From: Chitinophagales bacterium
GTDB taxonomy: Bacteria > Bacteroidota > Bacteroidia > Chitinophagales > CAIOSU01
Assembly: GCA_026003335.1 (NCBI GenBank)
Contig: BPHB01000002.1
Coordinates: 248,001 to 312,000, forward strand
DNA: 64,000 nucleotides
Direction of reading: 5' to 3'
Part shown: in pieces, positions 1 to 64,000 of the stretch
Layout: each line of letters begins with the position of its first letter
Position numbering within the stretch: position 1 is the stretch's first letter
Notes under the pieces: model-generated
Seen by the model: only the letters and a program-made list of their open reading frames with translations
The model's database searches: none
Told to the model about the DNA's origin: nothing
Translations under genes and position numbers: made by a program

Positions 1-1
1 G

Positions 2-361
2 AGCAATATTGTGTGTTTGGATAACTGTCCCTGTTACGCCCTGCCAAATGTGTTCACACCTAATGGTGACGGACATAATGATTTATTCACCCCGTTTGTG
101 GACTCCCTTACAGGCAAACCTATGCATCGCTTTATTGAAAAAGTTGATTTCAAAGTATTCAACCGCTGGGGCACTCTGGTTTTTGAAACCCATAATCCTG
201 ATCTGAATTGGGACGGCACCGACATCAATACCGGGAAACCGGTCAAGGAGGGGGTTTATTACTACGTATGTTCGGTGTATGAAATACGCGTAGATGGGGT
301 AATCAAAAATTCCAAGCCGCTCAGTGGCTTCATTCATCTCATCAGGGGTAATTACAACTAA
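2..361 (+). CDS. C-terminal part of a secreted protein with a gliding motility-associated (CHU_C-type) sorting domain
   Basis: The reading frame is open at the left edge, so only the last 119 residues are seen. They contain the hallmark 'PNVFTPNGDGHNDLF' followed by 'FNRWGTLVFE' and 'WDGTDINTGKPVKEGVYYY', the core of the type B T9SS C-terminal domain (CHU_C, gliding motility-associated C-terminal domain). Known proteins with this end are large cell-surface or secreted adhesins and hydrolases exported by the type IX system. What precedes it, and therefore the function, lies outside the window. It ends 9 bases before riboflavin synthase. Family assignment is secure; function is not known. Confidence 0.88.
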   Translation, partial: SNIVCLDNCPCYALPNVFTPNGDGHNDLFTPFVDSLTGKPMHRFIEKVDFKVFNRWGTLVFETHNPDLNWDGTDINTGKPVKEGVYYYVCSVYEIRVDGVIKNSKPLSGFIHLIRGNYN

Positions 362-370
362 TTTCCACTC

Positions 371-982
371 ATGTTCACCGGCATCATTGAAGCCATCGGG
401 CAGGTTGTACATACCGAGCAGCGCCAGTCTAATCTGCAGCTCACCATTCGCTCTTCTTTTTCCCCGGAGCTTAAGCCTGAGCAAAGTGTGGCGCATAACG
501 GTGTATGCCTTACAGTTGTTGGGGTTTCCGGCAATACCCATCAGGTGGAGGCAGTGACAGAAACTTTGAAACGCACCACTCTTGGCCGGCTTACCGTTGG
601 CAGCTATGTGAATCTGGAACGCGCCATGCCTGCACAAGGGCGCTTTGACGGACATTATGTGCAGGGACATGTTGACCAGAAAGGCACCTGCCTGGCCATA
701 GACGATATGGACGGCAGTAAAAAATACTGGTTCAGCTACCGCCCTGAAGAACATGCTCTATTGACAGAAAAAGGCTCTATTTGTGTAGATGGTGTCAGCC
801 TTACGATAGTGGACTGTCTGAAAGATAGCTTTTCAGTGGCGGTCATTCCTTATACGTTTGAACAAACCTGCTTTAAATTTTTAAAACCAGGAGATACGGT
901 AAATCTTGAATTTGACATTATCGGGAAGTATGTCATTGCAGCATTGAAGCAACAAAACCTCTACCGGCCGTCAATGACATAG
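371..982 (+). CDS. ribE: riboflavin synthase alpha chain
   Basis: Catalyses the dismutation of two 6,7-dimethyl-8-ribityllumazine molecules into riboflavin, the last step of riboflavin synthesis in the cytoplasm. The 203 residues have the normal length and start, 'MFTGIIEAIG'. Two lumazine-binding barrel repeats are visible: the first around residues 1-95 and the second beginning near 'FDGHYVQGHVDQKG'. 'VAHNGVCLTVV' and 'ICVDGVSLTIVD' are the matching N-G-V-x-L-T signatures of the two halves. No other rib gene is near and no FMN riboswitch fits in the 9-base gap upstream. Its last 22 bases overlap the 3' end of the convergent lipoprotein gene. Confidence 0.95.
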   Translation: MFTGIIEAIGQVVHTEQRQSNLQLTIRSSFSPELKPEQSVAHNGVCLTVVGVSGNTHQVEAVTETLKRTTLGRLTVGSYVNLERAMPAQGRFDGHYVQGHVDQKGTCLAIDDMDGSKKYWFSYRPEEHALLTEKGSICVDGVSLTIVDCLKDSFSVAVIPYTFEQTCFKFLKPGDTVNLEFDIIGKYVIAALKQQNLYRPSMT

Positions 983-1305
983 ATATCCATCACAGTATGT
1001 GCGGTATTCTTTAGAAAGAGCGCCTCATCCTGCGATTGAATTTCAAAGGGCAGATCTTTCCTGAACACGGATAGCGAGCTGCCACCCGGCAGAAGAGAGC
1101 CCGCGGGGAAAAAGTATTTGCCGCTTTTAGCTTTGTTTTCTATATACCAGCCGGATATGTTGTAAGCTTCATCAAAGTCGTTTTTCACCGTAACGGTTTG
1201 GGTATCAGCAGAAGCGCTTTCAATAAAGACCAATCCATTCGGCTTACATCCGCTAAGCATCAGCAGAAAAGTCAGACATCCCAAAAGCAGATTCAGGTGT
1301 TGCAT
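961..1305 (-). CDS. small lipoprotein with lamin-tail-like domain
   Basis: The TTG at 1311 opens this frame, but the ATG at 1305 gives a cleaner start and a 114-residue product. It begins with a hydrophobic leader and lipobox ending 'LMLSGC', so it should be a lipoprotein. The rest, with 'NDFDEAYNISGWYIENKAK', 'FPAGSLLPGGSSLSVF' and 'DEALFLKNTAHTVMDIYVI', follows the short beta-sandwich pattern of lamin-tail (LTD) domains. It starts two bases after the stop of the PorU-like gene, so it is probably the last gene of that operon and may serve the same envelope complex. The 3' end overlaps ribE in convergent orientation. The LTD call is by pattern only. Confidence 0.65.
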   Translation of the reverse strand: MQHLNLLLGCLTFLLMLSGCKPNGLVFIESASADTQTVTVKNDFDEAYNISGWYIENKAKSGKYFFPAGSLLPGGSSLSVFRKDLPFEIQSQDEALFLKNTAHTVMDIYVIDGR

Positions 1306-1307
1306 GA

Positions 1308-4300
1308 TCAACGCGCCAGATACATTTTACCGAATCCACGATGAAAGTATTTGTCAATTCCGGCTTCGCTGCGATGCTTGATAGGCTCGCCATCAATTTT
1401 AGCCACCACCCGGTAGAGATATAAACCGTTAGCCAGAGGATCACCAAACGCATCGGTACCATCCCATGCATATTCGGTTATATTTCTCCCCACACGGATA
1501 GGGCCAAGCTCAGCTTGTGTCAGTTCGCGAACCACTTTACCCGAAACAGTCAGTATCTGAATTTTAAAAAAGTCAGGAGGCCGGCTGCCGGTGAGTGTAA
1601 ATACAAAGCGCGTGGAGGAAGTAAACGGATTAGGATAATTCAAAACGTGAGAAATGGTAGACTCATTTATTACTTCAAACGAAATGCGGTAATCGATGCC
1701 ATCTTTCAGGCCATAGGTTCCTGAAATATTACGGCTGCGGTCTTTAGCCTGCACCAGCATGGTGTAAACGCCATCTTTGTCAAAAGTCTTGTTGATTACC
1801 ACGCGGGCGGTATTGTCACTTCCCGATATGGAAGGATAAAACTTCATGATTACCCCGTCATATTGCATTTTTTCCTGATTACCTTGCTCATCAATGAAAA
1901 TCACATGAATCAGATCATTGGTATCCAGCAATAGATAAGGATTCTCATCTTTCAGCATGATTTGAATTTCAGGCCGGGCAGATACTATGTCTCCGTCCAT
2001 AATATGTATTCCATCAAAGGTAACATCCAGTATGGGATTTATTTTATCCCTGCCCATTCCGAAAGTAAGGATACCAATGTTGTTATAATGAAACTGCTCG
2101 GGCTGGTCATTATCGGGATTGGCTTCTATAATAAGGGTATTGAGTTCACCCAAACAGTCACAATCGGTGTTGAAAGACCAGTTCAGCTGCATTGTTTGCA
2201 GCGCCCGAAGAGAATCATACCTGACATATTCCACCACGGGTGATTTGCCGGTGCTGAGTAACGTATACTTTACCAGTAGACTATCCATAGACACATCCGT
2301 AACGTTGGTAATGGCTACCGACAGGTTCAGGTAATCACCCAGGTTGAGGGTATCATTAAAAGAGAAGTGAATATTGGGGCTTAAAGCGGCCTCCGGCACT
2401 TTCTTGTAAAGAATTCTCCAGTAGTCAAGCTGGGAAGGAGTACGCGATGAGTCATCTTCAGCATCCAGCTCCAGTTTGATAAACGGGTACATGGACGCCT
2501 GGATAAAGTCAATCATAGTATCCAGAGCTTGCATGCCACGGTATATTTCGGTTTCCAGGCCGTTATAGTCCAAGCCGATAATACGCAGTTGCTGATTATC
2601 AAAGGAGGGGCTTTCCAGATGATGATATTTCCAGTGAGCGCTATGCCATTCGGTTGCCGGCCCGATAGCAGGAGTCAGAATTTTCCCTCTGTTCCAGGTA
2701 GCCGTAAAGCTGACAGAAAACGTCAGGATATCAGTTTTGCTGTATCCTCGTTTTTCCTGTGTCAGGGAAGGATTTCCTTTCTGCGTAAAGAAAACCCAGG
2801 GAGCGCTGCCATTGCAGCTGGTACAGGCAAGGCTATCAATAAGCGTGGAGCCCAGATTTCTGAATGCATTTACAAGATCGGGTATCCAGTCGGAATAAGC
2901 CGGGCGATTGACACTGTAAGCAAGAATATAAAAACCATTAGGCACACTGTCCAGAAACTGAACAATTTTATTCATGTAACATTGATTCGATGAGTTATTG
3001 ATGCCGGCAGTGGGGAAGTCAAAAGCAAAAAGGTCACGAAACTTGCAATGGATATTTCCATAGCGTTGATTTATTGCATAGCCGGAGCATCCTCCGGAGC
3101 TCGTACGGTCAGTCAGTTTACTCACCCAGGGCTCACCGGTAAGGGAATCAAAAACGGCAATCACAATGCCGTTGTCAAAACCTCCTGTTCCTCCACAGTT
3201 CCAGCGATGTTTCAGCCCATCATTCATGTGATAAGCAATCTGATCGGCAGGAACACTTCCTCCGTAAAATGTTGCAGTACCTGTTTTGACAGAGATGGTT
3301 TTCAGGTCGCCTACAAACTTGAATTGCCGGTCGTTATCCACATACATGTTTGTATAACCGTCTTTCAGAAATTGATAATAGTGCGATTGATTCCACCCCG
3401 GATATTCATCTTTCAGGTAAATAAAAGAGCTGTTGTTCCACTTCTGATTCCCCCCGTTGGAAGAAGGATCAGGCCCAACTCTCCAGTAATACACCACGCT
3501 ATCCTGGAGGGTCAGGGGGGGGGTCCATTGGAGCAAACCTCCGGTTGAAAGGATGGGTGCAGAAGTTTTTTTCACAGGGCTGTTAAATAATTCCGTAGTG
3601 TCTATTTCCATAAGATAGGCACGCTGGGAACCAAAAGCGGTTGCTGTGGAGGCATAAAGCGTTACCGGTTGTGTCGGCACAATAGCAAACTCATAGGGTT
3701 GAATCGGAAAAGCATCTGAAGAAGTAATGTTCAGCGCGATATCCAGCAGTTCATTATTGGTTTCGGAGAGTTCAGCAATTTCACCCACACCGCCTTCAAT
3801 ACAAGGGTTGCCGTTTTCAGGATCTACTTTAACGCAGAAGCGATTTAACCCGAAAGCCTTGATGTCACCGGTAGGTATGGTAAACACCACTGTGTCTCTG
3901 AATAGCGTAGCCCTGATGCGTTTTACATAGGAAACACTGCCGTCTTCCGGATTTGGGAAGGTCCGGCTTACTACAACATCCAGGCTGTCATGTGTGGCTT
4001 TACCCAGGTTGGTAATCACTACTTTCAGGTCAAAGGAGGAGAGATTAGCGTTCACCAGAGGCGGGTCAAAAAAGACGGTTTGCGGCTCAATGACATAATC
4101 GGGTTTCGCATGGGGATTGATTTTTAGTCCCGGATCACCATGCAGGGTCATTTCTTCGGCTACAGCCTTTGTTATGGGGTCAAGCCCGATGGTTTCAATA
4201 TCATTGATTGCTCCTTTAATGGAGCCTCCCAGTGTACCATGATAATTTTTATAACCGATATTACGATAGAAAGCCTCCGAGAACCGATTTAATCCCTGAT

Positions 4301-6497
4301 CAGAAGAAAGACCGATAGTGGAAACAAATGCTATGGCTGCTTTTCGGGGAGTCAGTACAAAGTCTTCGCTTATGAGTGTATCCGGATAACTGGGATTAAA
4401 AATATTGCCGGTATAGCAGCCATTGGAAAGGATGATTGGATATTTTTCAAAGTTGCGATAATCGTCCGGGTCATCAATGGCTATGTCAAAGGAGTTGGCC
4501 GAAGAGTGCCCGAAAAAAGTGATAAGCGATACGCCCGAATTAATCAGGTCGCGGATAAAATCCGACTGCACAATTTCAATAGGGGTGGTTGTGGTCTTGT
4601 AAAAGGAATACACTTTGGCGCCATAGAGGGTATCTTCAATAATGTTTTTATAATTTTCCAGAAAGCTTCTATACCTTGCCTGTTGGGAGGATTCCTCTCC
4701 TCCGCCCATGTGCAACACGCGTTTCATCCACTCTTTTTTGGCGATGGTCTGATGCGGATCCCTTTCCTGATTATCCTGCTGCCAGAATTCATATGCTTTA
4801 ACTTTTTCAAGGTAATCATTTATCTGCGAGCCTTTGTCCACCGAAAGGCGCCCCACGGCCACACGCGGAACAATGGATTGGTTGGTAGCCGCCAGCAGAA
4901 TATCGGATCCGGGAGTGCCAAAAGTGGGAATGAGGCATTGGTTTAAAGCATCATTAGCTCCGGAACCTATGCGCATGGCAGGGTATTCCCGCCCCTTCCC
5001 GATAAGGAAGAGAAGCTGCGGCCGTATGCTCCAGTTATCTATGGCATAGGAAATAAAGTTGCGAATGGCAAGGGGATGCTTTTTTACCCCAAACGCAAAT
5101 TGATCATAGAGCTCATCTATATCCACCAGAGCCACCTCGTGGCCGCCCCCTTCCTGGCTTTCCCGATACTTGGCATAGGCGCTCACATAATCATTGCCAT
5201 TGCCATCGTCACGAAGAGAGGAATGACTGATAATAATATAATCGCCCTGCAAGCCAGGGTTGAGGTAGTTGACAAAGAATTTTTGCTGCATGCTGGTAAT
5301 CGTACCAATATCTGAGGTTGACTGGCTGGTCAGCAACAGTTCACGCGCTCCGCTATTGGCTACAGCAGGCAGTTTAAACTGCAATGGAACACTCTGGCTG
5401 CCCACAATGCGGATATTATTCGTCAGGTCATACAATATCGGATCGGTATTCTTGAAATTAAATGCATTGATTTTTACATAGCGCTCTCCGCTTTTAGGTA
5501 TCAATGTCATGTAAACCTTTGATTCGTTGGTGGAGAATATGAACTGCCGGGGATAAATCAGCTCAGCATAACAAAGAACATTTCGGTCAACCGAGCCGGT
5601 GCCTTTACCTTCAGCTTTAAAAATCATCCAGCTGGCAAGCTGTCCGTTGGGCACTGTCAGACTGAATTTATTCAGTGAAAAGCCTGTAAACTGAGTGTCC
5701 ACCAACGCCAAATTATTCACGCTGAAAACCAGCCTATGCGGGGTATTTGAGATGCTGATAGCCGAAATATTCAATGTGGCGTTTACATTGCCGGTGTAAA
5801 TTGCCGCGGGTGCAAGATTGAATGATAAAGGCTGTAACCCACTTCCGCTGCCAAACAGCGAGCCATACCCTTCTCCAAGCGCAAAAGCAGATTCATATAC
5901 CGGGTCGCCACTGGGATAAAGAAAAGCGGCCGGCTTTCCGTTGCTGAAGCCCTGAGCATCAATAAGACGCAGGTAGTCTTCTACCCGATAGAGATGATAA
6001 GGCTCCTCCTGCGGCAGGTTATTAAGATTATTCGCACGATTGTCAAAAAATTTCCCCGCAACCGCCACATCCCATGTAAGGTAGAGCGAGAAAGAATCAC
6101 GGAACAGGCTCAGGTAGGGATTGGGCTGATGACTCGGATCGCTATACAGATGCGCATCCAGCTCACCGCCCGGATCACGGGCATAAAACTCCAGATATTC
6201 TCCTGCAGCATCAATGAGGTTATTGCCATTGATGTCATGGAAATAAATAGGCACAGGCTGACCGTATTGAAACAATACAAACCGCTCTGATTTTACCACC
6301 GAAGCGTCTACCTGATAATCGGTGTTGAGTTTTTGAAAGGTAGAATACGGAATCCGGTATATTCCTTTGGAAGGCACTTTGAATTTGTAGTACGCCTTGC
6401 CGTACTCAATCCATTCATTGTTATACTGAGCCTCTGCAGTAGCCACAAAGACTGCTGTTAGAAGAAAGATAGCGATTACACTGCTTAAAAAGCGCAT
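1308..6497 (-). CDS. PorU-like type IX secretion C25 peptidase/sortase (PorU2-type)
   Basis: A 1729-residue exported protein with a clear signal peptide (FLLTAVFVATAEAQ). A peptidase C25 (gingipain/PorU) domain lies around residues 420-770: the likely catalytic His is in 'LITFFGHSSANSF' near residue 664 and the likely Cys in 'ILSNGCYTG' near residue 694. PorU removes T9SS sorting domains and attaches substrates to the surface. The usual PorU is about 1100-1300 residues; here about 950 residues follow the protease domain, with beta-sandwich-like modules, and the end (from 'LNYPNPFTSSTRFVF') is a FlgD-like T9SS sorting domain. That architecture resembles proteins annotated PorU2. It lies 3 bases after the PorV-family gene, so the two surely work together. 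Whether it is the main sortase or a second, specialised one is not decided by the sequence. Confidence 0.82.
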   Translation of the reverse strand: MRFLSSVIAIFLLTAVFVATAEAQYNNEWIEYGKAYYKFKVPSKGIYRIPYSTFQKLNTDYQVDASVVKSERFVLFQYGQPVPIYFHDINGNNLIDAAGEYLEFYARDPGGELDAHLYSDPSHQPNPYLSLFRDSFSLYLTWDVAVAGKFFDNRANNLNNLPQEEPYHLYRVEDYLRLIDAQGFSNGKPAAFLYPSGDPVYESAFALGEGYGSLFGSGSGLQPLSFNLAPAAIYTGNVNATLNISAISISNTPHRLVFSVNNLALVDTQFTGFSLNKFSLTVPNGQLASWMIFKAEGKGTGSVDRNVLCYAELIYPRQFIFSTNESKVYMTLIPKSGERYVKINAFNFKNTDPILYDLTNNIRIVGSQSVPLQFKLPAVANSGARELLLTSQSTSDIGTITSMQQKFFVNYLNPGLQGDYIIISHSSLRDDGNGNDYVSAYAKYRESQEGGGHEVALVDIDELYDQFAFGVKKHPLAIRNFISYAIDNWSIRPQLLFLIGKGREYPAMRIGSGANDALNQCLIPTFGTPGSDILLAATNQSIVPRVAVGRLSVDKGSQINDYLEKVKAYEFWQQDNQERDPHQTIAKKEWMKRVLHMGGGEESSQQARYRSFLENYKNIIEDTLYGAKVYSFYKTTTTPIEIVQSDFIRDLINSGVSLITFFGHSSANSFDIAIDDPDDYRNFEKYPIILSNGCYTGNIFNPSYPDTLISEDFVLTPRKAAIAFVSTIGLSSDQGLNRFSEAFYRNIGYKNYHGTLGGSIKGAINDIETIGLDPITKAVAEEMTLHGDPGLKINPHAKPDYVIEPQTVFFDPPLVNANLSSFDLKVVITNLGKATHDSLDVVVSRTFPNPEDGSVSYVKRIRATLFRDTVVFTIPTGDIKAFGLNRFCVKVDPENGNPCIEGGVGEIAELSETNNELLDIALNITSSDAFPIQPYEFAIVPTQPVTLYASTATAFGSQRAYLMEIDTTELFNSPVKKTSAPILSTGGLLQWTPPLTLQDSVVYYWRVGPDPSSNGGNQKWNNSSFIYLKDEYPGWNQSHYYQFLKDGYTNMYVDNDRQFKFVGDLKTISVKTGTATFYGGSVPADQIAYHMNDGLKHRWNCGGTGGFDNGIVIAVFDSLTGEPWVSKLTDRTSSGGCSGYAINQRYGNIHCKFRDLFAFDFPTAGINNSSNQCYMNKIVQFLDSVPNGFYILAYSVNRPAYSDWIPDLVNAFRNLGSTLIDSLACTSCNGSAPWVFFTQKGNPSLTQEKRGYSKTDILTFSVSFTATWNRGKILTPAIGPATEWHSAHWKYHHLESPSFDNQQLRIIGLDYNGLETEIYRGMQALDTMIDFIQASMYPFIKLELDAEDDSSRTPSQLDYWRILYKKVPEAALSPNIHFSFNDTLNLGDYLNLSVAITNVTDVSMDSLLVKYTLLSTGKSPVVEYVRYDSLRALQTMQLNWSFNTDCDCLGELNTLIIEANPDNDQPEQFHYNNIGILTFGMGRDKINPILDVTFDGIHIMDGDIVSARPEIQIMLKDENPYLLLDTNDLIHVIFIDEQGNQEKMQYDGVIMKFYPSISGSDNTARVVINKTFDKDGVYTMLVQAKDRSRNISGTYGLKDGIDYRISFEVINESTISHVLNYPNPFTSSTRFVFTLTGSRPPDFFKIQILTVSGKVVRELTQAELGPIRVGRNITEYAWDGTDAFGDPLANGLYLYRVVAKIDGEPIKHRSEAGIDKYFHRGFGKMYLAR

Positions 6498-6500
6498 CGT

Positions 6501-7595
6501 TTAATTTTTCTTCTTTGGCTTTGGAATACCTAAATGCAATGAAACCACATGCGAATACAGGGCATCAGACTGATTGCCTATATCGGTAAATGCATAATCT
6601 ACTCCAAAAGATTTTATCTGCAGGCCAATGCCAATGTTGGGCTGAAAAGTGGTGATGGCCTTGCCATCATCATCTGTTGACTTTTGAATATTGCCAATAC
6701 CGGCACGCAAATAAACCAAACGGTTATAGTTAAGTTCCAGTCCGAATCGAGGATCAAAACTGACCGCATTGGTGCGAATGGGTACATTTCTTTTTTTATC
6801 CGTGGTCATCTCCACATCCAGCTCGGGCAGAATGAAAAAGCGGTTGCGTATATTAAACTCATAAGCCGCTCCAACGATGAATTTTGGTACGGTAATTTCC
6901 AGCGAGTTTTCGGGGATGACATTATCCGTTTTTGTAAGTATTTCCTTCTCCCGCTCTGTAAAGCTAAATGACCAAGCATTAAAGGTGCCGCTTACATCCC
7001 GGGCCATAATGCCCAAACGCCACTGCTTGATATCCATGGTAGCTGACAAATCAAGACCAAAACCCCAGGCTGTAGCAAAATCACCGGCTATGCGATAGAT
7101 AACCTTTACGTTACCTCCCAGAGCCAGATGCGTTTCCCTTATCTTAAGCTTCTGCGCATAAGAGAGCATAAACGCCCAGTCAGCCACTGAGAAGGACTGC
7201 ACATTATCGTAATTAATAGAGCCGTCATCTTCAAAAAGCTCCAGCGTGTTAGGGATGTCATCCACACCAAAGCGTATGAAAGAAAATCCTAAAAAACGAT
7301 GGTAATCCTGCAAAGGCACAGCCACTCCTACATAGTCATATTTTGCAATGCCGGCAAAGTATTCTGCGTGCATAGCAGCAATGTCTACTACGGAGCGGAT
7401 ACGTGTCAAAGAGGAGGGGTTCCAATAAGTGGCTGTTGCATCGCTCACAGTAGCAACCTGAGCGGAAGATAATGCCAGGCCACGGGCTCCAACGCCAATA
7501 TCCAGAAATGCATTGCTATACTTTCTTACCTGTGAAAAAAGAGTATGGGCCATCATTAAACAACAGGCCATCACAATCAAACGAGTGGGTTTCAT
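6501..7595 (-). CDS. PorV-family type IX secretion outer-membrane protein (PorV2-like)
   Basis: A 364-residue protein with a signal peptide ending near 'LFSQ'. The start of the mature part, 'GVGARGLALSSAQVATVSDATATYWNPSSL', carries the FadL/PorV-family pattern of small residues and W-N-P. Alternating hydrophobic strands continue to the C-terminus, as expected for an outer-membrane barrel of about 14 strands. PorV proteins act as shuttles that carry T9SS substrates to the PorU sortase. Placement directly before a PorU-like gene, with only 3 bases between, supports that partnership. PorQ or a PorP-like protein are less likely because of the PorU neighbour. Confidence 0.82.
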   Translation of the reverse strand: MKPTRLIVMACCLMMAHTLFSQVRKYSNAFLDIGVGARGLALSSAQVATVSDATATYWNPSSLTRIRSVVDIAAMHAEYFAGIAKYDYVGVAVPLQDYHRFLGFSFIRFGVDDIPNTLELFEDDGSINYDNVQSFSVADWAFMLSYAQKLKIRETHLALGGNVKVIYRIAGDFATAWGFGLDLSATMDIKQWRLGIMARDVSGTFNAWSFSFTEREKEILTKTDNVIPENSLEITVPKFIVGAAYEFNIRNRFFILPELDVEMTTDKKRNVPIRTNAVSFDPRFGLELNYNRLVYLRAGIGNIQKSTDDDGKAITTFQPNIGIGLQIKSFGVDYAFTDIGNQSDALYSHVVSLHLGIPKPKKKN

Positions 7596-7615
7596 CTATG
7601 AGCGATCTGTCTGTT

Positions 7616-8344
7616 TTACGAATATCCGGGTTCAAGTCTTTTGCGCATCTGCTCCAGGCATGCATCCAACTGTCCTGTATATAAACCTTCTACATTTTCC
7701 GTCAATGCCATCAGCAGGTCGCGCTCTATCCAGTTTACCTCTACCGGATTTACTCTTGAATAAATCCGCAACAACGCTGCAATAAAAAATTCATTATCCG
7801 GCAGTCTGATAAGATGCCTTGCCGTGCTAAACCTATTAAAGTTATGTAAAAAATCAGTACTTATCTCCTGCCTGCCAATGACGCACAGATATGCCGCAAC
7901 TTCCTCCCCTCTTACCGCCTGCAGGTCGTCATACATTGATACGGGAAGGGCCGGATAAAGTTTAATCAGCCTGCGATCAAGCAATAGTTCCAGAAAAATA
8001 TGCGCAAGAAAATAGGCTCTCTTACGCAGGCAGGAAATATCCACCATCAGCAGTTGGGTTTTTATCGTTGCACACAGCTCACGGAATAGTTCACTGTTGT
8101 GAAACAACGCATCGGCCTGATAATGTTTTCGGATTCCGCAATACAGATTATAGAGGTTATCCTGCACAGGCACCTGCGCAAAAACAGCTCTTCTGATCTT
8201 TCGGTTAAAATCCGGAATAAGGTCAGGAAAGAGCACCCCCAGCTTGAAATAAGGGGATGCATGATTGCGGTCAAAATAGTAATGCGATAGCAGGTGCATG
8301 CTAAGTATTAAAAGTAGCAATTTTGCAAGCGACCTGTGGGTCAT
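7616..8344 (-). CDS. conserved protein of unknown function, helical, His/Asp-rich
   Basis: 242 residues, function not recognised. The N-terminus is hydrophobic ('LAKLLLLILSMHLLSHYYFD') and is followed by 'GVLFPDLIPDFNRK' and a scattered set of His and Asp residues ('KHYQADALFHN', 'LAHIFLELLLDRRL'). This arrangement loosely recalls the acyl-carrier-protein phosphodiesterase (AcpH/HD-like) helical fold, but no diagnostic motif is complete, so that is only a suggestion. The gene is divergent from tyrS with 27 bases between the start codons, and the tyrS -35-like element lies inside its first codons. It ends 20 bases before the PorV-family gene and could be cotranscribed with it. Confidence 0.6.
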   Translation of the reverse strand: MTHRSLAKLLLLILSMHLLSHYYFDRNHASPYFKLGVLFPDLIPDFNRKIRRAVFAQVPVQDNLYNLYCGIRKHYQADALFHNSELFRELCATIKTQLLMVDISCLRKRAYFLAHIFLELLLDRRLIKLYPALPVSMYDDLQAVRGEEVAAYLCVIGRQEISTDFLHNFNRFSTARHLIRLPDNEFFIAALLRIYSRVNPVEVNWIERDLLMALTENVEGLYTGQLDACLEQMRKRLEPGYS

Positions 8345-8351
8345 ATCTTTG
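8321..8351 (+). promoter_or_regulatory. Bacteroidota-type promoter of tyrS
   Basis: TTTTG at 8321-8325, an 18-base spacer and TATCTTTG at 8344-8351 match the Bacteroidota housekeeping promoter (TTTG, 17-23 bases, TAnnTTTG) exactly. Transcription would start some 12-17 bases before the tyrS ATG at 8372. The promoter overlaps the start of the divergent gene. Confidence 0.65.
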
Positions 8352-8371
8352 TTAAAAGCATATTTTCAAAT

Positions 8372-9649
8372 ATGGATTTTATTGCTGAGCTGCGCTGGCG
8401 TGGATTGTTTTTTGACATGATACCCGGCACAGACAAACTCTTACGCGAAAACTTTGTTGCCGGCTATATAGGCTTTGACCCATCGGCTCCTTCACTGGGT
8501 ATAGGCAATCTGGTGCAGATCATGCTGCTCCGCTTTTTTCAAAATGCAGGGCATCGTCCCGTAGCTGTTCTGGGTGGAGCTACAGGTATGATAGGCGATC
8601 CGTCCGGCAAGTCTGCCGAGCGCAACCTGCTGTCAAAAGAAACCCTGCTGGAAAATAAAGAACGCTTTAAAAAAGAACTTTCCCGCTTTATTGCCTTTGG
8701 CACAGGCAAAAACGACCCGCTGTTGCTGGATAACTACAGCTGGTATAAAGACTTTAGCCTTCTTGACTTCCTGCGTGACATCGGTAAGCATATACCAGTG
8801 AACTACATGCTTTCCAAAGACTCTGTAAAGTCTCGTATGGAAACCGGCATTTCTTTTACAGAATTTTCCTATCAGTTGCTACAGGCTTATGATTTTTACT
8901 GGCTTTTTACTCACCACGGAGTACGTCTGCAGATGGGGGGCTCAGATCAGTGGGGCAACATCACCACTGGAGTGGAACTCATCAGGCGACTGACCGGTGA
9001 GAATGCGTATGCGATTACTTCTCCGCTGATCACCAAACCTGATGGTACCAAGTTTGGCAAAACCGAGCAGGGCAATATTTTCCTTAACCCGGAACTTACT
9101 TCACCCTATCGTTTCTATCAGTTCTGGATAAATGTATCAGACGAGGAGGCTGAGAAGTACATTAAAATATTTACCTTCCTGAGCCGTGAAGTGATTGAGG
9201 AGCTTATCAGGGAACATCGCGCTGCTCCACATCAAAGAATTTTGCAAAAAGAATTAGCGCGTTCAGTAACAACCCTGGTGCATTCAGAAGAGGATTATCA
9301 TAAAGCAGTGCAGGCAAGTGAAATTTTATTCGGCAAGGGTACGCAGGATGTCCTTCAGTCTCTGTCAGAGAAAGAGCTTCTGGATATATTTGATGGAGTA
9401 CCCTTGTTTGAGGTGCCTGCTGGATTGTTTGATACTGGCACGCAACTCATTGACCTGCTGACCGAACATGCTGCTGTCTTTCCCTCCAGGAGCGAAGTCA
9501 GGCGTATCCTCCGGGAAGGCGGCCTGAGTATCAATAAAGAGAAAATGCATGATGAACACCGGCTGTTTACACGCAACGATCTACTCAACGAAAAATACCT
9601 GCTGATACAAAAAGGAAAGAAAAATTATTTTCTCATCGTGGCCCACTAA
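8372..9649 (+). CDS. tyrS: tyrosyl-tRNA synthetase
   Basis: Charges tRNA-Tyr with tyrosine in the cytoplasm. The reading frame opens at a GTG at 8336, but the ATG at 8372 follows the promoter and gives a normal 425-residue bacterial TyrRS. The class I Rossmann domain starts near residue 30 ('GYIGFDPSAPS'); the HIGH-box equivalent is 'SLGIGN' (residues 41-46) and the KMSKS equivalent is 'KFGKT' near residue 227. 'GGSDQWGNI' is the tyrosine/ATP pocket signature. An S4 RNA-binding domain closes the protein ('SRSEVRRILREGGLSIN'). The HIGH box has Gly and Asn at the two His places, a variation tolerated in this enzyme family. Confidence 0.96.
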   Translation: MDFIAELRWRGLFFDMIPGTDKLLRENFVAGYIGFDPSAPSLGIGNLVQIMLLRFFQNAGHRPVAVLGGATGMIGDPSGKSAERNLLSKETLLENKERFKKELSRFIAFGTGKNDPLLLDNYSWYKDFSLLDFLRDIGKHIPVNYMLSKDSVKSRMETGISFTEFSYQLLQAYDFYWLFTHHGVRLQMGGSDQWGNITTGVELIRRLTGENAYAITSPLITKPDGTKFGKTEQGNIFLNPELTSPYRFYQFWINVSDEEAEKYIKIFTFLSREVIEELIREHRAAPHQRILQKELARSVTTLVHSEEDYHKAVQASEILFGKGTQDVLQSLSEKELLDIFDGVPLFEVPAGLFDTGTQLIDLLTEHAAVFPSRSEVRRILREGGLSINKEKMHDEHRLFTRNDLLNEKYLLIQKGKKNYFLIVAH

Positions 9650-9661
9650 GCGGGGGCGGGG

Positions 9662-10855
9662 TTACCCCTGTATCGCTTTTATACCAGGCAGCTCTTTCCC
9701 TTCAAAAAATTCCAGCATAGCCCCCCCTCCCGTTGAAACGTAGCTTACTTCCGCTGCAAGGCCCACCTGATTTAAGGCAGCTACAGAGTCACCGCCACCA
9801 ACCAGAGAAAAAGCGCCCTGCCGGGTAGCTGCAGCTATGGCCTTAGCTACCGCACGGGTGCCTGCACTGAAATTTTCAAACTCAAAAACACCCATGGGAC
9901 CATTCCAGAGTATGGTTTTGGATTTCTGAATGACTTCCGAAAAATCCTGTATAGCCTTTTCTCCTATATCCAAACCCATCCAGCCATCAGGAATGGAACG
10001 ACTGGGGGCAATCTGCGTGTGGGCATCATTGGCAAAGCGATCGGCAATGCGGGAGTCTTCCGGCAGCAGAATGGTGGTTTGTAACTGAGTTGCTTTCTGC
10101 ATGAGTGCGCGTGCTGTTTCCAGACGGTCATTCTCTACAAGGCTTTTGCCCACATTTCCGCCCATGGCTTTAAAAAAAGTATAGGCCATTCCGCCACCAA
10201 TCATGATGGTGTCCGCTTTAGTAAGCAGGTTTTCTATGATGAGAATTTTATCAGAAACCTTGGCGCCCCCGATAATTGCCGTAAAGGGCTTTTGAGCGTT
10301 TTTGAGCACCTTTTGGGCATTTTCCACCTCGGCTGCCATCAGTTTTCCGAACAGGCGTTTTTCAGGTGGGAAAAACCCGGCCACTACGGCAGTGGACGCA
10401 TGAGCACGATGGGCACTGCCAAAAGCATCATTGACATACACATCGCCCAGAGAAGCCAACTCTCGTGCAAATTGTGTATCACCGGCCTCTTCTTCACTGT
10501 GAAAGCGCGTATTTTCCAGTAAAAGCACCTCTCCGGGCTTTAGCTGACGGGCAAGCTCCTGCGCAGAGGGACCCACACAGTCATCAGCAAATTTTACCGG
10601 ACGATTTAAAAGTTTGGCAACATGAGAAACTAAATGTTTCAAAGAATACCTGTCTTCATATCCTTTTTTGGGTCTTCCGAAGTGAGACATCAGAATTACC
10701 GCCCCCCCGTCATGGAGGATCTTTTGAATAGTAGGCAGCGCTGCGCGGATACGGGTGTCATCCGTGATCTCATACCGCTCATTCAGCGGCACGTTAAAGT
10801 CTACCCTTACCAGTGCTTTTTGTCCGGAAAAGTTATAGGAATCAACTGTTTTCAT
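9662..10855 (-). CDS. pgk: phosphoglycerate kinase
   Basis: Makes ATP from 1,3-bisphosphoglycerate in glycolysis. The 397 residues are full length. Visible signatures are 'ALVRVDFNVPLN' at residues 14-25, 'LMSHFGRPKKG' in the N-terminal substrate domain, 'AFGSAHRAHAST', and the C-terminal nucleotide domain with 'WNGPMGVFE' and 'LVGGGDSVAAL'. It lies 36 bases downstream of gapA on the same strand, so the two glycolytic genes form an operon. The end is only 12 bases from the convergent tyrS stop. Confidence 0.97.
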   Translation of the reverse strand: MKTVDSYNFSGQKALVRVDFNVPLNERYEITDDTRIRAALPTIQKILHDGGAVILMSHFGRPKKGYEDRYSLKHLVSHVAKLLNRPVKFADDCVGPSAQELARQLKPGEVLLLENTRFHSEEEAGDTQFARELASLGDVYVNDAFGSAHRAHASTAVVAGFFPPEKRLFGKLMAAEVENAQKVLKNAQKPFTAIIGGAKVSDKILIIENLLTKADTIMIGGGMAYTFFKAMGGNVGKSLVENDRLETARALMQKATQLQTTILLPEDSRIADRFANDAHTQIAPSRSIPDGWMGLDIGEKAIQDFSEVIQKSKTILWNGPMGVFEFENFSAGTRAVAKAIAAATRQGAFSLVGGGDSVAALNQVGLAAEVSYVSTGGGAMLEFFEGKELPGIKAIQG

Positions 10856-10891
10856 TTCTGCTGAAATGGTTGCTGTAAAGACGATTGCAGA

Positions 10892-11893
10892 TTAAGCCTG
10901 TCCCAGCCGGACAATCAGATCAGCTATGCGATGAGAATAACCGGCTTCATTATCATACCAACCGGTTACCCGAACCATACTGTGCATCACCATGGTTAAT
11001 CCGGCATCAAAAATACAGGAATGTGGATCGCCAATGATGTCTGAAGAAACAATTGGCTCTTCGGTATATTTCAAAATGCCTTTCAGCGCACCCTCGGCAG
11101 CATTTCTAAAGGCAGCGTTCACCTGTTCTGCAGTAGGAACATTTTTGACAATTGCATTAAACTCAGTAACTGATCCGGTTATGGTGGGCACCCGCATAGC
11201 AGTGCCATGCAGTTTCCCTTTCAAATGGGTGAGCACCTTACCCACCGCAGAGGCCGCACCGGTAGATGTCGGCACAATGTTGTGGGAAGCAGCGCGAGCC
11301 CTGCGCAAATCCTTATGAGGCGCATCCTGCAGGCGCTGATCAGCAGTAAAGGCATGGGTAGTAGTCATCAGGCCATATTCCACCCCAAAAGCATCGTCCA
11401 GTACCTTCACCATTGGGGCCAGGCAATTTGTAGTGCAGGAAGCATTGGACACTATACGATCTTCTTTAGTTAGCATATGATCATTTACTCCCAATACAAT
11501 GGTTTTGATATCGCCCTTTGCAGGAGCGGAAATAATCACTCTGCCTGCACCCGCTTTTAAATGCAACTCGGCTTTTTCTTTCTCGGTAAACTTCCCGGTG
11601 GATTCAAGTACAATATCTACACCCAAATCTTTCCAGGGGAGGCTGGATGGATCTTTTTCGGCAAACACCTTGATGAGGTCACCCTGAATACGGATACCTT
11701 CCGACTCAACGGACACCTCTCCAGCAAAGCGTCCATGGGCCGTATCATATTTAAACAGATGCGCCAGCGTAGGGGCATCTGTCAGGTCATTTACCGCTAC
11801 TATATCTACATCCGGGTAGTGTTTTTTCAGAATGCGTACGGTTAACCTTCCGATTCTGCCGAAACCATTAACCGCCAGTTTTAATTTCGCCAT
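10892..11893 (-). CDS. gapA: glyceraldehyde-3-phosphate dehydrogenase, type I
   Basis: Oxidises glyceraldehyde-3-phosphate with NAD in glycolysis. The ATG at 11893 starts 'MAKLKLAVNGFGRIGR', the expected N-terminus, giving 333 residues; an upstream ATG at 11932 would add 13 residues not normally present and would include the promoter. The NAD-binding motif 'NGFGRIGR' is at residues 9-16, the active-site Cys in 'SNASCTTNCLAP' near residue 152, and 'GWYDNEAGYSHR' near the C-terminus. pgk follows 36 bases downstream. A -7 promoter element lies just upstream. Confidence 0.97.
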   Translation of the reverse strand: MAKLKLAVNGFGRIGRLTVRILKKHYPDVDIVAVNDLTDAPTLAHLFKYDTAHGRFAGEVSVESEGIRIQGDLIKVFAEKDPSSLPWKDLGVDIVLESTGKFTEKEKAELHLKAGAGRVIISAPAKGDIKTIVLGVNDHMLTKEDRIVSNASCTTNCLAPMVKVLDDAFGVEYGLMTTTHAFTADQRLQDAPHKDLRRARAASHNIVPTSTGAASAVGKVLTHLKGKLHGTAMRVPTITGSVTEFNAIVKNVPTAEQVNAAFRNAAEGALKGILKYTEEPIVSSDIIGDPHSCIFDAGLTMVMHSMVRVTGWYDNEAGYSHRIADLIVRLGQA

Positions 11894-11911
11894 AATTATA
11901 ATTTTGCGCAG

Positions 11912-11919
11912 CAAAAATA
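11912..11919 (-). promoter_or_regulatory. probable -7 element of gapA-pgk
   Basis: On the minus strand TATTTTTG fits the Bacteroidota -7 consensus TAnnTTTG, 18 bases upstream of the gapA ATG. No good TTG element is seen at 17-23 bases further upstream, so this is a partial match. Confidence 0.45.
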
Positions 11920-11933
11920 CAGGTAAAAACATT

Positions 11934-11941
11934 TATTTTTG
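11934..11941 (+). promoter_or_regulatory. probable -7 element of tRNA-Glu
   Basis: TATTTTTG ends 26 bases before the mature 5' end of tRNA-Glu and points towards it. It lies back to back with the gapA -7 element, giving a compact divergent promoter. The nearest upstream TTTG is about 27 bases away, longer than the usual spacer. Confidence 0.4.
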
Positions 11942-11967
11942 CTGCTCCCTTTTCGGGGAATTTAAAA

Positions 11968-12039
11968 GGCCCGTTCGTCTAGGGGTTAGGACATCTCCCT
12001 TTCACGGAGAAAACACGAGTTCGATTCTCGTACGGGCTA
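11968..12039 (+). tRNA. tRNA-Glu (anticodon UUC)
   Basis: A 72-base cloverleaf. The acceptor stem GGCCCGT pairs with ACGGGCT (the outermost pair is G-U), followed by discriminator A. The anticodon stem TCTCC/GGAGA encloses the loop CTTTCAC with anticodon TTC at 12001-12003. The T stem ACGAG/CTCGT encloses TTCGATT. The 3' CCA is not encoded and must be added after processing. No other tRNA adjoins it. Confidence 0.97.
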
Positions 12040-12192
12040 CGTTTCTGTTGCTGTTGGGCGCTTTCTGAATTCTTACTTGAGTGTAGCATCGTGTATCCAA
12101 CCTCTTTGGGTCTGTTTGCGTAGGAAAGAAGTGCCTGCCGAATTGTTTTCCTTTTTGAAATAAACCGGCTAACTTGAAAGCATGCTTACTGA

Positions 12193-12390
12193 ATGCAGTT
12201 CTATTTTAAAAATATAAAAATAAAAGCAGCCGTATTGTTGTTTGCTCTGGCTTTGATGCCGGTGGTTTCACAGGCTCAGGTGCTCCCTCCCAGTACAAAT
12301 GTGCCGCTGGATCCTTTTTCATGGATTTTACTTGCTGGCGGGGCTGTCATTGCCGGTAAGAAGATGTATGATGATCGGAAAAAGAATTAG
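12193..12390 (+). CDS. small membrane protein with PID-CTERM-like sorting tail
   Basis: 65 residues: a signal peptide (residues 1-29, ending 'SQAQ'), then almost nothing but 'VPLDPFSWILLAGGAVIAGKK' and a basic end 'MYDDRKKN'. The arrangement P-[IL]-D, a glycine/alanine-rich membrane helix, then a Lys/Arg-rich tail resembles the PID-CTERM tripartite sorting signal described in Bacteroidota. In such proteins the tail is thought to be recognised by a dedicated protease/sorting enzyme. Here the mature domain is missing, so the product is little more than a signal peptide and a tail. The function is unknown. Confidence 0.6.
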   Translation: MQFYFKNIKIKAAVLLFALALMPVVSQAQVLPPSTNVPLDPFSWILLAGGAVIAGKKMYDDRKKN

Positions 12391-12432
12391 CATTTCCTGT
12401 TGTTATCCCATCCGTAAGTTTGCATTGCCTGT

Positions 12433-13350
12433 TTACTTTTCCCGGCTCACGCGGAACAGAAATTCTTTTTCTTCCTTGCTAAGGCTATCGTAACCTGAAC
12501 GGGATATCTTATCCAGAATTTCATCTATGCGTTGCTGTTTATCGGGATCAGGCTCTGATTGCCGTTTCCGCCTTACTGTATTCTTGGTTTTATATACCAT
12601 ACGAGGCGTACTGCTGCGGATAAAACGTCTTTTCACCCAATCTGTCATCCGATAAAAAGGGATAGACCAGTCGTTGCCGTGCTGTAGCTGTTTTATAAAC
12701 ACGTAGCCCAGCAGTGCCCCTCCCAGATGGGCAATATGTCCTCCGGTATTCACATCGGGTATGCTCACCAGGTCAATAATCACCAGTACCAGGGCGATAT
12801 ACTTAATCCTTACAGGGCCGAGAAACAGGAGAAAAACCGTATAGTCCGGCACGAGGGTAGCGGCAGCCACCACTATAGCAAGCACGGCAGCAGAGGCTCC
12901 AAGAGCCCTGACATAAGGCATTTCAGAATGCAGGCCCGGAAAAATATTATAAGAGATTATCAGTAATAAAGCTCCAGTCAGTCCTCCGTAAAGATAAAGC
13001 GGCAATATTCTCCGGCTACCTATAAATTCCTGAATGATAAGCCCGAACCAGTAAAGCCAGAGCATGTTAAAAATCAGATGAAACACGCCCTGATGCATAA
13101 ACATGTGAGTAAATAACGTCCAAGGGCTTTTGAGCAGTTGCCGGGTGTCAGCCGGCAGCATCACCCATTTTAAAATAGAAGCCACCAACTGTTCGGAGAC
13201 CTGGCGGTCGGGATGTATAAGAAAAACGATGCCATGCACCAGGCCTACCAGCAGAAACACGGCCACATTGATCATAATGAGCCGGATAATAATGTTGCCG
13301 GATTGAAATTCCCGTTTTAAATCGTCCCAGATAGATACCCTTCCGTACAT
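12433..13350 (-). CDS. rhomboid-family intramembrane serine protease with cytoplasmic tail
   Basis: Cleaves transmembrane substrates within the inner membrane. The 305-residue protein has about six membrane helices in its first 220 residues. The rhomboid marks are 'HLIFNMLWLYWFG' (oxyanion Asn), 'RALGASAAVLA' (catalytic Ser) and 'TGGHIAHLGGALLGY' (catalytic His). A basic linker and a short helical C-terminal segment ('DEILDKISRSGYDSLSKEE') follow; this tail is common in Bacteroidota rhomboids. It is the second of two rhomboids after mutL (46 bases behind the first), a gene order often seen in this phylum. The substrate is unknown. Confidence 0.88.
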   Translation of the reverse strand: MYGRVSIWDDLKREFQSGNIIIRLIMINVAVFLLVGLVHGIVFLIHPDRQVSEQLVASILKWVMLPADTRQLLKSPWTLFTHMFMHQGVFHLIFNMLWLYWFGLIIQEFIGSRRILPLYLYGGLTGALLLIISYNIFPGLHSEMPYVRALGASAAVLAIVVAAATLVPDYTVFLLFLGPVRIKYIALVLVIIDLVSIPDVNTGGHIAHLGGALLGYVFIKQLQHGNDWSIPFYRMTDWVKRRFIRSSTPRMVYKTKNTVRRKRQSEPDPDKQQRIDEILDKISRSGYDSLSKEEKEFLFRVSREK

Positions 13351-13395
13351 ACCTTATACACACCGGTTTATTTCAATGAGTTTTCGTATGCAGAA

Positions 13396-14064
13396 TTAAA
13401 AGAAGCGTCTTCTATTTGCCTTATTCCAATATCTGATCAGAATATAGGCAAACAACATTCCCCCGAGATGGGCAAAATGCGCAATGTTCATTCCTGCCCC
13501 CATGCCACCGATACTGCTCAGGCCGGCATACAGTTCAAACAAAGCGTAAAACAAAACAAAATATTTAGCTTTTATCGGTATGGGAGGAAAAAGCAGCATA
13601 AGCTGTGTGTTGGGGAAAATCATTCCGAAGGCCAGCAATACTCCGAAAACAGCCCCTGAAGCTCCCACAGTTGGGACGTTTGCCATAACAGCTCCAACCT
13701 CGGGACGCACAACGTAATGGATTTCCCAATACGTCACTCCGGAATGGAGGACGGCTGCTCCAAGTCCGCAAAAGAAATAAAAAAACAAAAACCGCTTGGG
13801 TCCCCAGATGTTTTCCAGCGCAGTGCCAAACATCCAGAGGGCAAACATGTTTGAGAAGATGTGCAGAAAACCTCCATGCACAAACATGTGCGTGACAAAC
13901 TGATAGGGCCGGAAATAATCCGAGCCGATATAAAACAGTCCGAATCTGTAAAAGATCTTTTCCCCAAAAAGAATCGTAGCCAGATATACCAGCCCGTTTA
14001 TGATAAGCAGGTTTTTTACCACATGGGGAATCGGATTAAACCGTGAGGGCTGATATTCATACAT
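13396..14064 (-). CDS. rhomboid-family intramembrane serine protease
   Basis: A six-helix rhomboid protease of the basic bacterial type, 222 residues from the ATG at 14064 (a TTG at 14070 is the alternative start). Catalytic Ser is in 'VPTVGASGAVFGVLLAFG' and His in 'NIAHFAHLGGMLFAY'; the loop-1 signature 'FLHIFSNMFALWMFG' carries the Asn. It starts seven bases after the mutL stop and precedes a second rhomboid, so mutL and both proteases are probably one operon. The two rhomboids are divergent paralogues, not a recent duplication. Confidence 0.9.
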   Translation of the reverse strand: MYEYQPSRFNPIPHVVKNLLIINGLVYLATILFGEKIFYRFGLFYIGSDYFRPYQFVTHMFVHGGFLHIFSNMFALWMFGTALENIWGPKRFLFFYFFCGLGAAVLHSGVTYWEIHYVVRPEVGAVMANVPTVGASGAVFGVLLAFGMIFPNTQLMLLFPPIPIKAKYFVLFYALFELYAGLSSIGGMGAGMNIAHFAHLGGMLFAYILIRYWNKANRRRFF

Positions 14065-14070
14065 GGTCAA

Positions 14071-15891
14071 TCAGGAGGTCAACTTTCCGGCTGGCTGCCT
14101 GGGTGAAAAAAGTTTATCAAGCTCTTCAAAGTCAAAGGTAATAAAGGTATTCTTTCTGCCCGGAGAAAGATAGGGTTGCTCGCATGCAAAAAGCTGATCT
14201 ATCAAGGTTTGCATTTCCCTTACGGTAAGGGCCTTTCCTGCCTTGACAGCAGCCCGTTGTGACAGAGAACGGGCCAGACTTTCACGCGGACTCAGACGCA
14301 GCACGGTAAGATTGTTTTTATAATCTTCCAGAATCTGTTCCAGCAGAGCCTGCTGCTCTTCCCCATCTATCTGTATATCTGCCGGTAGCCCGTGAATAAT
14401 AAAGCTATCCTGCCCGAACTCCTGAATGTCAAAACCAATGGTGTTAACATCGGATAGAATTTGCCGGAGCAAACTGGCATCATCAGGTGAAAAGTGTACA
14501 GTGCGTGGAAATAACTGCCGCTGTGTGCCCGGAGCATGACTGTTGAGTGCCCGCAAATATTTTTCATAAAGAATGCGCTCATGGGCAGCCTGCTGATCAA
14601 TAACAATAAATCCTGACTTGATCTGCGATAAAATGTAGCGGCAATGAATCTGTATAGGGCGGATGGATGATTCTTCGGACGCAGGATCTTCCCCTTCCAC
14701 CGACAAATCGCTGGGGAGTGTAAATTCCGTTTGGGTTTTCAACCCTATTTCATAAAGCTTTTCCCAGTTGGCTGTATCTCTTTTTTCCAAAAAGCCCGGT
14801 GACGCCCTTTCTGATGAAGGGCGGTTTGTCATAGCCTGCTGCTGTTGAGCCTGAATTTGGTTAAGACTCTGTTCCTGATCAAAATCCAGTTCCGGTGTAA
14901 CGCTGAATTTCGCAAGGGCGTGTCGCACTGCTGCACGTACAAACCCGTAAACGAGTTTCTCATCTTCAAACTTTACCTCCAACTTGGCGGGATGCACATT
15001 TATGTCTATGCTGGAAGGATCAATATCTATAAACAAAACAAAAAACGGATAGCTGTTGGGAGGCAACAGGTCTGCATAATTGATAAAGACCGCATGGTTT
15101 AAATAATTATTTCTAACATAGCGGTTATTGACGAAAAAATACTGTTCCCCGCGTGTTTTTCTGGCAAAGGCAGGTTTACCTACAAAACCATATATTTTTA
15201 CCACCCCTGCCTGTTCATTTACGGGAACGAGTTTTTCATTGCTGGCACTGCCGAAAACAGTAGTAATGCGTTGCCTCAGGTTGCCGGGCTTGAGGTGAAA
15301 TATCTCCACCTCATTATTATACATGGAAAAAAAAATGTTCGGGTGGGCAAGAGCAACACGTTGAAATTCTTCAATAATATGGCGAAGCTCTGCTGCATCA
15401 GAGCGCAGAAAGTTTCTCCGTGCAGGCACATTGTAAAATAAGTTTTTTACGCTGATAATGGTGCCTGCAGGCGTCTGGCAGGGTTCCTGTGACCTGACTT
15501 CTGAGCCTTCCAGGTAGATGCACGTGCCCAACGGCTCGTCATGCAGCCGCGTTTTTAATTCAACCTGTGCCACGGCAGCAATAGATGCAAGCGCCTCCCC
15601 GCGAAAACCTTTTGTGCGGATGGAAAACAGATCGTCTACGCTGCTTATTTTGGAGGTGGCATGTCTCTCAAAAGCCATCCGCGCATCAGTTTCAGACATG
15701 CCACACCCGTTATCTATCACCTGAATAAGTGTTTTACCGGCATCTTTGACTACCAGCGTAATAGAAGTGCTGCCGGCATCTATGGAGTTTTCAAGCAATT
15801 CCTTCACTGCAGATGCCGGACGTTGAATGACCTCACCGGCAGCAATCTGGTTAGCTATAGAATCAGGCAACAGGTGAATTACATCCGGCAT
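14071..15891 (-). CDS. mutL: DNA mismatch repair protein MutL
   Basis: Links mismatch recognition by MutS to strand removal. The ATG at 15891 gives 'MPDVIHLLPDSIANQIAAGEVIQRP', the canonical N-terminus; the upstream TTG at 15915 is less likely. The GHKL ATPase occupies roughly residues 1-330, with 'KELLENSIDAG', 'DNGCGM' and 'TKGFRGEALASI'. The C-terminal dimerisation/endonuclease domain has 'DQQAAHERILYE', the DQHA(x)2E(x)4E metal motif with Gln in place of His, a replacement I believe common in this phylum. An endonuclease-type MutL is expected where MutH is absent. It heads an operon with two rhomboid genes. Confidence 0.95.
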   Translation of the reverse strand: MPDVIHLLPDSIANQIAAGEVIQRPASAVKELLENSIDAGSTSITLVVKDAGKTLIQVIDNGCGMSETDARMAFERHATSKISSVDDLFSIRTKGFRGEALASIAAVAQVELKTRLHDEPLGTCIYLEGSEVRSQEPCQTPAGTIISVKNLFYNVPARRNFLRSDAAELRHIIEEFQRVALAHPNIFFSMYNNEVEIFHLKPGNLRQRITTVFGSASNEKLVPVNEQAGVVKIYGFVGKPAFARKTRGEQYFFVNNRYVRNNYLNHAVFINYADLLPPNSYPFFVLFIDIDPSSIDINVHPAKLEVKFEDEKLVYGFVRAAVRHALAKFSVTPELDFDQEQSLNQIQAQQQQAMTNRPSSERASPGFLEKRDTANWEKLYEIGLKTQTEFTLPSDLSVEGEDPASEESSIRPIQIHCRYILSQIKSGFIVIDQQAAHERILYEKYLRALNSHAPGTQRQLFPRTVHFSPDDASLLRQILSDVNTIGFDIQEFGQDSFIIHGLPADIQIDGEEQQALLEQILEDYKNNLTVLRLSPRESLARSLSQRAAVKAGKALTVREMQTLIDQLFACEQPYLSPGRKNTFITFDFEELDKLFSPRQPAGKLTS

Positions 15892-15928
15892 GGGCAGACA
15901 TGAAGTTTTGCGCAAAAAGTTTCTGCAA

Positions 15929-16219
15929 TTACCATTTCATCAGCACGCGATAACAAAAATAAGCGATAACCAAGAGGATGAGGATAAATCGCAGCCTTGA
16001 CCTGGATATTTCCCGTTTCCTTGGACTGTGCATCCTGGAACGCATGGAAGTGAATTCATAAGAAAGCCGCACCTGTCGTTCGGCAACTTCAGGATTGTTA
16101 CTTGCCTGGCGTGCCGCTTTCACCCGTATTTCCAGATCTTCACGCTCTGCATCGTAGTAGCGTGTCTGATAATTAAATTGCCTGGGGCGGGCGGTCTTGA
16201 AAAAACGGGAAAAGATCAT
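15929..16219 (-). CDS. small protein with C-terminal membrane helix, function unknown
   Basis: 96 residues, not recognised. A charged, helical region (residues 20-75, many Arg and Glu) is followed by one membrane helix, 'LRFILILLVIAYFCYRVLM', at the very C-terminus, so it is probably a tail-anchored inner-membrane protein facing the cytoplasm. It lies 37 bases upstream of mutL in the same direction and may belong to that transcript. Confidence 0.65.
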   Translation of the reverse strand: MIFSRFFKTARPRQFNYQTRYYDAEREDLEIRVKAARQASNNPEVAERQVRLSYEFTSMRSRMHSPRKREISRSRLRFILILLVIAYFCYRVLMKW

Positions 16220-16271
16220 CGCCTGTAAAGTTAGAAGGAATCTGTTTGCCTGTTTGTATCCTTCGTAAATC

Positions 16272-17441
16272 TTACTTTTTATTTAACCGGAGTAACACCA
16301 CATCCCGGGGAGGCACACGCACGGAAAATTCCGGCTGCATTTCTTCCAGGTCGGCATGTTTCCACAGATCACGCATCAGGTATGTGGTTAGTATATTGAG
16401 TGCTGCCCATTGAATTGTTTTGCTGATTTCACGCTGCGACCGGTTCAGAAAACAAACGGCCAGATCATCGCCTGATAGATGTTTTATCCAGATTTCAAAA
16501 TCTCCCTCATCCACGGCCTTGAAGCCCTGCCGGCCCAGAGAATCCTGATCAATTGCAATGACTTCTTTGTTGGTAAGAATAGCACGGATTTCAGGGGTCA
16601 TCTTTCGCAGGTCGTTACCGGCCATTAGCGGTGCAGCGAGCATACACCACATGCTGAAATGCGCCCTGCTCTCATTCACCGTAAGACCGTCATTACCCAC
16701 TTCAAGCATGTCAGGGTCGTTCCACCGATCCGGCCCTGCATAGCGTTCCAGACCCACCTGGCGATCAAGAATGCGCGTCCACCCGCTTAACACGCCAAAA
16801 TATTTACGGCATGACCAGCAGTCGGTAATATCCAGCGTAGTGCGCCACAAATGCCCCACATCGCCCGCCCATAACCATGGCTGCGACCAACCCCATTCAC
16901 AGATACTAAACACCACAGGTCTGCCGGCTGCATAAAGCGCATCCCGCATGCGGGTATACTGTTCAACCGGATCTAATCCGACATGATGGCACCAATCATA
17001 TTTGAGATAATCCACACCCCAGGAAGCATACGTGCGTGCATCCTGCATTTCGTAGCGATGGCTGCCCGGCCTTTCCTGGCATGTTTTGCGCCCGGCACAG
17101 GAGTAAAGCCCGAATTTCAGACCGCGGGAATGAATGTAGTCTGCCAGAGCTTTCATGCCGGAGGGAAACTTCTTCGGATCGGCAACAATGTTCCCCTGCT
17201 CGTCTCTGTATGCCTGCCAGCAATCATCCAGAACGATATACTGATAGCCTGCGTCCCGCATGCCGCTTTCTACCATGGCATCTGCCATTTCCATAATGAC
17301 CTTTTCATTCAGCCCATCACAGGCGAAGTGATTCCAGCTATTCCAGCCCATAGGCGGAGTGAGGGCAAGCCCCGAAAATTTCTGGGGGTAGGCAACACTC
17401 CAGATTGTCAGGCTTAAAAGAAATAGGGTTAGTTGTTTCAT
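16272..17441 (-). CDS. alpha-galactosidase, glycoside hydrolase family 27
   Basis: Predicted to release terminal alpha-galactose (or alpha-N-acetylgalactosamine) from oligosaccharides. A signal peptide (residues 1-19, ending 'AYPQ') directs export. The GH27 barrel is complete over 389 residues: 'LTPPMGWNSWNHF' opens it, 'YIVLDDCWQ' and 'YLKYDWC' follow, the Asp of the latter being the nucleophile, and 'RWNDPDMLEVG' carries the acid/base Asp. The small beta-sandwich at the end is present. No SusC/SusD pair or other hydrolase is nearby, so it is not part of a polysaccharide utilisation locus. No T9SS tail is seen; the likely location is periplasm. Confidence 0.93.
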   Translation of the reverse strand: MKQLTLFLLSLTIWSVAYPQKFSGLALTPPMGWNSWNHFACDGLNEKVIMEMADAMVESGMRDAGYQYIVLDDCWQAYRDEQGNIVADPKKFPSGMKALADYIHSRGLKFGLYSCAGRKTCQERPGSHRYEMQDARTYASWGVDYLKYDWCHHVGLDPVEQYTRMRDALYAAGRPVVFSICEWGWSQPWLWAGDVGHLWRTTLDITDCWSCRKYFGVLSGWTRILDRQVGLERYAGPDRWNDPDMLEVGNDGLTVNESRAHFSMWCMLAAPLMAGNDLRKMTPEIRAILTNKEVIAIDQDSLGRQGFKAVDEGDFEIWIKHLSGDDLAVCFLNRSQREISKTIQWAALNILTTYLMRDLWKHADLEEMQPEFSVRVPPRDVVLLRLNKK

Positions 17442-17489
17442 GTCGTGAAGTTACCCAGACATTGCAAATGCTTCAGCAGGATGGGTGTT

Positions 17490-19820
17490 TCAGGAGTTGC
17501 CATTTCTGAATTTTTCCAATCCTTCCTGCAGGAAACGGATGTAACGCTCTTTGTCGGGTGTGTAGCCGCGGGGAGTATTCAACAACTCCTGTGAAGGGGT
17601 CATCAGAACATAGTAAGGTTGTGAGTTGGTATTGAATGCACAGGCCTGATATTCGCTCCATTTGTTGCCCACTGTTTTAATCATTTTTCCGGTGCAGGGA
17701 GATACTTTCTGCTCTGACTTGGGTAAGGCCGTTTTGTCATCTACATATAATGAAATCAGCACATATTCCTCTTTCAGATACCTCAGCACTTCTGGCTCCA
17801 CCCAAACATTTTCCTCCATCTTCCGGCAGTTTACACATGACCACCCGGTAAAGTCAATGATTACCGGTTTTTTAACCAAACGGGCATAGGCAATACCTTC
17901 TTGCAGATCCTTAAAACAGTTGATATCGTGCGGGCATTTGCTGCCGGTATCGCGCAGCGAGTAGAAAGTGGGAGGCGGAAATCCGCTGAGCAGCTTGAGC
18001 GGAGCCCCGGTAAGACCCGTACCCAGATAAATGACAAAGGCAAAAGTCAACGTTGCAAAGGCAGCACGGGGAAAGGATATGCGGGCTACCTTGCTGTCAT
18101 GCGGGAATCGGATAAGACCAAGAATGTAAAGACCCATACACAGAAAGATGAGCATCCAGATGCCCAGGAAAATTTCTCTCTTAAGAAACCCCCAGTGATA
18201 CGCAAGATCTACATTGGACAAAAACTTCAAAGCAAGCGCCAGCTCCAGAAAACCCAGCACTACCTTCACCGAATTGAGCCATCCGCCTGACCTGGGCAGG
18301 GTATTGAGCCATCCGGGAAAGGCAGCAAACAATCCGAAGGGGAGAGCCAGGGCCAGCGAAAATCCGAACATTCCCAAAAGTGGCCCCAGGTTGTTGCCCC
18401 GCATAGCAGCTTCTACCAACAAAGTGCCTATGATAGGCCCGGTGCACGAAAACGAAACCAGTGCCAGAGTAAAAGCCATGAAAAAGATACCAATCAAACC
18501 TCCTTTGTCAGAGGCTTTGTCTACCTTGTTTACCAGTGCGCTGGGGAAGGTTATTTCAAAGTAACCAAAGAAAGAAATGGCAAACACCACAAACACAACA
18601 AAAAACGTGAGGTTGAAAAAGGCATTACTGGCCATAGCATTCAGAGCATCTGCCCCCAGCATCTTGGTTACGGCAAACCCCACCAGCACATAGATGACTA
18701 TGATGGAAATACCATATGTTATAGCATTGGCTATACCCTTGCTTCGTGTTTTGCTGGTTTTGGTAAAAAAGCTTACCGTCATGGGTATCATAGGAAATAC
18801 ACATGGAGTAAGCAGTGCCAGTATACCCCCTACAAAGCCAGCAAGAAAAATACCCAGCAGCGTGCGCTGATGTCCTCCATTATCGGAAACTGCAGATGCA
18901 ATAGCAGCAGTATTGCCGCTGAATGAGAATTCCACGATTTGCGGAGGCAAACACTTTTCGTCATCGCAGGTCATGAATTCCAGGTAGCCTTTGACCACAG
19001 CATCGGGATTATTCAAACGGATACGCTGGATAAATGAGGCTTCTTCGGAATATTTTTTTACATACACTTCAAAAATGGGGTCCATACCTTCCACTTCTTT
19101 CTTGCCCCTCTCCTGTACTGAATCTATCAGGACATACTCTTCAGATTTTTCAAAGTGGAAAGAAGTAGGCACAGGGCGCAGGTCTTCTTCTGACCCACCG
19201 ATGTGCTGGGAATAGAGGTACCAGCCCGAGTCAATTTTTGCCTCAAAGATGAGGTTATACTCCAGTTGCCCGGCAGCTTCTTTCCGGAATGACCACTTTA
19301 CAGGCTCCAGAATGCCACCGGAAGTTTCTGATTTGCCCGATGCCGGATCCTGCGGAGCAGATGTTTCATCAAAGCTGAATTGAAACTCAACCTGAGCCGG
19401 AGGCAGGCACTTCTCCTCATCACAGGTCATAAATTCCAGATAGCCCTTAAGAGGCTTAGCGCCCTTTTCTACTTTCACTTTCTGGGAAAAGCGGGCACTG
19501 CCACTAAATTTTTTCAGAAAGATTTCAAAAATCGGATCCATGCCTTCTTTGACCTTCTCCCCGCTTTCCTCCACATTGCCGATCAGCTGTATCTTTTTGT
19601 TCTTCTCAAAATGGAATGAGGTGGGCACCGGTCCTTCGTCACTGATGTACTGCGAATAAATGCTCCAGCCCGGATCCAGCTTTACGTCAAAGTAGAGCAT
19701 GTATTCATGGTTGCCCAAGTACTCTTTGGAAAACTGCCATTTGGCGGGTTCCAGTATTTGAGTAAAAGCCGTTTGATTAAAGAGGAACAGAAAAACGACA
19801 ACAGCTTTCAGCAAACGCAT
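17490..19820 (-). CDS. dsbD: thiol:disulfide interchange protein DsbD with duplicated N-terminal domain
   Basis: Carries electrons from cytoplasmic thioredoxin across the inner membrane to periplasmic thiol proteins. The ATG at 19820 gives a clean signal peptide ('MRLLKAVVVFLFLFNQTAFTQ'); the frame itself opens at a TTG at 19856. Two consecutive copies of the DsbD N-terminal sensor domain follow (about residues 20-150 and 165-300), each with 'YLEFMTCD.EKCLPP', the reactive Cys pair. An eight-helix DsbD core with 'FSCTGPIIG' and 'LTPCVFPMIP' comes next, then a C-terminal thioredoxin domain with 'WSCVNCRKME' near residue 660. Ordinary DsbD has one N-terminal domain. No adjacent gene suggests a dedicated partner. 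Confidence 0.9.
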   Translation of the reverse strand: MRLLKAVVVFLFLFNQTAFTQILEPAKWQFSKEYLGNHEYMLYFDVKLDPGWSIYSQYISDEGPVPTSFHFEKNKKIQLIGNVEESGEKVKEGMDPIFEIFLKKFSGSARFSQKVKVEKGAKPLKGYLEFMTCDEEKCLPPAQVEFQFSFDETSAPQDPASGKSETSGGILEPVKWSFRKEAAGQLEYNLIFEAKIDSGWYLYSQHIGGSEEDLRPVPTSFHFEKSEEYVLIDSVQERGKKEVEGMDPIFEVYVKKYSEEASFIQRIRLNNPDAVVKGYLEFMTCDDEKCLPPQIVEFSFSGNTAAIASAVSDNGGHQRTLLGIFLAGFVGGILALLTPCVFPMIPMTVSFFTKTSKTRSKGIANAITYGISIIVIYVLVGFAVTKMLGADALNAMASNAFFNLTFFVVFVVFAISFFGYFEITFPSALVNKVDKASDKGGLIGIFFMAFTLALVSFSCTGPIIGTLLVEAAMRGNNLGPLLGMFGFSLALALPFGLFAAFPGWLNTLPRSGGWLNSVKVVLGFLELALALKFLSNVDLAYHWGFLKREIFLGIWMLIFLCMGLYILGLIRFPHDSKVARISFPRAAFATLTFAFVIYLGTGLTGAPLKLLSGFPPPTFYSLRDTGSKCPHDINCFKDLQEGIAYARLVKKPVIIDFTGWSCVNCRKMEENVWVEPEVLRYLKEEYVLISLYVDDKTALPKSEQKVSPCTGKMIKTVGNKWSEYQACAFNTNSQPYYVLMTPSQELLNTPRGYTPDKERYIRFLQEGLEKFRNGNS

Positions 19821-19928
19821 GGCATCGATGATTTTATGATTGATATCTTTTATCAAAACAAGTAGCTTTTAGCCCAAATTGCAAAATGGCAGAAAAAGTT
19901 TCAATGCTCCCGGGGCCCTGTCAACAGG

Positions 19929-20636
19929 TCAGGCTGGTTTCAGGCTGCTGGTTACAAGAGACCTGAACAGAAGCAGCCCATCGGTATTGCCAAGAATCTC
20001 TTCAGCAGCACGCTCCGGGTGCGGCATCATGCCAAAGACATTCCGCTGTGCATTGCAGATGCCGGCAATATTTTCTAAAGACCCGTTGGGGTTAGCCGCC
20101 TGATGCACTCGTCCTTCGGCATCACAATATCGGAAAAGCACCTGATCGCCATCATTCAGCTGCCGGAGTGTTTGGGCATCCGCATAATACCGTCCTTCGG
20201 CATGTGCAATAGGAATTTTCAGTGGACGCCCCGGCTCCAATGCAGCCGTAAGACGCGTTTTCATGGTCTGAGGCATCACGTACACGTTTTTACACATAAA
20301 GAGGCGGCTACTGTTTTTGATAAGTGCGCCCGGCAACAATCCGGCCTCACATAAAATCTGAAATCCGTTGCATATCCCTATTACTCCGCCTCCGCTGCCT
20401 GCAAAATCCACTACTGCCTGCATAATGGGTGAAAACCGTGCAATGGCTCCTGACCGCAGATAGTCACCATAAGAGAAGCCTCCCGGCAACATCACGTAAT
20501 CTTCAGTGTCCAGATCCCGAAGGCTCTTTTCCTTGTGCCACAAAACTCTTACCTCCGCCTCCACAACATTTTCCAACACATGTATGAGATCACGATCGCA
20601 ATTGGACCCCGGAAAAATTACTACACCGAACTTCAT
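19929..20636 (-). CDS. purQ: phosphoribosylformylglycinamidine synthase, glutaminase subunit PurQ
   Basis: Supplies ammonia from glutamine to PurL in the fourth step of purine synthesis. The 235-residue class I amidotransferase begins '[16 protein letters not shown]'. The nucleophile Cys lies in '[12 protein letters not shown]' and the His/Glu pair in 'GMMPHPERA'. A separate PurQ implies that the organism uses the small PurL plus PurS type, but neither gene is in the window. It lies 24 bases downstream of the membrane protein gene on the same strand. Confidence 0.95.
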
Positions 20637-20660
20637 TGTTTTATTAAAAAAGGTTAAACA

Positions 20661-21647
20661 TCAGACAAAATGAAAAATCACCACGATCACCACCCACAGC
20701 AGATGCAGCACATCGGCAATGAGTTTTCTGCGCAAGTTGAGTAAAAAATAGCTCAACATGACTGACAAAGGTACGGCTAAGAGCACAAAATGTTGAAGGG
20801 CAGGTCTTTCGGAAAGCAGTATTCCTGCTGCCAGTAATAGAGCAGCCCACAGGATGATAGATATAAACTTTCTTACCTGTATAGGGCTTTTCAGGAAGTG
20901 CGTGAAGAATGTTATCACTGCAGCAAGCAGTAACAACAGGGTGTAAACACCGGGGATGCTTGCGAACGATACAGGAAGGATTAGGTTGTGCCCCTCAAAT
21001 ACATTCCCCGCGATATACTGAAAAAGAAAGAGATCCAGATCACCGGTTAAAAAAAACAACGTAGCAACCAGAAAAAATGGGGTTAAAAAACCCATCAGGC
21101 CAATGAGCCATTCCCTCCAGTTAAAAGCGCGCATACTGAGGAGGGCAATAATCAGAAGAAGCATCAAAACCACAGCAGGCCTGTAAAAAAGAGCAGCCAG
21201 GGCAATCAGCAAACCGGAGTCAAATACCTGAGTGAATACCGATTGATTCCGGTATAACTGCATAATCTTACTGATAACAGGAATGACAAATAAAAGCGAA
21301 AGCAGTGCCGGGCTCACCAGCATGAAATCACGAAACAGGCAGGCAGCCGTTACATACACCAGAGCAGGCACGAATGTACCCGAATTAAATAACTTGATGC
21401 GGTTTACAATAGCATTAATCATCAGCGCCTGCAGGAAAACCAGTATAACCGAAATAGCCGCCAGCCCATAGTAATTATTCTGAAAGAGCCAGCCACAAAG
21501 CTGAAAGAAAAACCGGGAGAAAGGCTCCCGGACATCCATCAGAGTTTGATCTACAGGCACAATAAACAGACTCAAATGCATTATAACGGCAAACAAAAAC
21601 AGAAAAGGAATTACGCCTGCATTGTTGACATGAAAAAAGCGAATCAC
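20661..21647 (-). CDS. multi-pass membrane protein, probable DUF6427 family
   Basis: 328 residues with nine or more hydrophobic helices and few charged loops; the start is a GTG at 21647 ('MIRFFHVNNAG'). It looks like the Bacteroidota integral membrane family DUF6427, whose function is not known. It sits between a secreted protein of unknown function and purQ, all on one strand with gaps of 10 and 24 bases, so the three may share a transcript. No transporter or enzyme motif is evident. Confidence 0.6.
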   Translation of the reverse strand: MIRFFHVNNAGVIPFLFLFAVIMHLSLFIVPVDQTLMDVREPFSRFFFQLCGWLFQNNYYGLAAISVILVFLQALMINAIVNRIKLFNSGTFVPALVYVTAACLFRDFMLVSPALLSLLFVIPVISKIMQLYRNQSVFTQVFDSGLLIALAALFYRPAVVLMLLLIIALLSMRAFNWREWLIGLMGFLTPFFLVATLFFLTGDLDLFLFQYIAGNVFEGHNLILPVSFASIPGVYTLLLLLAAVITFFTHFLKSPIQVRKFISIILWAALLLAAGILLSERPALQHFVLLAVPLSVMLSYFLLNLRRKLIADVLHLLWVVIVVIFHFV

Positions 21648-21657
21648 ACCGGACGGA

Positions 21658-23208
21658 TTAATAGGTTATTTTCACAAATGACAGAGCCGACCGTCTCCAG
21701 CTGGGTATTAATATCTCATTAGCTGAAATCTGCATCCCCAGGCGGGGAATGATGCTGACATTCTTATCTCCTGCATTGAATAAAAATTTTCGGTCTATAT
21801 TACCGGCCCTGTCTACGGTATATTGAGAAACATCTGTTTTAGGATAAATTTCTTCGTTATAAATAAAACGCAGCTTGCTACCGGTAACCAGAGTACAAAA
21901 CGAGGAGAAAAAGCCGTCATCATCTTCGGAAATTTGTTTCTTTCGGAGTACCCGGCTCCAGTCAAGTTTGCCATCAGGAAACACGGACAGCAGGATAATA
22001 TCATTATAATAGTAAATGTTAATGGTGCGAAAGCTGGGGCCTATGGAAGGAGTGAAAGTTGCTATCTGCGTATTTTCTTCGGTAGTAAAGCGTGACTCAG
22101 CAATAAATATCGCCCCGCCATCCTGCCTGAGCACCAGATCGTATACTTCAAAAGAGTAAAAACCTTTCACATTTTTTGAAGCATCTTTACCGGTCACTTC
22201 AAATATCAAGTCGCTGGTAAATTCCATATAATACGCACTGGTTACGGTGCGGCTGTTCAGATCATATACAAAGTAAAAATACCCCTGCGCCTCTTCTCCC
22301 GCATCATTGGTGTAAAAACCGGCAGCTATCAAACTATGATTCACATTATCCGCTTCTATGTAGAGTTTTCTGAAAACAGGCCGTTTAAAATCAAAATGAA
22401 TGTCTTCCACTGAGCCCTCCGGTGTCAGCCATTTTATGCGAAATACATCATAGCCCGCCACTTTCTTTCGCGTCCGGTCGGTTTCCCTTTCCAGCAGCAC
22501 AAATACATTTCCGGAATTATCCGGCAACACTTTTCGCACCAGCATGGCGCTGTCTGCCTCGCTTACTTCAATTGTTTTACGATATAATATATTCAGATTT
22601 TCGTCTGTCTGAATAAGGCGAAGATCTATGCTTTTGTCTTCCTTAAGTATGGGGTAATAGGCAATAAGCCGAGTCTTATCCAGAGAAGAGGCAATCCGTG
22701 TCACGGTAATGGCATCATACCGACCTGCTCTGACAGTATCCAGGATGACAGCGGGAGCATCACCACTAAAACGGGCATTCCATTTTTCGGCAGCCAGAAT
22801 GGTTTGCCCTTTTTGCTGAGTTAGATAAAAAACAAGGGTTTTTTCCGGATATATTTCCATTTTTCTGACCGTAACATCCGCATATTTAAAATTCAGTTCT
22901 TTAGACCAGCGCAGCGTCAGGTTGCGCCCATAGGCATCCACAAGATGGCTATTGCGTCCATAGCGATACACCAGAGCTCCTTCCTTGTTTTTACCCAGAA
23001 TCCGAAAGTCAGGATATCTGGAGGTTAATTTTTTGGGCTGGGAATAGGTAATAATCTGTCCAGCACACCAAACCGGAAACAATAAGATAACGACACAAAG
23101 CACAACTGCCGCAACAGGTTTACGTCTCAACGTAAAACTGTATGTATCTTCCGCCTTTGCGGCAGGAATGCCGTTTCCATGCAGTCTGGCAGGCTGTATA
23201 ATCTTCAC
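21658..23208 (-). CDS. exported protein of unknown function, beta-rich
   Basis: Not recognised. The longest frame starts with GTG at 23208 and has 516 residues, but a TTG at 23130 begins 'LRRKPVAAVVLCVVILLFPVWCAGQ', which would be a perfect signal peptide, so translation may start there (490 residues). The mature part is a succession of short strands with 'Y..NDA', 'D..G' turns resembling a beta-propeller-like or WD40-like sheet protein. There is no lipobox and no T9SS tail, so a periplasmic location is likely. It is followed after 10 bases by the DUF6427-like gene. Confidence 0.6.
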   Translation of the reverse strand: MKIIQPARLHGNGIPAAKAEDTYSFTLRRKPVAAVVLCVVILLFPVWCAGQIITYSQPKKLTSRYPDFRILGKNKEGALVYRYGRNSHLVDAYGRNLTLRWSKELNFKYADVTVRKMEIYPEKTLVFYLTQQKGQTILAAEKWNARFSGDAPAVILDTVRAGRYDAITVTRIASSLDKTRLIAYYPILKEDKSIDLRLIQTDENLNILYRKTIEVSEADSAMLVRKVLPDNSGNVFVLLERETDRTRKKVAGYDVFRIKWLTPEGSVEDIHFDFKRPVFRKLYIEADNVNHSLIAAGFYTNDAGEEAQGYFYFVYDLNSRTVTSAYYMEFTSDLIFEVTGKDASKNVKGFYSFEVYDLVLRQDGGAIFIAESRFTTEENTQIATFTPSIGPSFRTINIYYYNDIILLSVFPDGKLDWSRVLRKKQISEDDDGFFSSFCTLVTGSKLRFIYNEEIYPKTDVSQYTVDRAGNIDRKFLFNAGDKNVSIIPRLGMQISANEILIPSWRRSALSFVKITY

Positions 23209-23223
23209 GGGTTGGATTCAAAT

Positions 23224-24531
23224 TTAGCTTTTCAGCCGTGGATCCAGTGCATCTGTGAGGCCCTCGCCCAGCAGATTGAATATGGTAACGGTAATGAAAA
23301 TGGCAAAACCCGGAAATATTGCAAGCCACCAGGCCTCGGGAGCAGAGCGCGCCAGGGATAACAGTTTACCCCAGGTAATGACTTCAGCCTGCACCCCAAT
23401 ACCCAGAAACGACAGGGAAGATTCTACCAGAATGGCTCCGGCAATACCGAAGGCGATAGAAATAAAAACCGGAGTAAGTGCATTGGGTATTGCATGCCGG
23501 AAAATAATGCGGGCATTGCTGTATCCCAGGGCAACGGCCGCTTCAATGTATTCCAGGCTTCTCACCCTTAGCAGCTCGGCCCGCAGGAAACGGGCAATGC
23601 CAGTCCATCCAGTTGCACCGATTACTACCATCACCAAAAATATGGAAGGCTTGGCTATTGCTACTATAGAAAGAATAAGCAAAAGTCCGGGAACCGAAAT
23701 GACAATTTCTATTATACGGGAAACAATAATATCTACCGGAATGGTAACCTGCTCGCCCAGATACTTATGCTTCCTGAACAACCGCGCCAATAAGTTGGGA
23801 ATGGCCATGATGGCCGTAAATAATAACAGGCTCAGCAAAAACTGCCCCATCAGGGCAAACATAGAAGTGCCAAAGGCGTCAGCAAGAATATAGCTTCTTG
23901 TAGCAAAGGCATAATAAAAAGCGATAAACAGAAATATGCCATTGAGTATAATGCCAATGCGTGAGATCTTCAGCCGCTCATCCCCAAAATATCCCGCCAT
24001 CGCTCCCATAAATATGCCTATAACTGAAGCAATGAACATGGAAATCACGCCTACCAGCATGGCAATACGTGTGCCGTGAATCATCCCGGCCAACACATCC
24101 CGGCCTATCTCATCAGTACCCATCCAGTGCCGCCAGCGCAGGCTTTTAACGCGTTGGTCATCAAAAGGCCCTACATACTGCACGTTGTATAAATCCATTT
24201 CAGTTTCAGAATAAGGCACCGGGGGCCAGATCACCTTTTCATAGGGCAGATGTTTCCAGTCGGCCAGCGTGAGGTCGGCTGGCCACTTACTTAAACCCAT
24301 GTTTACAGCATATTCTTTAAGCACCGGAAAATAGGTCTTACCATGCAGGCGACAATACAGGGGTTTGTCGTTGGCCAGAAAATCTGCAAGCAGTCCGATT
24401 ACAATAATTACATAAACCACCCGCAACGACCACACGGCAAGCCGGTTTTTTCTGAACTGCCGTTTTACAATACCCCAGTAGCTTTGATCCGGCTTTTGCA
24501 TCGGTACTGTTATTTCGGGTGATGACTTCAT
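23224..24531 (-). CDS. oligopeptide-type ABC transporter permease (OppC/DppC family)
   Basis: One of two channel subunits of a peptide/nickel-type importer in the inner membrane. The 435 residues are longer than the usual 280-320: after the first helix ('LRVVYVIIVIGLLADFLAN') an external segment of about 110 residues precedes 'MGTDEIGRDVLAGMIHGTRI', the standard start of the OppC core. The EAA loop, 'YIEAAVALGYSNARIIFRHAIPN', is intact and should contact the ATPase. The gene overlaps the upstream permease gene by four bases (ATGA). No ATPase gene is adjacent. Confidence 0.9.
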   Translation of the reverse strand: MKSSPEITVPMQKPDQSYWGIVKRQFRKNRLAVWSLRVVYVIIVIGLLADFLANDKPLYCRLHGKTYFPVLKEYAVNMGLSKWPADLTLADWKHLPYEKVIWPPVPYSETEMDLYNVQYVGPFDDQRVKSLRWRHWMGTDEIGRDVLAGMIHGTRIAMLVGVISMFIASVIGIFMGAMAGYFGDERLKISRIGIILNGIFLFIAFYYAFATRSYILADAFGTSMFALMGQFLLSLLLFTAIMAIPNLLARLFRKHKYLGEQVTIPVDIIVSRIIEIVISVPGLLLILSIVAIAKPSIFLVMVVIGATGWTGIARFLRAELLRVRSLEYIEAAVALGYSNARIIFRHAIPNALTPVFISIAFGIAGAILVESSLSFLGIGVQAEVITWGKLLSLARSAPEAWWLAIFPGFAIFITVTIFNLLGEGLTDALDPRLKS

Positions 24532-26057
24532 CCTTTCTTTTTGCTAAATGAAATGCGCGGATCTACTGCAGCATAAAGCAAATCTGCCACAAGAATACCG
24601 GCCATGGTCAGTATAGCCGAAAGCATAAACACTGTATATAATACCGGATAATTTCTGGCTACCACCGATTCATAGGCCACCCTTCCCATGCCGGGTATGG
24701 CAAAGATGACTTCCAGAATCACCGAGCCGCTTATCATCAGTGGAAACAGACTGGCAAACATAGTGATGATGGGCAACAGGGAGTTTTTAAAGGCATGCTT
24801 CCAGATAACTATGGTGCGGCTCAGCCCCTTGGCCTGTGCTGTGCGGATATAATCCTGACGTATCACATTGAGCATTCCTCCACGCATCTGACGCGATATG
24901 TAGGCAAACGAGCCGTAAGTGAGGCAAAAAACCGGCAGCGTAAGATGATAAGCCGTATCCCAGACACGCGCCATGAACGAGGCGTCCTCAGGCAGATTTA
25001 CTGAACCGGTACCGTAGGTGGGGAAAAAGTCCATGCCATACTCAGGGGTAGTTAAAAAAACAATGAGCATAGTGGCTATCCAGAAGGAGGGCAATGAATA
25101 CAGGATGAACAGCAATGTCGTAGCAACACGGTCAAACAGCGAGTCTTTCTTTACTGCAGTTTCCACACCAATAGGAATGGCAATCAGATAAGCGAGCAAC
25201 ACCGAGATAATATTCAGCAGCATGGTCCACTTCACGGCCTCAATCAGAATAGAGGACACCGGACGGCCATCCAGGTAAGATTCGCCAAAGTCACCGCGGA
25301 AAAAACCCTTCCGGGTTGCAGCAGGATTGGTGTTTTCACCAAACCAGGGTGCATCTCCAAACAACCATCTGTGGTACTGGTTTTTCAGTCCGTAAAAATG
25401 TATGGTCGGGATATATTTTTTTGCAGGGGTAGCTTTGCTTTTTACCAGTGCATAGTTTTCGGCAATCTTGCCTGCCAGCGGCTGCAGGGAAGCCAGAGGC
25501 CTAATGATGCGGATAATACTATCCTGCTTCGCCTGCACCTGTATGTTTACACCCGAATCTATACGGGCAATCAGGCGCATGATGGCCGCATCGTCATACT
25601 GGCGGTAAAGTTCATTGGCGCTCTCACGAATCAGGCGCAGCCCTTCAAATGTGGTAGAGTCACGGGGAATATTAAAAAGTGCATACTCCAGGGTTTTGAT
25701 GCTGTGATAGTAATCAGAAATCTGTTGCCAGTTACCGTAGCGGTCAATCAGCCTGCTGAGGGTTTCACGCTCACCCTTTCGGTGAATTTTATAGAGGGTG
25801 TCAGGATACGCTGCCGAAGTGATGGAAAAATAGAAAGCAGGCAGGTTGAGCCCCATTTTTTCACTCAATTCTATGTATGCCCGCTCACCGGCAAGCTTCT
25901 CAGCCAGCTGTCCTCCGCTCTGCGACTGCATGCCCCCGGCCAATCTAAGCTCCACAGGGTCGCCCGGGGCAACTTTGCTGAGAGCAAACGTAAATACAGA
26001 AATGACAAACAGCGTTGGGATAAAAATCAACAGCCTCTTGAGGACGTAGCGAAACAT
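24528..26057 (-). CDS. oligopeptide-type ABC transporter permease (OppB/DppB family)
   Basis: The partner channel subunit. It has 509 residues, against about 310-340 for a normal OppB. The first helix ('RLLIFIPTLFVISVFTFALSK') is followed by 'APGDPVE', and then by about 190 extra residues, largely helical and outside the membrane, before the OppB core resumes at 'RGDFGESYLDGRPVSSIL'. The EAA loop 'DYIRTAQAKGLSRTIVIWKHAFKN' is intact. It starts 22 bases after the binding lipoprotein gene and overlaps the OppC gene. The large insert probably lies in the periplasm and could touch the binding protein. Confidence 0.9.
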   Translation of the reverse strand: MFRYVLKRLLIFIPTLFVISVFTFALSKVAPGDPVELRLAGGMQSQSGGQLAEKLAGERAYIELSEKMGLNLPAFYFSITSAAYPDTLYKIHRKGERETLSRLIDRYGNWQQISDYYHSIKTLEYALFNIPRDSTTFEGLRLIRESANELYRQYDDAAIMRLIARIDSGVNIQVQAKQDSIIRIIRPLASLQPLAGKIAENYALVKSKATPAKKYIPTIHFYGLKNQYHRWLFGDAPWFGENTNPAATRKGFFRGDFGESYLDGRPVSSILIEAVKWTMLLNIISVLLAYLIAIPIGVETAVKKDSLFDRVATTLLFILYSLPSFWIATMLIVFLTTPEYGMDFFPTYGTGSVNLPEDASFMARVWDTAYHLTLPVFCLTYGSFAYISRQMRGGMLNVIRQDYIRTAQAKGLSRTIVIWKHAFKNSLLPIITMFASLFPLMISGSVILEVIFAIPGMGRVAYESVVARNYPVLYTVFMLSAILTMAGILVADLLYAAVDPRISFSKKKG

Positions 26058-26079
26058 GAAAACTCAGGTATTGATCGGT

Positions 26080-27894
26080 TCAGTTAGCAGCTACTGCTCG
26101 CACCCCGAAATTGGGATTCAGACGAAACTCATCCACCACATAACCGGGGCGGGCCACTTTCGGACCCGCATTGTCAAACCGCTTATGAATGGCCAACTTG
26201 TTTTTGGGCGTAAGCAGAAAAATATAGGGCACCTGATCATGAATAATTTCCTGTATTTTATAATACATCTGATTGCGCACCTCTTCATTGAGTTCATAAC
26301 GAATCTTTTCTATCAGCTCATCGGTTTCTTCATTGCCAAACCCTACATAGTTGCTGCCACGATTGTAAGATTCGGTATGCCAGATTTGCTTCAGGTCAGT
26401 AAGAGTGGGCGCAGCAATCCAGGCACCATAAAACATCTCAAAGTTGTGGTTTTTGTTGTCCTCAATGAAAACGGTCCATTCCCGCTGCAGCAAAGAAAAA
26501 TCCACGCCCACCTTCTTACCTTTTTCTTTCAGCATTAAACCTACGTTTTCGCCTGTAGCGCTGCCCTGTGAATACTTGTATTCCAGCTTAAGCGGGGTTT
26601 TGACTCCGTTGATGACTTTATCGCGGATGCCATCTCCATCGGAATCCACCCAGCCGGCTTCCTCCAGCAGCTTAGCAGCCTTATCCAGGTCAAAGGCATA
26701 AGGGGTAATCCCTTTATGATAATAGCTCTGGGAAGGATGAATAGGACCTATCGTGCGTTCACCCAAACCATAAAACAACACGTCTATGATGTATTTGGTA
26801 TCTACCATGTGTGCGAGGGCTTTACGTACACGAACATCTTCCAGCTTGGGATTTTTCATGTTTAATCCGATATATACATAAGATAACTCCAGAGGCGATT
26901 CCAGATTGAAAAGTTTAGTTGCCTTGGGGTCTTTTTGCAGATCCACAAAATCCTTGGGTTTAAAGGCGCGCATCACATCAATACCTTCATCTTTCAAGGC
27001 CGTGAGAGCTGTGGTGTGATCCGTGATTATTTCATAAATCAGTTTCTGAGGGTTGGCTTCAAACCCCCGCGATACGCCTTTCAGCTTATCGCCCCACCAG
27101 TTGGGTTTTCTTTTCAGTATGATACGCTGGTTGGTAACCCAGCTGTCAAATTCGTAGGGGCCGCAGCCTACCACAAAGCCTTTCTCCCTCTGATATTTTT
27201 CGGAATTAAACTGCTGGGCAAAACGGATAATGCGAGGGTCAGACTTGATCTTATCCAGGTTTTTGGGATCATCCAGCTCCTTAACAGTAAAGTTGCGCAT
27301 AATCCTTTCCGGATCGTAGACATACTCCGGATAGACGGTCAACCCGCTCCAGATCTCAGACATGAAGTAACGATCTTTGCAGAAGAAGGTAAATTTTCTG
27401 GGATTCTGTTCATCAATCTTCATATCCCCGATAAATTCATAATAGGGTCGCAGATGCGGACAATCCACATGCGGATTTTTGATTGTCTTCAGCGTAAATT
27501 CCACGTCATAGGCAGTTACCGGTTCACCATTGTCCCATACCGCTTCCGGACGCAATTCATAGGTGATGGTTTGCCCACCGGCATATTCTCCCTCTTCCAC
27601 ATTCTGGATAACCGGCCTGGAGCGAGCCAGCATAGGCAAATACGTAAACGAATCCGGGTCAATAGCCAGTAAAGACATAAACATCTCCCCTTCAATAAAG
27701 CTGGAGTTGGCACTGGTGGAGAGAATAGGATTCAGCTTATCAGGATTGCCAATTTCGTGAATAATCACTTCATTCACTCCTGCCCGCTTGCTTTGCACCA
27801 CCGCAGTATCCGCGGTGTTGCTTCCGCTGTTGCAGGAAACCAGAACGGCAACCAGCCCTATGCCGAACATTACTTTTTCTGTAAATTTTTTCAT
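26080..27894 (-). CDS. peptide-binding lipoprotein of ABC importer (solute-binding family 5)
   Basis: Captures the substrate for the two permeases that follow. A 604-residue lipoprotein: leader and lipobox 'GLVAVLVSCNSGS', then the SBP family 5 fold ('LNPILSTSANSSFIEG', 'AVWDNGEPVTAYDVEFTLK', 'VGCGPYEFDSW', 'VRVRKALAHMVD'). 'EEAGWVDSDGDGIRDKV' is the calcium-like loop typical of many family members. The ligand could be an oligopeptide, a dipeptide or a nickel complex; the sequence alone does not say. It heads the operon and has a -7 promoter element upstream. Confidence 0.92.
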   Translation of the reverse strand: MKKFTEKVMFGIGLVAVLVSCNSGSNTADTAVVQSKRAGVNEVIIHEIGNPDKLNPILSTSANSSFIEGEMFMSLLAIDPDSFTYLPMLARSRPVIQNVEEGEYAGGQTITYELRPEAVWDNGEPVTAYDVEFTLKTIKNPHVDCPHLRPYYEFIGDMKIDEQNPRKFTFFCKDRYFMSEIWSGLTVYPEYVYDPERIMRNFTVKELDDPKNLDKIKSDPRIIRFAQQFNSEKYQREKGFVVGCGPYEFDSWVTNQRIILKRKPNWWGDKLKGVSRGFEANPQKLIYEIITDHTTALTALKDEGIDVMRAFKPKDFVDLQKDPKATKLFNLESPLELSYVYIGLNMKNPKLEDVRVRKALAHMVDTKYIIDVLFYGLGERTIGPIHPSQSYYHKGITPYAFDLDKAAKLLEEAGWVDSDGDGIRDKVINGVKTPLKLEYKYSQGSATGENVGLMLKEKGKKVGVDFSLLQREWTVFIEDNKNHNFEMFYGAWIAAPTLTDLKQIWHTESYNRGSNYVGFGNEETDELIEKIRYELNEEVRNQMYYKIQEIIHDQVPYIFLLTPKNKLAIHKRFDNAGPKVARPGYVVDEFRLNPNFGVRAVAAN

Positions 27895-27922
27895 CGTATT
27901 TTTTTTGTGAAAACAATAAGGG

Positions 27923-27930
27923 CAAATATA
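27923..27930 (-). promoter_or_regulatory. probable -7 element of the opp-type operon
   Basis: TATATTTG on the minus strand fits TAnnTTTG, 28 bases upstream of the binding-lipoprotein ATG. The -33 region has no clear TTG. Confidence 0.45.
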
Positions 27931-28036
27931 CTGTTTGAGGATGTAATTGCTTAACGGGAATGACTTATCCTGAAAGCCTATCGGCTTAAGCGCTTAAAAA
28001 TCGCTATGTAAATCATTTCAAAAAATTCGTCAGAAC

Positions 28037-28948
28037 ATGGAAAATGTACTCCTTGCAGGTGGCACAGGTCTTATAGGCACTCGGTTATCGGCTCTGCTGT
28101 TGCGCGAAGGTTATTCGGTAAGCATTCTGAGCCGAAGCCATCGCGGCACCTCGGGCTCTCTCCGGTACTACCGGTGGAACATTCAAAAGGGCTATATTGA
28201 CCCGGAAGCACTGGCTGCAGCTACACACGTTATTAATCTGACCGGAGCTCCGGTAGCCGGCAGCCGGTGGACACCCTCCCGCAAACGAAAAATTCTGGAG
28301 AGCCGCGTCCTGAGCACGCGCCTGCTGCGGGAGGCAGCCACACGCAGCGACCGCATAAAAACCTTTATCAATGCTTCAGCCGTAGGCTTTTATGGCAACG
28401 GAGGAAGCCGATGGCTTACCGAAACAGACCAGCCCGGTGATGATTTCCTGGCTACCGTTTGCCGGCAATGGGAACAGGAGGCGCAGCAGCCTGACAACGC
28501 TTCCATGCGCACCGTCATTCTTCGCATCGGATTGGTGTTGGCCCGCGAGGGCGGAGCTTTGCCGGAATTGCTCAGGCCCATGCATTTTGGTATAGCTCCC
28601 TATTTTAACAGTGGCAACCAGATACAATCCTGGATTCATGCCGATGATGTATGCGGCATTTTTCTTCATGCTCTTCGCTCTACCAAGATGCAGGGCATCT
28701 ACAACGCAGTTGCCCCCACCCCGGTAAGCAATTTTGAACTGGTGCGCACCCTGCGCAATATCAAACAAAGATGGGCACTGTTGCTGCCGGTTCCTGCGCC
28801 AGTTCTCCGTCTGATGCTGGGAGAAATGGCTTCCATGCTGCTCATTAGCCAGCGTTGCTCTGCATCCAAAATAGTGGAGGCCGGTTACAGCTTTCTATAT
28901 CCCGAAATCCATCAGGCTCTGAGCGCGGAAGTGGGAAAGCCGGGATGA
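28037..28948 (+). CDS. TIGR01777-family NAD-dependent epimerase/dehydratase-like protein
   Basis: A short-chain dehydrogenase-type sugar-nucleotide epimerase fold, 303 residues. The dinucleotide motif is 'LLAGGTGLIGTRL' at residues 5-17, followed by 'VINLTGAPVAGSRWTPSRK', the fingerprint of the YfcH/SulA-like TIGR01777 group, then 'INASAVGFYG' in the active-site region, and the C-terminal DUF1731-like end. Members occur in nearly all bacteria, but the substrate is not established. It is a single gene, divergent from the opp-type operon. Confidence 0.85.
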   Translation: MENVLLAGGTGLIGTRLSALLLREGYSVSILSRSHRGTSGSLRYYRWNIQKGYIDPEALAAATHVINLTGAPVAGSRWTPSRKRKILESRVLSTRLLREAATRSDRIKTFINASAVGFYGNGGSRWLTETDQPGDDFLATVCRQWEQEAQQPDNASMRTVILRIGLVLAREGGALPELLRPMHFGIAPYFNSGNQIQSWIHADDVCGIFLHALRSTKMQGIYNAVAPTPVSNFELVRTLRNIKQRWALLLPVPAPVLRLMLGEMASMLLISQRCSASKIVEAGYSFLYPEIHQALSAEVGKPG

Positions 28949-29032
28949 TATCCTTTAATCACTAGGTAATGTAAGATGGCTTCCCTCTATATATGTTTTA
29001 TTGAGTAAGCTATTTATTTATTATTGAGTAGG

Positions 29033-29056
29033 CCCATGCCTCGGCTAAGGCATGGG
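29033..29056. repeat. hairpin, 8-bp stem, possible REP-like unit
   Basis: CCCATGCC (29033-29040) pairs perfectly with GGCATGGG (29049-29056) around the loop TCGGCTAA. GC-rich palindromes of this size between convergent genes are either terminators or dispersed repeats; there is no T-run on either side, which argues slightly for a dispersed repeat. Confidence 0.45.
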
Positions 29057-29217
29057 GTAAAAAGACTTTCACAATTTTCCTTGTCACCAACAGAAAGACA
29101 TTCAATAATGATTTCCGGCTTGTGCATCTTTCATAATACAATGCCATCACCCTGAAATTCAGCGAGAACCTTTGATACATACGGAGTATCTCAGGCCTGA
29201 AAGTTTTAATATGGTGA

Positions 29218-29255
29218 TCAGGGCGCAGAGCCAGTAGATTTGCCCTGCGCCCTGA
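29218..29255 (-). terminator. stem-loop behind amt
   Basis: An 11-bp perfect stem, TCAGGGCGCAG (29218-29228) with CTGCGCCCTGA (29245-29255), loop of 16 bases, starts 21 bases after the amt stop. It may end the glnK-amt transcript or protect its 3' end. No clear U-run follows, so the terminator role is inferred from position. Confidence 0.5.
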
Positions 29256-29275
29256 CGCGATAGCCTGGTGAAAAC

Positions 29276-30514
29276 TTACTCTCCGGTAAAGTCCGGGTAG
29301 GCATGCATACCATGCTCTATTAGATCCAGTCCATCAATCTCTTCGGCTTCGGGCACTCTGAGGCCTATGGTTTTCTTCAACGTAAAGAACAAAAGGAATG
29401 AGAACACGACACACAAAGCGCCCACACTTGCCACACCGATCAACTGACTGATGAACTGCTGGATGCCGGCAAGATTGCCAAACAGACCTACCGCAAGGGT
29501 CCCCCAGATGCCGCATACCAGATGCACCGATATAGCCCCTACCGGATCATCTATCCTCATCCGATCAAAGCCGATAACGGCCAGCACTACAAGCACTCCC
29601 GCAATAGCTCCAATAATACAGGCTGACAAGGGGCCCATCTGATCGGCACCAGCGGTAATGCCCACCAGGCCTCCCAATATACCATTGATGACCATGGTTA
29701 TATCACTGGATCGGGATATCATATAGGATGTAATGAATGCACTTACTGCCCCGGCCGCGGCAGCCAGCGAGGTAGTCACGAAAACCAGAGATACGGTTCC
29801 CGGATCAGCCGAAAGTACCGAGCCTCCGTTAAACCCAAACCAGCCCAGCCACAGCAGGAACATTCCTGTCAGCGCCAAGGGCAGGTTATGGCCCGGCAAA
29901 GGGCGTATTTTTCCGTCCACATATTTACCAATACGGGGACCCACCAGAATGGCGCCCATCAGAGCGGCCCACCCTCCTACCGAATGCACGATGGTAGAGC
30001 CGGCAAAGTCGTAAAAGGGTGTTTCCAAGGTATTGAGAAACCCGCCCCCCCATTTCCACATGCCTGCAATCGGATAACAGAAGGAAACATAAATAACCGT
30101 AAACAACAGAAACGAAAACAGTTTGATTCGTTCGGCCACAGCGCCCGAAACAATCGTAGCTGCCGTAGCCGCAAACATGGCCTGAAAAATAAAGTCCGTC
30201 CAGTAGGTGTATCCAGGATTGTAATCCGGCGATAACCCATTCTGTGGCAAGGAGAGGCCAAATCCGGCAAAACCGAACAGCTTACCGGCAAATTCCGGCC
30301 CGGGATACATCAGGTTAAAGCCTACCAACGCATAGGTTAGCAGCCCGATAGCTACTATCATCATGTTTTTAAAAAGAATATTTACAGTGTTTTTCGATCG
30401 GGTAAGTCCGGATTCTACTCCGGCAAAACCCAGATGCATGATAAAAACCAGGGATGCTGCAATCATCATCCACAGATTGTTTATGGTGAAATTTAAGGCG
30501 ACCGTCTCTTTCAT
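29276..30514 (-). CDS. amt: ammonium transporter (Amt family)
   Basis: Brings ammonium across the inner membrane. The 412 residues form the eleven-helix Amt fold, with 'NNLWMMIAASLVFIMHLGFAGVESGL' at the start and 'DFAGSTIVHSVGGWAALMGA' carrying the first pore His; the second pore His is in 'ISVHLVCGIWGTLAVGLFG'. There is no signal peptide, unlike E. coli AmtB. The gene lies 51 bases downstream of the P-II gene. P-II proteins block Amt when nitrogen is plentiful, so the pair is a self-contained nitrogen-sensing uptake module. Confidence 0.95.
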   Translation of the reverse strand: MKETVALNFTINNLWMMIAASLVFIMHLGFAGVESGLTRSKNTVNILFKNMMIVAIGLLTYALVGFNLMYPGPEFAGKLFGFAGFGLSLPQNGLSPDYNPGYTYWTDFIFQAMFAATAATIVSGAVAERIKLFSFLLFTVIYVSFCYPIAGMWKWGGGFLNTLETPFYDFAGSTIVHSVGGWAALMGAILVGPRIGKYVDGKIRPLPGHNLPLALTGMFLLWLGWFGFNGGSVLSADPGTVSLVFVTTSLAAAAGAVSAFITSYMISRSSDITMVINGILGGLVGITAGADQMGPLSACIIGAIAGVLVVLAVIGFDRMRIDDPVGAISVHLVCGIWGTLAVGLFGNLAGIQQFISQLIGVASVGALCVVFSFLLFFTLKKTIGLRVPEAEEIDGLDLIEHGMHAYPDFTGE

Positions 30515-30565
30515 AATGTTTTCCGGATGTTTATTGATTAATAAATGCGTTTCGTTCTTTTTTGT

Positions 30566-30928
30566 TTATATAATCTCCCCTGGGCCAAGAGTAGATGCTT
30601 CTCCTCTGGCACCATTGCTGATGCGGACAGATTCCTCAATTTGATAGCTGAAGATCATTCCGTCACCCACCTCACCGGTGTAAGCAGCTTTTTCAATGCA
30701 ATCAATGGTTTTGGCCACATTTTCATCGCGCAGGACGATACATATAAAAATGCGGGGAATATCATTGGTATCATACACGGTTCCCCGATAACTGTGGAGA
30801 GCCCGCAGGTGTTCATTCCCCACACCCAGGGCATCCCAGTATGAGAAAAAGTCTATTCCGCTTTGCTTCAGAGCGGTTTTCACCTCTTCAAACTTGGAGG
30901 TGCGGATGATGGCTTCTATCTTTTTCAT
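30566..30928 (-). CDS. glnK: nitrogen regulatory protein P-II (GlnB/GlnK family)
   Basis: A small trimeric signal protein that senses 2-oxoglutarate and ATP/ADP. 120 residues. It begins 'MKKIEAIIRTSKFEEVKTAL'; the T-loop includes 'YRGTVYDTNDIP' with the two tyrosines at the places of E. coli Tyr46 and Tyr51 (uridylylation site). The B-loop 'YTGEVGDGMIF' is present; the C-loop region 'RISNGARGEAST' lacks the usual RTGE and is longer. The gene is first in the glnK-amt pair, so its natural target is the transporter. Confidence 0.93.
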   Translation of the reverse strand: MKKIEAIIRTSKFEEVKTALKQSGIDFFSYWDALGVGNEHLRALHSYRGTVYDTNDIPRIFICIVLRDENVAKTIDCIEKAAYTGEVGDGMIFSYQIEESVRISNGARGEASTLGPGEII

Positions 30929-31186
30929 TTTAAACTTCTTTTAAAAACTAAAAATTTTGCACAATTTTAATCTTTTTTAGCATAATGCAACGAAAAAAAA
31001 ATCATTTTTACACCAAAATATCTGCAAAAATAGATTTTGTTCTTATTTTTTTATTTTTTTTTAAATAAAATTGGCTTTCTGTTCATTTTTTTCATCGGAA
31101 GCAACTATTTGCTTTTATTCGCACTCTATTAAATTGATTTTTATCAATCAGATAGGAGTTGTTTTACTAAACCTATTTTTCGGCTT
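30929..31186. other. A/T-rich divergent intergenic region
   Basis: 258 bases between the divergent glnK and acylase genes, with long runs of A and T. It should hold the promoters of both. A candidate for glnK is listed separately; no convincing TAnnTTTG motif was found for the acylase gene and no sigma-54 type GG/GC pair was seen. Confidence 0.5.
30962..30990 (-). promoter_or_regulatory. candidate promoter of glnK-amt
   Basis: On the minus strand TTG (30988-30990), an 18-base spacer and TAAAATTG (30962-30969) resemble the Bacteroidota promoter with one mismatch in the -7 element. It would start transcription roughly 25 bases before the glnK ATG. Confidence 0.35.
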
Positions 31187-33250
31187 ATGAGAAGTTTGCT
31201 CCTGTGCGTGCTATGCCTCATTGTGCTGCCAGCTCTGGCCCGCATTAAACCTGAAAACATCACTATCGTGCGCGACAGCTTTGGGGTGCCCCACATTTTT
31301 GCAAAAACCGACTCCGAGGTGGCTTATGGACTGGCATGGACTCATGCCGAAGATGATTTTTTAAACATACAGTACAACCTTTTGGCTGCTAAAGCCATGC
31401 TTGGCGAAGTGCTCGGCAAAGAGGGTGTGCTTTTTGACTACGCTCTGCAGTTTTTGGGTATTGATACACTGGTTGCCACCCGCTACGACCAGGCTTTCAG
31501 CTCTGATTTTAAAAAAATTCTGGAAGGCTACGCTCAAGGCATTAATGACTATGCCGCTGCCCATCCTGGAGAGGTTCTGCTCAAGAAGGCATTGCCTTTT
31601 ACAGGTAAAGATGTCATAGCTGGCTATACCCTGCAGGCATCCCTGATGGCTGGCATAGGCATGGCACTGCGGGCTATCCGTAATGACCGCATTGCAGAGT
31701 ATTATTCGGTGAATGAAACCGGATCCAACGCCATAGCTATCGCCCCTTTCCGCACAACGGACCAAAGCGCCTATCTGCTGGTCAACTCGCATCAACCTAT
31801 TGAAGGTCGTTTTGCCTGGTATGAGGCGCACTTAAACAGCGAAGAGGGCTGGAACATTATCGGGGGATTATTTCCCGGAGGCGTCACCTGCTTTGTAGGC
31901 ACCAACCCCTATCTGGGATGGGCGCATACCAACAATTTTCACACCTTCGGTGACATTTATCAGCTTCAAATAAATCCGGAAAACAAAAATCAGTATCGCT
32001 ATGACGACCAGTGGCGCGATTTTGAAGTCAGAGAAATCCGTCTGCGCATAAAACTGGGATTCCTGAAAATACGGGTAAAAAGAAAAATTCTGGTTACAGA
32101 GTTCGGACCGGTATTTGAAAACAAAAAGACCCTCTACGCACTGCGTTTTCCCGGTTATATGGACCTGCGGGCTGCTGAACAATGGTATCGTATGAACAAA
32201 GCCACTTCTTTTGCTGAATTTGAGAAGGCTCTTAAAACGGAAGCCCTCCCCATGTTTAACACCATTTATGCCGACCGGGAAGGGAATATTTTCTTTCGTT
32301 CAGGGGGCCAACTCCCCAGGCGCAATCCGGCTCTCACATGGGAGCAACCCATTACCTCCTCCAGCTCCGAATACCGCTGGACACAGTTGCTTTCCTATGA
32401 AGAACTCCCCTCTATACTGAATCCGGAATGCGGCTATGTGTTTAATGCCAATCAAACTCCTTTGGTAGCTTCCGGGGATGCCTGTGACTGGGAGGGTGAT
32501 TTTGTTGGCCTGCAGCGCTTTAGTTATAACCGCGGAGAGCGCTTTGACGACTTGCTGGGTAGCCACGAAGGCCCCTTTAGCTGGGAAGATTTTCACCGCA
32601 TCAAGTTTGACAAGTCGTATGCCCGAAATGGCAGCTACATGCGAAACTTCGGAGCATTATATACCCTGGATGAAAACAAATATCCCGATATCGCAGATGC
32701 CATCCGGAAACTCAAAAATTGGAACCTGGAGGGTACAGTGGACAACCAAGATGCCGCCCTTGCTCTTGTGGTGCACGACATGCTCATCAGAGCCTGTGAA
32801 TGCCCTTTTGCCCTGCTGATGATTAGGAAGAAAAAAATTACGGAAGAGGAAGCCGTGGAGGCAATCCGAAAAGCCAAAAAGTTTTTATTGAAAACCCACG
32901 GAAGTATAGACATTCCGCTGGGTGACGTGCAGCGCCATATCCGGGGCAACATCAACATCCCCGCCAGCGGGCTGAGAGAAGTGCCCCGCGCTGCAGACGC
33001 CCGACTGTATGATAAAAAACGCGGACAATACCGCATTGAGGGAGGAGATGGTTACATACAGATGGTGCGCTTCTACAAAGACCGTGTAGAATTACATACC
33101 ATCAATGCTTATGGCGCATCCGCCCGCCCGGAAAGCCCGCATTACACCGATCAGATGGTGATGTTTCAAAATGAACAATTCAAACGCATGACCTTTGATA
33201 AAAACGAAATTTTTTCAAAGGCCCTGCGCATATATCATCCGGGAAAATAA
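31187..33250 (+). CDS. penicillin acylase-family N-terminal nucleophile hydrolase
   Basis: An exported amidase of 687 residues with a signal peptide (residues 1-18). Family members cleave themselves to free a Ser at the start of the beta chain; here the junction is 'ETGSNAIAIAP', with Gly-Ser and the Ser at about residue 180. 'IVRDSFGVPHIFAKTD' is the usual start of the alpha chain. Substrates in the family include penicillin, acyl-homoserine lactones and other acyl-amides; which applies here cannot be told. It is followed after 24 bases by a fatty-acid hydroxylase-like gene. Confidence 0.88.
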   Translation: MRSLLLCVLCLIVLPALARIKPENITIVRDSFGVPHIFAKTDSEVAYGLAWTHAEDDFLNIQYNLLAAKAMLGEVLGKEGVLFDYALQFLGIDTLVATRYDQAFSSDFKKILEGYAQGINDYAAAHPGEVLLKKALPFTGKDVIAGYTLQASLMAGIGMALRAIRNDRIAEYYSVNETGSNAIAIAPFRTTDQSAYLLVNSHQPIEGRFAWYEAHLNSEEGWNIIGGLFPGGVTCFVGTNPYLGWAHTNNFHTFGDIYQLQINPENKNQYRYDDQWRDFEVREIRLRIKLGFLKIRVKRKILVTEFGPVFENKKTLYALRFPGYMDLRAAEQWYRMNKATSFAEFEKALKTEALPMFNTIYADREGNIFFRSGGQLPRRNPALTWEQPITSSSSEYRWTQLLSYEELPSILNPECGYVFNANQTPLVASGDACDWEGDFVGLQRFSYNRGERFDDLLGSHEGPFSWEDFHRIKFDKSYARNGSYMRNFGALYTLDENKYPDIADAIRKLKNWNLEGTVDNQDAALALVVHDMLIRACECPFALLMIRKKKITEEEAVEAIRKAKKFLLKTHGSIDIPLGDVQRHIRGNINIPASGLREVPRAADARLYDKKRGQYRIEGGDGYIQMVRFYKDRVELHTINAYGASARPESPHYTDQMVMFQNEQFKRMTFDKNEIFSKALRIYHPGK

Positions 33251-33274
33251 ATTTTAATAGCTTAAGTTCTGTGT

Positions 33275-33823
33275 ATGTTATCCGCAATTTCTTTAATCAG
33301 CGGCATGTTAACATGGACGCTTCTGGAGTATCTCATTCATCGGTTTCTCGGTCATCAAAAGAAAGAAAATAATCCGATCACCGTGGAGCATCACCGGCAT
33401 CACCGCGAGGGGAACTACTTTGCCCCGCTCTGGAAAAAGCTCCTCCTTGCAGCTGTAGTTGTACCCCTGATTGCCCTGCCGGCCGGCATGCTGCTGGGTT
33501 TTTATTACGCTCTTCTTTTTGCCCTTGGCCTTACAGGCACCTATTTGTTTTATGAAGTTTTTCATAAACTGCTGCATGTGATGCGGCCGCTTACTTCCTA
33601 CGGCCGGTGGGCTCGCAAACATCATTTTTACCATCACTTTAAAAACCCCTCAAAAAATCATGGAGTTACTACCCCTCTGTGGGACTATCTCTTCGGAACC
33701 TATGAGCAGGTAAAGCAGCCCCTGCGCGTACCGCAAAAAATGGCCATGCCCTGGCTGGTAAAAAATCCTGAGCCGTATCGTAAGGACTACCTCATCATAA
33801 GCCGCAAGGCCGATGCCTGCTGA
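33275..33823 (+). CDS. fatty acid hydroxylase/sterol desaturase superfamily membrane protein
   Basis: A di-iron membrane oxygenase of 182 residues. The His clusters are 'EYLIHRFLGH', 'VEHHRHHRE', 'FHKLLH' and 'KHHFYHHF', followed by 'NHGVTTPLWDYLFGTY', the typical end of this superfamily. Two or three membrane helices separate them. Relatives hydroxylate fatty acids, sphingoid bases or carotenoids. The gene follows the acylase gene closely and could modify a lipid or acyl group from the same pathway; that link is inferred from position only. Confidence 0.85.
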   Translation: MLSAISLISGMLTWTLLEYLIHRFLGHQKKENNPITVEHHRHHREGNYFAPLWKKLLLAAVVVPLIALPAGMLLGFYYALLFALGLTGTYLFYEVFHKLLHVMRPLTSYGRWARKHHFYHHFKNPSKNHGVTTPLWDYLFGTYEQVKQPLRVPQKMAMPWLVKNPEPYRKDYLIISRKADAC

Positions 33824-33825
33824 AG

Positions 33826-34890
33826 TTATTGCAGCGCTTTCTTGTAAACGGTTTGCGTGGGGAAGGCAAACTCCAGGCCGTTATCGTTAAAGACTTTCAG
33901 TATGCGCTGGTTAATCACCGACTGGGTTTCCATGATATCGCTTTCCTTCCGGATAAAATAAAACATGGTGATATCCAGCGAATACGCCCCGAAGTTGGCA
34001 AAATAAACCACCGTGCGCTGATGATCAATCAGATGGTCATGCTCCTGCGAAATCTCTCTGAGCAATTGCATGGCTCGTTGAATTTTTTCGGGTGATGTAT
34101 CGTAGGTAAGCCCCAGAGTAACTTTAATTCTGCGGGCCGGCTCCTGCGAGATGTTGTCTATGGCGCTTTCAGAAAACCGGGCGTTCGGAATCGTGATCAG
34201 TGTGCCCGGAAGCGTCCGGATATGGGTGCTCCTCACACCAATATATTCCACTACTCCATCATAATTTTCAATCACAATGCGGTCGCCTATCTTGAAAGGC
34301 TTGTCAATGAAAATAATTATGCCCCCAAATATGTTTTTAATCGTATCCTGTGCAGCAAGGGCAAAAGCCAATCCCCCGATACCCAGCCCGGCAATAAGCG
34401 CGCCCACATCAAAACCGGCATTGTTCAGACCGGCTATGATACCGATAGACCAGACCAAGGCCCGCATCAGGCGCTCTATCAGCAGCAGCATCTGATCATC
34501 CAGCCGGCTGCCACGTTGTTTAGAATAAGGAACCAGATAAGCCTCTACCACAGATTCCAGCACGCGAATCACAAACCAGGTAACATTCAGCGTTATGACG
34601 AGTATAAATCCGCGTTGCAGCCAAGCATCCACCACATCGGTAAAATGCAACCGCTCCAAAGCCACCTTGATGCCTATAAGCACTAAAAGCATCAGCACCG
34701 GCTTGCGCATCTTTTCCACTATTAAATCATCCAGCCCTGTCTGGGTGCGTGCTGTTATTTTATTCAGCACCTTACTGAAAACCCAATACGCTACTTTGGC
34801 GCTTACCAGGGATAACACTACAATGCCGGCCGATATCAGCCAGTTTTCCAGAGTATTGTGATAAAAGGTGCGACTGAGAATATCCTCCAT
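33826..34890 (-). CDS. MscS-family mechanosensitive ion channel
   Basis: A pressure-release channel of the inner membrane, 354 residues. Three or four membrane helices fill the first 170 residues; the pore helix 'VGALIAGLGIGGLAFALAAQDTIKNIFGG' with its Gly/Ala pattern and the following 'DKPFKIGDRI' beta domain are diagnostic. The cytoplasmic vestibule follows to the end. It converges with the hydroxylase gene two bases away and has its own -7 promoter element upstream. Confidence 0.93.
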   Translation of the reverse strand: MEDILSRTFYHNTLENWLISAGIVVLSLVSAKVAYWVFSKVLNKITARTQTGLDDLIVEKMRKPVLMLLVLIGIKVALERLHFTDVVDAWLQRGFILVITLNVTWFVIRVLESVVEAYLVPYSKQRGSRLDDQMLLLIERLMRALVWSIGIIAGLNNAGFDVGALIAGLGIGGLAFALAAQDTIKNIFGGIIIFIDKPFKIGDRIVIENYDGVVEYIGVRSTHIRTLPGTLITIPNARFSESAIDNISQEPARRIKVTLGLTYDTSPEKIQRAMQLLREISQEHDHLIDHQRTVVYFANFGAYSLDITMFYFIRKESDIMETQSVINQRILKVFNDNGLEFAFPTQTVYKKALQ

Positions 34891-34918
34891 GCTGCTTTTA
34901 TTTAATGATTTCTGCCGA

Positions 34919-34926
34919 CAAAGTTA
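34919..34926 (-). promoter_or_regulatory. probable -7 element of the MscS gene
   Basis: TAACTTTG on the minus strand fits TAnnTTTG, 29 bases before the ATG at 34890. There is no obvious TTG at the correct distance upstream. Confidence 0.4.
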
Positions 34927-35336
34927 AGGGTGACACTTCATAAACCCCACCATGCACCGCTGTGGTATTTTAACAGCAGTGAATCGCATTGATGACGTCA
35001 GCTTCCCCGATAGCCGGAGCCTTCTATCCATATACCTGGTTAAAATCGGGAAGCGTAAACATGACTACATGAAGAAACGCTTATCGTCAGCATACCAGGG
35101 AGAATGAACCGGCAACATCGGCCTGCTCAGTCAGCAGCGCCCGCATTGTGCTAAACACCTTTGCGTGTTACAACCACCCGGTGCACCCCATAGCGGGCAA
35201 CCGTCTTTCAGCACATAAGGAGGAATGCCTGAGTGAAACAAATTCCTGCAAGGGCACTGTAAGCATAGCCTTCCACTACATTCTCTATTTATTTAACGAT
35301 GGGCTGGTTGCAGAAATGATGGGTGAGAGGAAATGA
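34927..35336. other. non-coding stretch beside the accessory region
   Basis: About 410 bases with no credible gene. The only structure noticed is an imperfect inverted repeat, GCTTCCCCGAT near 35001 with ATCGGGAAGC near 35045. The stretch ends at the 3' end of the transposase pseudogene. Confidence 0.5.
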
Positions 35337-35548
35337 TTATGACATATAATTTTCATCCGTGTGCCATTTTAATGGATTATTGATGATGTATTGCCGAATG
35401 GCATGCCATGCATCCCCATTGCGGATAATGCGTTCGTAATAATTACGTTGCCACAATTTGCCGTCAAACGGTTTCATCCATTGTTTTTAACATTACGGAT
35501 GTCTTCATTGGTGGTCATGGTTTTAAACCACCGGATAATATCCCGTAG

Positions 35549-35570
35549 GGGCGAACCTACGTGTTCGCCC
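35549..35570. repeat. hairpin inside the RAYT frame
   Basis: GGGCGAAC (35549-35556) and GTTCGCCC (35563-35570) form a perfect 8-bp stem with loop CTACGT. The form, beginning GTAGGGG, is that of a REP-like palindrome, and it lies inside the coding sequence. Confidence 0.6.
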
Positions 35571-35590
35571 GGTGTGTGTTCGCCCGGTGT
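35561..35590. repeat. 15-bp exact tandem duplication in the RAYT frame
   Basis: GTGTTCGCCCGGTGT occurs twice in direct succession (35561-35575 and 35576-35590). The length keeps the reading frame and gives the repeated peptide TPGEH-TPGEH. The unit contains the right arm of the neighbouring hairpin. Confidence 0.7.
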
Positions 35591-35608
35591 GTTTTTATTT
35601 TCAATGGG

Positions 35609-35641
35609 GCAGGGGCAGAAACGCAGGTCTGCCCCTGCGTT
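35609..35641. repeat. second hairpin inside the RAYT frame, with alternative pairing
   Basis: GCAGGGGCAG (35609-35618) pairs perfectly with CTGCCCCTGC (35629-35638). A competing stem, AACGCAGG (35620-35627) with CCTGCGTT (35634-35641), shares the right arm, so the two structures exclude each other. Confidence 0.55.
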
Positions 35642-35898
35642 AATGACGATGCAATGCATGTGATTGGGCATTATGATGTATTGGTCGCATTGGATATCGG
35701 GAAATTTGTTCAACCATTCGAAATACCATTTTTCAACCATTTTTCCCGCATCGTTTCATATCATTTTGCCTTCTATCACATTGCCAAATAAACACGCCCG
35801 GTTTTGGGTGCACAGGGTGATAAAATACGCCCCCGCCCGGGAATAATCATAGCCTTTTAACCAAATGGAACGCCTGTGGTAGATGTGGGGATTGTATT

Positions 35899-36093
35899 TC
35901 ATTTCCCTTCTTCTATGATTTTTATTTCCTCCGGGGTTAATGCATACAATTGATAAACCAACCTATCTATTTCACGCTCCCACACACTCGTATCTGCTTG
36001 CGGATTGGATGTTGAGCCTGCCGAAGCATCAGTGGCAAGGATTTTATCCACTAGTGACACGATTTGTTGGACAATCAACTGGTCAGCATAATC
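35899..36093 (-). pseudogene. 3' remnant of a restriction-modification specificity/methylase gene
   Basis: Between the DUF3800-like gene and the transposase the minus strand encodes a 64-residue tail: 'DYADQLIVQQIVSLVDKILAT', then 'NPQADTSVWEREIDRLVYQLY' and 'ALTPEEIKIIEGK' before a TGA. The combination 'LVDKIL', 'EIDRLVY.LY.LT.EEI.I.EG' is the characteristic end of target-recognition regions in many type IIG and type I R-M proteins of Bacteroidota. There is no start codon and nothing upstream to complete it, so it is the stump of a deleted second enzyme; the neighbouring methyltransferase already has its own C-terminus. Its stop overlaps the RAYT ATG. Confidence 0.65.
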
Positions 36094-36101
36094 TAATTTA
36101 T

Positions 36102-37037
36102 TTAAAAATCAAAAGTCAATTGCCTAGAACTATCTTCTACATATTTCAATTTCCGATATGTATAAAATTGATTTTGATAACGTTTTGGATCATCAATAGT
36201 TGTTTTCTCTTTTGGGAAAAAATTTATCATTATTCTATTGGTATATTTATAAGAACTATTGATATTCTTAGGTTCTTTAATCATTCGTTGAACAAGAGGT
36301 AGGATAAGGTCAATTAATTCCTTCCTGTACTGGGCTCGGTTACTCAATTCCAGACCGTGAATGATAGTAGTAACAGCACCCATAAAACAATCACATAATT
36401 GAACTAAATTTGATCTTTCATCTATAGTATGGTTTTTTTGTAAAAACTCAATTTCTGATGTCTTAAAAACAAATTTTGGTTCCTCATTTTGTAACCTAAA
36501 TATAGCGTGCCAAGGGAAATATTGATGATGTTGTTGTTGCCCTTGTTCATGGTAGATATTTTTAATCACAATTTTTTGGTCACCAAAGAAAGACTTAAGT
36601 GCATATTTTATTGCACTTCTAAAAAAACGATTATACATTGAATTGAATTCATTATCTGTATCGAATTCTTCTTTATTTAAGTAACTATCATTTAGACCAA
36701 GAATATAACTGTAGAACCTTTCAGAACTTTTTGCTGGATTTAAAATATATTCAAACCACCTTTTGCAAATATTTTTTTCATCAGCGGATTTTATATCAAC
36801 CCAATGGATAATTTGATTGTTCTTTTCATAGTATGGAGATTTTTTGTCAAAGTTATTGCGAAATCTCTCATTAATAATATCTAACAATAACGGTTTGCCT
36901 ACGTTTTCAACAATAATTCCAATATAATTCCAATAAGTATTTGTAAAAGGACACTTTTTTGACATGATTTCATCTGCATAGATGTTTACTTCTACGCTTT
37001 TTTCTTTTATTTCATTTCCAAAAAGGTCTTTATTCAT
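36102..37037 (-). CDS. DUF3800-like protein (probable RNase H-fold)
   Basis: 311 residues, not firmly recognised. The pattern 'VNIYADEIM' near the N-terminus, a central segment, and 'RSNLVQLCDCFMGAVTTI' near the C-terminus follow the DUF3800 plan, in which an early acidic 'Y.DE' and a late 'QLAD...GA' are conserved and may belong to an RNase H-like catalytic site. DUF3800 genes often lie in defence islands. Base composition is markedly more A/T-rich than the flanking housekeeping genes. It lies 9 bases after the end of the methyltransferase gene, so it may be cotranscribed and act with it. The role is unknown. Confidence 0.5.
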   Translation of the reverse strand: MNKDLFGNEIKEKSVEVNIYADEIMSKKCPFTNTYWNYIGIIVENVGKPLLLDIINERFRNNFDKKSPYYEKNNQIIHWVDIKSADEKNICKRWFEYILNPAKSSERFYSYILGLNDSYLNKEEFDTDNEFNSMYNRFFRSAIKYALKSFFGDQKIVIKNIYHEQGQQQHHQYFPWHAIFRLQNEEPKFVFKTSEIEFLQKNHTIDERSNLVQLCDCFMGAVTTIIHGLELSNRAQYRKELIDLILPLVQRMIKEPKNINSSYKYTNRIMINFFPKEKTTIDDPKRYQNQFYTYRKLKYVEDSSRQLTFDF

Positions 37038-37046
37038 AGTTATTCT

Positions 37047-37670
37047 TCATTTCAACCCATACATCTCCAACACTCTTTCATCCAACTCCCTCTGTATCTC
37101 ATCAAGTTTTGCCTCTGCTTGTTGCTCGCTTAATTTACCTGCAAACTTTTGCCTTTGTACCTGTACCGCACGGTTAAATATCCCCTCAAATTCTTTTAAT
37201 TGATTTAGTGTGGGAATTATAATCGGGAATTCCTTTGCATCACCTGTTGTAAGATGGTGTGAAACATTTATAAAATCCATTCTATAATTACCAAAAAATT
37301 CTGTATTTAATAAACAAATTAAAAAATAGTCATTCGCTAATTCAGGAATTAAAGAAATAAACGTCATTGCTTCTGTTGAATGAACCGACTTTTCTTTTAA
37401 TCTACATTTTATCTTTTCATCAGATAAAACATTATTCCAGCAAAAACCCTCACGAAAGTAAAATTGTGGATTACGACCAACGGGCATTCCTTCTCCTTTT
37501 TTACCCGAATTTTCTTTTAGAAATTTCACATTTTCCCTGCTCCAGTCAATATAGTAAGGTGTGGGGGCATACCAGCGGTTGCCGTCTTTGTCGCCTTTGT
37601 CGTAAGGGACAAAGGTTTTTTTGCCTGTAATTCCGTTAAGTTTTTCGTTATCGGTAAGATTGTATCTACA
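37047..37670 (-). pseudogene. C-terminal (target recognition) part of the type IIG-like methyltransferase, separated by a frameshift
   Basis: This frame continues the methyltransferase after the break: 'RYNLTDNEKLNGITGKKT', 'GNRWYAPTPYYIDWSREN', 'MPVGRNPQFYFREGFCWNN', then a helical tail 'GKLSEQQAEAKLDEIQREL' and 'DERVLEMYGLK'. These are typical of the DNA target-recognition region that follows Eco57I-type methylases. The first possible start codon (GTG at 37529) lies well inside the domain, so the piece is unlikely to be made alone. Restoring one base near 37662-37672 would fuse it to the upstream frame. Confidence 0.75.
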
Positions 37671-40600
37671 TCGGCTATTTCATCAGGGCTTACAATGCGG
37701 TATAGCCAGCCCTGTCCAAATACATCACGGCCGTATTGTTCTTTCAAATCATCAAAAAGTTGGTGTATTTCTTTTTCGTTTAAATTATGCAGGAATGTTT
37801 GTGCATCGGCTTTGTTTTTTATGTTTTTTGTTTTACAAAATTGAGTTGCCAGCAAAAGTTTTACGGGTCTTTGTTTACGCACATTATCCGCCCATTTGGT
37901 GCCTTCTAATACGCCAATGTATTTACCATTGTTGCCTGTTTGAATACCCACTCCCCCTTCTGTAATTAAGCCAAGCAGGGTAATATGGCCGGGTTTCAGG
38001 GATTTGCGGTAGTTTTCCAGTTCTCTTTTATGTTTTTCAATGTTCTTACTGGTAGATATTTTATCCCACCATTGGTTCAGTAATTCATTTACTTTTGTTC
38101 CCAAGTGTTTGTAAATTTTTTTGTTAAAGTCGGTAGGAATAAAAAATACCTGGTTAGGGGCATTGGCATAATCTGCTTGTGGGATAGTGAATTTTTCGGG
38201 GTTTTGCAGGTCTTTTTTTCCATCTAAAAACAGGACGGTGTGCTGATGATGGGCTTTATTTTTTTGAGCAATTGCCACACAGGTATCTACCATAGCATTT
38301 TCAAAAGGGTTGGCTGTATCAAAGAGCGTAAGTAAAGTATTATTCAGCAGTAAATGTCGTAAGTTCTTTTTGGTTTGGATGGTCCAAAAGGTTTTGGAAG
38401 TAATAAAAGCGAGTATGCCTTTGTGTTTAAGTAGTTCAAAGGATTTAAAGAAGAAGTGATTGTAAGTATCATCGGCAAATCCGTAATGTTTTTCAAATTG
38501 TTTTTTGGTTTCGCTATCTACACCTTTGGTAGAAATATAAGGCGGGTTGCCGATTACAATATCAAAGCCGCCATCATCATTCACTAAATAAGGGTTGAGC
38601 ACTTCGGGAAAATCCAGTTTCCAGTCGAAATGTTTAAAAGGTGCTTCTTTGTTTTGTTTGAGTTTTTGCAGTTTGGCAATGGCGTTTTTCCAACCTTGGG
38701 TTTGTAGCCATAATTCCATCAGTGCAGATACTTTTCTACCGCTTTGGGTGGGCTTGTTTTCCAAACCTTTGGTTTTTATCATCAGTTCCAACTGGTTGAT
38801 GAGAATATCTATTTTGAGATTTCTGATTTCATCGGCTAATTGCTGTTTTTCGGTGGCATGAAAATAGTCCCGCTGTTTTTCTGTAATTTTTTTGAGCAGT
38901 GCTTGCCTTCTTAATACGTTCTCGTTGCCAAACAAATGGCCTTGTGTGCCTTCTTTTATTTCCCAATCAATTTCAATAACTTCGTCTTCAAACTTGCTCA
39001 CCAAGCTGTTGCCAACTACAATTTTGTAATCCAGATTGGGCAAGGCTTTGGGTTTTTCTTCGTCCACTACTAAGCTCAGCCAAAACCGCAAACGGGCAAT
39101 GTCCACCGCACCTTTTTCAATATCCACACCATAGATAGAGTTTTGGATGATGTTTTCTTTTACCTCTGCCGGGTTCCAGGGCTGCCGGAGTTCGTAGGCA
39201 ATTACTTCTTTTATGGCATGTATTTCTTGCAACAAACCCATTGGGAAAGCACCCGAACCAATGGCAGGGTCGCAGATTTTTACTGCATTGAGTTTTCCAT
39301 CTATGTAGCGTAATTGATGTTCTGAAAGTAGAGAAGCATCTTTGTATTTGATTAGCCGCTCAACCCCTTGTCCAAAATTTCCCTCCGTAGGAGGGGCCAG
39401 GGGAGGTTCATCCCCCTCTGTTGGAGGGGTACCCGAAAGGGCGGGGTGGTCAAACAACATTTCCATCACAGCATCTAAATTTTTCAGCACCTCTTCTGCC
39501 CGAATATGTATAGTTGTTAAACCTAAGCTCTGCAAATAGGCATCTCTTTCAGCATCGTATTCTACTTTATCGTTATGACTACTTCCGTCAATCTCAATAA
39601 CTACATTACAATTTCCACAGTAAAAGTCAACAATGTAATTGCCGATAATTTTTTGTCTGTCAAAGTCAAAACCTTTGAACTGTTTATTTTTTACTCTGTT
39701 CCAAAAAAGAACTTCTGCAAGATTTCCGGCTTTACGGAGTGCTTTTGCGTATTCTTTTAATTTAGGGTTGTAAGGGAGGCTAAAGTAGTTTTGAGAGGCT
39801 CTTTTTACCACCCCGCCAGACGATGTCTGACCCCCCTCCTTTGGAGGGGAATTTTTGAGGTATTCCGTTAAACTCTCCTGACACATGTAATGCACAATTT
39901 CCTTGGGGGTGTAAAACGCACCTTTGTCTTTGTTGTCTTCCAGCAGGTTTTCAAAAATATGCCCGAGCATTTCGGGGTCAACGGCTACGGTGTGGTCGTC
40001 CGGGCTGTCTTCATACACGGTGAAGTTGTAGGCATTGAGAAAATCCAGAAAGCCCCGGTCTTCGGGTTGCTCCATTTTTTCAATATCAGCAAACAGTTTG
40101 GGCGGAAAAGTCAGCATATCCCCTTTCCGGTGGATGATTTCGTCCATTTCATCGCGCACAAACAAACCGCCATTGAGGAAGGGAATTTTGACGGTTTCAC
40201 CCCAGGGTGTTTGCCAGTCATCGTTTGGTCTTTGTTTGTTGAGGGCCTCAAAAAACAATGCGCTCAGTGCAAAAGGGAAAAAGGCTTCATTCCCACCGGT
40301 TTTTTTAAATAATTGATAGATGAAATCGTGGGGGCCGTCTTTGTATTCTGTGGTGGTAGCTCCCAGCCAGCGCTTCTTTTGCACAAAATAAAGGAAGATG
40401 ATGCGCCCCATGAGTTTTTTGATGAAGTCGCGGGCTTTCTTCTCATCACCATTAAAAACGGATTTTAAAAAAGGGCTGGGTTGGGAGGTTTGTTTTTCTT
40501 CCCATCTGCTGCCGTTTTTCACCATGCGTTTACCGGTAAGGTATTCTACAAAACGTTGATAATGCTCTTTGTACTCATCAAAAAATGCCTTGCTCAATTT

Positions 40601-40864
40601 TTCAACAGAGAAGGCGTCAATGAGGGTTTGCAGGTTTTTTTCAGGAGCAAGAGACAGTACTTCCATGCGTTCGGCCATGGTGCGGTTTGGCCTGTCCTTC
40701 TCCACGAGGTAGGTGTAGCGTTGCGGATGGGTTTGGGTTTCTTTTATGCCTTGTTTTGTTATTTTACTGTCGCGGGCAACCAGGGTGAACCGCCACATAT
40801 CGTTGGTAACCGGTGAGATGAAATTGATTACAGCTGCCTGTCCGGGTAGAAGGAGTTTCCGCAC
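37526..40864 (-). CDS. type IIG-like (Eco57I-family) adenine-specific DNA methyltransferase, 5'-truncated and 3'-frameshifted, with inserted DUF559 nuclease
   Basis: A restriction-modification enzyme of 1112 residues in this frame. A helical region comes first, with 'DKGAFYTPKEIVHYMCQESLTEY' around residue 325; then the inserted DUF559 nuclease (about residues 337-497); then the methylase: motif I 'KICDPAIGSGAFPMG' and motif IV 'FDIVIGNPPYIS', the N6-adenine type. The start is a GTG at 40864 and the protein begins directly with 'GQAAVINFISPVTNDMWRFTL', which in relatives is preceded by roughly 100 residues; these are absent, so the gene seems 5'-truncated. The frame is lost near 37670 and ends in a nonsense tail at 37526. 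Activity is therefore doubtful, although the methylase core is intact. Confidence 0.82.
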   Translation of the reverse strand: MRKLLLPGQAAVINFISPVTNDMWRFTLVARDSKITKQGIKETQTHPQRYTYLVEKDRPNRTMAERMEVLSLAPEKNLQTLIDAFSVEKLSKAFFDEYKEHYQRFVEYLTGKRMVKNGSRWEEKQTSQPSPFLKSVFNGDEKKARDFIKKLMGRIIFLYFVQKKRWLGATTTEYKDGPHDFIYQLFKKTGGNEAFFPFALSALFFEALNKQRPNDDWQTPWGETVKIPFLNGGLFVRDEMDEIIHRKGDMLTFPPKLFADIEKMEQPEDRGFLDFLNAYNFTVYEDSPDDHTVAVDPEMLGHIFENLLEDNKDKGAFYTPKEIVHYMCQESLTEYLKNSPPKEGGQTSSGGVVKRASQNYFSLPYNPKLKEYAKALRKAGNLAEVLFWNRVKNKQFKGFDFDRQKIIGNYIVDFYCGNCNVVIEIDGSSHNDKVEYDAERDAYLQSLGLTTIHIRAEEVLKNLDAVMEMLFDHPALSGTPPTEGDEPPLAPPTEGNFGQGVERLIKYKDASLLSEHQLRYIDGKLNAVKICDPAIGSGAFPMGLLQEIHAIKEVIAYELRQPWNPAEVKENIIQNSIYGVDIEKGAVDIARLRFWLSLVVDEEKPKALPNLDYKIVVGNSLVSKFEDEVIEIDWEIKEGTQGHLFGNENVLRRQALLKKITEKQRDYFHATEKQQLADEIRNLKIDILINQLELMIKTKGLENKPTQSGRKVSALMELWLQTQGWKNAIAKLQKLKQNKEAPFKHFDWKLDFPEVLNPYLVNDDGGFDIVIGNPPYISTKGVDSETKKQFEKHYGFADDTYNHFFFKSFELLKHKGILAFITSKTFWTIQTKKNLRHLLLNNTLLTLFDTANPFENAMVDTCVAIAQKNKAHHQHTVLFLDGKKDLQNPEKFTIPQADYANAPNQVFFIPTDFNKKIYKHLGTKVNELLNQWWDKISTSKNIEKHKRELENYRKSLKPGHITLLGLITEGGVGIQTGNNGKYIGVLEGTKWADNVRKQRPVKLLLATQFCKTKNIKNKADAQTFLHNLNEKEIHQLFDDLKEQYGRDVFGQGWLYRIVSPDEIADVDTILPITKNLTELQAKKPLSLTTKATKTATAGMPPHLTILTGAGKM
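39381..39429. repeat. double hairpin at the left end of the DUF559 cassette
   Basis: Two palindromes in succession: CCCTCC-GTA-GGAGGG (39381-39395) and CCCCTC-TGTTG-GAGGGG (39413-39429). The first is the near-inverse of the palindrome at the right end. Translated, they read as Pro/Gly/Glu-rich linkers. Confidence 0.65.
39833..39849. repeat. hairpin at the right end of the DUF559 cassette
   Basis: CCCCTCC-TTT-GGAGGGG is a perfect 7-bp stem with a three-base loop, next to the point where the methyltransferase sequence resumes ('QESLTEYLKN'). Confidence 0.65.
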
Positions 40865-41469
40865 GTATTGCTGAATAGCAAGTTATGATATAGCAAGGTG
40901 ATTATGCCCTTCCTCCTTCCTGCCTCTTCCCACGGATATGCTATCACTATCAAAAGCCTTCTCTTCTTTTTTCTGTTGCAGCAACTCTCTTTTGCGGGCG
41001 CTGACCAGAAGGGGCAGGTCAATCCTGCTCTTACAGGTTGTTGCTTTCAGCATTGGCAGTGCTTTGTTTTTCAGAGCATCCTTGCCAAGAGCCTGAAGTT
41101 CCAATCCTGCGCTTTATCTGTTGTGCCAAGACCTCCTGAAGCCTCCTTGACACGGCAAGAATACTTTTCAAAATCCAGGTTTAAGGGTTGCCCGGAGAGT
41201 CCGATAGTTTGCTTCATTCATGCTCTTGCGCAGCCCTGTATCCCGTGGAGAGTACAACATCATGCTGTATCTTCATTCATCAGGGGCCGCTGCTGATGCA
41301 CGGTTGCAACACTTGTGGTATGGGCGCCTGACTTACGGATACCGCGGCTTCCGCATATCGGGTAAGCCACTGCTCACAAAACAGGACTACGCCAGCATGG
41401 CCGGTAAAAATCTATCAGGCGGGAGTTGTTGCTGCATTTTAATTTGGGAGCATCTTTAGTTTTTGCATT
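40865..41469. other. 605-base stretch without a recognisable gene upstream of the methyltransferase
   Basis: Several short frames cross here on both strands (for example 40898-41296 plus and 41220-41459 plus), but none shows a known domain or a plausible start. The missing N-terminus of the methyltransferase family is not found in any frame. It is probably the scar of the deletion or insertion that truncated that gene. Confidence 0.5.
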
Positions 41470-41991
41470 ATGAAACTGCACCTGCTGCTGTTTAGCCTGC
41501 TTGTTGCTTCCCCGGCATTAGCTCAGGGAGCATCCTTACTTGCACATAACAGAGACGGGCTTACTCAAGTTTCAACTGACCATAGCGGTGTTTCCGTTGA
41601 AACCCGCATCACCGTGGAAAAAGCAGAAAGTCAGGCTAAAATCATCTTCTACCAGGAAACGGATAATGGCTTTATTTTTCAACGCATCAACTGGAAAAAA
41701 AAGGTACTTATAGAGCTGGATAATGGCGCTACGCTGCTTCTGACGAATCTTGCCGAACAGGGGCATGCCATACAACCGGGTGGCTATATCACGGGTTACT
41801 ACATTCCCGACAGGTATCAGCGCTACACGGCATTCTGGCTCTCACCCCAGGACATAAGCCTGCTGAAGCAATACAAAGTCAGAGGTATCATGTACTCGCT
41901 GGATGACCCCTACGATGCGCAACCCTATCGTATTGTAATCCCCGACAGCACGCACGAACTGAAACAAGAGCTGACACTGCTAGGGTTCTGA
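41470..41991 (+). CDS. exported protein of unknown function
   Basis: 173 residues with a textbook signal peptide (residues 1-18, ending 'SPALAQ'). The mature part is beta-rich with a basic and aromatic middle ('ETDNGFIFQRINWKKKVLIEL') and no Cys. No family was recognised; the spread of strands suggests a single beta-sandwich or lipocalin-like sheet. It lies between the accessory region and the BatA-like operon and starts 68 bases before it. Confidence 0.65.
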   Translation: MKLHLLLFSLLVASPALAQGASLLAHNRDGLTQVSTDHSGVSVETRITVEKAESQAKIIFYQETDNGFIFQRINWKKKVLIELDNGATLLLTNLAEQGHAIQPGGYITGYYIPDRYQRYTAFWLSPQDISLLKQYKVRGIMYSLDDPYDAQPYRIVIPDSTHELKQELTLLGF

Positions 41992-42083
41992 ACAACGGCT
42001 TCGGCTTGTGTGCGAATGTTAAAAGTTACTGACCTGCATATACGGCCCACAGCAGGTGCATGAATAAATCATATTTTTGCCGC

Positions 42084-44108
42084 ATGGCTTTTGAGCACCC
42101 GTGGGTTTTATGGGCATTAACCCTGACGGCTATTCCTGTCATCATCCACCTTTTTAATTTTCGCAGACACAAAACTGTATACTTTACCAATGTCCGTTTT
42201 TTAAAAGAAGTCACCGAAGAAACAGCAGTGCGTTCCAAATTAAAGCATCTGCTGGTACTGTTGGCACGCCTGCTGACCATCATCTTTATCGTTTTGGCTT
42301 TTGCGCGACCTGTTATTCCCGGAAAAGACAGCTCCTCTGCGGCTGCAGAAACAAAATCCGTATCGGTGTATATAGACAACTCGTTCAGCATGAGTGCCGA
42401 ATATGAAGGAGAGCGGCTGCTTGACCGTGCGATAAGAAAATGCCGGGAGATCGTAGATGCCTATGAGGCAAGCACACGTTTTCAACTTGTCACTAATGAG
42501 CTGACCTCCCGCCAGCGTCATTATGTATCCAAAGAAGAATTTCTGAGCCTGCTGGATGAAGTACAACCTTCCTCATTCGTACGCAAGCATAGTGCAATTT
42601 ATTCCTGGCAGATGCGCACTGCTGCCGATGCCGGAGCGCTGCATGTTTCGGCATTCTGGATTTCTGATTTTCAGAAAAATCAAAGCGACTTCAAAGGAGA
42701 TACTTCTTTGGCGCTTTACCTTTTTCCGCTAAATGCTGACAGACAGGACAACGTGTATATTGACACTGCATGGCTGAACCAACCGGCAGTATATCCCAAC
42801 AGAACCGTTACCGTATTTGTCAGGATAGTGAATACTGCCAAACGACCGGTTGAAAATTCCAGAATGACCCTGTCTGTGGATAATCAGGTGAAAGCCATAG
42901 CCGATTATAGCGTGCCTGCGGCATCTTACACCGTGGATACACTCAACTTCATGGTCAGGGACACCGGCTGGAAGAGAACAGAAATCAGCATTACGGATTA
43001 TCCCGTTACTTTTGATGACAAGTTCTTCCTTGTGCTCAGGGTAACCGGAGTGGTTCCGGTGCTGGCAGTGTATGAGGCCATACCCAGCCGCTATCTGGAC
43101 GCCCTTTTCCAGAACACTGAATCTTTTTCGTTTGAAAACCGCCAGGTCAATCAGCTGGATTACTCCAGGTTGGACCGGCATAACCTGATTATATTAAGTA
43201 ACCTTACAGCCATTCCTTCAGGTATGGCTTCCATACTGGAACAATATGTTAAGAACGGGGGCAGCCTGCTGATTTTTCCAGCAAAAACTATCAGCGTAGG
43301 CAGTTACAATTCATTTCTATCCATGTTGGGGGCAGGTACTCTCGGTGAATTACAAACCTCTGAGCAGCCGGTAACCGAACTCAACCGGGAGCACGAAATT
43401 TTTTATGATGTGTTTGAAGAAATACCCAAAAACATTTCGCTGCCGATAGTGAAAGCTTATTATCCTGTTCAAAAGAAAACCCGCAGCAGTCAGCAGGTGC
43501 TGCTCGGGCTGAGAAACAGAAGTCCCTTTCTGAGCCAGTTTGAATACGGGCAGGGGAAAATTTACCTGTGCGCTGCTCCCCTGGATGAAAAACTCACGGA
43601 TTTCCCGCTGCATGCACTGTTTGTACCCCTGTTATACAATATGGCATTAACCGGCAAAACATTTTCCAAGGCGGCCTATGTAATAGGCAAAGATGAAGTG
43701 ATAGAAATAGACAACCGGCTGCGAGGTAATGACCTCATTTTTAAAATCCGTGGAGGCAACAGCGAATTTATACCCAGACAGAAAGCTGCAGGCCCTAAAA
43801 TGCTTATCTTCCCCGGTGAGGAAATCACACAAGCCGGATTTTATACTATCTATACGGAGGATGACAAAGAGGGTGACGTGATTGCCATGAACTACAACCG
43901 GGAAGAGTCCCTTCCTGAATTTTACAGTGCACCGGAACTAAAAGACCTTTACCCTCAGCGCAACATCCAGGTGATTCAGGCGGTTAATGCGAACGCTTCT
44001 GCTGTGGTCAAAGAGCTGCAAGAAGGAGTTGCCCTATGGAAACTTTGTATTATTTTAGCCCTTGTTTTCATGGGCGCAGAGGCCGTATTGCTTAGATTTC
44101 TGCGCTGA
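42084..44108 (+). CDS. BatA-domain membrane protein with von Willebrand A-like module
   Basis: The ATG at 42084 gives 'MAFEHPWVLWALTLTAIPVIIHLF', the standard BatA N-terminus; the ATG at 42060 would add eight residues. Two membrane helices (residues 6-25 and about 55-75) with the 'FTNVRFLKEV' signature are followed by 'SVYIDNSFSMSAE', the first motif of a von Willebrand A domain (DxSxS), then a long extracytoplasmic region and a last helix at the C-terminus. BatA-type proteins work with MoxR ATPases in envelope stress functions. It heads an operon with the dihydroorotase homologue, DUF4199 and a glycosyltransferase, an arrangement familiar from Bacteroidota. Confidence 0.85.
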   Translation: MAFEHPWVLWALTLTAIPVIIHLFNFRRHKTVYFTNVRFLKEVTEETAVRSKLKHLLVLLARLLTIIFIVLAFARPVIPGKDSSSAAAETKSVSVYIDNSFSMSAEYEGERLLDRAIRKCREIVDAYEASTRFQLVTNELTSRQRHYVSKEEFLSLLDEVQPSSFVRKHSAIYSWQMRTAADAGALHVSAFWISDFQKNQSDFKGDTSLALYLFPLNADRQDNVYIDTAWLNQPAVYPNRTVTVFVRIVNTAKRPVENSRMTLSVDNQVKAIADYSVPAASYTVDTLNFMVRDTGWKRTEISITDYPVTFDDKFFLVLRVTGVVPVLAVYEAIPSRYLDALFQNTESFSFENRQVNQLDYSRLDRHNLIILSNLTAIPSGMASILEQYVKNGGSLLIFPAKTISVGSYNSFLSMLGAGTLGELQTSEQPVTELNREHEIFYDVFEEIPKNISLPIVKAYYPVQKKTRSSQQVLLGLRNRSPFLSQFEYGQGKIYLCAAPLDEKLTDFPLHALFVPLLYNMALTGKTFSKAAYVIGKDEVIEIDNRLRGNDLIFKIRGGNSEFIPRQKAAGPKMLIFPGEEITQAGFYTIYTEDDKEGDVIAMNYNREESLPEFYSAPELKDLYPQRNIQVIQAVNANASAVVKELQEGVALWKLCIILALVFMGAEAVLLRFLR

Positions 44109-44126
44109 AATGGTTGCACATTCTGA

Positions 44127-45398
44127 ATGAATTTATTTATCCGGTCTGCCCGCATTCTTGATCCCACCTCAAGCTATCATTTACAAACCAGAGATATTGT
44201 CATTGAAAAAGGCGTCATTACCCGCATTGGCTCCCGACTGCACAATACGTATGGCTACCGCGAAATTACTTCTCCAGGCTTATGCGTTTCTCCCGGATGG
44301 GTTGACCTCTTTGCCTTTTTAGGCGATCCCGGTTATGAACACAAAGAAGACCTCTTCACCGGTATAGCTGCTGCTGCCTCCGGAGGATTTACCACCGTAT
44401 GCTGCATGCCCAATACCCGTCCTCCCCTGCACTCTAAAACGGAGGTTGAATACGTCATCAACAAGTGCAGAAATACTGTTGTGGAAGTAAAACCCATCGG
44501 GGCTGTCAGCCGCAACTGCGAAGGCACCCAGATAACCGAAATCTACGATATGTATGAAGCCGGTGCAGTGGCGTTCTCTGACGGCATTCAGTCATGCATC
44601 AGTGCAGGCCTCACACTCCGTGCGCTGCTTTATATCAAACCCTTTGACGGATTATTCATCAGCCATCCCGATGACCAAAGCATCCGGGGCAGCGGACTGG
44701 TTAACGAAGGCGCCACCAGCACCATGATGGGCATCCCCGGAATACCGGCTATTGCCGAAGAGTTGATGGTGCTGCGGGATCTTTTTCTTGCTGAATATGC
44801 CGGTTCCCGAATACATTTCGCCTATGTGTCATCTCCCGGCTCTCTGGAGCATATCCGCAAAGCCAAAGCCAAAGGTCTGCGCGTAAGCTGCGCTGTTGCT
44901 CCCTATAATCTCCTGCTGGATGAAAGTGCAGCACTGGAGTTTGATACCAACTATAAAGTGCTACCTCCTCTTAAAACTCAAAAGGATATCAAAGCCCTCG
45001 TCAAAGGCATACAGGACGGAGTGATAGATGTCTTATCCAGCATGCACATTCCCCAGGACACAGAGTCAAAAAAAGTAGAATTTGATCTGGCTGAATTTGG
45101 CATGACCGGGCTTGAAACGGCTTATGCAGTGGCGAATACCGCCTGCTGCGGCCTTATTTCTGATGAGAGGATTGTTCAAATGCTCGCCATCACTCCACGC
45201 ACTATCCTTAATCTGCCGGTTCCCACCATTAAAAAAGGCAACCATGCCAATCTCACGGTTTTTGACAATTCGCTTAAGTGGGTTTTTGAGGAAAAAAATA
45301 TCCGCTCCAAATCACGAAACACGCCCTTTCTGGGCAGGGAGTTTACAGGGAAAGTGCTGGCAGTGGTCAATAATAACCAACTTTTTCAAAACCCATGA
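44127..45398 (+). CDS. dihydroorotase homologue, probably catalytically inactive
   Basis: A 423-residue amidohydrolase of the type I dihydroorotase family (third step of pyrimidine synthesis). The fold marks are present: 'VSPGWVDLFAFLGDPGYEHKED', 'GGFTTVCCMPNTRPPL', 'GAVAFSDGIQ'. However, the metal-binding H-x-H is 'LFAFL', and the catalytic 'TDHAPH' is 'SMHIPQ' in 'VIDVLSSMHIPQDTES', so zinc ligands and catalytic Asp are missing. Homologues of this degenerate kind occur in Bacteroidota beside a second, active PyrC. It may act structurally with aspartate transcarbamylase, as known for other pseudo-dihydroorotases, or serve another role. It overlaps the next gene by four bases. Confidence 0.85.
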   Translation: MNLFIRSARILDPTSSYHLQTRDIVIEKGVITRIGSRLHNTYGYREITSPGLCVSPGWVDLFAFLGDPGYEHKEDLFTGIAAAASGGFTTVCCMPNTRPPLHSKTEVEYVINKCRNTVVEVKPIGAVSRNCEGTQITEIYDMYEAGAVAFSDGIQSCISAGLTLRALLYIKPFDGLFISHPDDQSIRGSGLVNEGATSTMMGIPGIPAIAEELMVLRDLFLAEYAGSRIHFAYVSSPGSLEHIRKAKAKGLRVSCAVAPYNLLLDESAALEFDTNYKVLPPLKTQKDIKALVKGIQDGVIDVLSSMHIPQDTESKKVEFDLAEFGMTGLETAYAVANTACCGLISDERIVQMLAITPRTILNLPVPTIKKGNHANLTVFDNSLKWVFEEKNIRSKSRNTPFLGREFTGKVLAVVNNNQLFQNP

Positions 45399-45958
45399 AT
45401 AATGGATTCACATCTCCCGCATCTATAGGCGCACGTCTGGGACTGCTGGCCGGATTGCTGTGTATTCTTTATTTTCTTATGCTCTATGCTGTGCAAAAAG
45501 ACCTCGTAATTAGCTTTTGGGTTTTCGCAGGATACGGGATAATCATTTTTTTTAAAATTCTTGCGGTGCATCTGGCCTGGAAAGGCGGGGGCAATCGCCT
45601 TGAGTTCAAAAAAGGCCTGCAAGCGGCTTTTCTGGTTTCGGTAACCAGCATGGCGTTGTGGATTTTATTTTTTCATATACTCTTCGCATTCATTGACACT
45701 GAACTGAACCTTCTGGCAAAAGAAAAAGCTTTGCAGCGTATTGAAAAATTCATGTCTATGGCCGGTGCTCCGGACGATAAAATTGAGGAAGCCCTTGAGC
45801 TTGCTGAACAAAGAAATTATGCGCCCTCCTTTTCTTCAGATGCTATGAATTATGCCTGGTCTCTGATCATCGGATTTCTCTATGCAGCAGTGATTGGGGC
45901 TATTTACCATTATGCCGGACGCAAAACTCCACCTTTGCAAAAACCAGATGCCGCTTGA
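45395..45958 (+). CDS. DUF4199 membrane protein
   Basis: 187 residues with four membrane helices: two near the N-terminus, a third after 'RLEFKKGLQAAFLVS', and one near the C-terminus, with a helical charged loop between the last two. This is the plan of the Bacteroidota family DUF4199, of unknown function. The start overlaps the dihydroorotase stop (ATGA) and the stop overlaps the glycosyltransferase start by one base, so translation is coupled across the three. Confidence 0.82.
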   Translation: MNNGFTSPASIGARLGLLAGLLCILYFLMLYAVQKDLVISFWVFAGYGIIIFFKILAVHLAWKGGGNRLEFKKGLQAAFLVSVTSMALWILFFHILFAFIDTELNLLAKEKALQRIEKFMSMAGAPDDKIEEALELAEQRNYAPSFSSDAMNYAWSLIIGFLYAAVIGAIYHYAGRKTPPLQKPDAA

Positions 45959-46929
45959 TGGACCTTTCAATCGTCATACCTCTCTTCAATGAAGAAGAAT
46001 CGCTGATCCCCCTGTTTGAGTGGATTAGTCGCGTCATGGAAAAAACGAATCTGAGCTATGAGGTCATATTTGTAGACGATGGCAGCCGCGACAGTTCATG
46101 GGCAAAAATTAAAGAGCTGGCGAAAACGCATGCTTCTGTCCGCGGCATACGGTTTCGCAGAAACTTTGGCAAGTCAGCTGCGCTCAATGAAGGATTCAAA
46201 GCAGCCTCCGGTGAGGTGGTAATTACCATGGATGCGGATATGCAGGATAGTCCTGATGAGATTCCTGCTCTCTATCAGATGATCCGATCAGAAGGCTATG
46301 ACATGGTTTCGGGCTGGAAACGCAAACGCCACGACCCGCTCTCCAAAACCATCCCTTCCCGGTTTTTTAATTATGTAACCCGACTGGTGACGGGCATTCC
46401 TTTGCACGACTTTAACTGTGGCCTGAAGGCTTACAAAAAGGAAGTAGTCAAAAGTGTGGAGATATACGGAGAGATGCACCGCTTCATACCGGTGATGGTG
46501 CATAAGGCCGGCTTTGACCGCATAGGTGAAAAGGTAGTGCAGCACCAGGAAAGAAAGTTTGGAAAGACCAAGTTCGGACTGGAGCGTTTCATCAATGGTT
46601 TTCTGGATTTGCTATCTATTCTTTTTGTTACACGGTTTGGCAAACGCCCCATGCACCTTTTTGGCACCATCGGCATCCTTTCATTTTTGATCGGAGGCAT
46701 CATCACCGTGTGGCTGATAGCCGAAAAGCAATACCGTATTTATTATCACATGAAGATACGCGATGTGGTAGATCAGCCGCTTTTCTACCTTGCCCTTCTT
46801 GCCGTTGCAGTAGGAGTACAACTGTTTTTGGCCGGCTTTCTGGCGGAACTTGTTTCGCGTTCAGCCCCCGATCGCAACCGCTATGAAATTGCCGAACGTC
46901 TGGGTCTTCCTTACGATTTCGGAGCGTGA
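45958..46929 (+). CDS. family 2 glycosyltransferase, polyprenyl-phosphate type
   Basis: Predicted to transfer a sugar from a nucleotide sugar to a polyprenyl phosphate at the inner membrane. The GT-A domain fills the first 230 residues, with 'VIPLFNEEESL', 'IFVDDGSRDSSW' and 'VITMDADMQDSPDEIP' (the DxD-type metal site), and 'FNCGLKAYKKEV'. Two membrane helices follow near residues 235-300. This is the DPM1/ArnC/GtrB plan. The ATG at 45958 follows the DUF4199 stop directly. The gene ends in a 19-base convergent overlap with a small DUF2892-like gene. Confidence 0.9.
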   Translation: MDLSIVIPLFNEEESLIPLFEWISRVMEKTNLSYEVIFVDDGSRDSSWAKIKELAKTHASVRGIRFRRNFGKSAALNEGFKAASGEVVITMDADMQDSPDEIPALYQMIRSEGYDMVSGWKRKRHDPLSKTIPSRFFNYVTRLVTGIPLHDFNCGLKAYKKEVVKSVEIYGEMHRFIPVMVHKAGFDRIGEKVVQHQERKFGKTKFGLERFINGFLDLLSILFVTRFGKRPMHLFGTIGILSFLIGGIITVWLIAEKQYRIYYHMKIRDVVDQPLFYLALLAVAVGVQLFLAGFLAELVSRSAPDRNRYEIAERLGLPYDFGA

Positions 46930-47099
46930 TTAATGCCCAGTATTTTATAAATAGGACACATCCCGGTAACCGCTGTAATAAATACAGCTATAGCTATCAG
47001 GATTAAAGGATAAAACTGTGTTACGCCAAACAGAATGCCCAACACCATAATCACCACATACCGCAGTGCAATATCGGTGAAGCTTAAATTGTATTCCAT
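46911..47099 (-). CDS. small YgaP/DUF2892-type membrane protein
   Basis: 62 residues with two membrane helices and the ending 'ITAVTGMCPIYKILGIN', the signature of the DUF2892 family, in which the helices form a YgaP-like hairpin with a Cys-Pro at the end of the second helix. It is usually found near rhodanese or sulfur genes, but not here. Single gene; its 3' end overlaps the glycosyltransferase gene on the other strand. Confidence 0.8.
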   Translation of the reverse strand: MEYNLSFTDIALRYVVIMVLGILFGVTQFYPLILIAIAVFITAVTGMCPIYKILGINHAPKS

Positions 47100-47268
47100 G
47101 GTTAATGTTTTTACCGCACAAGTAAGCCTTCAGTAAGAAGATGTTCAGTGATTTTTATCACCGGAAGGCATGATTTTTACTTTACTGGTGTACTCCAGAA
47201 AGGATGTACAGAGAGGCGTATGATATTCAGAGCAGTAAAAAAAGACAGCACCGATACTGATTCCGCAC

Positions 47269-48219
47269 TTATTGTATGCTTATTGTATCGCTTTGCGGAA
47301 CGAATGATTCCTGGCTTTTAAAAATCTTGTCAAACAAACCATCCGCATCGGCAAAGAGATTGTCCGGATTAAGGCTTGAACGGATAACTTTTTTATTCCC
47401 TGCATCAAAACCCTCAATTCTTATTGCTACTCCGGAGCTGTCAGAAATTTCCAGCAACGCCTGAGGAGAAGGCAGCTGACTTTCATCCACATCATCAGCA
47501 AACACCGTTCCGCTGACAAAAGCGAGCTGATTAAGATAGTTGTCTACCTGTGTTTTGTCGGCAGCCTGTCCGTTCACCTGCCAAAGTGTATCGGCTTTTG
47601 TGAGTGTGTATCGAAGCGTATCACCCAGTGAAAAATCCAGTTTAATCCACTGGTCTTTCCTACCTTTTATGATAGTTTTGTTTCGCCAGTTTTCGGTGCC
47701 TGCATTGAAGGTTCCCTCCAGAAAACCTTTAACGGCATAGGTTTCATTTTTTCCGTTCAGGCGCACGCACGTTTCCATATCCCTGCCGCCTGAAAAAACA
47801 AATTTACCGATAATTAAGTCCAGCACTTTTCTGTTGCCCTCATGCACTATTACACGCGTGCCGTTGGTGTCCACCTCCAATTCTTTCCACTGCTCGGCGG
47901 ATCGGGCAGCCAAACGTACGGGCTTAAGTTCGCTCAGCAGGCGGATAACGTCACCCACCCTTTGATTGTCCACCTGAATGGATTTGTTTTCGCGGAGGCG
48001 TACTTTCCATATATTGTCTTCCTTAAAGAGCCTGACTTCTTCCCCTTTTTTTGATTTGGGATAAATTAGTATTTCTGAAACCTTTGCGCTGTCAATGGTT
48101 ACGAGCTCAGCGGGAAAGTTGCGCTCGCCTTTTTTTGACTGAAAAAATCTCGCTGCTGCAAAAGCCGCTATTAAAACAATCAATACAACAACCAGTGAGG
48201 TATTAGAAAATTTAGACAT
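47269..48219 (-). CDS. DUF4340 protein of gliding-type ABC operon
   Basis: 316 residues: an N-terminal membrane anchor (residues 9-24) and a periplasmic region with repeated 'W.V' beta motifs ('DNIWKVRLRE', 'DTLWQVNGQAADKTQVDNYL'), which is the DUF4340 pattern. DUF4340 genes regularly follow gldG-like genes, as here, where the two overlap by eight bases. It is the last gene of the gldA-gldF-gldG operon and probably part of the complex. Its exact role is unknown. Confidence 0.85.
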   Translation of the reverse strand: MSKFSNTSLVVVLIVLIAAFAAARFFQSKKGERNFPAELVTIDSAKVSEILIYPKSKKGEEVRLFKEDNIWKVRLRENKSIQVDNQRVGDVIRLLSELKPVRLAARSAEQWKELEVDTNGTRVIVHEGNRKVLDLIIGKFVFSGGRDMETCVRLNGKNETYAVKGFLEGTFNAGTENWRNKTIIKGRKDQWIKLDFSLGDTLRYTLTKADTLWQVNGQAADKTQVDNYLNQLAFVSGTVFADDVDESQLPSPQALLEISDSSGVAIRIEGFDAGNKKVIRSSLNPDNLFADADGLFDKIFKSQESFVPQSDTISIQ

Positions 48220-49735
48220 AGCGTTGCTCCATCCATTGCTGGCGTTTCCGCCTGCGCAGCTGTACTCTCACAAAGCCATATAGAATGATGAGAAAAACCG
48301 GCAGGAGGAAATTGCCATATTTTATTAAAGTTTTCTTGTTGTCGTCAAGTTCTTTTTTAATCGGTCTTGCGGAAATGCCTTTTGTTCTGAGTTCGTTGAG
48401 ACCGGTGTCGTCCGAAAGCCAATCCACCGCATTGACAAGCAGGCTCACATTGTCAGGCTGCAGTTGCTGGTATTCCCGCCCTTCGCCATTGACGGCAAAA
48501 TCACCATCTCCGAAAACAACCAGGCGGGAAATGTTGCCATTGCCGGTGATGTTACCTTCCACAGCCACGGCCAAAGGCAAACTGCTCATGGGGAAATCAG
48601 CGGGTGTATAATTTCTCATTACATCAAAGAAGGTGTTTGCCGGTGCCGTGTTGGCGCGGGATGAAGTTTTGGCCAGCACCACCACCTTAATCAGAGAATC
48701 GGAGATAGCATTAGTCACCGGACTTGCAAAGGGTAATAAAACGCGTTCCAGCCCTTTTGTAATCGGATGGTCAGCAAAATCCGTGATAAGCGGCAGATAG
48801 GGAAACTGCACCGGAGTGCTGATGGTGAAGAAACCCTGTCTTTGCTGCACCGTAACCGATCCGCACTGGGCATCCATGATGAATTTATCTTCCACGGAGA
48901 TACCCTTTTTACTTAACCACTCTTCCAGGCCTGTATTTACAGGTTGCCCGCGGCTGGTTTGGAAGTCACCCTGCACCCGATTAAGTGCTACCAGGAGGTT
49001 GCCTCCGGCAGCAAGGTACTCATCTAACCGCTGCAACTCGGCGGTGGTAAAAGAATCTTCGGGAGCAATAATCAGAAGTGACTGATAGGTAGTCGGTATC
49101 GGGGCGGTATCAGATATGGTGTACCCTGATATATCATACAAAACGGAAAGTACGCTTCTTACCTGCTGCATGGCATTCAGCGAAGGTTCACCGTGCCCCT
49201 GCAACAGGGCTACTTTAGGTTTTTCTTTTACCGAAAGCTTTTTAATAGTGGATGAGAGGGCGTACTCCATAGCAGCACCGGGTTGCACAAACGGAATGAC
49301 CTCTGTTTGAGAACCCATCTTCAGCACCGCTCCGAGGTAAGCTTTTTGTTGTTTGATTTCATCTTTCTCCCGCACATTAATCATCACCGGCTGAATTCCG
49401 GCCTGCAGCGCTTCCTGTTCCAGCTCCTCTTTTTCACCCGGGTCCTTGAACTCATATACCACGTTGCCGCCCGAACGACTGGCATATTCCACAAGCAGGT
49501 CTTTGAAATCCGTTTTAGTTGCGGTGATGTTTGGAGGCAGCTTTTTGGAAAAATATGCAGTAACCGTCACCGGCTCATTAAGCGATTTGAGTATGTCCAG
49601 AGTAGCTTTGCTGAGTGTGTAGCGTTTATCTCCGGTAAAGTCCAGGCGGAATGAAAACTGAGCCGACAGGATGCCAATCACCACCATTATACTCAGTATA
49701 AGCAGCAACCTGAACTGTGCCGTACTTCTTTTCAT
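48212..49735 (-). CDS. gldG: GldG-family ABC transporter auxiliary protein
   Basis: 507 residues with a membrane helix at each end ('RLLLILSIMVVIGILSA' and 'FLLPVFLIILYGFVRVQL') and a large periplasmic domain between, including the IFT52/GldG-type part 'YQSLLIIAPEDSFTTAELQRLDEYLAAGG'. In Flavobacterium, GldA, GldF and GldG form an ABC transporter needed for gliding. In non-gliding relatives the same set has an unknown envelope role. It follows gldF with 2 bases between. Confidence 0.88.
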   Translation of the reverse strand: MKRSTAQFRLLLILSIMVVIGILSAQFSFRLDFTGDKRYTLSKATLDILKSLNEPVTVTAYFSKKLPPNITATKTDFKDLLVEYASRSGGNVVYEFKDPGEKEELEQEALQAGIQPVMINVREKDEIKQQKAYLGAVLKMGSQTEVIPFVQPGAAMEYALSSTIKKLSVKEKPKVALLQGHGEPSLNAMQQVRSVLSVLYDISGYTISDTAPIPTTYQSLLIIAPEDSFTTAELQRLDEYLAAGGNLLVALNRVQGDFQTSRGQPVNTGLEEWLSKKGISVEDKFIMDAQCGSVTVQQRQGFFTISTPVQFPYLPLITDFADHPITKGLERVLLPFASPVTNAISDSLIKVVVLAKTSSRANTAPANTFFDVMRNYTPADFPMSSLPLAVAVEGNITGNGNISRLVVFGDGDFAVNGEGREYQQLQPDNVSLLVNAVDWLSDDTGLNELRTKGISARPIKKELDDNKKTLIKYGNFLLPVFLIILYGFVRVQLRRRKRQQWMEQRYV

Positions 49736-49737
49736 AT

Positions 49738-50463
49738 TCAGCTGATAATATTTCTTTTTGCAAGAACAAATTCTGCCAGCACCAGCCCAGCCAGCGCAAT
49801 AAGCAGAAAGTACACCACATCTTTGGTATCAATCACTCCCCTGGATATGGATTCAAAATGGTTGGAAATGCTCAGATAGTGGAATATATCGGCCATCACA
49901 CCCAACGAGCCTGATGAGAGCACGTCAAAAATGATCAGAAAAAACACACCGATGAGCAGAGATACAAGGAAAGCTACTATCTGATTGCTGGTTATGCTGC
50001 TGGCCAGCATACCAATGCCGATATATGAGCAGCTCATGAGGATGAGTCCGAGATAACCACACAACACGGCTCCATGATCCACATCGCCAAGCTGAGTGAG
50101 CGTAATATAATAAGGCAGGGTAAATATCAAAGCAATAGCAATCAGCAGCAGACACGCCAATGATTTGCCTATTACAATCTGCCAGTCGGTGATGGCTTTG
50201 GTTTGAAGCAGTTCAATGGTGCCGGTGCGGTTTTCCTCAGCAAGCATGCGCATAGTCAGGGCCGGGATGAAAAAAAAGAGTGTCCAGTAGGCCACAGAAA
50301 AAAACGGCTGCAAGGTTACCTGGCCAATGAGAAATATATCGCTGCCGGATATCCACGTGAAGAAACCGCTGAGCCCCAGAAAGATTACCAGCAATACGTA
50401 GGCCGTCAGGGAATCAAAAAATGTGACCAGCTCTTTTTTAGTCAATATCCAGATTGCCTTCAT
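49738..50463 (-). CDS. gldF: gliding-type ABC transporter permease GldF
   Basis: The channel subunit: 241 residues, six membrane helices, ABC-2 type. 'WILTKKELVTFFDSLTAYVLL' opens it and 'MRMLAEENRTGTIELLQTKAITDWQIVIGK' is the cytoplasmic coupling segment typical of GldF/NosY permeases. The start lies 4 bases after the gldA stop. The gene order gldA-gldF-gldG matches the known set. Confidence 0.9.
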   Translation of the reverse strand: MKAIWILTKKELVTFFDSLTAYVLLVIFLGLSGFFTWISGSDIFLIGQVTLQPFFSVAYWTLFFFIPALTMRMLAEENRTGTIELLQTKAITDWQIVIGKSLACLLLIAIALIFTLPYYITLTQLGDVDHGAVLCGYLGLILMSCSYIGIGMLASSITSNQIVAFLVSLLIGVFFLIIFDVLSSGSLGVMADIFHYLSISNHFESISRGVIDTKDVVYFLLIALAGLVLAEFVLAKRNIIS

Positions 50464-50467
50464 AGCT

Positions 50468-51397
50468 TCAGTTCATAGTAAGATTTCTGAAGATATCTTC
50501 CAGTTTGGTCTCCAGGGGCGTCAATTCAGTAAGGACCCACCCATTTTTGACGCACAGTTCATACACAGCTCTTCTTGAAGATAGCTCAGGCTTGCTTTGC
50601 ACTACATAAGTATTAATCCTTCCTGCCAGAGGTTCAGCCATGGAGACGGTGGGCAATGCCATCAATGCTGGCAACACCTGGTTGTGGTCAGCTTCTTCCA
50701 CCGTAATACGGATTACTTCCTGCCCCTGAGCCTGTTTGCGCAAAGTATCCGGTGAGCCATCGGCAACGATTTTACCATTGCTTATAATCAGAATACGATC
50801 GCAGGTTGCCTCAACCTCAGGAAGTATGTGCGTACTGAGAATAACGGTTTTCTCACGGCCCAGGTCCTTAATGAGTTTTCTGATTTCTACAATTTGATTC
50901 GGGTCAAGACCAGTGGTGGGCTCGTCCAGAATAAGCACCTCGGGATCATGAATAAGAGCCTGCGCCAGCCCCACACGCTGACGGTAACCTTTTGATAGTT
51001 CTCCTATGCGTTTATGTTTTTCGGCATCCAGGCCGCATTTGCGCACCATGTCAATGACTTTATCGCTGATGCGCTCAGGAGGAACGCCCTGCAGTCCTGC
51101 AATGAATTCCAGATATTCTATCACATACATATCGGTATATAACGGGTTATTCTCCGGTAGATAGCCGATTTTGCGTTTTACCTCGTCAGGGTGCTGCAGA
51201 ATATTATAATCACCGATATATACCGTGCCGGAGGAAGGAGCCATGTAGCAGGTGATAATTTTCATAGTGGTGGTTTTACCCGCTCCGTTGGGTCCCAGAA
51301 AGCCAAGTATTTCACCTGCTTTTACCTCAAAGGAGATATTATCAACCGCCCGCTGCGGACCATAGTTTTTCGTCAATCCCTCTACCCGGATATTCAT
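50468..51397 (-). CDS. gldA: gliding-type ABC transporter ATPase GldA
   Basis: The ATP-binding subunit of the GldAFG complex. The ATG at 51397 follows a good promoter and gives 309 residues beginning 'MNIRVEGLTKNYGP'; the longer frame from 51442 would include the promoter. Walker A 'GPNGAGKTTT' near residue 36, signature 'LSKGYRQRVGLAQ', and Walker B 'VLILDEPTTGLD' are complete. The C-terminal 80 residues form the extra domain found in NodI/GldA-like ATPases. Confidence 0.92.
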   Translation of the reverse strand: MNIRVEGLTKNYGPQRAVDNISFEVKAGEILGFLGPNGAGKTTTMKIITCYMAPSSGTVYIGDYNILQHPDEVKRKIGYLPENNPLYTDMYVIEYLEFIAGLQGVPPERISDKVIDMVRKCGLDAEKHKRIGELSKGYRQRVGLAQALIHDPEVLILDEPTTGLDPNQIVEIRKLIKDLGREKTVILSTHILPEVEATCDRILIISNGKIVADGSPDTLRKQAQGQEVIRITVEEADHNQVLPALMALPTVSMAEPLAGRINTYVVQSKPELSSRRAVYELCVKNGWVLTELTPLETKLEDIFRNLTMN

Positions 51398-51416
51398 AGT
51401 CTTTTTTAAGTGGGGG

Positions 51417-51447
51417 CAAAAATATAAAAGGGGGCATATCAATACAA
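51417..51447 (-). promoter_or_regulatory. Bacteroidota-type promoter of gldA-gldF-gldG-DUF4340
   Basis: On the minus strand TTG (51445-51447), a 20-base spacer and TATTTTTG (51417-51424) match the consensus. The expected transcript begins some 10-15 bases before the gldA ATG at 51397. Confidence 0.65.
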
Positions 51448-51493
51448 GTTAAAAATGGTTAAGCTTCCTTTACCGGTGACGGCAATCATGCCA

Positions 51494-53095
51494 TTACATT
51501 TTCATTATCTTAATGTGCCTGGTGATGTTTCCGTTGGTGATGCGCACCAGATAAACACCGGCAGCCGGTAAACTACGTATCTGTATCTCCCCGCTATATC
51601 CAATAAGGGGCAATTGCTTCACAAGCATCCCTGAAACGTTGAACACTTGAATCCGGAAGTGCTCCGGATTACAACGGTTGGGCACCTGATAGTAAATCTG
51701 TGCAGACGCATCAAACACCGCGGGTGCAGCATACAGCAGAATCTGCTCCGATGCAGAGGGCTCGTACATGCCTACTGTGGTGCAGGACAAATAGACATCC
51801 AGCGTATCCGTGCGGGCACTGTCAAGAGCTATCCCCGTGATGATTTTTGTTACACAGCCGTCCTTGTAAAACCTTACATCATACACGCCCGGCTCGCTTG
51901 CTCCGGTGCTGTAATATCCCTGTAAATTGGTGTGTTTAATGCTTCCTGTTGTCATCACTTCCACGGATACTTCCTGTAAGGGCACATGAGTATCCGCATG
52001 TAACACACGTCCGGTAAGATAACAGGCACGCTTGTATTGAGGTGTGAACACATAAAGACCGGTTTCTATGTCCGTAGCCAGAATGTTGCCGGAAGGCAGG
52101 TAAGGATATACGCCCCAGCAGCCCTGATAGCCCTCGCTGTTTGGAAAAGGAGAAGTATCATAATGCCCGATTTCCACCAGATTGGAAGGCACCGTGGCAT
52201 CCACCACAGCGACTCCGTATTTATAATATGCTATAATCAGAAAGTCATTATGCCAGTAAACATTATGCGGTATGAGACCTGTGAAGGGTGCAGCCTGATA
52301 GGTATCCAGCAGACGGATATTGTCCAAATCACTGACATCATAAGCTCCGATAAAAGCAGCCGCACGCTCATCTGTCGTGAAAAGATATTTTCCGTTATCC
52401 GATAGCCAGCAGTTATGCGTAAACCGACTTGGGGTTTCGTGCACGGCAAGCAGAACGGGACTGGATTTATCCGAAACATCCACTACAGCAAAGGTGCCGT
52501 CAGAAATCTGTGCGGCCCAGATGGTATCACCGCGCACATAGCAATCGTGCACATATTCCAGGTTATAGGATCCGGCAAATACCGGATTTTGGGGATCGGG
52601 ATTTAAGTTGCAAATCAAAATGCCTCTTTGGTCATAAGGAATGTTTCGGGCTACATTATTATATCCGTTGCAATAGAGATAGCCATTTTCATCAATGTAT
52701 GCCGTATGAGCGGTGCTGATGAGAGAATCACCAGTCCACCAGCGATAACTTACCGAATCCGGCAGAAGGCTCAGGTCGGCAATTAAAATACCGCTGTCAG
52801 TTTCGTTGGTAACATAGGCGTGTTTATTCCAGACCTTGATATTGCGCCATGCGCTTTTCGGACCCGGTATGAAAAACAACTCGCGTATGGAGTCAGGGTT
52901 GGTGACATCTACGATAGACAAGCCGTTGTACACCCCCACGAGAGCATATTCATTGGATAATGAATCTGCATAGCCCCATACATTGCTGAGGTTTTCCGGA
53001 TAAGACAGCATGCCGCGCAACTGCAGGTTTTTTTGTGCACCTGCACTTAACGCGTGGGCTATCGTCACAAAAAACAAAACGATTCGCATTACCAT
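51494..53095 (-). CDS. choice-of-anchor B (LVIVD-repeat) protein with T9SS sorting domain
   Basis: An exported 533-residue protein. After the signal peptide (ending 'SAGAQ') the first 370 residues form an LVIVD-type beta-propeller with repeated 'GLSIVDVTNPDS', 'GTFAVVDVSDKSSP', 'GVAVVDATVPSN' blades. A carboxypeptidase-regulatory-like beta-sandwich follows ('TGRVLHADTHVPLQEVSVEVM'). The last 80 residues ('IQVFNVSGMLVKQLP', 'AGVYLVRITNGNITRHIKIMKM') are a type A T9SS sorting domain. It overlaps the preceding paralogue by seven bases. The ligand is unknown. Confidence 0.85.
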   Translation of the reverse strand: MVMRIVLFFVTIAHALSAGAQKNLQLRGMLSYPENLSNVWGYADSLSNEYALVGVYNGLSIVDVTNPDSIRELFFIPGPKSAWRNIKVWNKHAYVTNETDSGILIADLSLLPDSVSYRWWTGDSLISTAHTAYIDENGYLYCNGYNNVARNIPYDQRGILICNLNPDPQNPVFAGSYNLEYVHDCYVRGDTIWAAQISDGTFAVVDVSDKSSPVLLAVHETPSRFTHNCWLSDNGKYLFTTDERAAAFIGAYDVSDLDNIRLLDTYQAAPFTGLIPHNVYWHNDFLIIAYYKYGVAVVDATVPSNLVEIGHYDTSPFPNSEGYQGCWGVYPYLPSGNILATDIETGLYVFTPQYKRACYLTGRVLHADTHVPLQEVSVEVMTTGSIKHTNLQGYYSTGASEPGVYDVRFYKDGCVTKIITGIALDSARTDTLDVYLSCTTVGMYEPSASEQILLYAAPAVFDASAQIYYQVPNRCNPEHFRIQVFNVSGMLVKQLPLIGYSGEIQIRSLPAAGVYLVRITNGNITRHIKIMKM

Positions 53096-55947
53096 AATTT
53101 AACCAGCCTGATCACGTGTGTGGTTTGTTCTGTCCTGGCTACCATAAAGTAAATGCCTGGAGGGTGACTGTCGCCCCATTGCAGAACGACTCCCGGAACA
53201 GGGCGCATGTGTTGAATGATATGTCCGGAAACATTAAAAATTGTCACATCGCTCACTGCATCTGCAATATGGAGGGTAATGTTGCCAGCAAACGGATTGG
53301 GATACGCTTGCATTACCTGCGGCTGTATAAAGGCTGCTGTAGTACCAACACCTACCTGAATCGTGTCAATGCTGCTGCAGCCATGTTCATCGCTAACCGT
53401 AACGGAATATAAGCCCGCCCGGAGATGCTCTCGCAACATGCTGCTGGCGCCATCGCCCCATTGCACGGTAAATGCAGAACCACTACCGGAGATATTGAGC
53501 TGAATGCTGCCATTAGCTGCTCCTGAGAAAGATTCAGGAGTTACTGCCGGTATTATAGCAGGAGGTTGATAGATGAGAATATAATTTTGTTTTACGATAG
53601 AGCTTGTACCTGTTGCATTGGAAACCGAAAGAGTCACCGAATAGAGCCCCGGATTAAAATAAACCACCTGCGGACTGGAATCGGAAGAAACAGGAGGCTG
53701 CCCACCTGGAAACTCCCAGAACCATGCCGTAGGAGCATGCTGCGAGAGATCCATAAAATGAAAGGTATCGCCAGGGCAACCGGTAGTGGTAGTGGCTATG
53801 AACTCAGCCGCAGGAAGAGGTAACACAGATGAATCCTTAACGGAAAAAACATCTACGGCAGCCTCCACAATGTGTCCGGAGCTGCTGGCATCAGCCGTTT
53901 CAAATATCAACCTCATATCAGCTGTGGGAGTAATAAAATCTTTTACCCTAAACTCTCTGTAATTCCATTGATTGGCAGCCGGCTGAGCCGTAACATACTC
54001 CAGCAAGGTTGTGTCAGCCCCATTTGTGATTTTCACAAACAAAGTATCATTCACCGGTGTATTGCCTCCGGAATTGAAAAACCAGCGATAATATGTAACG
54101 AAAGGATCATGATAGGATGACAGATTAAAAGTCGGAGAAATGAGCACCACAACACCATCATCCACATCGTCATTGCCTGCTTGCCCTCCTCCGTTGCCGG
54201 TTACGTAACACATCTCTCCCCAGTCGGTTGCAACATCATGAGAAGGATTGGCTTCCTGAAGATTAAACATCGTTCCAATCGGGACCGCAAGTTCCCATAA
54301 ACCAGAAGCAGCCGTAGCCGAAGTGGTCCATCCGTAGTCAAAAAGAAAGTCATCGTAATAGCCTTTTTGCAGACCGGCCACCACAGGGTTGTTGGGGAGA
54401 ACCGTCATCTGCATCATTCTGGTGAGGTAGCCCCATGAGCCAGCATATACATCATACGTACCTGTTTCAAAATTCTGTATTCCAAAGTTTCCGTTTGGGT
54501 CAGCTACGGCCTGGTAGGTATTGGTTAAGCTTTTAAAGAGTATCCGCGCGTAAGGGATGCCTTGCCCGTTGGTTACATCCACAACGGAACCATTCAGCAT
54601 GATGGACACCGCAGGCATTAGCTGAACATTCAGAGTAGTAACCTGTCCGTTCTGCAACATCACATTATGCTGTATGAGGGTTTGATAACCCGTTTTGGCA
54701 AACTGTACGCTGTAGGTGCCGCTGTCAGCAATTCCGGTTTTATATGCTCCCAGAAGGCTGGTTTGTTCTACCGTACCTGAAGATAAAATGCTTACGGTAA
54801 CATTGGGAATGGGCTGATTGGTGCTCACATCCGTAACCACTCCTTCCAGATAGCAGGCTTTCCGGTAAGTGGGTGCCAGAATGAACAAGCCTTCTTCTAT
54901 ATCAGAAGCCAGAATATTACCCGAGGGCAGGTAGGGATATACGCTCCAAACCCCGTTAAATCCATTGCCTGAAAGCGGAGAAGTATCGTAGTTGCCTACC
55001 TGAATAAGATTGGCGGGGTCAGAAGCATCTATAATGACTACCCCATCACGATAGTAGGAGGCCACGGCAAAATCACCCACATAATGCACATTGTGCGGAA
55101 TGGAAAAACTTCCGGGGTTTGACCGGAACATATCCAGAAGGCGGATATTATTCAAATCAGACACGTCATAGGCAGCTATGACACCATTGCTGATTTCATC
55201 AGTAGTCAGCAGGTATTTACCATTTGCCGAAAGCCATGCGTTGTGGGTGACATTGCCGGGAGTAGAGCTGGTAGCCAATACGATCGGATTGTTTTTGTTC
55301 TGCACCTGCACTACCGAAAAGATGCCGTCATTGATTTCGCAAGACCAAAGAGTGTCGCCCCGCACAAATACATCATGCACATACCGCAGGTTGTATTTTC
55401 CCAGCAGGACAGGACTAAAGGGATTTGATCGGGGATCCAGCATGATAACTCCTCTGCCGGCAGCCTGATTAGCTCCGGCAACGTAGAGTATTCCATTTTC
55501 ATCGGAAAATATAGTGTGCGCAGAATTTAGCATCAGGCTGCCTCCGGTCCACCAGGAAGTCTGAATACTGTCAGGCAGATAACTGAGATTAATAATCAAT
55601 AGGCCGCTACCCCCTTCATTGGTTACATACGCATAGCTGCCTGAGGTAGCAATGTCGCGCCAGGTGGTAGTCGGGCCCGGAACAAAGAATAATTCAGCCG
55701 GCTGAGCCGAATTAGTAACATCCACAATAGAAACTCCGTTGAATACACCCACAAGTGCATACTCTCTGCCCTGTGCTGCATAGCCCCACACATCGCTCAG
55801 ATCATTGCTGTAGGTCCTTTTGCCCAGAAAGGTAAGATTCTTGTTTTGCGCGTGGAGCGTCATACTGCTGCTCCAAGCAAGCACAAATAATGCACAGAGC
55901 ATTTGTCTTTGCAGTCGCAGGAAGCAAAATGAAGAGGAGAAACTCAT
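53089..55947 (-). CDS. choice-of-anchor B (LVIVD-repeat) multidomain protein with PKD module and T9SS sorting domain
   Basis: A larger paralogue (952 residues) of the next gene. Signal peptide; LVIVD propeller over about residues 35-390 ('GVSIVDVTNSAQP', 'GVVIIDASDPANL'); two carboxypeptidase-regulatory-like repeats ('EGVVTDVSTNQPIPNVTV' and 'NGSVVDVTNGQGIPYARI'); a jelly-roll-like region near residues 560-720 ('LISPTFNLSSYHDPFVTYY'); a PKD domain ('TTTGCPGDTFHFMDLSQ'); a SprB-like repeat ('GSAFTVQWGDGASS'); and a T9SS type A tail ('QAYPNPFAGNITLHI'). The extra modules lie between the shared propeller and the shared tail. It overlaps the preceding lipoprotein gene by four bases. Confidence 0.87.
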   Translation of the reverse strand: MSFSSSFCFLRLQRQMLCALFVLAWSSSMTLHAQNKNLTFLGKRTYSNDLSDVWGYAAQGREYALVGVFNGVSIVDVTNSAQPAELFFVPGPTTTWRDIATSGSYAYVTNEGGSGLLIINLSYLPDSIQTSWWTGGSLMLNSAHTIFSDENGILYVAGANQAAGRGVIMLDPRSNPFSPVLLGKYNLRYVHDVFVRGDTLWSCEINDGIFSVVQVQNKNNPIVLATSSTPGNVTHNAWLSANGKYLLTTDEISNGVIAAYDVSDLNNIRLLDMFRSNPGSFSIPHNVHYVGDFAVASYYRDGVVIIDASDPANLIQVGNYDTSPLSGNGFNGVWSVYPYLPSGNILASDIEEGLFILAPTYRKACYLEGVVTDVSTNQPIPNVTVSILSSGTVEQTSLLGAYKTGIADSGTYSVQFAKTGYQTLIQHNVMLQNGQVTTLNVQLMPAVSIMLNGSVVDVTNGQGIPYARILFKSLTNTYQAVADPNGNFGIQNFETGTYDVYAGSWGYLTRMMQMTVLPNNPVVAGLQKGYYDDFLFDYGWTTSATAASGLWELAVPIGTMFNLQEANPSHDVATDWGEMCYVTGNGGGQAGNDDVDDGVVVLISPTFNLSSYHDPFVTYYRWFFNSGGNTPVNDTLFVKITNGADTTLLEYVTAQPAANQWNYREFRVKDFITPTADMRLIFETADASSSGHIVEAAVDVFSVKDSSVLPLPAAEFIATTTTGCPGDTFHFMDLSQHAPTAWFWEFPGGQPPVSSDSSPQVVYFNPGLYSVTLSVSNATGTSSIVKQNYILIYQPPAIIPAVTPESFSGAANGSIQLNISGSGSAFTVQWGDGASSMLREHLRAGLYSVTVSDEHGCSSIDTIQVGVGTTAAFIQPQVMQAYPNPFAGNITLHIADAVSDVTIFNVSGHIIQHMRPVPGVVLQWGDSHPPGIYFMVARTEQTTHVIRLVKLW

Positions 55948-57302
55948 TCCATCTTAATCAGATAGTTATCCTGATATTTGAGCAAATGTAAGTACTTATT
56001 CTCTATGTATTGAATCACAACAGGCCTCTGCACGGTGTCTGCAGAAAAGAATGGCGAAGCAGGGCTTTCATCCAGGTGCAAACCAAAGCGAAACTGCGTA
56101 TGAAAAGCGGTATCAGCTACTGCTGTAAGCATGGAGCCGAAGTCCTTTCCATAACGCTGCAGCATTTTTCCGAAAAACAAAACCATGTCAAAGCCCTTCA
56201 CAGCATATTCAGAGGGTTCGTTGTAATAGCGTGAAACATATTCACGGTAGAAAGGGTTGTTCATTGAATAAAACGTATCAGGCACATAAAACGATGACGT
56301 AAAATGTACTTGCAACGCATTGACGTATTCAAATAACATAACGGACTGGTCGCCCCATACCGGCAAACCCACTACCGTGATGCGGTAAGATTCTGCAGCC
56401 ATGGTACCCTCAGAGGGGCGTGTGAGGGGAAACAGATCCCGGGCAAGATTATGCACGTAGGCTTTGTCCACTGAAGGGATGATGATTACGTTGTTGCGTG
56501 AGGAGTCCAGAAGCAGAGCAAGGGAACCGGAGTCAGTCTGCATGATTCCGCCATAATTTACTTCGGTAAACTGAAGCCCGTAGTTCCCGGTATCCTGATG
56601 GTATTTCCGCAACAGCTTCCGGAAAATGGATGCATATTCCTGCTCAACACCGGGCCTGAACAGCAGAACAATATGATCCTGCGCAAAATGACTGACCACA
56701 AAATCAAAAAGTTTTTCACAATGTATGCCTACACCGGGATTCACCATGATATAGTATGGATTTTTTTGTGTGATATTGTCGGCAGGCGACAAGGGCGAGA
56801 TCAGATAAAAGCTATCCCGTTTTGCATACTCAGCCATCAGACGCAGATTATTGTTGTAAATGGGGCCTATGACCCAATCTGTGTGTTTCATAGCCGGATG
56901 ATGGGCAATGTCTCTAAGACGTTCGGCAGTGTTGGCATCATCAAACACATAAACACGGGCGCGGAATCCGTTTTTTTTCAGGCTATCCAGCGCAAGGAGT
57001 GCCCCGAGATAGAATTCAACACCCATTTCACTGTCCGCATAATAGCTTGGCGGAATGGAGTCTGAAATTTCGCGGAGTGAGTCAAGAAAGAGTGGCAGAA
57101 TCAGCGCTATGGTGTAATGGTCCTTAAGGCGAAAGGAGTCTGCGGGATGCACCACCAGCGTATCTTCAGCCTCAGCCGGAGGGGCAGGCGAATGCGTAAC
57201 CTCATCCGGTTTAACCACCGGAGCTACCACCTGCTGAGAAGAAGCACAGCTCAACAGCAAAAGTAACAGCAGGGCTCCCAAAAAATGTTTACTCCCATTC
57301 AA
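55944..57302 (-). CDS. periplasmic-binding-fold lipoprotein (LivJ/ABC substrate-binding type)
   Basis: 452 residues. The frame opens with TTG at 57302 (inside the guaA stop region); a second TTG at 57281 would leave a shorter leader. The leader ends in a lipobox, '[10 protein letters not shown]'. A Pro-rich linker is followed by the type 1 periplasmic-binding fold ('[14 protein letters not shown]', '[18 protein letters not shown]', '[14 protein letters not shown]', '[17 protein letters not shown]'), as in LivJ-type amino-acid receptors. No ABC permeases accompany it. In Bacteroidota such solitary lipoproteins are of unknown function, and a peptidoglycan- or nucleotide-related role is speculation. 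It is cotranslated with its neighbours by overlap on both sides. Confidence 0.75.
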
Positions 57303-58830
57303 TAGTTGAAGGCGGTTTTGAGCTTATATCATAAACCACTCTGTTGACTCCTTGTACCTTATTAATTATTTCGCTGGAGGTTTCGGCCAGAAACTCATAG
57401 GGCAGCTTAGCCCAGTCGGCAGTCATGCCATCTGTGGAAGTGACTGCCCGCAGGGCAATTACTCGTTCATAGGTACGCTCATCACCCATTACCCCCACGC
57501 TCTGCACCGGCAACAGAATGGTGGCTGCCTGCCACACCGCATCATACAGGTGCCGTTTCTTTAAATTTCCGATAAAAATTTCATCTGCATCCTGCAGAAT
57601 CCGGATATCATTTTCATTCACTGCTCCAATAATGCGTATGGCAAGCCCCGGACCCGGAAAGGGATGTCTGTTTAATATCTCAGCCGGAATGTTAAGGGCT
57701 TTTCCCACTTCTCTTACCTCATCCTTAAATAAAAAGCGTAGCGGTTCAATGACTTTGAGATGCAGCTTTTCAGGTAATCCGCCTACGTTATGATGCGATT
57801 TGATGGTGGCCGAAGGCCCGTGCACCGAAACCGATTCAATCACATCCGGATAAATGGTGCCCTGCCCCAGCCAGCGTATATCAGGAAGCCGGCTAGCTTC
57901 TTCCTGAAACACCTCAACAAAAACGCGACCTATAATTTTGCGTTTTTGCTCAGGGTCAACCACTCCGGCCAGGGCATCAAGAAATTTCCGGCTTGCATCT
58001 ATGCCTTTTATGTTCAGGCCCATGTCTTTGTATGAATGCAGTACACTTTCAAATTCGTTTTTCCGCAACAAGCCGTTGTTCACAAACAGGCAATACAGAT
58101 TTTCTCCGATAGCACGGTGCAGCAACTCAGCAGCTACCGTGGAATCCACTCCGCCCGATAGGCCCATTACCACATTTTCATCCCGCACGGTATTGCGTAT
58201 CTGGTAAATAGCCTCTTCAATAAACGAAGCGGGTGTCCATGTGCCCTTACAGCCGCAAATGCCGAAAACGAAATTTTTCAGAATCAGTGTTCCCTCTGTG
58301 GTGTGATATACCTCCGGATGAAACTGAAGGCCGATAACCGGATGCCGGAAGGTGCCGTTTTTGCTTTGAAAGGCTGCTACTTCCACGTTGCCGGTGCTGG
58401 CAAGCAGCTCAAAAGTTTCGGGAAGTTTGATGATAGTATCACCATGCGACATCCACACCTGAGAATGGTCGCTCACATTGTGAAATACGCCTTCCTTTTT
58501 GTAAATCTTGTCCAGATTGGCGCGGCCGTATTCGCGTTTTTGAGAAGCCTGTATTTCGCCTCCGTATTTTGCTGCAAGCAACTGGGCTCCATAACATACC
58601 GCAAGGAGCGGTCGGTTCTGCGTCAGTTGTTGCAGATTCACATCAGGAGCCTCCCGGTCACGCACCGAAAAAGGACTGCCGGAGAGGATAATTCCCCGTA
58701 CACTTTCATCCAGCTGAGGAATGCGATTATACGGCACAATTTCGCTATACACATGCAGCTCACGCACACGCCTTGCGATGAGCTGGGTGTATTGCGAGCC
58801 AAAATCAATAATCAGAATCTTTTCATGCAT
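57289..58830 (-). CDS. guaA: GMP synthase (glutamine-hydrolysing)
   Basis: Converts XMP to GMP, the last step of guanine nucleotide synthesis. Full length at 513 residues. The amidotransferase domain covers residues 1-190 with the nucleophile Cys in '[11 protein letters not shown]' and His-x-Glu in 'QFHPEVYH'; the ATP pyrophosphatase P-loop is 'GLSGGVDST', followed by the C-terminal dimerisation domain ('[13 protein letters not shown]' at the end). It is the first gene of an operon with the binding-type lipoprotein and two LVIVD proteins; its last 14 bases overlap the next gene. Confidence 0.97.
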
Positions 58831-58838
58831 GGGAAGTG

Positions 58839-58846
58839 CAAAAATA
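58839..58846 (-). promoter_or_regulatory. probable -7 element of guaA operon
   Basis: TATTTTTG on the minus strand matches TAnnTTTG. It lies only 8 bases before the guaA ATG, so the transcript would have a very short leader. No TTG was found at the proper upstream distance. Confidence 0.4.
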
Positions 58847-58892
58847 GATGGAATCGGCAGGTTGTGAAAATTTGTTTGCGGGTGGTTTTCAT

Positions 58893-59444
58893 TCAGTGTT
58901 TTCTCGGCTTCCAGGGGCGCTCCTCAACTCCCTGCTGCCAGGCAATGTATCGGGCCAGCACAAACAAATAGTCTGAAAGCCTGTTGAGATATTGAATCAC
59001 CGGTAAGTACAATGGTTCCCGATCATGCAGCGCAACCACCCTCCTTTCAGCCCTGCGGCATACACACCTTGCCACATGACACCAGGAAACGAGCGGATGC
59101 CCGCCCGGAAGGACGAAATACTGCAAGGGCTTCAGACTCTCATTCATTCTGTCCATCTCCTGCTCCAGCAGCACCACATCTTCTTCATGTAGGTCAGGCT
59201 TTTTCAGGGCCGGCTTAGCCGGATCGGCAGCCAACATGGCGCCAATGGTAAAGAGGCGCTCCTGAATTTGATTCAAGAGCTTATGTGTATGGCCTTTCTC
59301 CAGATGATCCATCAGAAGACCGATCCAGGAATTCAGCTCATCCACTGTACCATAGCTTTCAATTCGGAGGTCGCTCTTGGAAACGCGCTTCCCACCAAAA
59401 AGCGAGGTAAGTCCTTCATCTCCGGTTTTGGTATAGATTTTCAT
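58893..59444 (-). CDS. PduO-type ATP:cob(I)alamin adenosyltransferase
   Basis: Makes adenosylcobalamin from ATP and reduced cobalamin in the cytoplasm. The 183 residues form the five-helix PduO fold. The ATP-binding N-terminus '[24 protein letters not shown]' and '[12 protein letters not shown]' are intact, as is '[14 protein letters not shown]' with the essential Arg and Glu. No other B12 gene and no cobalamin riboswitch was noticed here. It lies 11 bases behind the ABC ATPase gene. Confidence 0.93.
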
Positions 59445-59455
59445 GATAGTGTACT

Positions 59456-60169
59456 TTAAGGGCTATTTTCAATAAGAGCCGTTTCAGGGTTAGGCTGGTC
59501 TGCTTCTATATGACCATCTTTGAGCCGTATGATGCGATGAGCGTGCCGTGCAATATCGCTCTCATGGGTCACCAGGATAACGGTATTTCCCTGCCGATGG
59601 ATATGGTCAAACATGGCCATAATCTCTTCAGAGGTTTTGCTGTCCAGATTGCCGGTAGGCTCATCAGCAAGAATAATAGAAGGATTATTGATGAGGGCGC
59701 GTGCAATAGCTACGCGTTGCCGCTGTCCTCCGGAGAGTTCGTTGGGTTTATGATGCAACCGGTCACCCAGCCCCACCGCTTGCAACACTTCCCTGGCACG
59801 CTTTTCCCGTTGGGTACGTTTATATCCTGCATAAACCAATGGCAGCATGCAGTTCTCAAGAGCACTCAGGCGGGGAAGCAGGTTGAATGTCTGAAATACA
59901 AATCCGATTTCCTTGTTGCGGATAGCGGCAAGCTGATCATCATTCAGCAATCCTACGTTTTTTCCGTTGAGTATATATTCTCCACTGGTTGGTGTATCCA
60001 AACAACCCAGAATATTCATCAAAGTGGATTTACCAGAGCCGGAAGGTCCCATTAGGGCCAGATATTCATTTTTTTGAATAAAAAGAGTTATCTGATTAAG
60101 AGCCGGTATAATCACATTGCCCAGCACATAATTTTTGGTAACTTCCCTTAACGCAATAAGAGGGGTCAT
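59456..60169 (-). CDS. ABC transporter ATPase, MacB/LolD type
   Basis: 237 residues with Walker A 'GPSGSGKST' near residue 41, signature '[15 protein letters not shown]' and Walker B '[12 protein letters not shown]'. The '[14 protein letters not shown]' region is characteristic of the MacB/FtsE/LolD group, which serves permeases acting on periplasmic substrates or lipoproteins. No permease gene is adjacent, so its partner is elsewhere. It overlaps the gatC stop by four bases. Confidence 0.9.
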
Positions 60170-60462
60170 TCTTCTTTATTTATCACTTTAGGCACCTTAA
60201 AAAATACCCCGTCATGCAATGGAGCGTTTCTGAACACTTCATCCCTTGAGAGGCCAGCTGTAGCCTGATCTTTTCTCAGCGGGTTAACCTCCTCTGTAAT
60301 ATAAACCAGCGGGTCCGTTTGACTCACGTCAACTTCGTTGAGTTTTTCCATCATAGCCAGGATGGCTGTCATATCCTGTATGATAACTTTTCTTTCCTCT
60401 TCACTGAATTCCAGCTTTGCAAGGCGGGCAATTTTATCAAAAAGCTGGTCAGTAATTTGCAT
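60166..60462 (-). CDS. gatC: aspartyl/glutamyl-tRNA amidotransferase subunit C
   Basis: Small stabilising subunit of the GatCAB complex, which turns Glu-tRNA-Gln or Asp-tRNA-Asn into the correct amide. 98 residues, with the typical '[14 protein letters not shown]' N-terminus and '[20 protein letters not shown]' C-terminus, ending '(F)FKVPKVI'. gatA and gatB are not in the window. The gene is divergent from trpS. Confidence 0.93.
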
Positions 60463-60551
60463 AAAAAAACAGGGGAAAATTTAGGGTGCGCATCATTACC
60501 GGATGCAGGCCGGCTAATCAAAAATAGGAATTTTTGTATTTTCGGCTTCCC

Positions 60552-61547
60552 ATGGAAAAAGTAGTAAGCGGAGTACGTCCCACTGGCCCTTTGCATCTTG
60601 GAAATTATTTCGGGGCTATTCAGAACTTCATAAAAATGCAGGATTCTTTTGACTGCTTTTTTTTTGTTGCCGATTATCATTCGCTCACCACGCATCCGCG
60701 TCCGGCTGATCTGCATGCCAACGTTAAGGAAGTGCTGGCTACCTATCTGGCATGTGGCCTTGATCCGGAAAAAACGGTGCTCTATGTGCAAAGCGACCTG
60801 CCGCAGATTCCCGAGCTGTTTCTTTTGTTGTGTATGATTGCCTACAAAGGTGAGCTGGAGCGGTGTACTACATTTAAAGATAAGGCTGCGCGACAGCGCG
60901 ACAATATCAATGCGGGCCTGTTGACCTATCCGGTGCTGATGACAGCCGATGTGATTATTCACAAAGCCACCAAAGTGCCTGTAGGGAAAGACCAGGAGCA
61001 GCATCTGGAAATGGCGCGCAATTTTGTCAACCGGTTCAACATGATTTACGGAGTATCTTATTTCCCGGAGCCTTATGGATTCAGCTATGGAGACAATCTG
61101 ATTAAAATTCCCGGCCTTGACGGCACCGGCAAGATGGGAAAATCTGAAGGCGCCCACAATGCGATTTTTCTGGCTGATGAGCCGGCTGTAATCAGAAAAA
61201 AAATAATGCGTGCAGTCACCGATGACGGTCCGAAAGAAAAAAACCAACCCAAGAGTGTACCGGTGCAAAATCTGTTTACCCTGATGCAGGCCGTCTCTGA
61301 TGCTGAAACGGTAAAGCATTTTGAAGAACAGTATAACACCTGCACCATCCGCTATGGAGAGATGAAAAAGAAACTGGCTGAAGATATTATTACCTTTACA
61401 GAACCCATACGCGAAGGCATCCTTGCCTGGCGGCAAAATGAGGCCGGCCTGAGCCGGATCGTAAAACAGGGAGCTGAAAAGGCAGCTCAAAGTGCAGCCG
61501 CCACCATAAAAGATGTCAGGGAAATTATCGGGATAAGAAGTTTTTGA
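60552..61547 (+). CDS. trpS: tryptophanyl-tRNA synthetase
   Basis: Charges tRNA-Trp. The ATG at 60552 ('MEKVVSGVRPTGPLHLGNY') gives 331 residues, the normal bacterial length; the frame opens earlier, at 60534, but those residues are not typical. The HIGH equivalent is 'PLHLGNYFG', residues 13-21, and the KMSKS equivalent is 'GKMGKSEG' near residue 196. 'VGKDQEQHLEMARN' is the dimer and substrate signature. The stop is 12 bases from the next start. Confidence 0.96.
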   Translation: MEKVVSGVRPTGPLHLGNYFGAIQNFIKMQDSFDCFFFVADYHSLTTHPRPADLHANVKEVLATYLACGLDPEKTVLYVQSDLPQIPELFLLLCMIAYKGELERCTTFKDKAARQRDNINAGLLTYPVLMTADVIIHKATKVPVGKDQEQHLEMARNFVNRFNMIYGVSYFPEPYGFSYGDNLIKIPGLDGTGKMGKSEGAHNAIFLADEPAVIRKKIMRAVTDDGPKEKNQPKSVPVQNLFTLMQAVSDAETVKHFEEQYNTCTIRYGEMKKKLAEDIITFTEPIREGILAWRQNEAGLSRIVKQGAEKAAQSAAATIKDVREIIGIRSF

Positions 61548-61558
61548 AATACATATCT

Positions 61559-62218
61559 ATGGCAAAAAAAATAAAAGAGGAACCAGAGGGTCGGCCAAAA
61601 ATCAAACACATTGCCGTAGCCGGAAATATCGGCTCCGGTAAAACCACACTTACCGAAAAGCTGGCGCAAAGCTTCAAGTGGGAGGCGCAGTATGAAGATG
61701 TGGAAAACAACCCTTATCTGAACGATTTTTATGAAGACATGCCCCGCTGGTCCTTCAATCTGCAGATTTACTTTCTCAATAATCGTTTCCGGCAGATTGT
61801 AAATATTCAGCGCGGAGACAAAACCGTAATTCAGGACCGTACCATATATGAGGATGCACACATCTTCGCACCCAACCTTCATGCCATGGGGCTTATGTCC
61901 ACACGTGATTTTGAAAACTACCTCAGCCTCTTCAAAACAATCAGCTCTTTAATAAATCCGCCTGACCTGCTCATTTATCTAAAGGCCTCTATACCCACGC
62001 TGGTAAGTCAGATTCAGAAGCGCGGACGTGAATATGAAGAAAATCTGAGGCTGGATTATCTGCGTAGACTCAATGAATATTATGATGAATGGGCCAGCAA
62101 ATACCGGGAGGGCAGGCTGCTGGTGATTGATGTGGACCACTGCAATTTTGCCGAAGATAAAAGCCACCTTGGAGAGGTAATCAATAAGGTACAGGCAGAG
62201 CTATACGGTCTCTTTTAA
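61559..62218 (+). CDS. deoxynucleoside kinase (dAdo/dGuo kinase type)
   Basis: Phosphorylates salvaged deoxynucleosides. The ATG at 61559 gives 219 residues; the TTG at 61544 is less likely because it overlaps trpS. The P-loop is 'AVAGNIGSGKTTLTEKL' at about residues 20-36, followed by 'WSFNLQIYFLNNRF', the 'DR' catalytic motif in 'VIQDRTIYEDAHIFA', and the LID arginines in 'QIQKRGREYEE'. This matches the deoxyadenosine/deoxyguanosine kinase-like group. It is probably cotranscribed with trpS. Confidence 0.9.
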   Translation: MAKKIKEEPEGRPKIKHIAVAGNIGSGKTTLTEKLAQSFKWEAQYEDVENNPYLNDFYEDMPRWSFNLQIYFLNNRFRQIVNIQRGDKTVIQDRTIYEDAHIFAPNLHAMGLMSTRDFENYLSLFKTISSLINPPDLLIYLKASIPTLVSQIQKRGREYEENLRLDYLRRLNEYYDEWASKYREGRLLVIDVDHCNFAEDKSHLGEVINKVQAELYGLF

Positions 62219-62429
62219 TCTTCGGTTTCCCGCGCAGATTATCTGCCCCTCATCTTTCCGGTTTCGGACGTGCGGCTGACAACCCCGGGCATTCAACCTC
62301 GTTCACATTGCAGCCTTCTGTCTGAAATCACTTAGCAGAGCACTTTCCGACTACCGCAGCAACCTTTTCTGCGCATTTCCGTATCAGGAATTGATAACAC
62401 CTTCAACTCTTAACCAAAAATCAAAGGTG
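62219..62429. other. intergenic region before the PKD protein
   Basis: 211 bases with no reading frame, no clear TAnnTTTG element and no strong hairpin. It must contain the promoter of the PKD gene, but I could not place it. Confidence 0.5.
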
Positions 62430-64000
62430 ATGCATTTCAGAAAAAGGACCACGGCAGCTATACTGGCTGTTCTCCTTGTGTTTGCCTGGCAGCACGCCTT
62501 CTCACAGGTTACCGCAAATTTTACCATGTCAAAAACCTCCGGGTGCAGTCCGCTGATTGTGCAGTTTACGGATGCCTCTACGGGCCCAGTTACATCCTGG
62601 CAATGGAGCTTTGGTAATGGAAACGTTTCCAATCAGAAAAACCCGGGCGCCATTTATATCAATCCGGGCACGTATTGCGTACGACTCATCGTATCTGACG
62701 GAGTCATCTCCGATACCATGATCAGTTCTCCCTGCATCACCGTCTTCCAAGAACCAGATCCCCGCATTGCCGCAGACGTCAGAGCAGGCTGTGCTCCTTT
62801 GACGGTCAGCTTTACCGATAGCAGCATTGCAGGATCAGCTCCCATAACTACCTGGATATGGGACTTTGGCGATGGTACCACATCTACCAATCAAAATCCC
62901 GTGCATACTTATGTAAATGCGGGAGATTACCATATTTCTCTCACTCTGATTGATGCAAACGGGTGTCAGAAAAACCGCACGTTTACCAATTTCATAACAG
63001 CCAGCCAGGTGCCTCTGGTAAACTTCGGCTCTGACAAAAACGCCTCCTGTGTTCCTCCTCTTACGGTAAACTTTGCTGACAGCACTCAGCCATCTTCCGG
63101 CATGCAATACTTTTGGGATTTCGGAGATGGCAATACTTCCACTGATCAAAACCCCGTGCACACTTACACAACTCTGGGAAATTTTACTGTAAAACTGCGT
63201 GTGGAAAGCGCTTCCGGATGTGCCGATTCCCTCTCCCGATTCAATTTTATAGCCATTGAAGATCTGGTAGCTACATTTACTGCCGACAAAGTGGAGGCTT
63301 GCGCAGGTGAAACCATTCATTTTTCTGACCTCTCCTCTTCCAATCCCAATACATGGGCATGGGATTTTGGAGATGGCAATACAGCTGCCGTAAAAAACCC
63401 GACTCATACCTTTGCCTCACCGGGCGTCTATACAGTTAGTCTTATAGCCGCCAATTCGGGGGCGTGCCGTGATACGCTCGTGTTAAATGATTACATCACT
63501 GTGAGCAGTTCTCCGATAGCGGATTTCTCGGCAGATGCCACGCAATCCTGCGCTGCCCCATTTACAGTGCAGTTTTCCGACCTTTCATCTAATGCCGTAT
63601 CATGGTTATGGGATTTCGGGGATGGCAATACCTCCACCGATCAGAATCCTTCGCATACATATACCTACATTGATACTTTTACTGTTACGTTAACAGTGAT
63701 GAATGCAGACAGCTGCTATCATACCCGAATCATATCTGACTACATTAAAATTTCTCCACCCAAAGTGCAGTTTGATGCAGACCACCGTTTTGGCTGCGCA
63801 CCCCGGGAAGTAGAATTTGCTGACTCCAGCATTTCATCTGACCCGATCGTCAGCTGGCTTTGGGATTTCGGAGATGGCAATACCTCCACCGATCAGAACC
63901 CGGTACACACGTACACAAACCGAGGCTCTTATCATGTATCGTTGACCATTGTAAATGCTTCCGGCTGCATGGCGACACTGGTTGATTCCTACTTTGTAGG
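62430..64000 (+). CDS. PKD-repeat secreted protein, N-terminal part (runs off the window)
   Basis: An exported protein open at the right edge; 523 residues are seen. The ATG at 62430 gives a signal peptide ('AAILAVLLVFAWQHAFSQ'). After it come six PKD domains in a row, each with a 'W.WDFGDGNTSTDQNP..TY' core and a Cys near its start ('GCAPLTV', 'SCVPPLTV', 'SCAAPFTV', 'GCAPREV'). Such surface proteins in Bacteroidota end in a gliding-type or T9SS sorting domain, which would lie beyond the window. Domains five and six are nearly identical even in DNA. Function is probably adhesion; that is inferred from the architecture. Confidence 0.9.
   Translation, partial: MHFRKRTTAAILAVLLVFAWQHAFSQVTANFTMSKTSGCSPLIVQFTDASTGPVTSWQWSFGNGNVSNQKNPGAIYINPGTYCVRLIVSDGVISDTMISSPCITVFQEPDPRIAADVRAGCAPLTVSFTDSSIAGSAPITTWIWDFGDGTTSTNQNPVHTYVNAGDYHISLTLIDANGCQKNRTFTNFITASQVPLVNFGSDKNASCVPPLTVNFADSTQPSSGMQYFWDFGDGNTSTDQNPVHTYTTLGNFTVKLRVESASGCADSLSRFNFIAIEDLVATFTADKVEACAGETIHFSDLSSSNPNTWAWDFGDGNTAAVKNPTHTFASPGVYTVSLIAANSGACRDTLVLNDYITVSSSPIADFSADATQSCAAPFTVQFSDLSSNAVSWLWDFGDGNTSTDQNPSHTYTYIDTFTVTLTVMNADSCYHTRIISDYIKISPPKVQFDADHRFGCAPREVEFADSSISSDPIVSWLWDFGDGNTSTDQNPVHTYTNRGSYHVSLTIVNASGCMATLVDSYFV

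Follow-up and report, generated by a model that had tools for sequence, protein, structure and literature searches.

A DUF559 cassette inside a DNA methyltransferase gene

The window (the whole 64-kb stretch of DNA that was analysed) carries on its minus strand a methyltransferase gene in which a short block, composed of a DUF559 nuclease domain bounded by inverted hairpin repeats, is embedded in frame (Table 1). Pfam searches assign DUF559 to residues 368–470 of the open reading frame (ORF) (3.9e-30; 104 bits against a cut-off of 20.6) and Eco57I/N6_Mtase to the ORF outside this segment. The N-terminus of the methyltransferase is approximately 70 to 115 residues shorter than those of its homologues, and no match to the missing residues was found upstream in any frame (window positions 40864–41450); this upstream DNA has a rearranged appearance. 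The gene is also frameshifted near its C-terminus, with the break lying within window positions 37047–37630. Phase variation, decay or a sequencing error may each have caused the break near the A7 tract, and the methylase of the source genome could be decayed or phase-variable, the cassette itself being intact.

Table 1. Features of the host gene, the cassette and their surroundings (window coordinates).
Feature	Position	Strand	Remarks
Decayed RAYT/Y1-like ORF	35350-35850	-	motif MPNHMHCIV; stop codons; tandem TPGEH repeat near palindromic DNA
Probable C-terminal part of host methyltransferase, different frame	37047..37529	-	shifted-frame translation continues the protein; inferred
Host ORF	37526..40864	-	1112 aa, GTG start; Eco57I/type IIG-like N6-adenine DNA methyltransferase, cassette in frame
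A7 homopolymer (T7 on + strand)	37616..37622	-	likely frameshift site; role inferred
Whole element (hairpin, DUF559, hairpins)	39371..39858	-	repeat-to-repeat edges
3' terminal repeat	39371..39454	-	inner arm ACCACCCCGCC; hairpin CCCCTC-GAGGGG; second hairpin unit ending GGAGGGAAATTTT
DUF559 (PF04480), Vsr-like/EDxHD nuclease domain	39455..39763	-	E48, D77, E88, D90, H94, D101 (cassette numbering)
5' terminal repeat	39803..39858	-	hairpin TTCCCCTCC-AAA-GGAGGGG; second hairpin CAGAC-ATC-GTCTG; third arm GGCGGGGTGGT
In-frame GTG in third arm	39811-39809	-	possible internal start for a free nuclease; start use inferred
Outer inverted repeat	39371-39396 / 39833-39858		26 nt, 85% complementary
Inner inverted repeat	39440-39450 / 39807-39817		perfect, 11 bp; GGCGGGGTGGT / ACCACCCCGCC

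The outer pair of repeats has a score of 32, which none of 20,000 shuffles reached; scanning across the entire 64-kb window revealed no second pair of such geometry and spacing. On folding, the 5' end of the cassette forms a double hairpin (-10.7 kcal/mol, z -3.9); the two hairpin units of the right end are weaker (z -1.8 and -1.3). The terminal repeats contain no stop codon in the frame used and are translated as flexible Pro/Gly-rich linkers, the 5' repeat reading NSPPKEGGQTSSGGVV. In three other copies (L365, L369 and L384, the last from the cultured carrier Maribacter sp. 4G9), the left hairpin is read as FPSxGGVxxxRGG, as against NSPPxEGxxxxGVV in the window; the repeat is thus open in two frames. 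An AAGGAGG-like stretch in the hairpin precedes the in-frame GTG, and an internal start at this codon, whose use is inferred, remains a possibility. The source genome harbors no other copy of the cassette, which thus gives no sign of activity there.

A preliminary description made from the sequence alone had placed the edges at 39374 and 39856; the repeats point instead to the limits given in Table 1. Its claims of near-inverted hairpin ends with an inner 11-bp perfect inverted repeat, of a DUF559 cassette in frame inside a DNA methyltransferase, of a complete set of the expected catalytic residues and of a host protein recognisable on both sides (insert-free homologues align across the block) all held. 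It had also regarded the hairpin ends as harmless Pro/Gly-rich linkers, and the linker part of this claim held, the repeats being stop-free and predicted to be disordered. Its statement that no start codon precedes the nuclease core is not strictly true, given the in-frame GTG.

The nuclease domain

The window cassette has the full set of EDxHD/PD-(D/E)XK residues, and the six residues listed in Table 1 are conserved in all 48 intragenic cores. The dN/dS ratio of the core is 0.03–0.11, for those pairs alone in which dS could be estimated. A model of the nuclease has a pLDDT of about 90 in its core; Foldseek returns NGO0050 and the homing endonuclease I-Bth0305I as the nearest structures (3hrl, 1.9e-6; 3r3p, 6e-4) and Vsr as a weaker match (E 0.13), and a sequence-profile match to the EDxHD homing endonuclease I-Bth0305I was also obtained (E 0.002). 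By fold and catalytic residues, the domain thus meets the criteria of the EDxHD/Vsr-like superfamily; its cleavage activity is inferred. A full-length model, modest in quality (mean pLDDT 59.6), shows DUF559 as a domain of its own, with unstructured linkers, the counterparts of the hairpins, on either side.

One rival explanation is that the block is an intein or an intron whose splicing part was overlooked. In its favor, a DUF559 domain was found within a DnaE intein, and in cyanobacteria, too, the family has been met in the context of an intein (PMC9403480). Against it, no splicing domain is present in the window protein or, DnaE excepted, in any other host ORF scanned with Pfam, and the flanks are hairpin-encoded Pro/Gly linkers predicted to be disordered; this explanation is all but excluded. 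For an intron, there was no Rfam match in 36000–43000. A phage origin was also rejected, with just two weak matches among 50,697 phage records.

Filled, empty and mini alleles

At 18 of the 19 homologous loci compared with the window methyltransferase, among them a same-genome paralogue (L113), no DUF559 domain is found at the position of the cassette, and in insert-free homologues the host sequence runs on at both sides. The same loop is occupied by a different DUF559 cassette in one homologue (L105), and by a cassette of the window subfamily in a Paludibacter metagenome-assembled genome (MAG; L364); in another homologue (L102), the loop is longer and has no DUF559. A site in HsdR is empty in most homologues and filled in four (L452, L453, L456 and L457), and filled and empty alleles also exist among related genomes in IleRS, LeuRS and UvrA; the coexistence of filled and empty alleles, one criterion for a homing endonuclease, is thus met at the methyltransferase, HsdR, IleRS, LeuRS and UvrA sites. 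The UvrA site is empty in three genomes (G121, G141 and G145), holds a mini insert in a fourth (G109) and a full insert in a fifth (G137), the mini and full inserts sharing the left junction AATAC|AGCCCC. Inserts take the place of a few codons in a short variable loop, and no target-site duplication was seen by eye in the aligned UvrA, IleRS, HsdR and methyltransferase alleles. As no duplication is seen and a loop of several codons is replaced, precise transposition is not demonstrated. At the IleRS site (that of L178), odd Pro/Gly-rich loops, such as GKGGPQAPGGVTGPPFG, are present in L132 (genome G178) and L133 (genome G103); these may be remnants of lost inserts.

An ordinary domain fusion, in which DUF559 would work as the nuclease domain of an enzyme for restriction-modification, is a second rival. 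The window subfamily is indeed concentrated in restriction-modification genes, and fusions of nucleases with methylases are common in type IIG enzymes. This explanation is nevertheless very improbable: most methyltransferase homologues have no DUF559, the same architecture recurs in UvrA, MetH, MnmE, IleRS, LeuRS and adenine deaminase, and the hairpin ends are common to different hosts.

Relatives and host genes

Relatives occur in 111 of 299 genomes of the order, and approximately 47 of about 157 listed matches, counted by hand from the table of matches, sit in open frames of at least 400 residues. Family searches identify as hosts UvrA, MetH, IleRS, LeuRS, adenine deaminase, HsdR and MnmE, together with a MeaB-type mutase GTPase, an MmeI-like methylase, an M23 peptidase and a DnaE intein; other hosts were named only by reading the translation. 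The domain lies at a terminal position in TrpA, ArgB and RecQ (N-terminal) and in HemE (C-terminal), also identified by family search; these four cases could represent neighbouring ORFs read through and are given less weight than internal inserts. In the DnaE case (L044, genome G218, 3223–9006, minus strand), a nuclease of the same family is contained in a splicing element.

The window subfamily is found in frame in methyltransferase (L364), HsdR, type III Mod-like and type ISP-like genes, the last two names resting on reading the sequence, and also as stand-alone copies. Its members, about 60–75% identical and mostly from MAGs, come from Bacteroidota, Clostridia, Chlorobiota, Kapaibacteria and others. 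On a plasmid of Sphingomonas parapaucimobilis (L466, 1501–1950), a stand-alone DUF559 gene with near-perfect inverted ends sits between sufB and sufC, and a Synechocystis plasmid copy has the same layout with weaker repeats; the layout thus exists beyond Bacteroidota. In an Azospirillum copy, the right end was not clear.

Terminal repeats and hairpin-only copies

Matched inverted ends, whose presence on each copy is a criterion for transposons, are carried by most of these elements. Among 115 distinct elements, the inverted-repeat score between an element's own upstream and downstream ends averages 38.6, as against 18.6 in mismatched pairs, and matched terminal repeats, defined as those above the 99th percentile of shuffles, are present in 82 elements (37 of the 47 copies inside genes and 45 of the 68 that stand alone), as against 10% of cross pairs. 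This sample is not random, as matches in long frames were fetched first. The criterion is met both by this set and by the window copy, with the shuffle result given above.

The hairpin GCCCCCWAACCCCCRAAGGGGG reaches 43 copies per genome in one family (f9), and its reversed control gives no match. Genome G109 has such copies, either single or as inverted pairs, within ORFs that include IleRS, UvrA, a MurC-like protein and a mutase, most of these names coming from a reading of the sequence. Over the 299 genomes, DUF559 is present in 19 of the 29 with one chosen palindrome pattern and in 92 of the 270 without it (p 0.002); this association is confounded by relatedness and concerns a single pattern. 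At one HsdR locus (L074; G033:C17:218390-225107), 14 copies of a hairpin unit lie within about 7 kb, with a period of 42 nt where they are in tandem, and some are in frame in HsdR.

The most serious rival holds that an enzyme other than DUF559, for instance a RAYT/Y1 transposase, moves the hairpins as REP- or MITE-like repeats, with DUF559 as cargo or as a resident that benefits. Several observations favor it: Y1_Tnp was found in 33 of 35 genomes tested, intragenic REPs without DUF559 have been described (PMC3733652), the decayed RAYT-like ORF of Table 1 lies about 3.5 kb from the window cassette, and seven f9 genomes with DUF559 are devoid of the particular palindrome tested. Against it, palindrome counts track DUF559 counts (rho 0.58) more closely than Y1 counts (0.45), the partial correlation being 0.04 for Y1 given DUF559 and 0.41 for DUF559 given Y1; these values are correlations only, drawn from 30 related genomes. 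Moreover, the terminal repeats match each nuclease copy, and a passive cargo would not be expected to show the purifying selection seen in the core. The REP/RAYT criterion of an HUH Y1 transposase between the repeats is not met, the enzyme there being DUF559. This rival is judged unlikely but is not excluded.

Evidence on mobility

In a tree of cassettes, built from few columns and with many forks unresolved, the window copy groups with two HsdR-borne cassettes and one stand-alone cassette (SH-aLRT 99), and the L105 cassette, which occupies the same methylase loop, is placed far away. LeuRS genes have flanks that are 89–92% identical and cassettes that cannot be aligned; nearly identical host genes thus hold different cassettes at one site. 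In two pairs (L045/L046 and L063/L066), the synonymous divergence (pS) of the cassette, 0.306 and 0.443, is below that of every host window (minimum 0.344 and 0.540, respectively), which suggests transfer after the hosts split. It lies within the host-window range in L060/L069 and above all host windows in three other pairs, an excess that relaxed codon constraint could equally produce. LeuRS and IleRS cassettes cluster by site in the tree; this may also fit vertical inheritance followed by loss.

The preliminary description had proposed homing-like spread of a mobile element, which would have been refuted had all close homologues of the methyltransferase contained the same domain at the same place or had DUF559 units never been found with these hairpins elsewhere. 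Neither outcome occurred: methyltransferases without the cassette are the majority, and hairpin-DUF559-hairpin units were found in many unrelated genes and as stand-alone copies, which supports the mobile-element reading. Homing-like spread fits the repeated use of identical sites in IleRS, LeuRS, UvrA and HsdR, transposition and cleavage being inferred; the target duplication that was to be looked for was not found, a short loop being replaced instead. The mobility of the hairpin-DUF559 element is well supported, with the proviso that movement, cleavage and expression are all inferred.

Proposed mode of propagation

The block is most probably a small, non-splicing, in-frame, homing-like selfish element, consisting of a Vsr-like DUF559 nuclease between inverted hairpin repeats, whose mode of movement is inferred. 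As the stop-free repeats are read as flexible Pro/Gly-rich linkers, such an element can occupy loops of working proteins without splicing. Translated either within the host protein, as one of its domains, or from the internal GTG, the nuclease would cut the empty allele or recognise the hairpin ends; the cassette would then spread when the break is repaired from the filled allele (homing). Occasional ectopic insertion, together with loss of the nuclease core, would leave hairpin-only mini-elements dependent on a nuclease supplied in trans. It counts against the homing reading that DUF559 is without the DNA-binding modules of known homing endonucleases, which leaves target specificity unexplained. 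A bolder reading, slightly less likely than not, would see here a pan-bacterial class of mobile elements that are autonomous, inserted in frame and not spliced; their Vsr-like nuclease would move its own hairpin ends, and hairpin-only derivatives, into coding sequence and stay as a permanent extra domain of essential host enzymes.

Comparison with known systems

Searches of the open-licence PubMed Central literature found no account of a mobile element made of DUF559 and hairpin ends, and no paper joining DUF559, hairpin ends and non-spliced in-frame insertion; an earlier report elsewhere is not excluded. The presence of related modules within many unrelated, even essential, bacterial genes points to a largely unrecognised form of gene-invading mobile DNA. 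If so, it would tie DUF559, a widespread nuclease family without assigned function, to palindromic repeats within genes for which no mover is known. It would also imply that selfish nucleases can inhabit essential proteins without splicing through ends read as harmless linkers, and would offer a testable source of new enzyme loops and domains.

Rickettsia palindromic elements (RPEs) and intragenic REP/CGTC repeats are already known to insert in frame into protein genes, including uvrA, dnaE and tRNA synthetase genes, keeping the ORF without splicing (PMC3733652), and CGTC REPs are said to have no dedicated transposase (PMC3733652). The window element meets the RPE criterion of an in-frame palindromic insert in a protein gene, without kinship to RPEs by sequence being implied; unlike it, these repeats have no nuclease gene described in them. 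REP-RAYT (REPtron) and TIRtron systems likewise place an enzyme gene between inverted palindromes, and further palindromes, solo or paired, are scattered over the genome. In comparison, the element type described here uses a Vsr-like nuclease instead of an HUH tyrosine transposase, and its copies persist within coding sequence.

The nuclease shares its broad fold with the Vsr very-short-patch repair endonuclease; unlike Vsr, it is not linked here to a cytosine methylase or to mismatch repair, and it sits in unrelated genes. EDxHD homing endonucleases, known from introns and inteins (PMC3943268, PMC9403480), are closer: the EDxHD label has been given to DUF559 in connection with a cyanobacterial intein (PMC3943268, PMC9403480), I-Bth0305I (PMC3943268) is, with NGO0050, the nearest solved fold, and the distribution is homing-like in both. 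These enzymes are bound to self-splicing introns or inteins and possess extra DNA-binding regions, whereas the window element has a catalytic domain only, hairpin ends and no splicing part. An association with a self-splicing intron or intein, customary for homing endonucleases but no strict requirement, is absent from it. Full-length DUF559 inteins, such as that of the essential DnaE, resemble the window element in placing a nuclease in frame inside a host gene; the DnaE intein retains its splicing blocks, and the window element has none.
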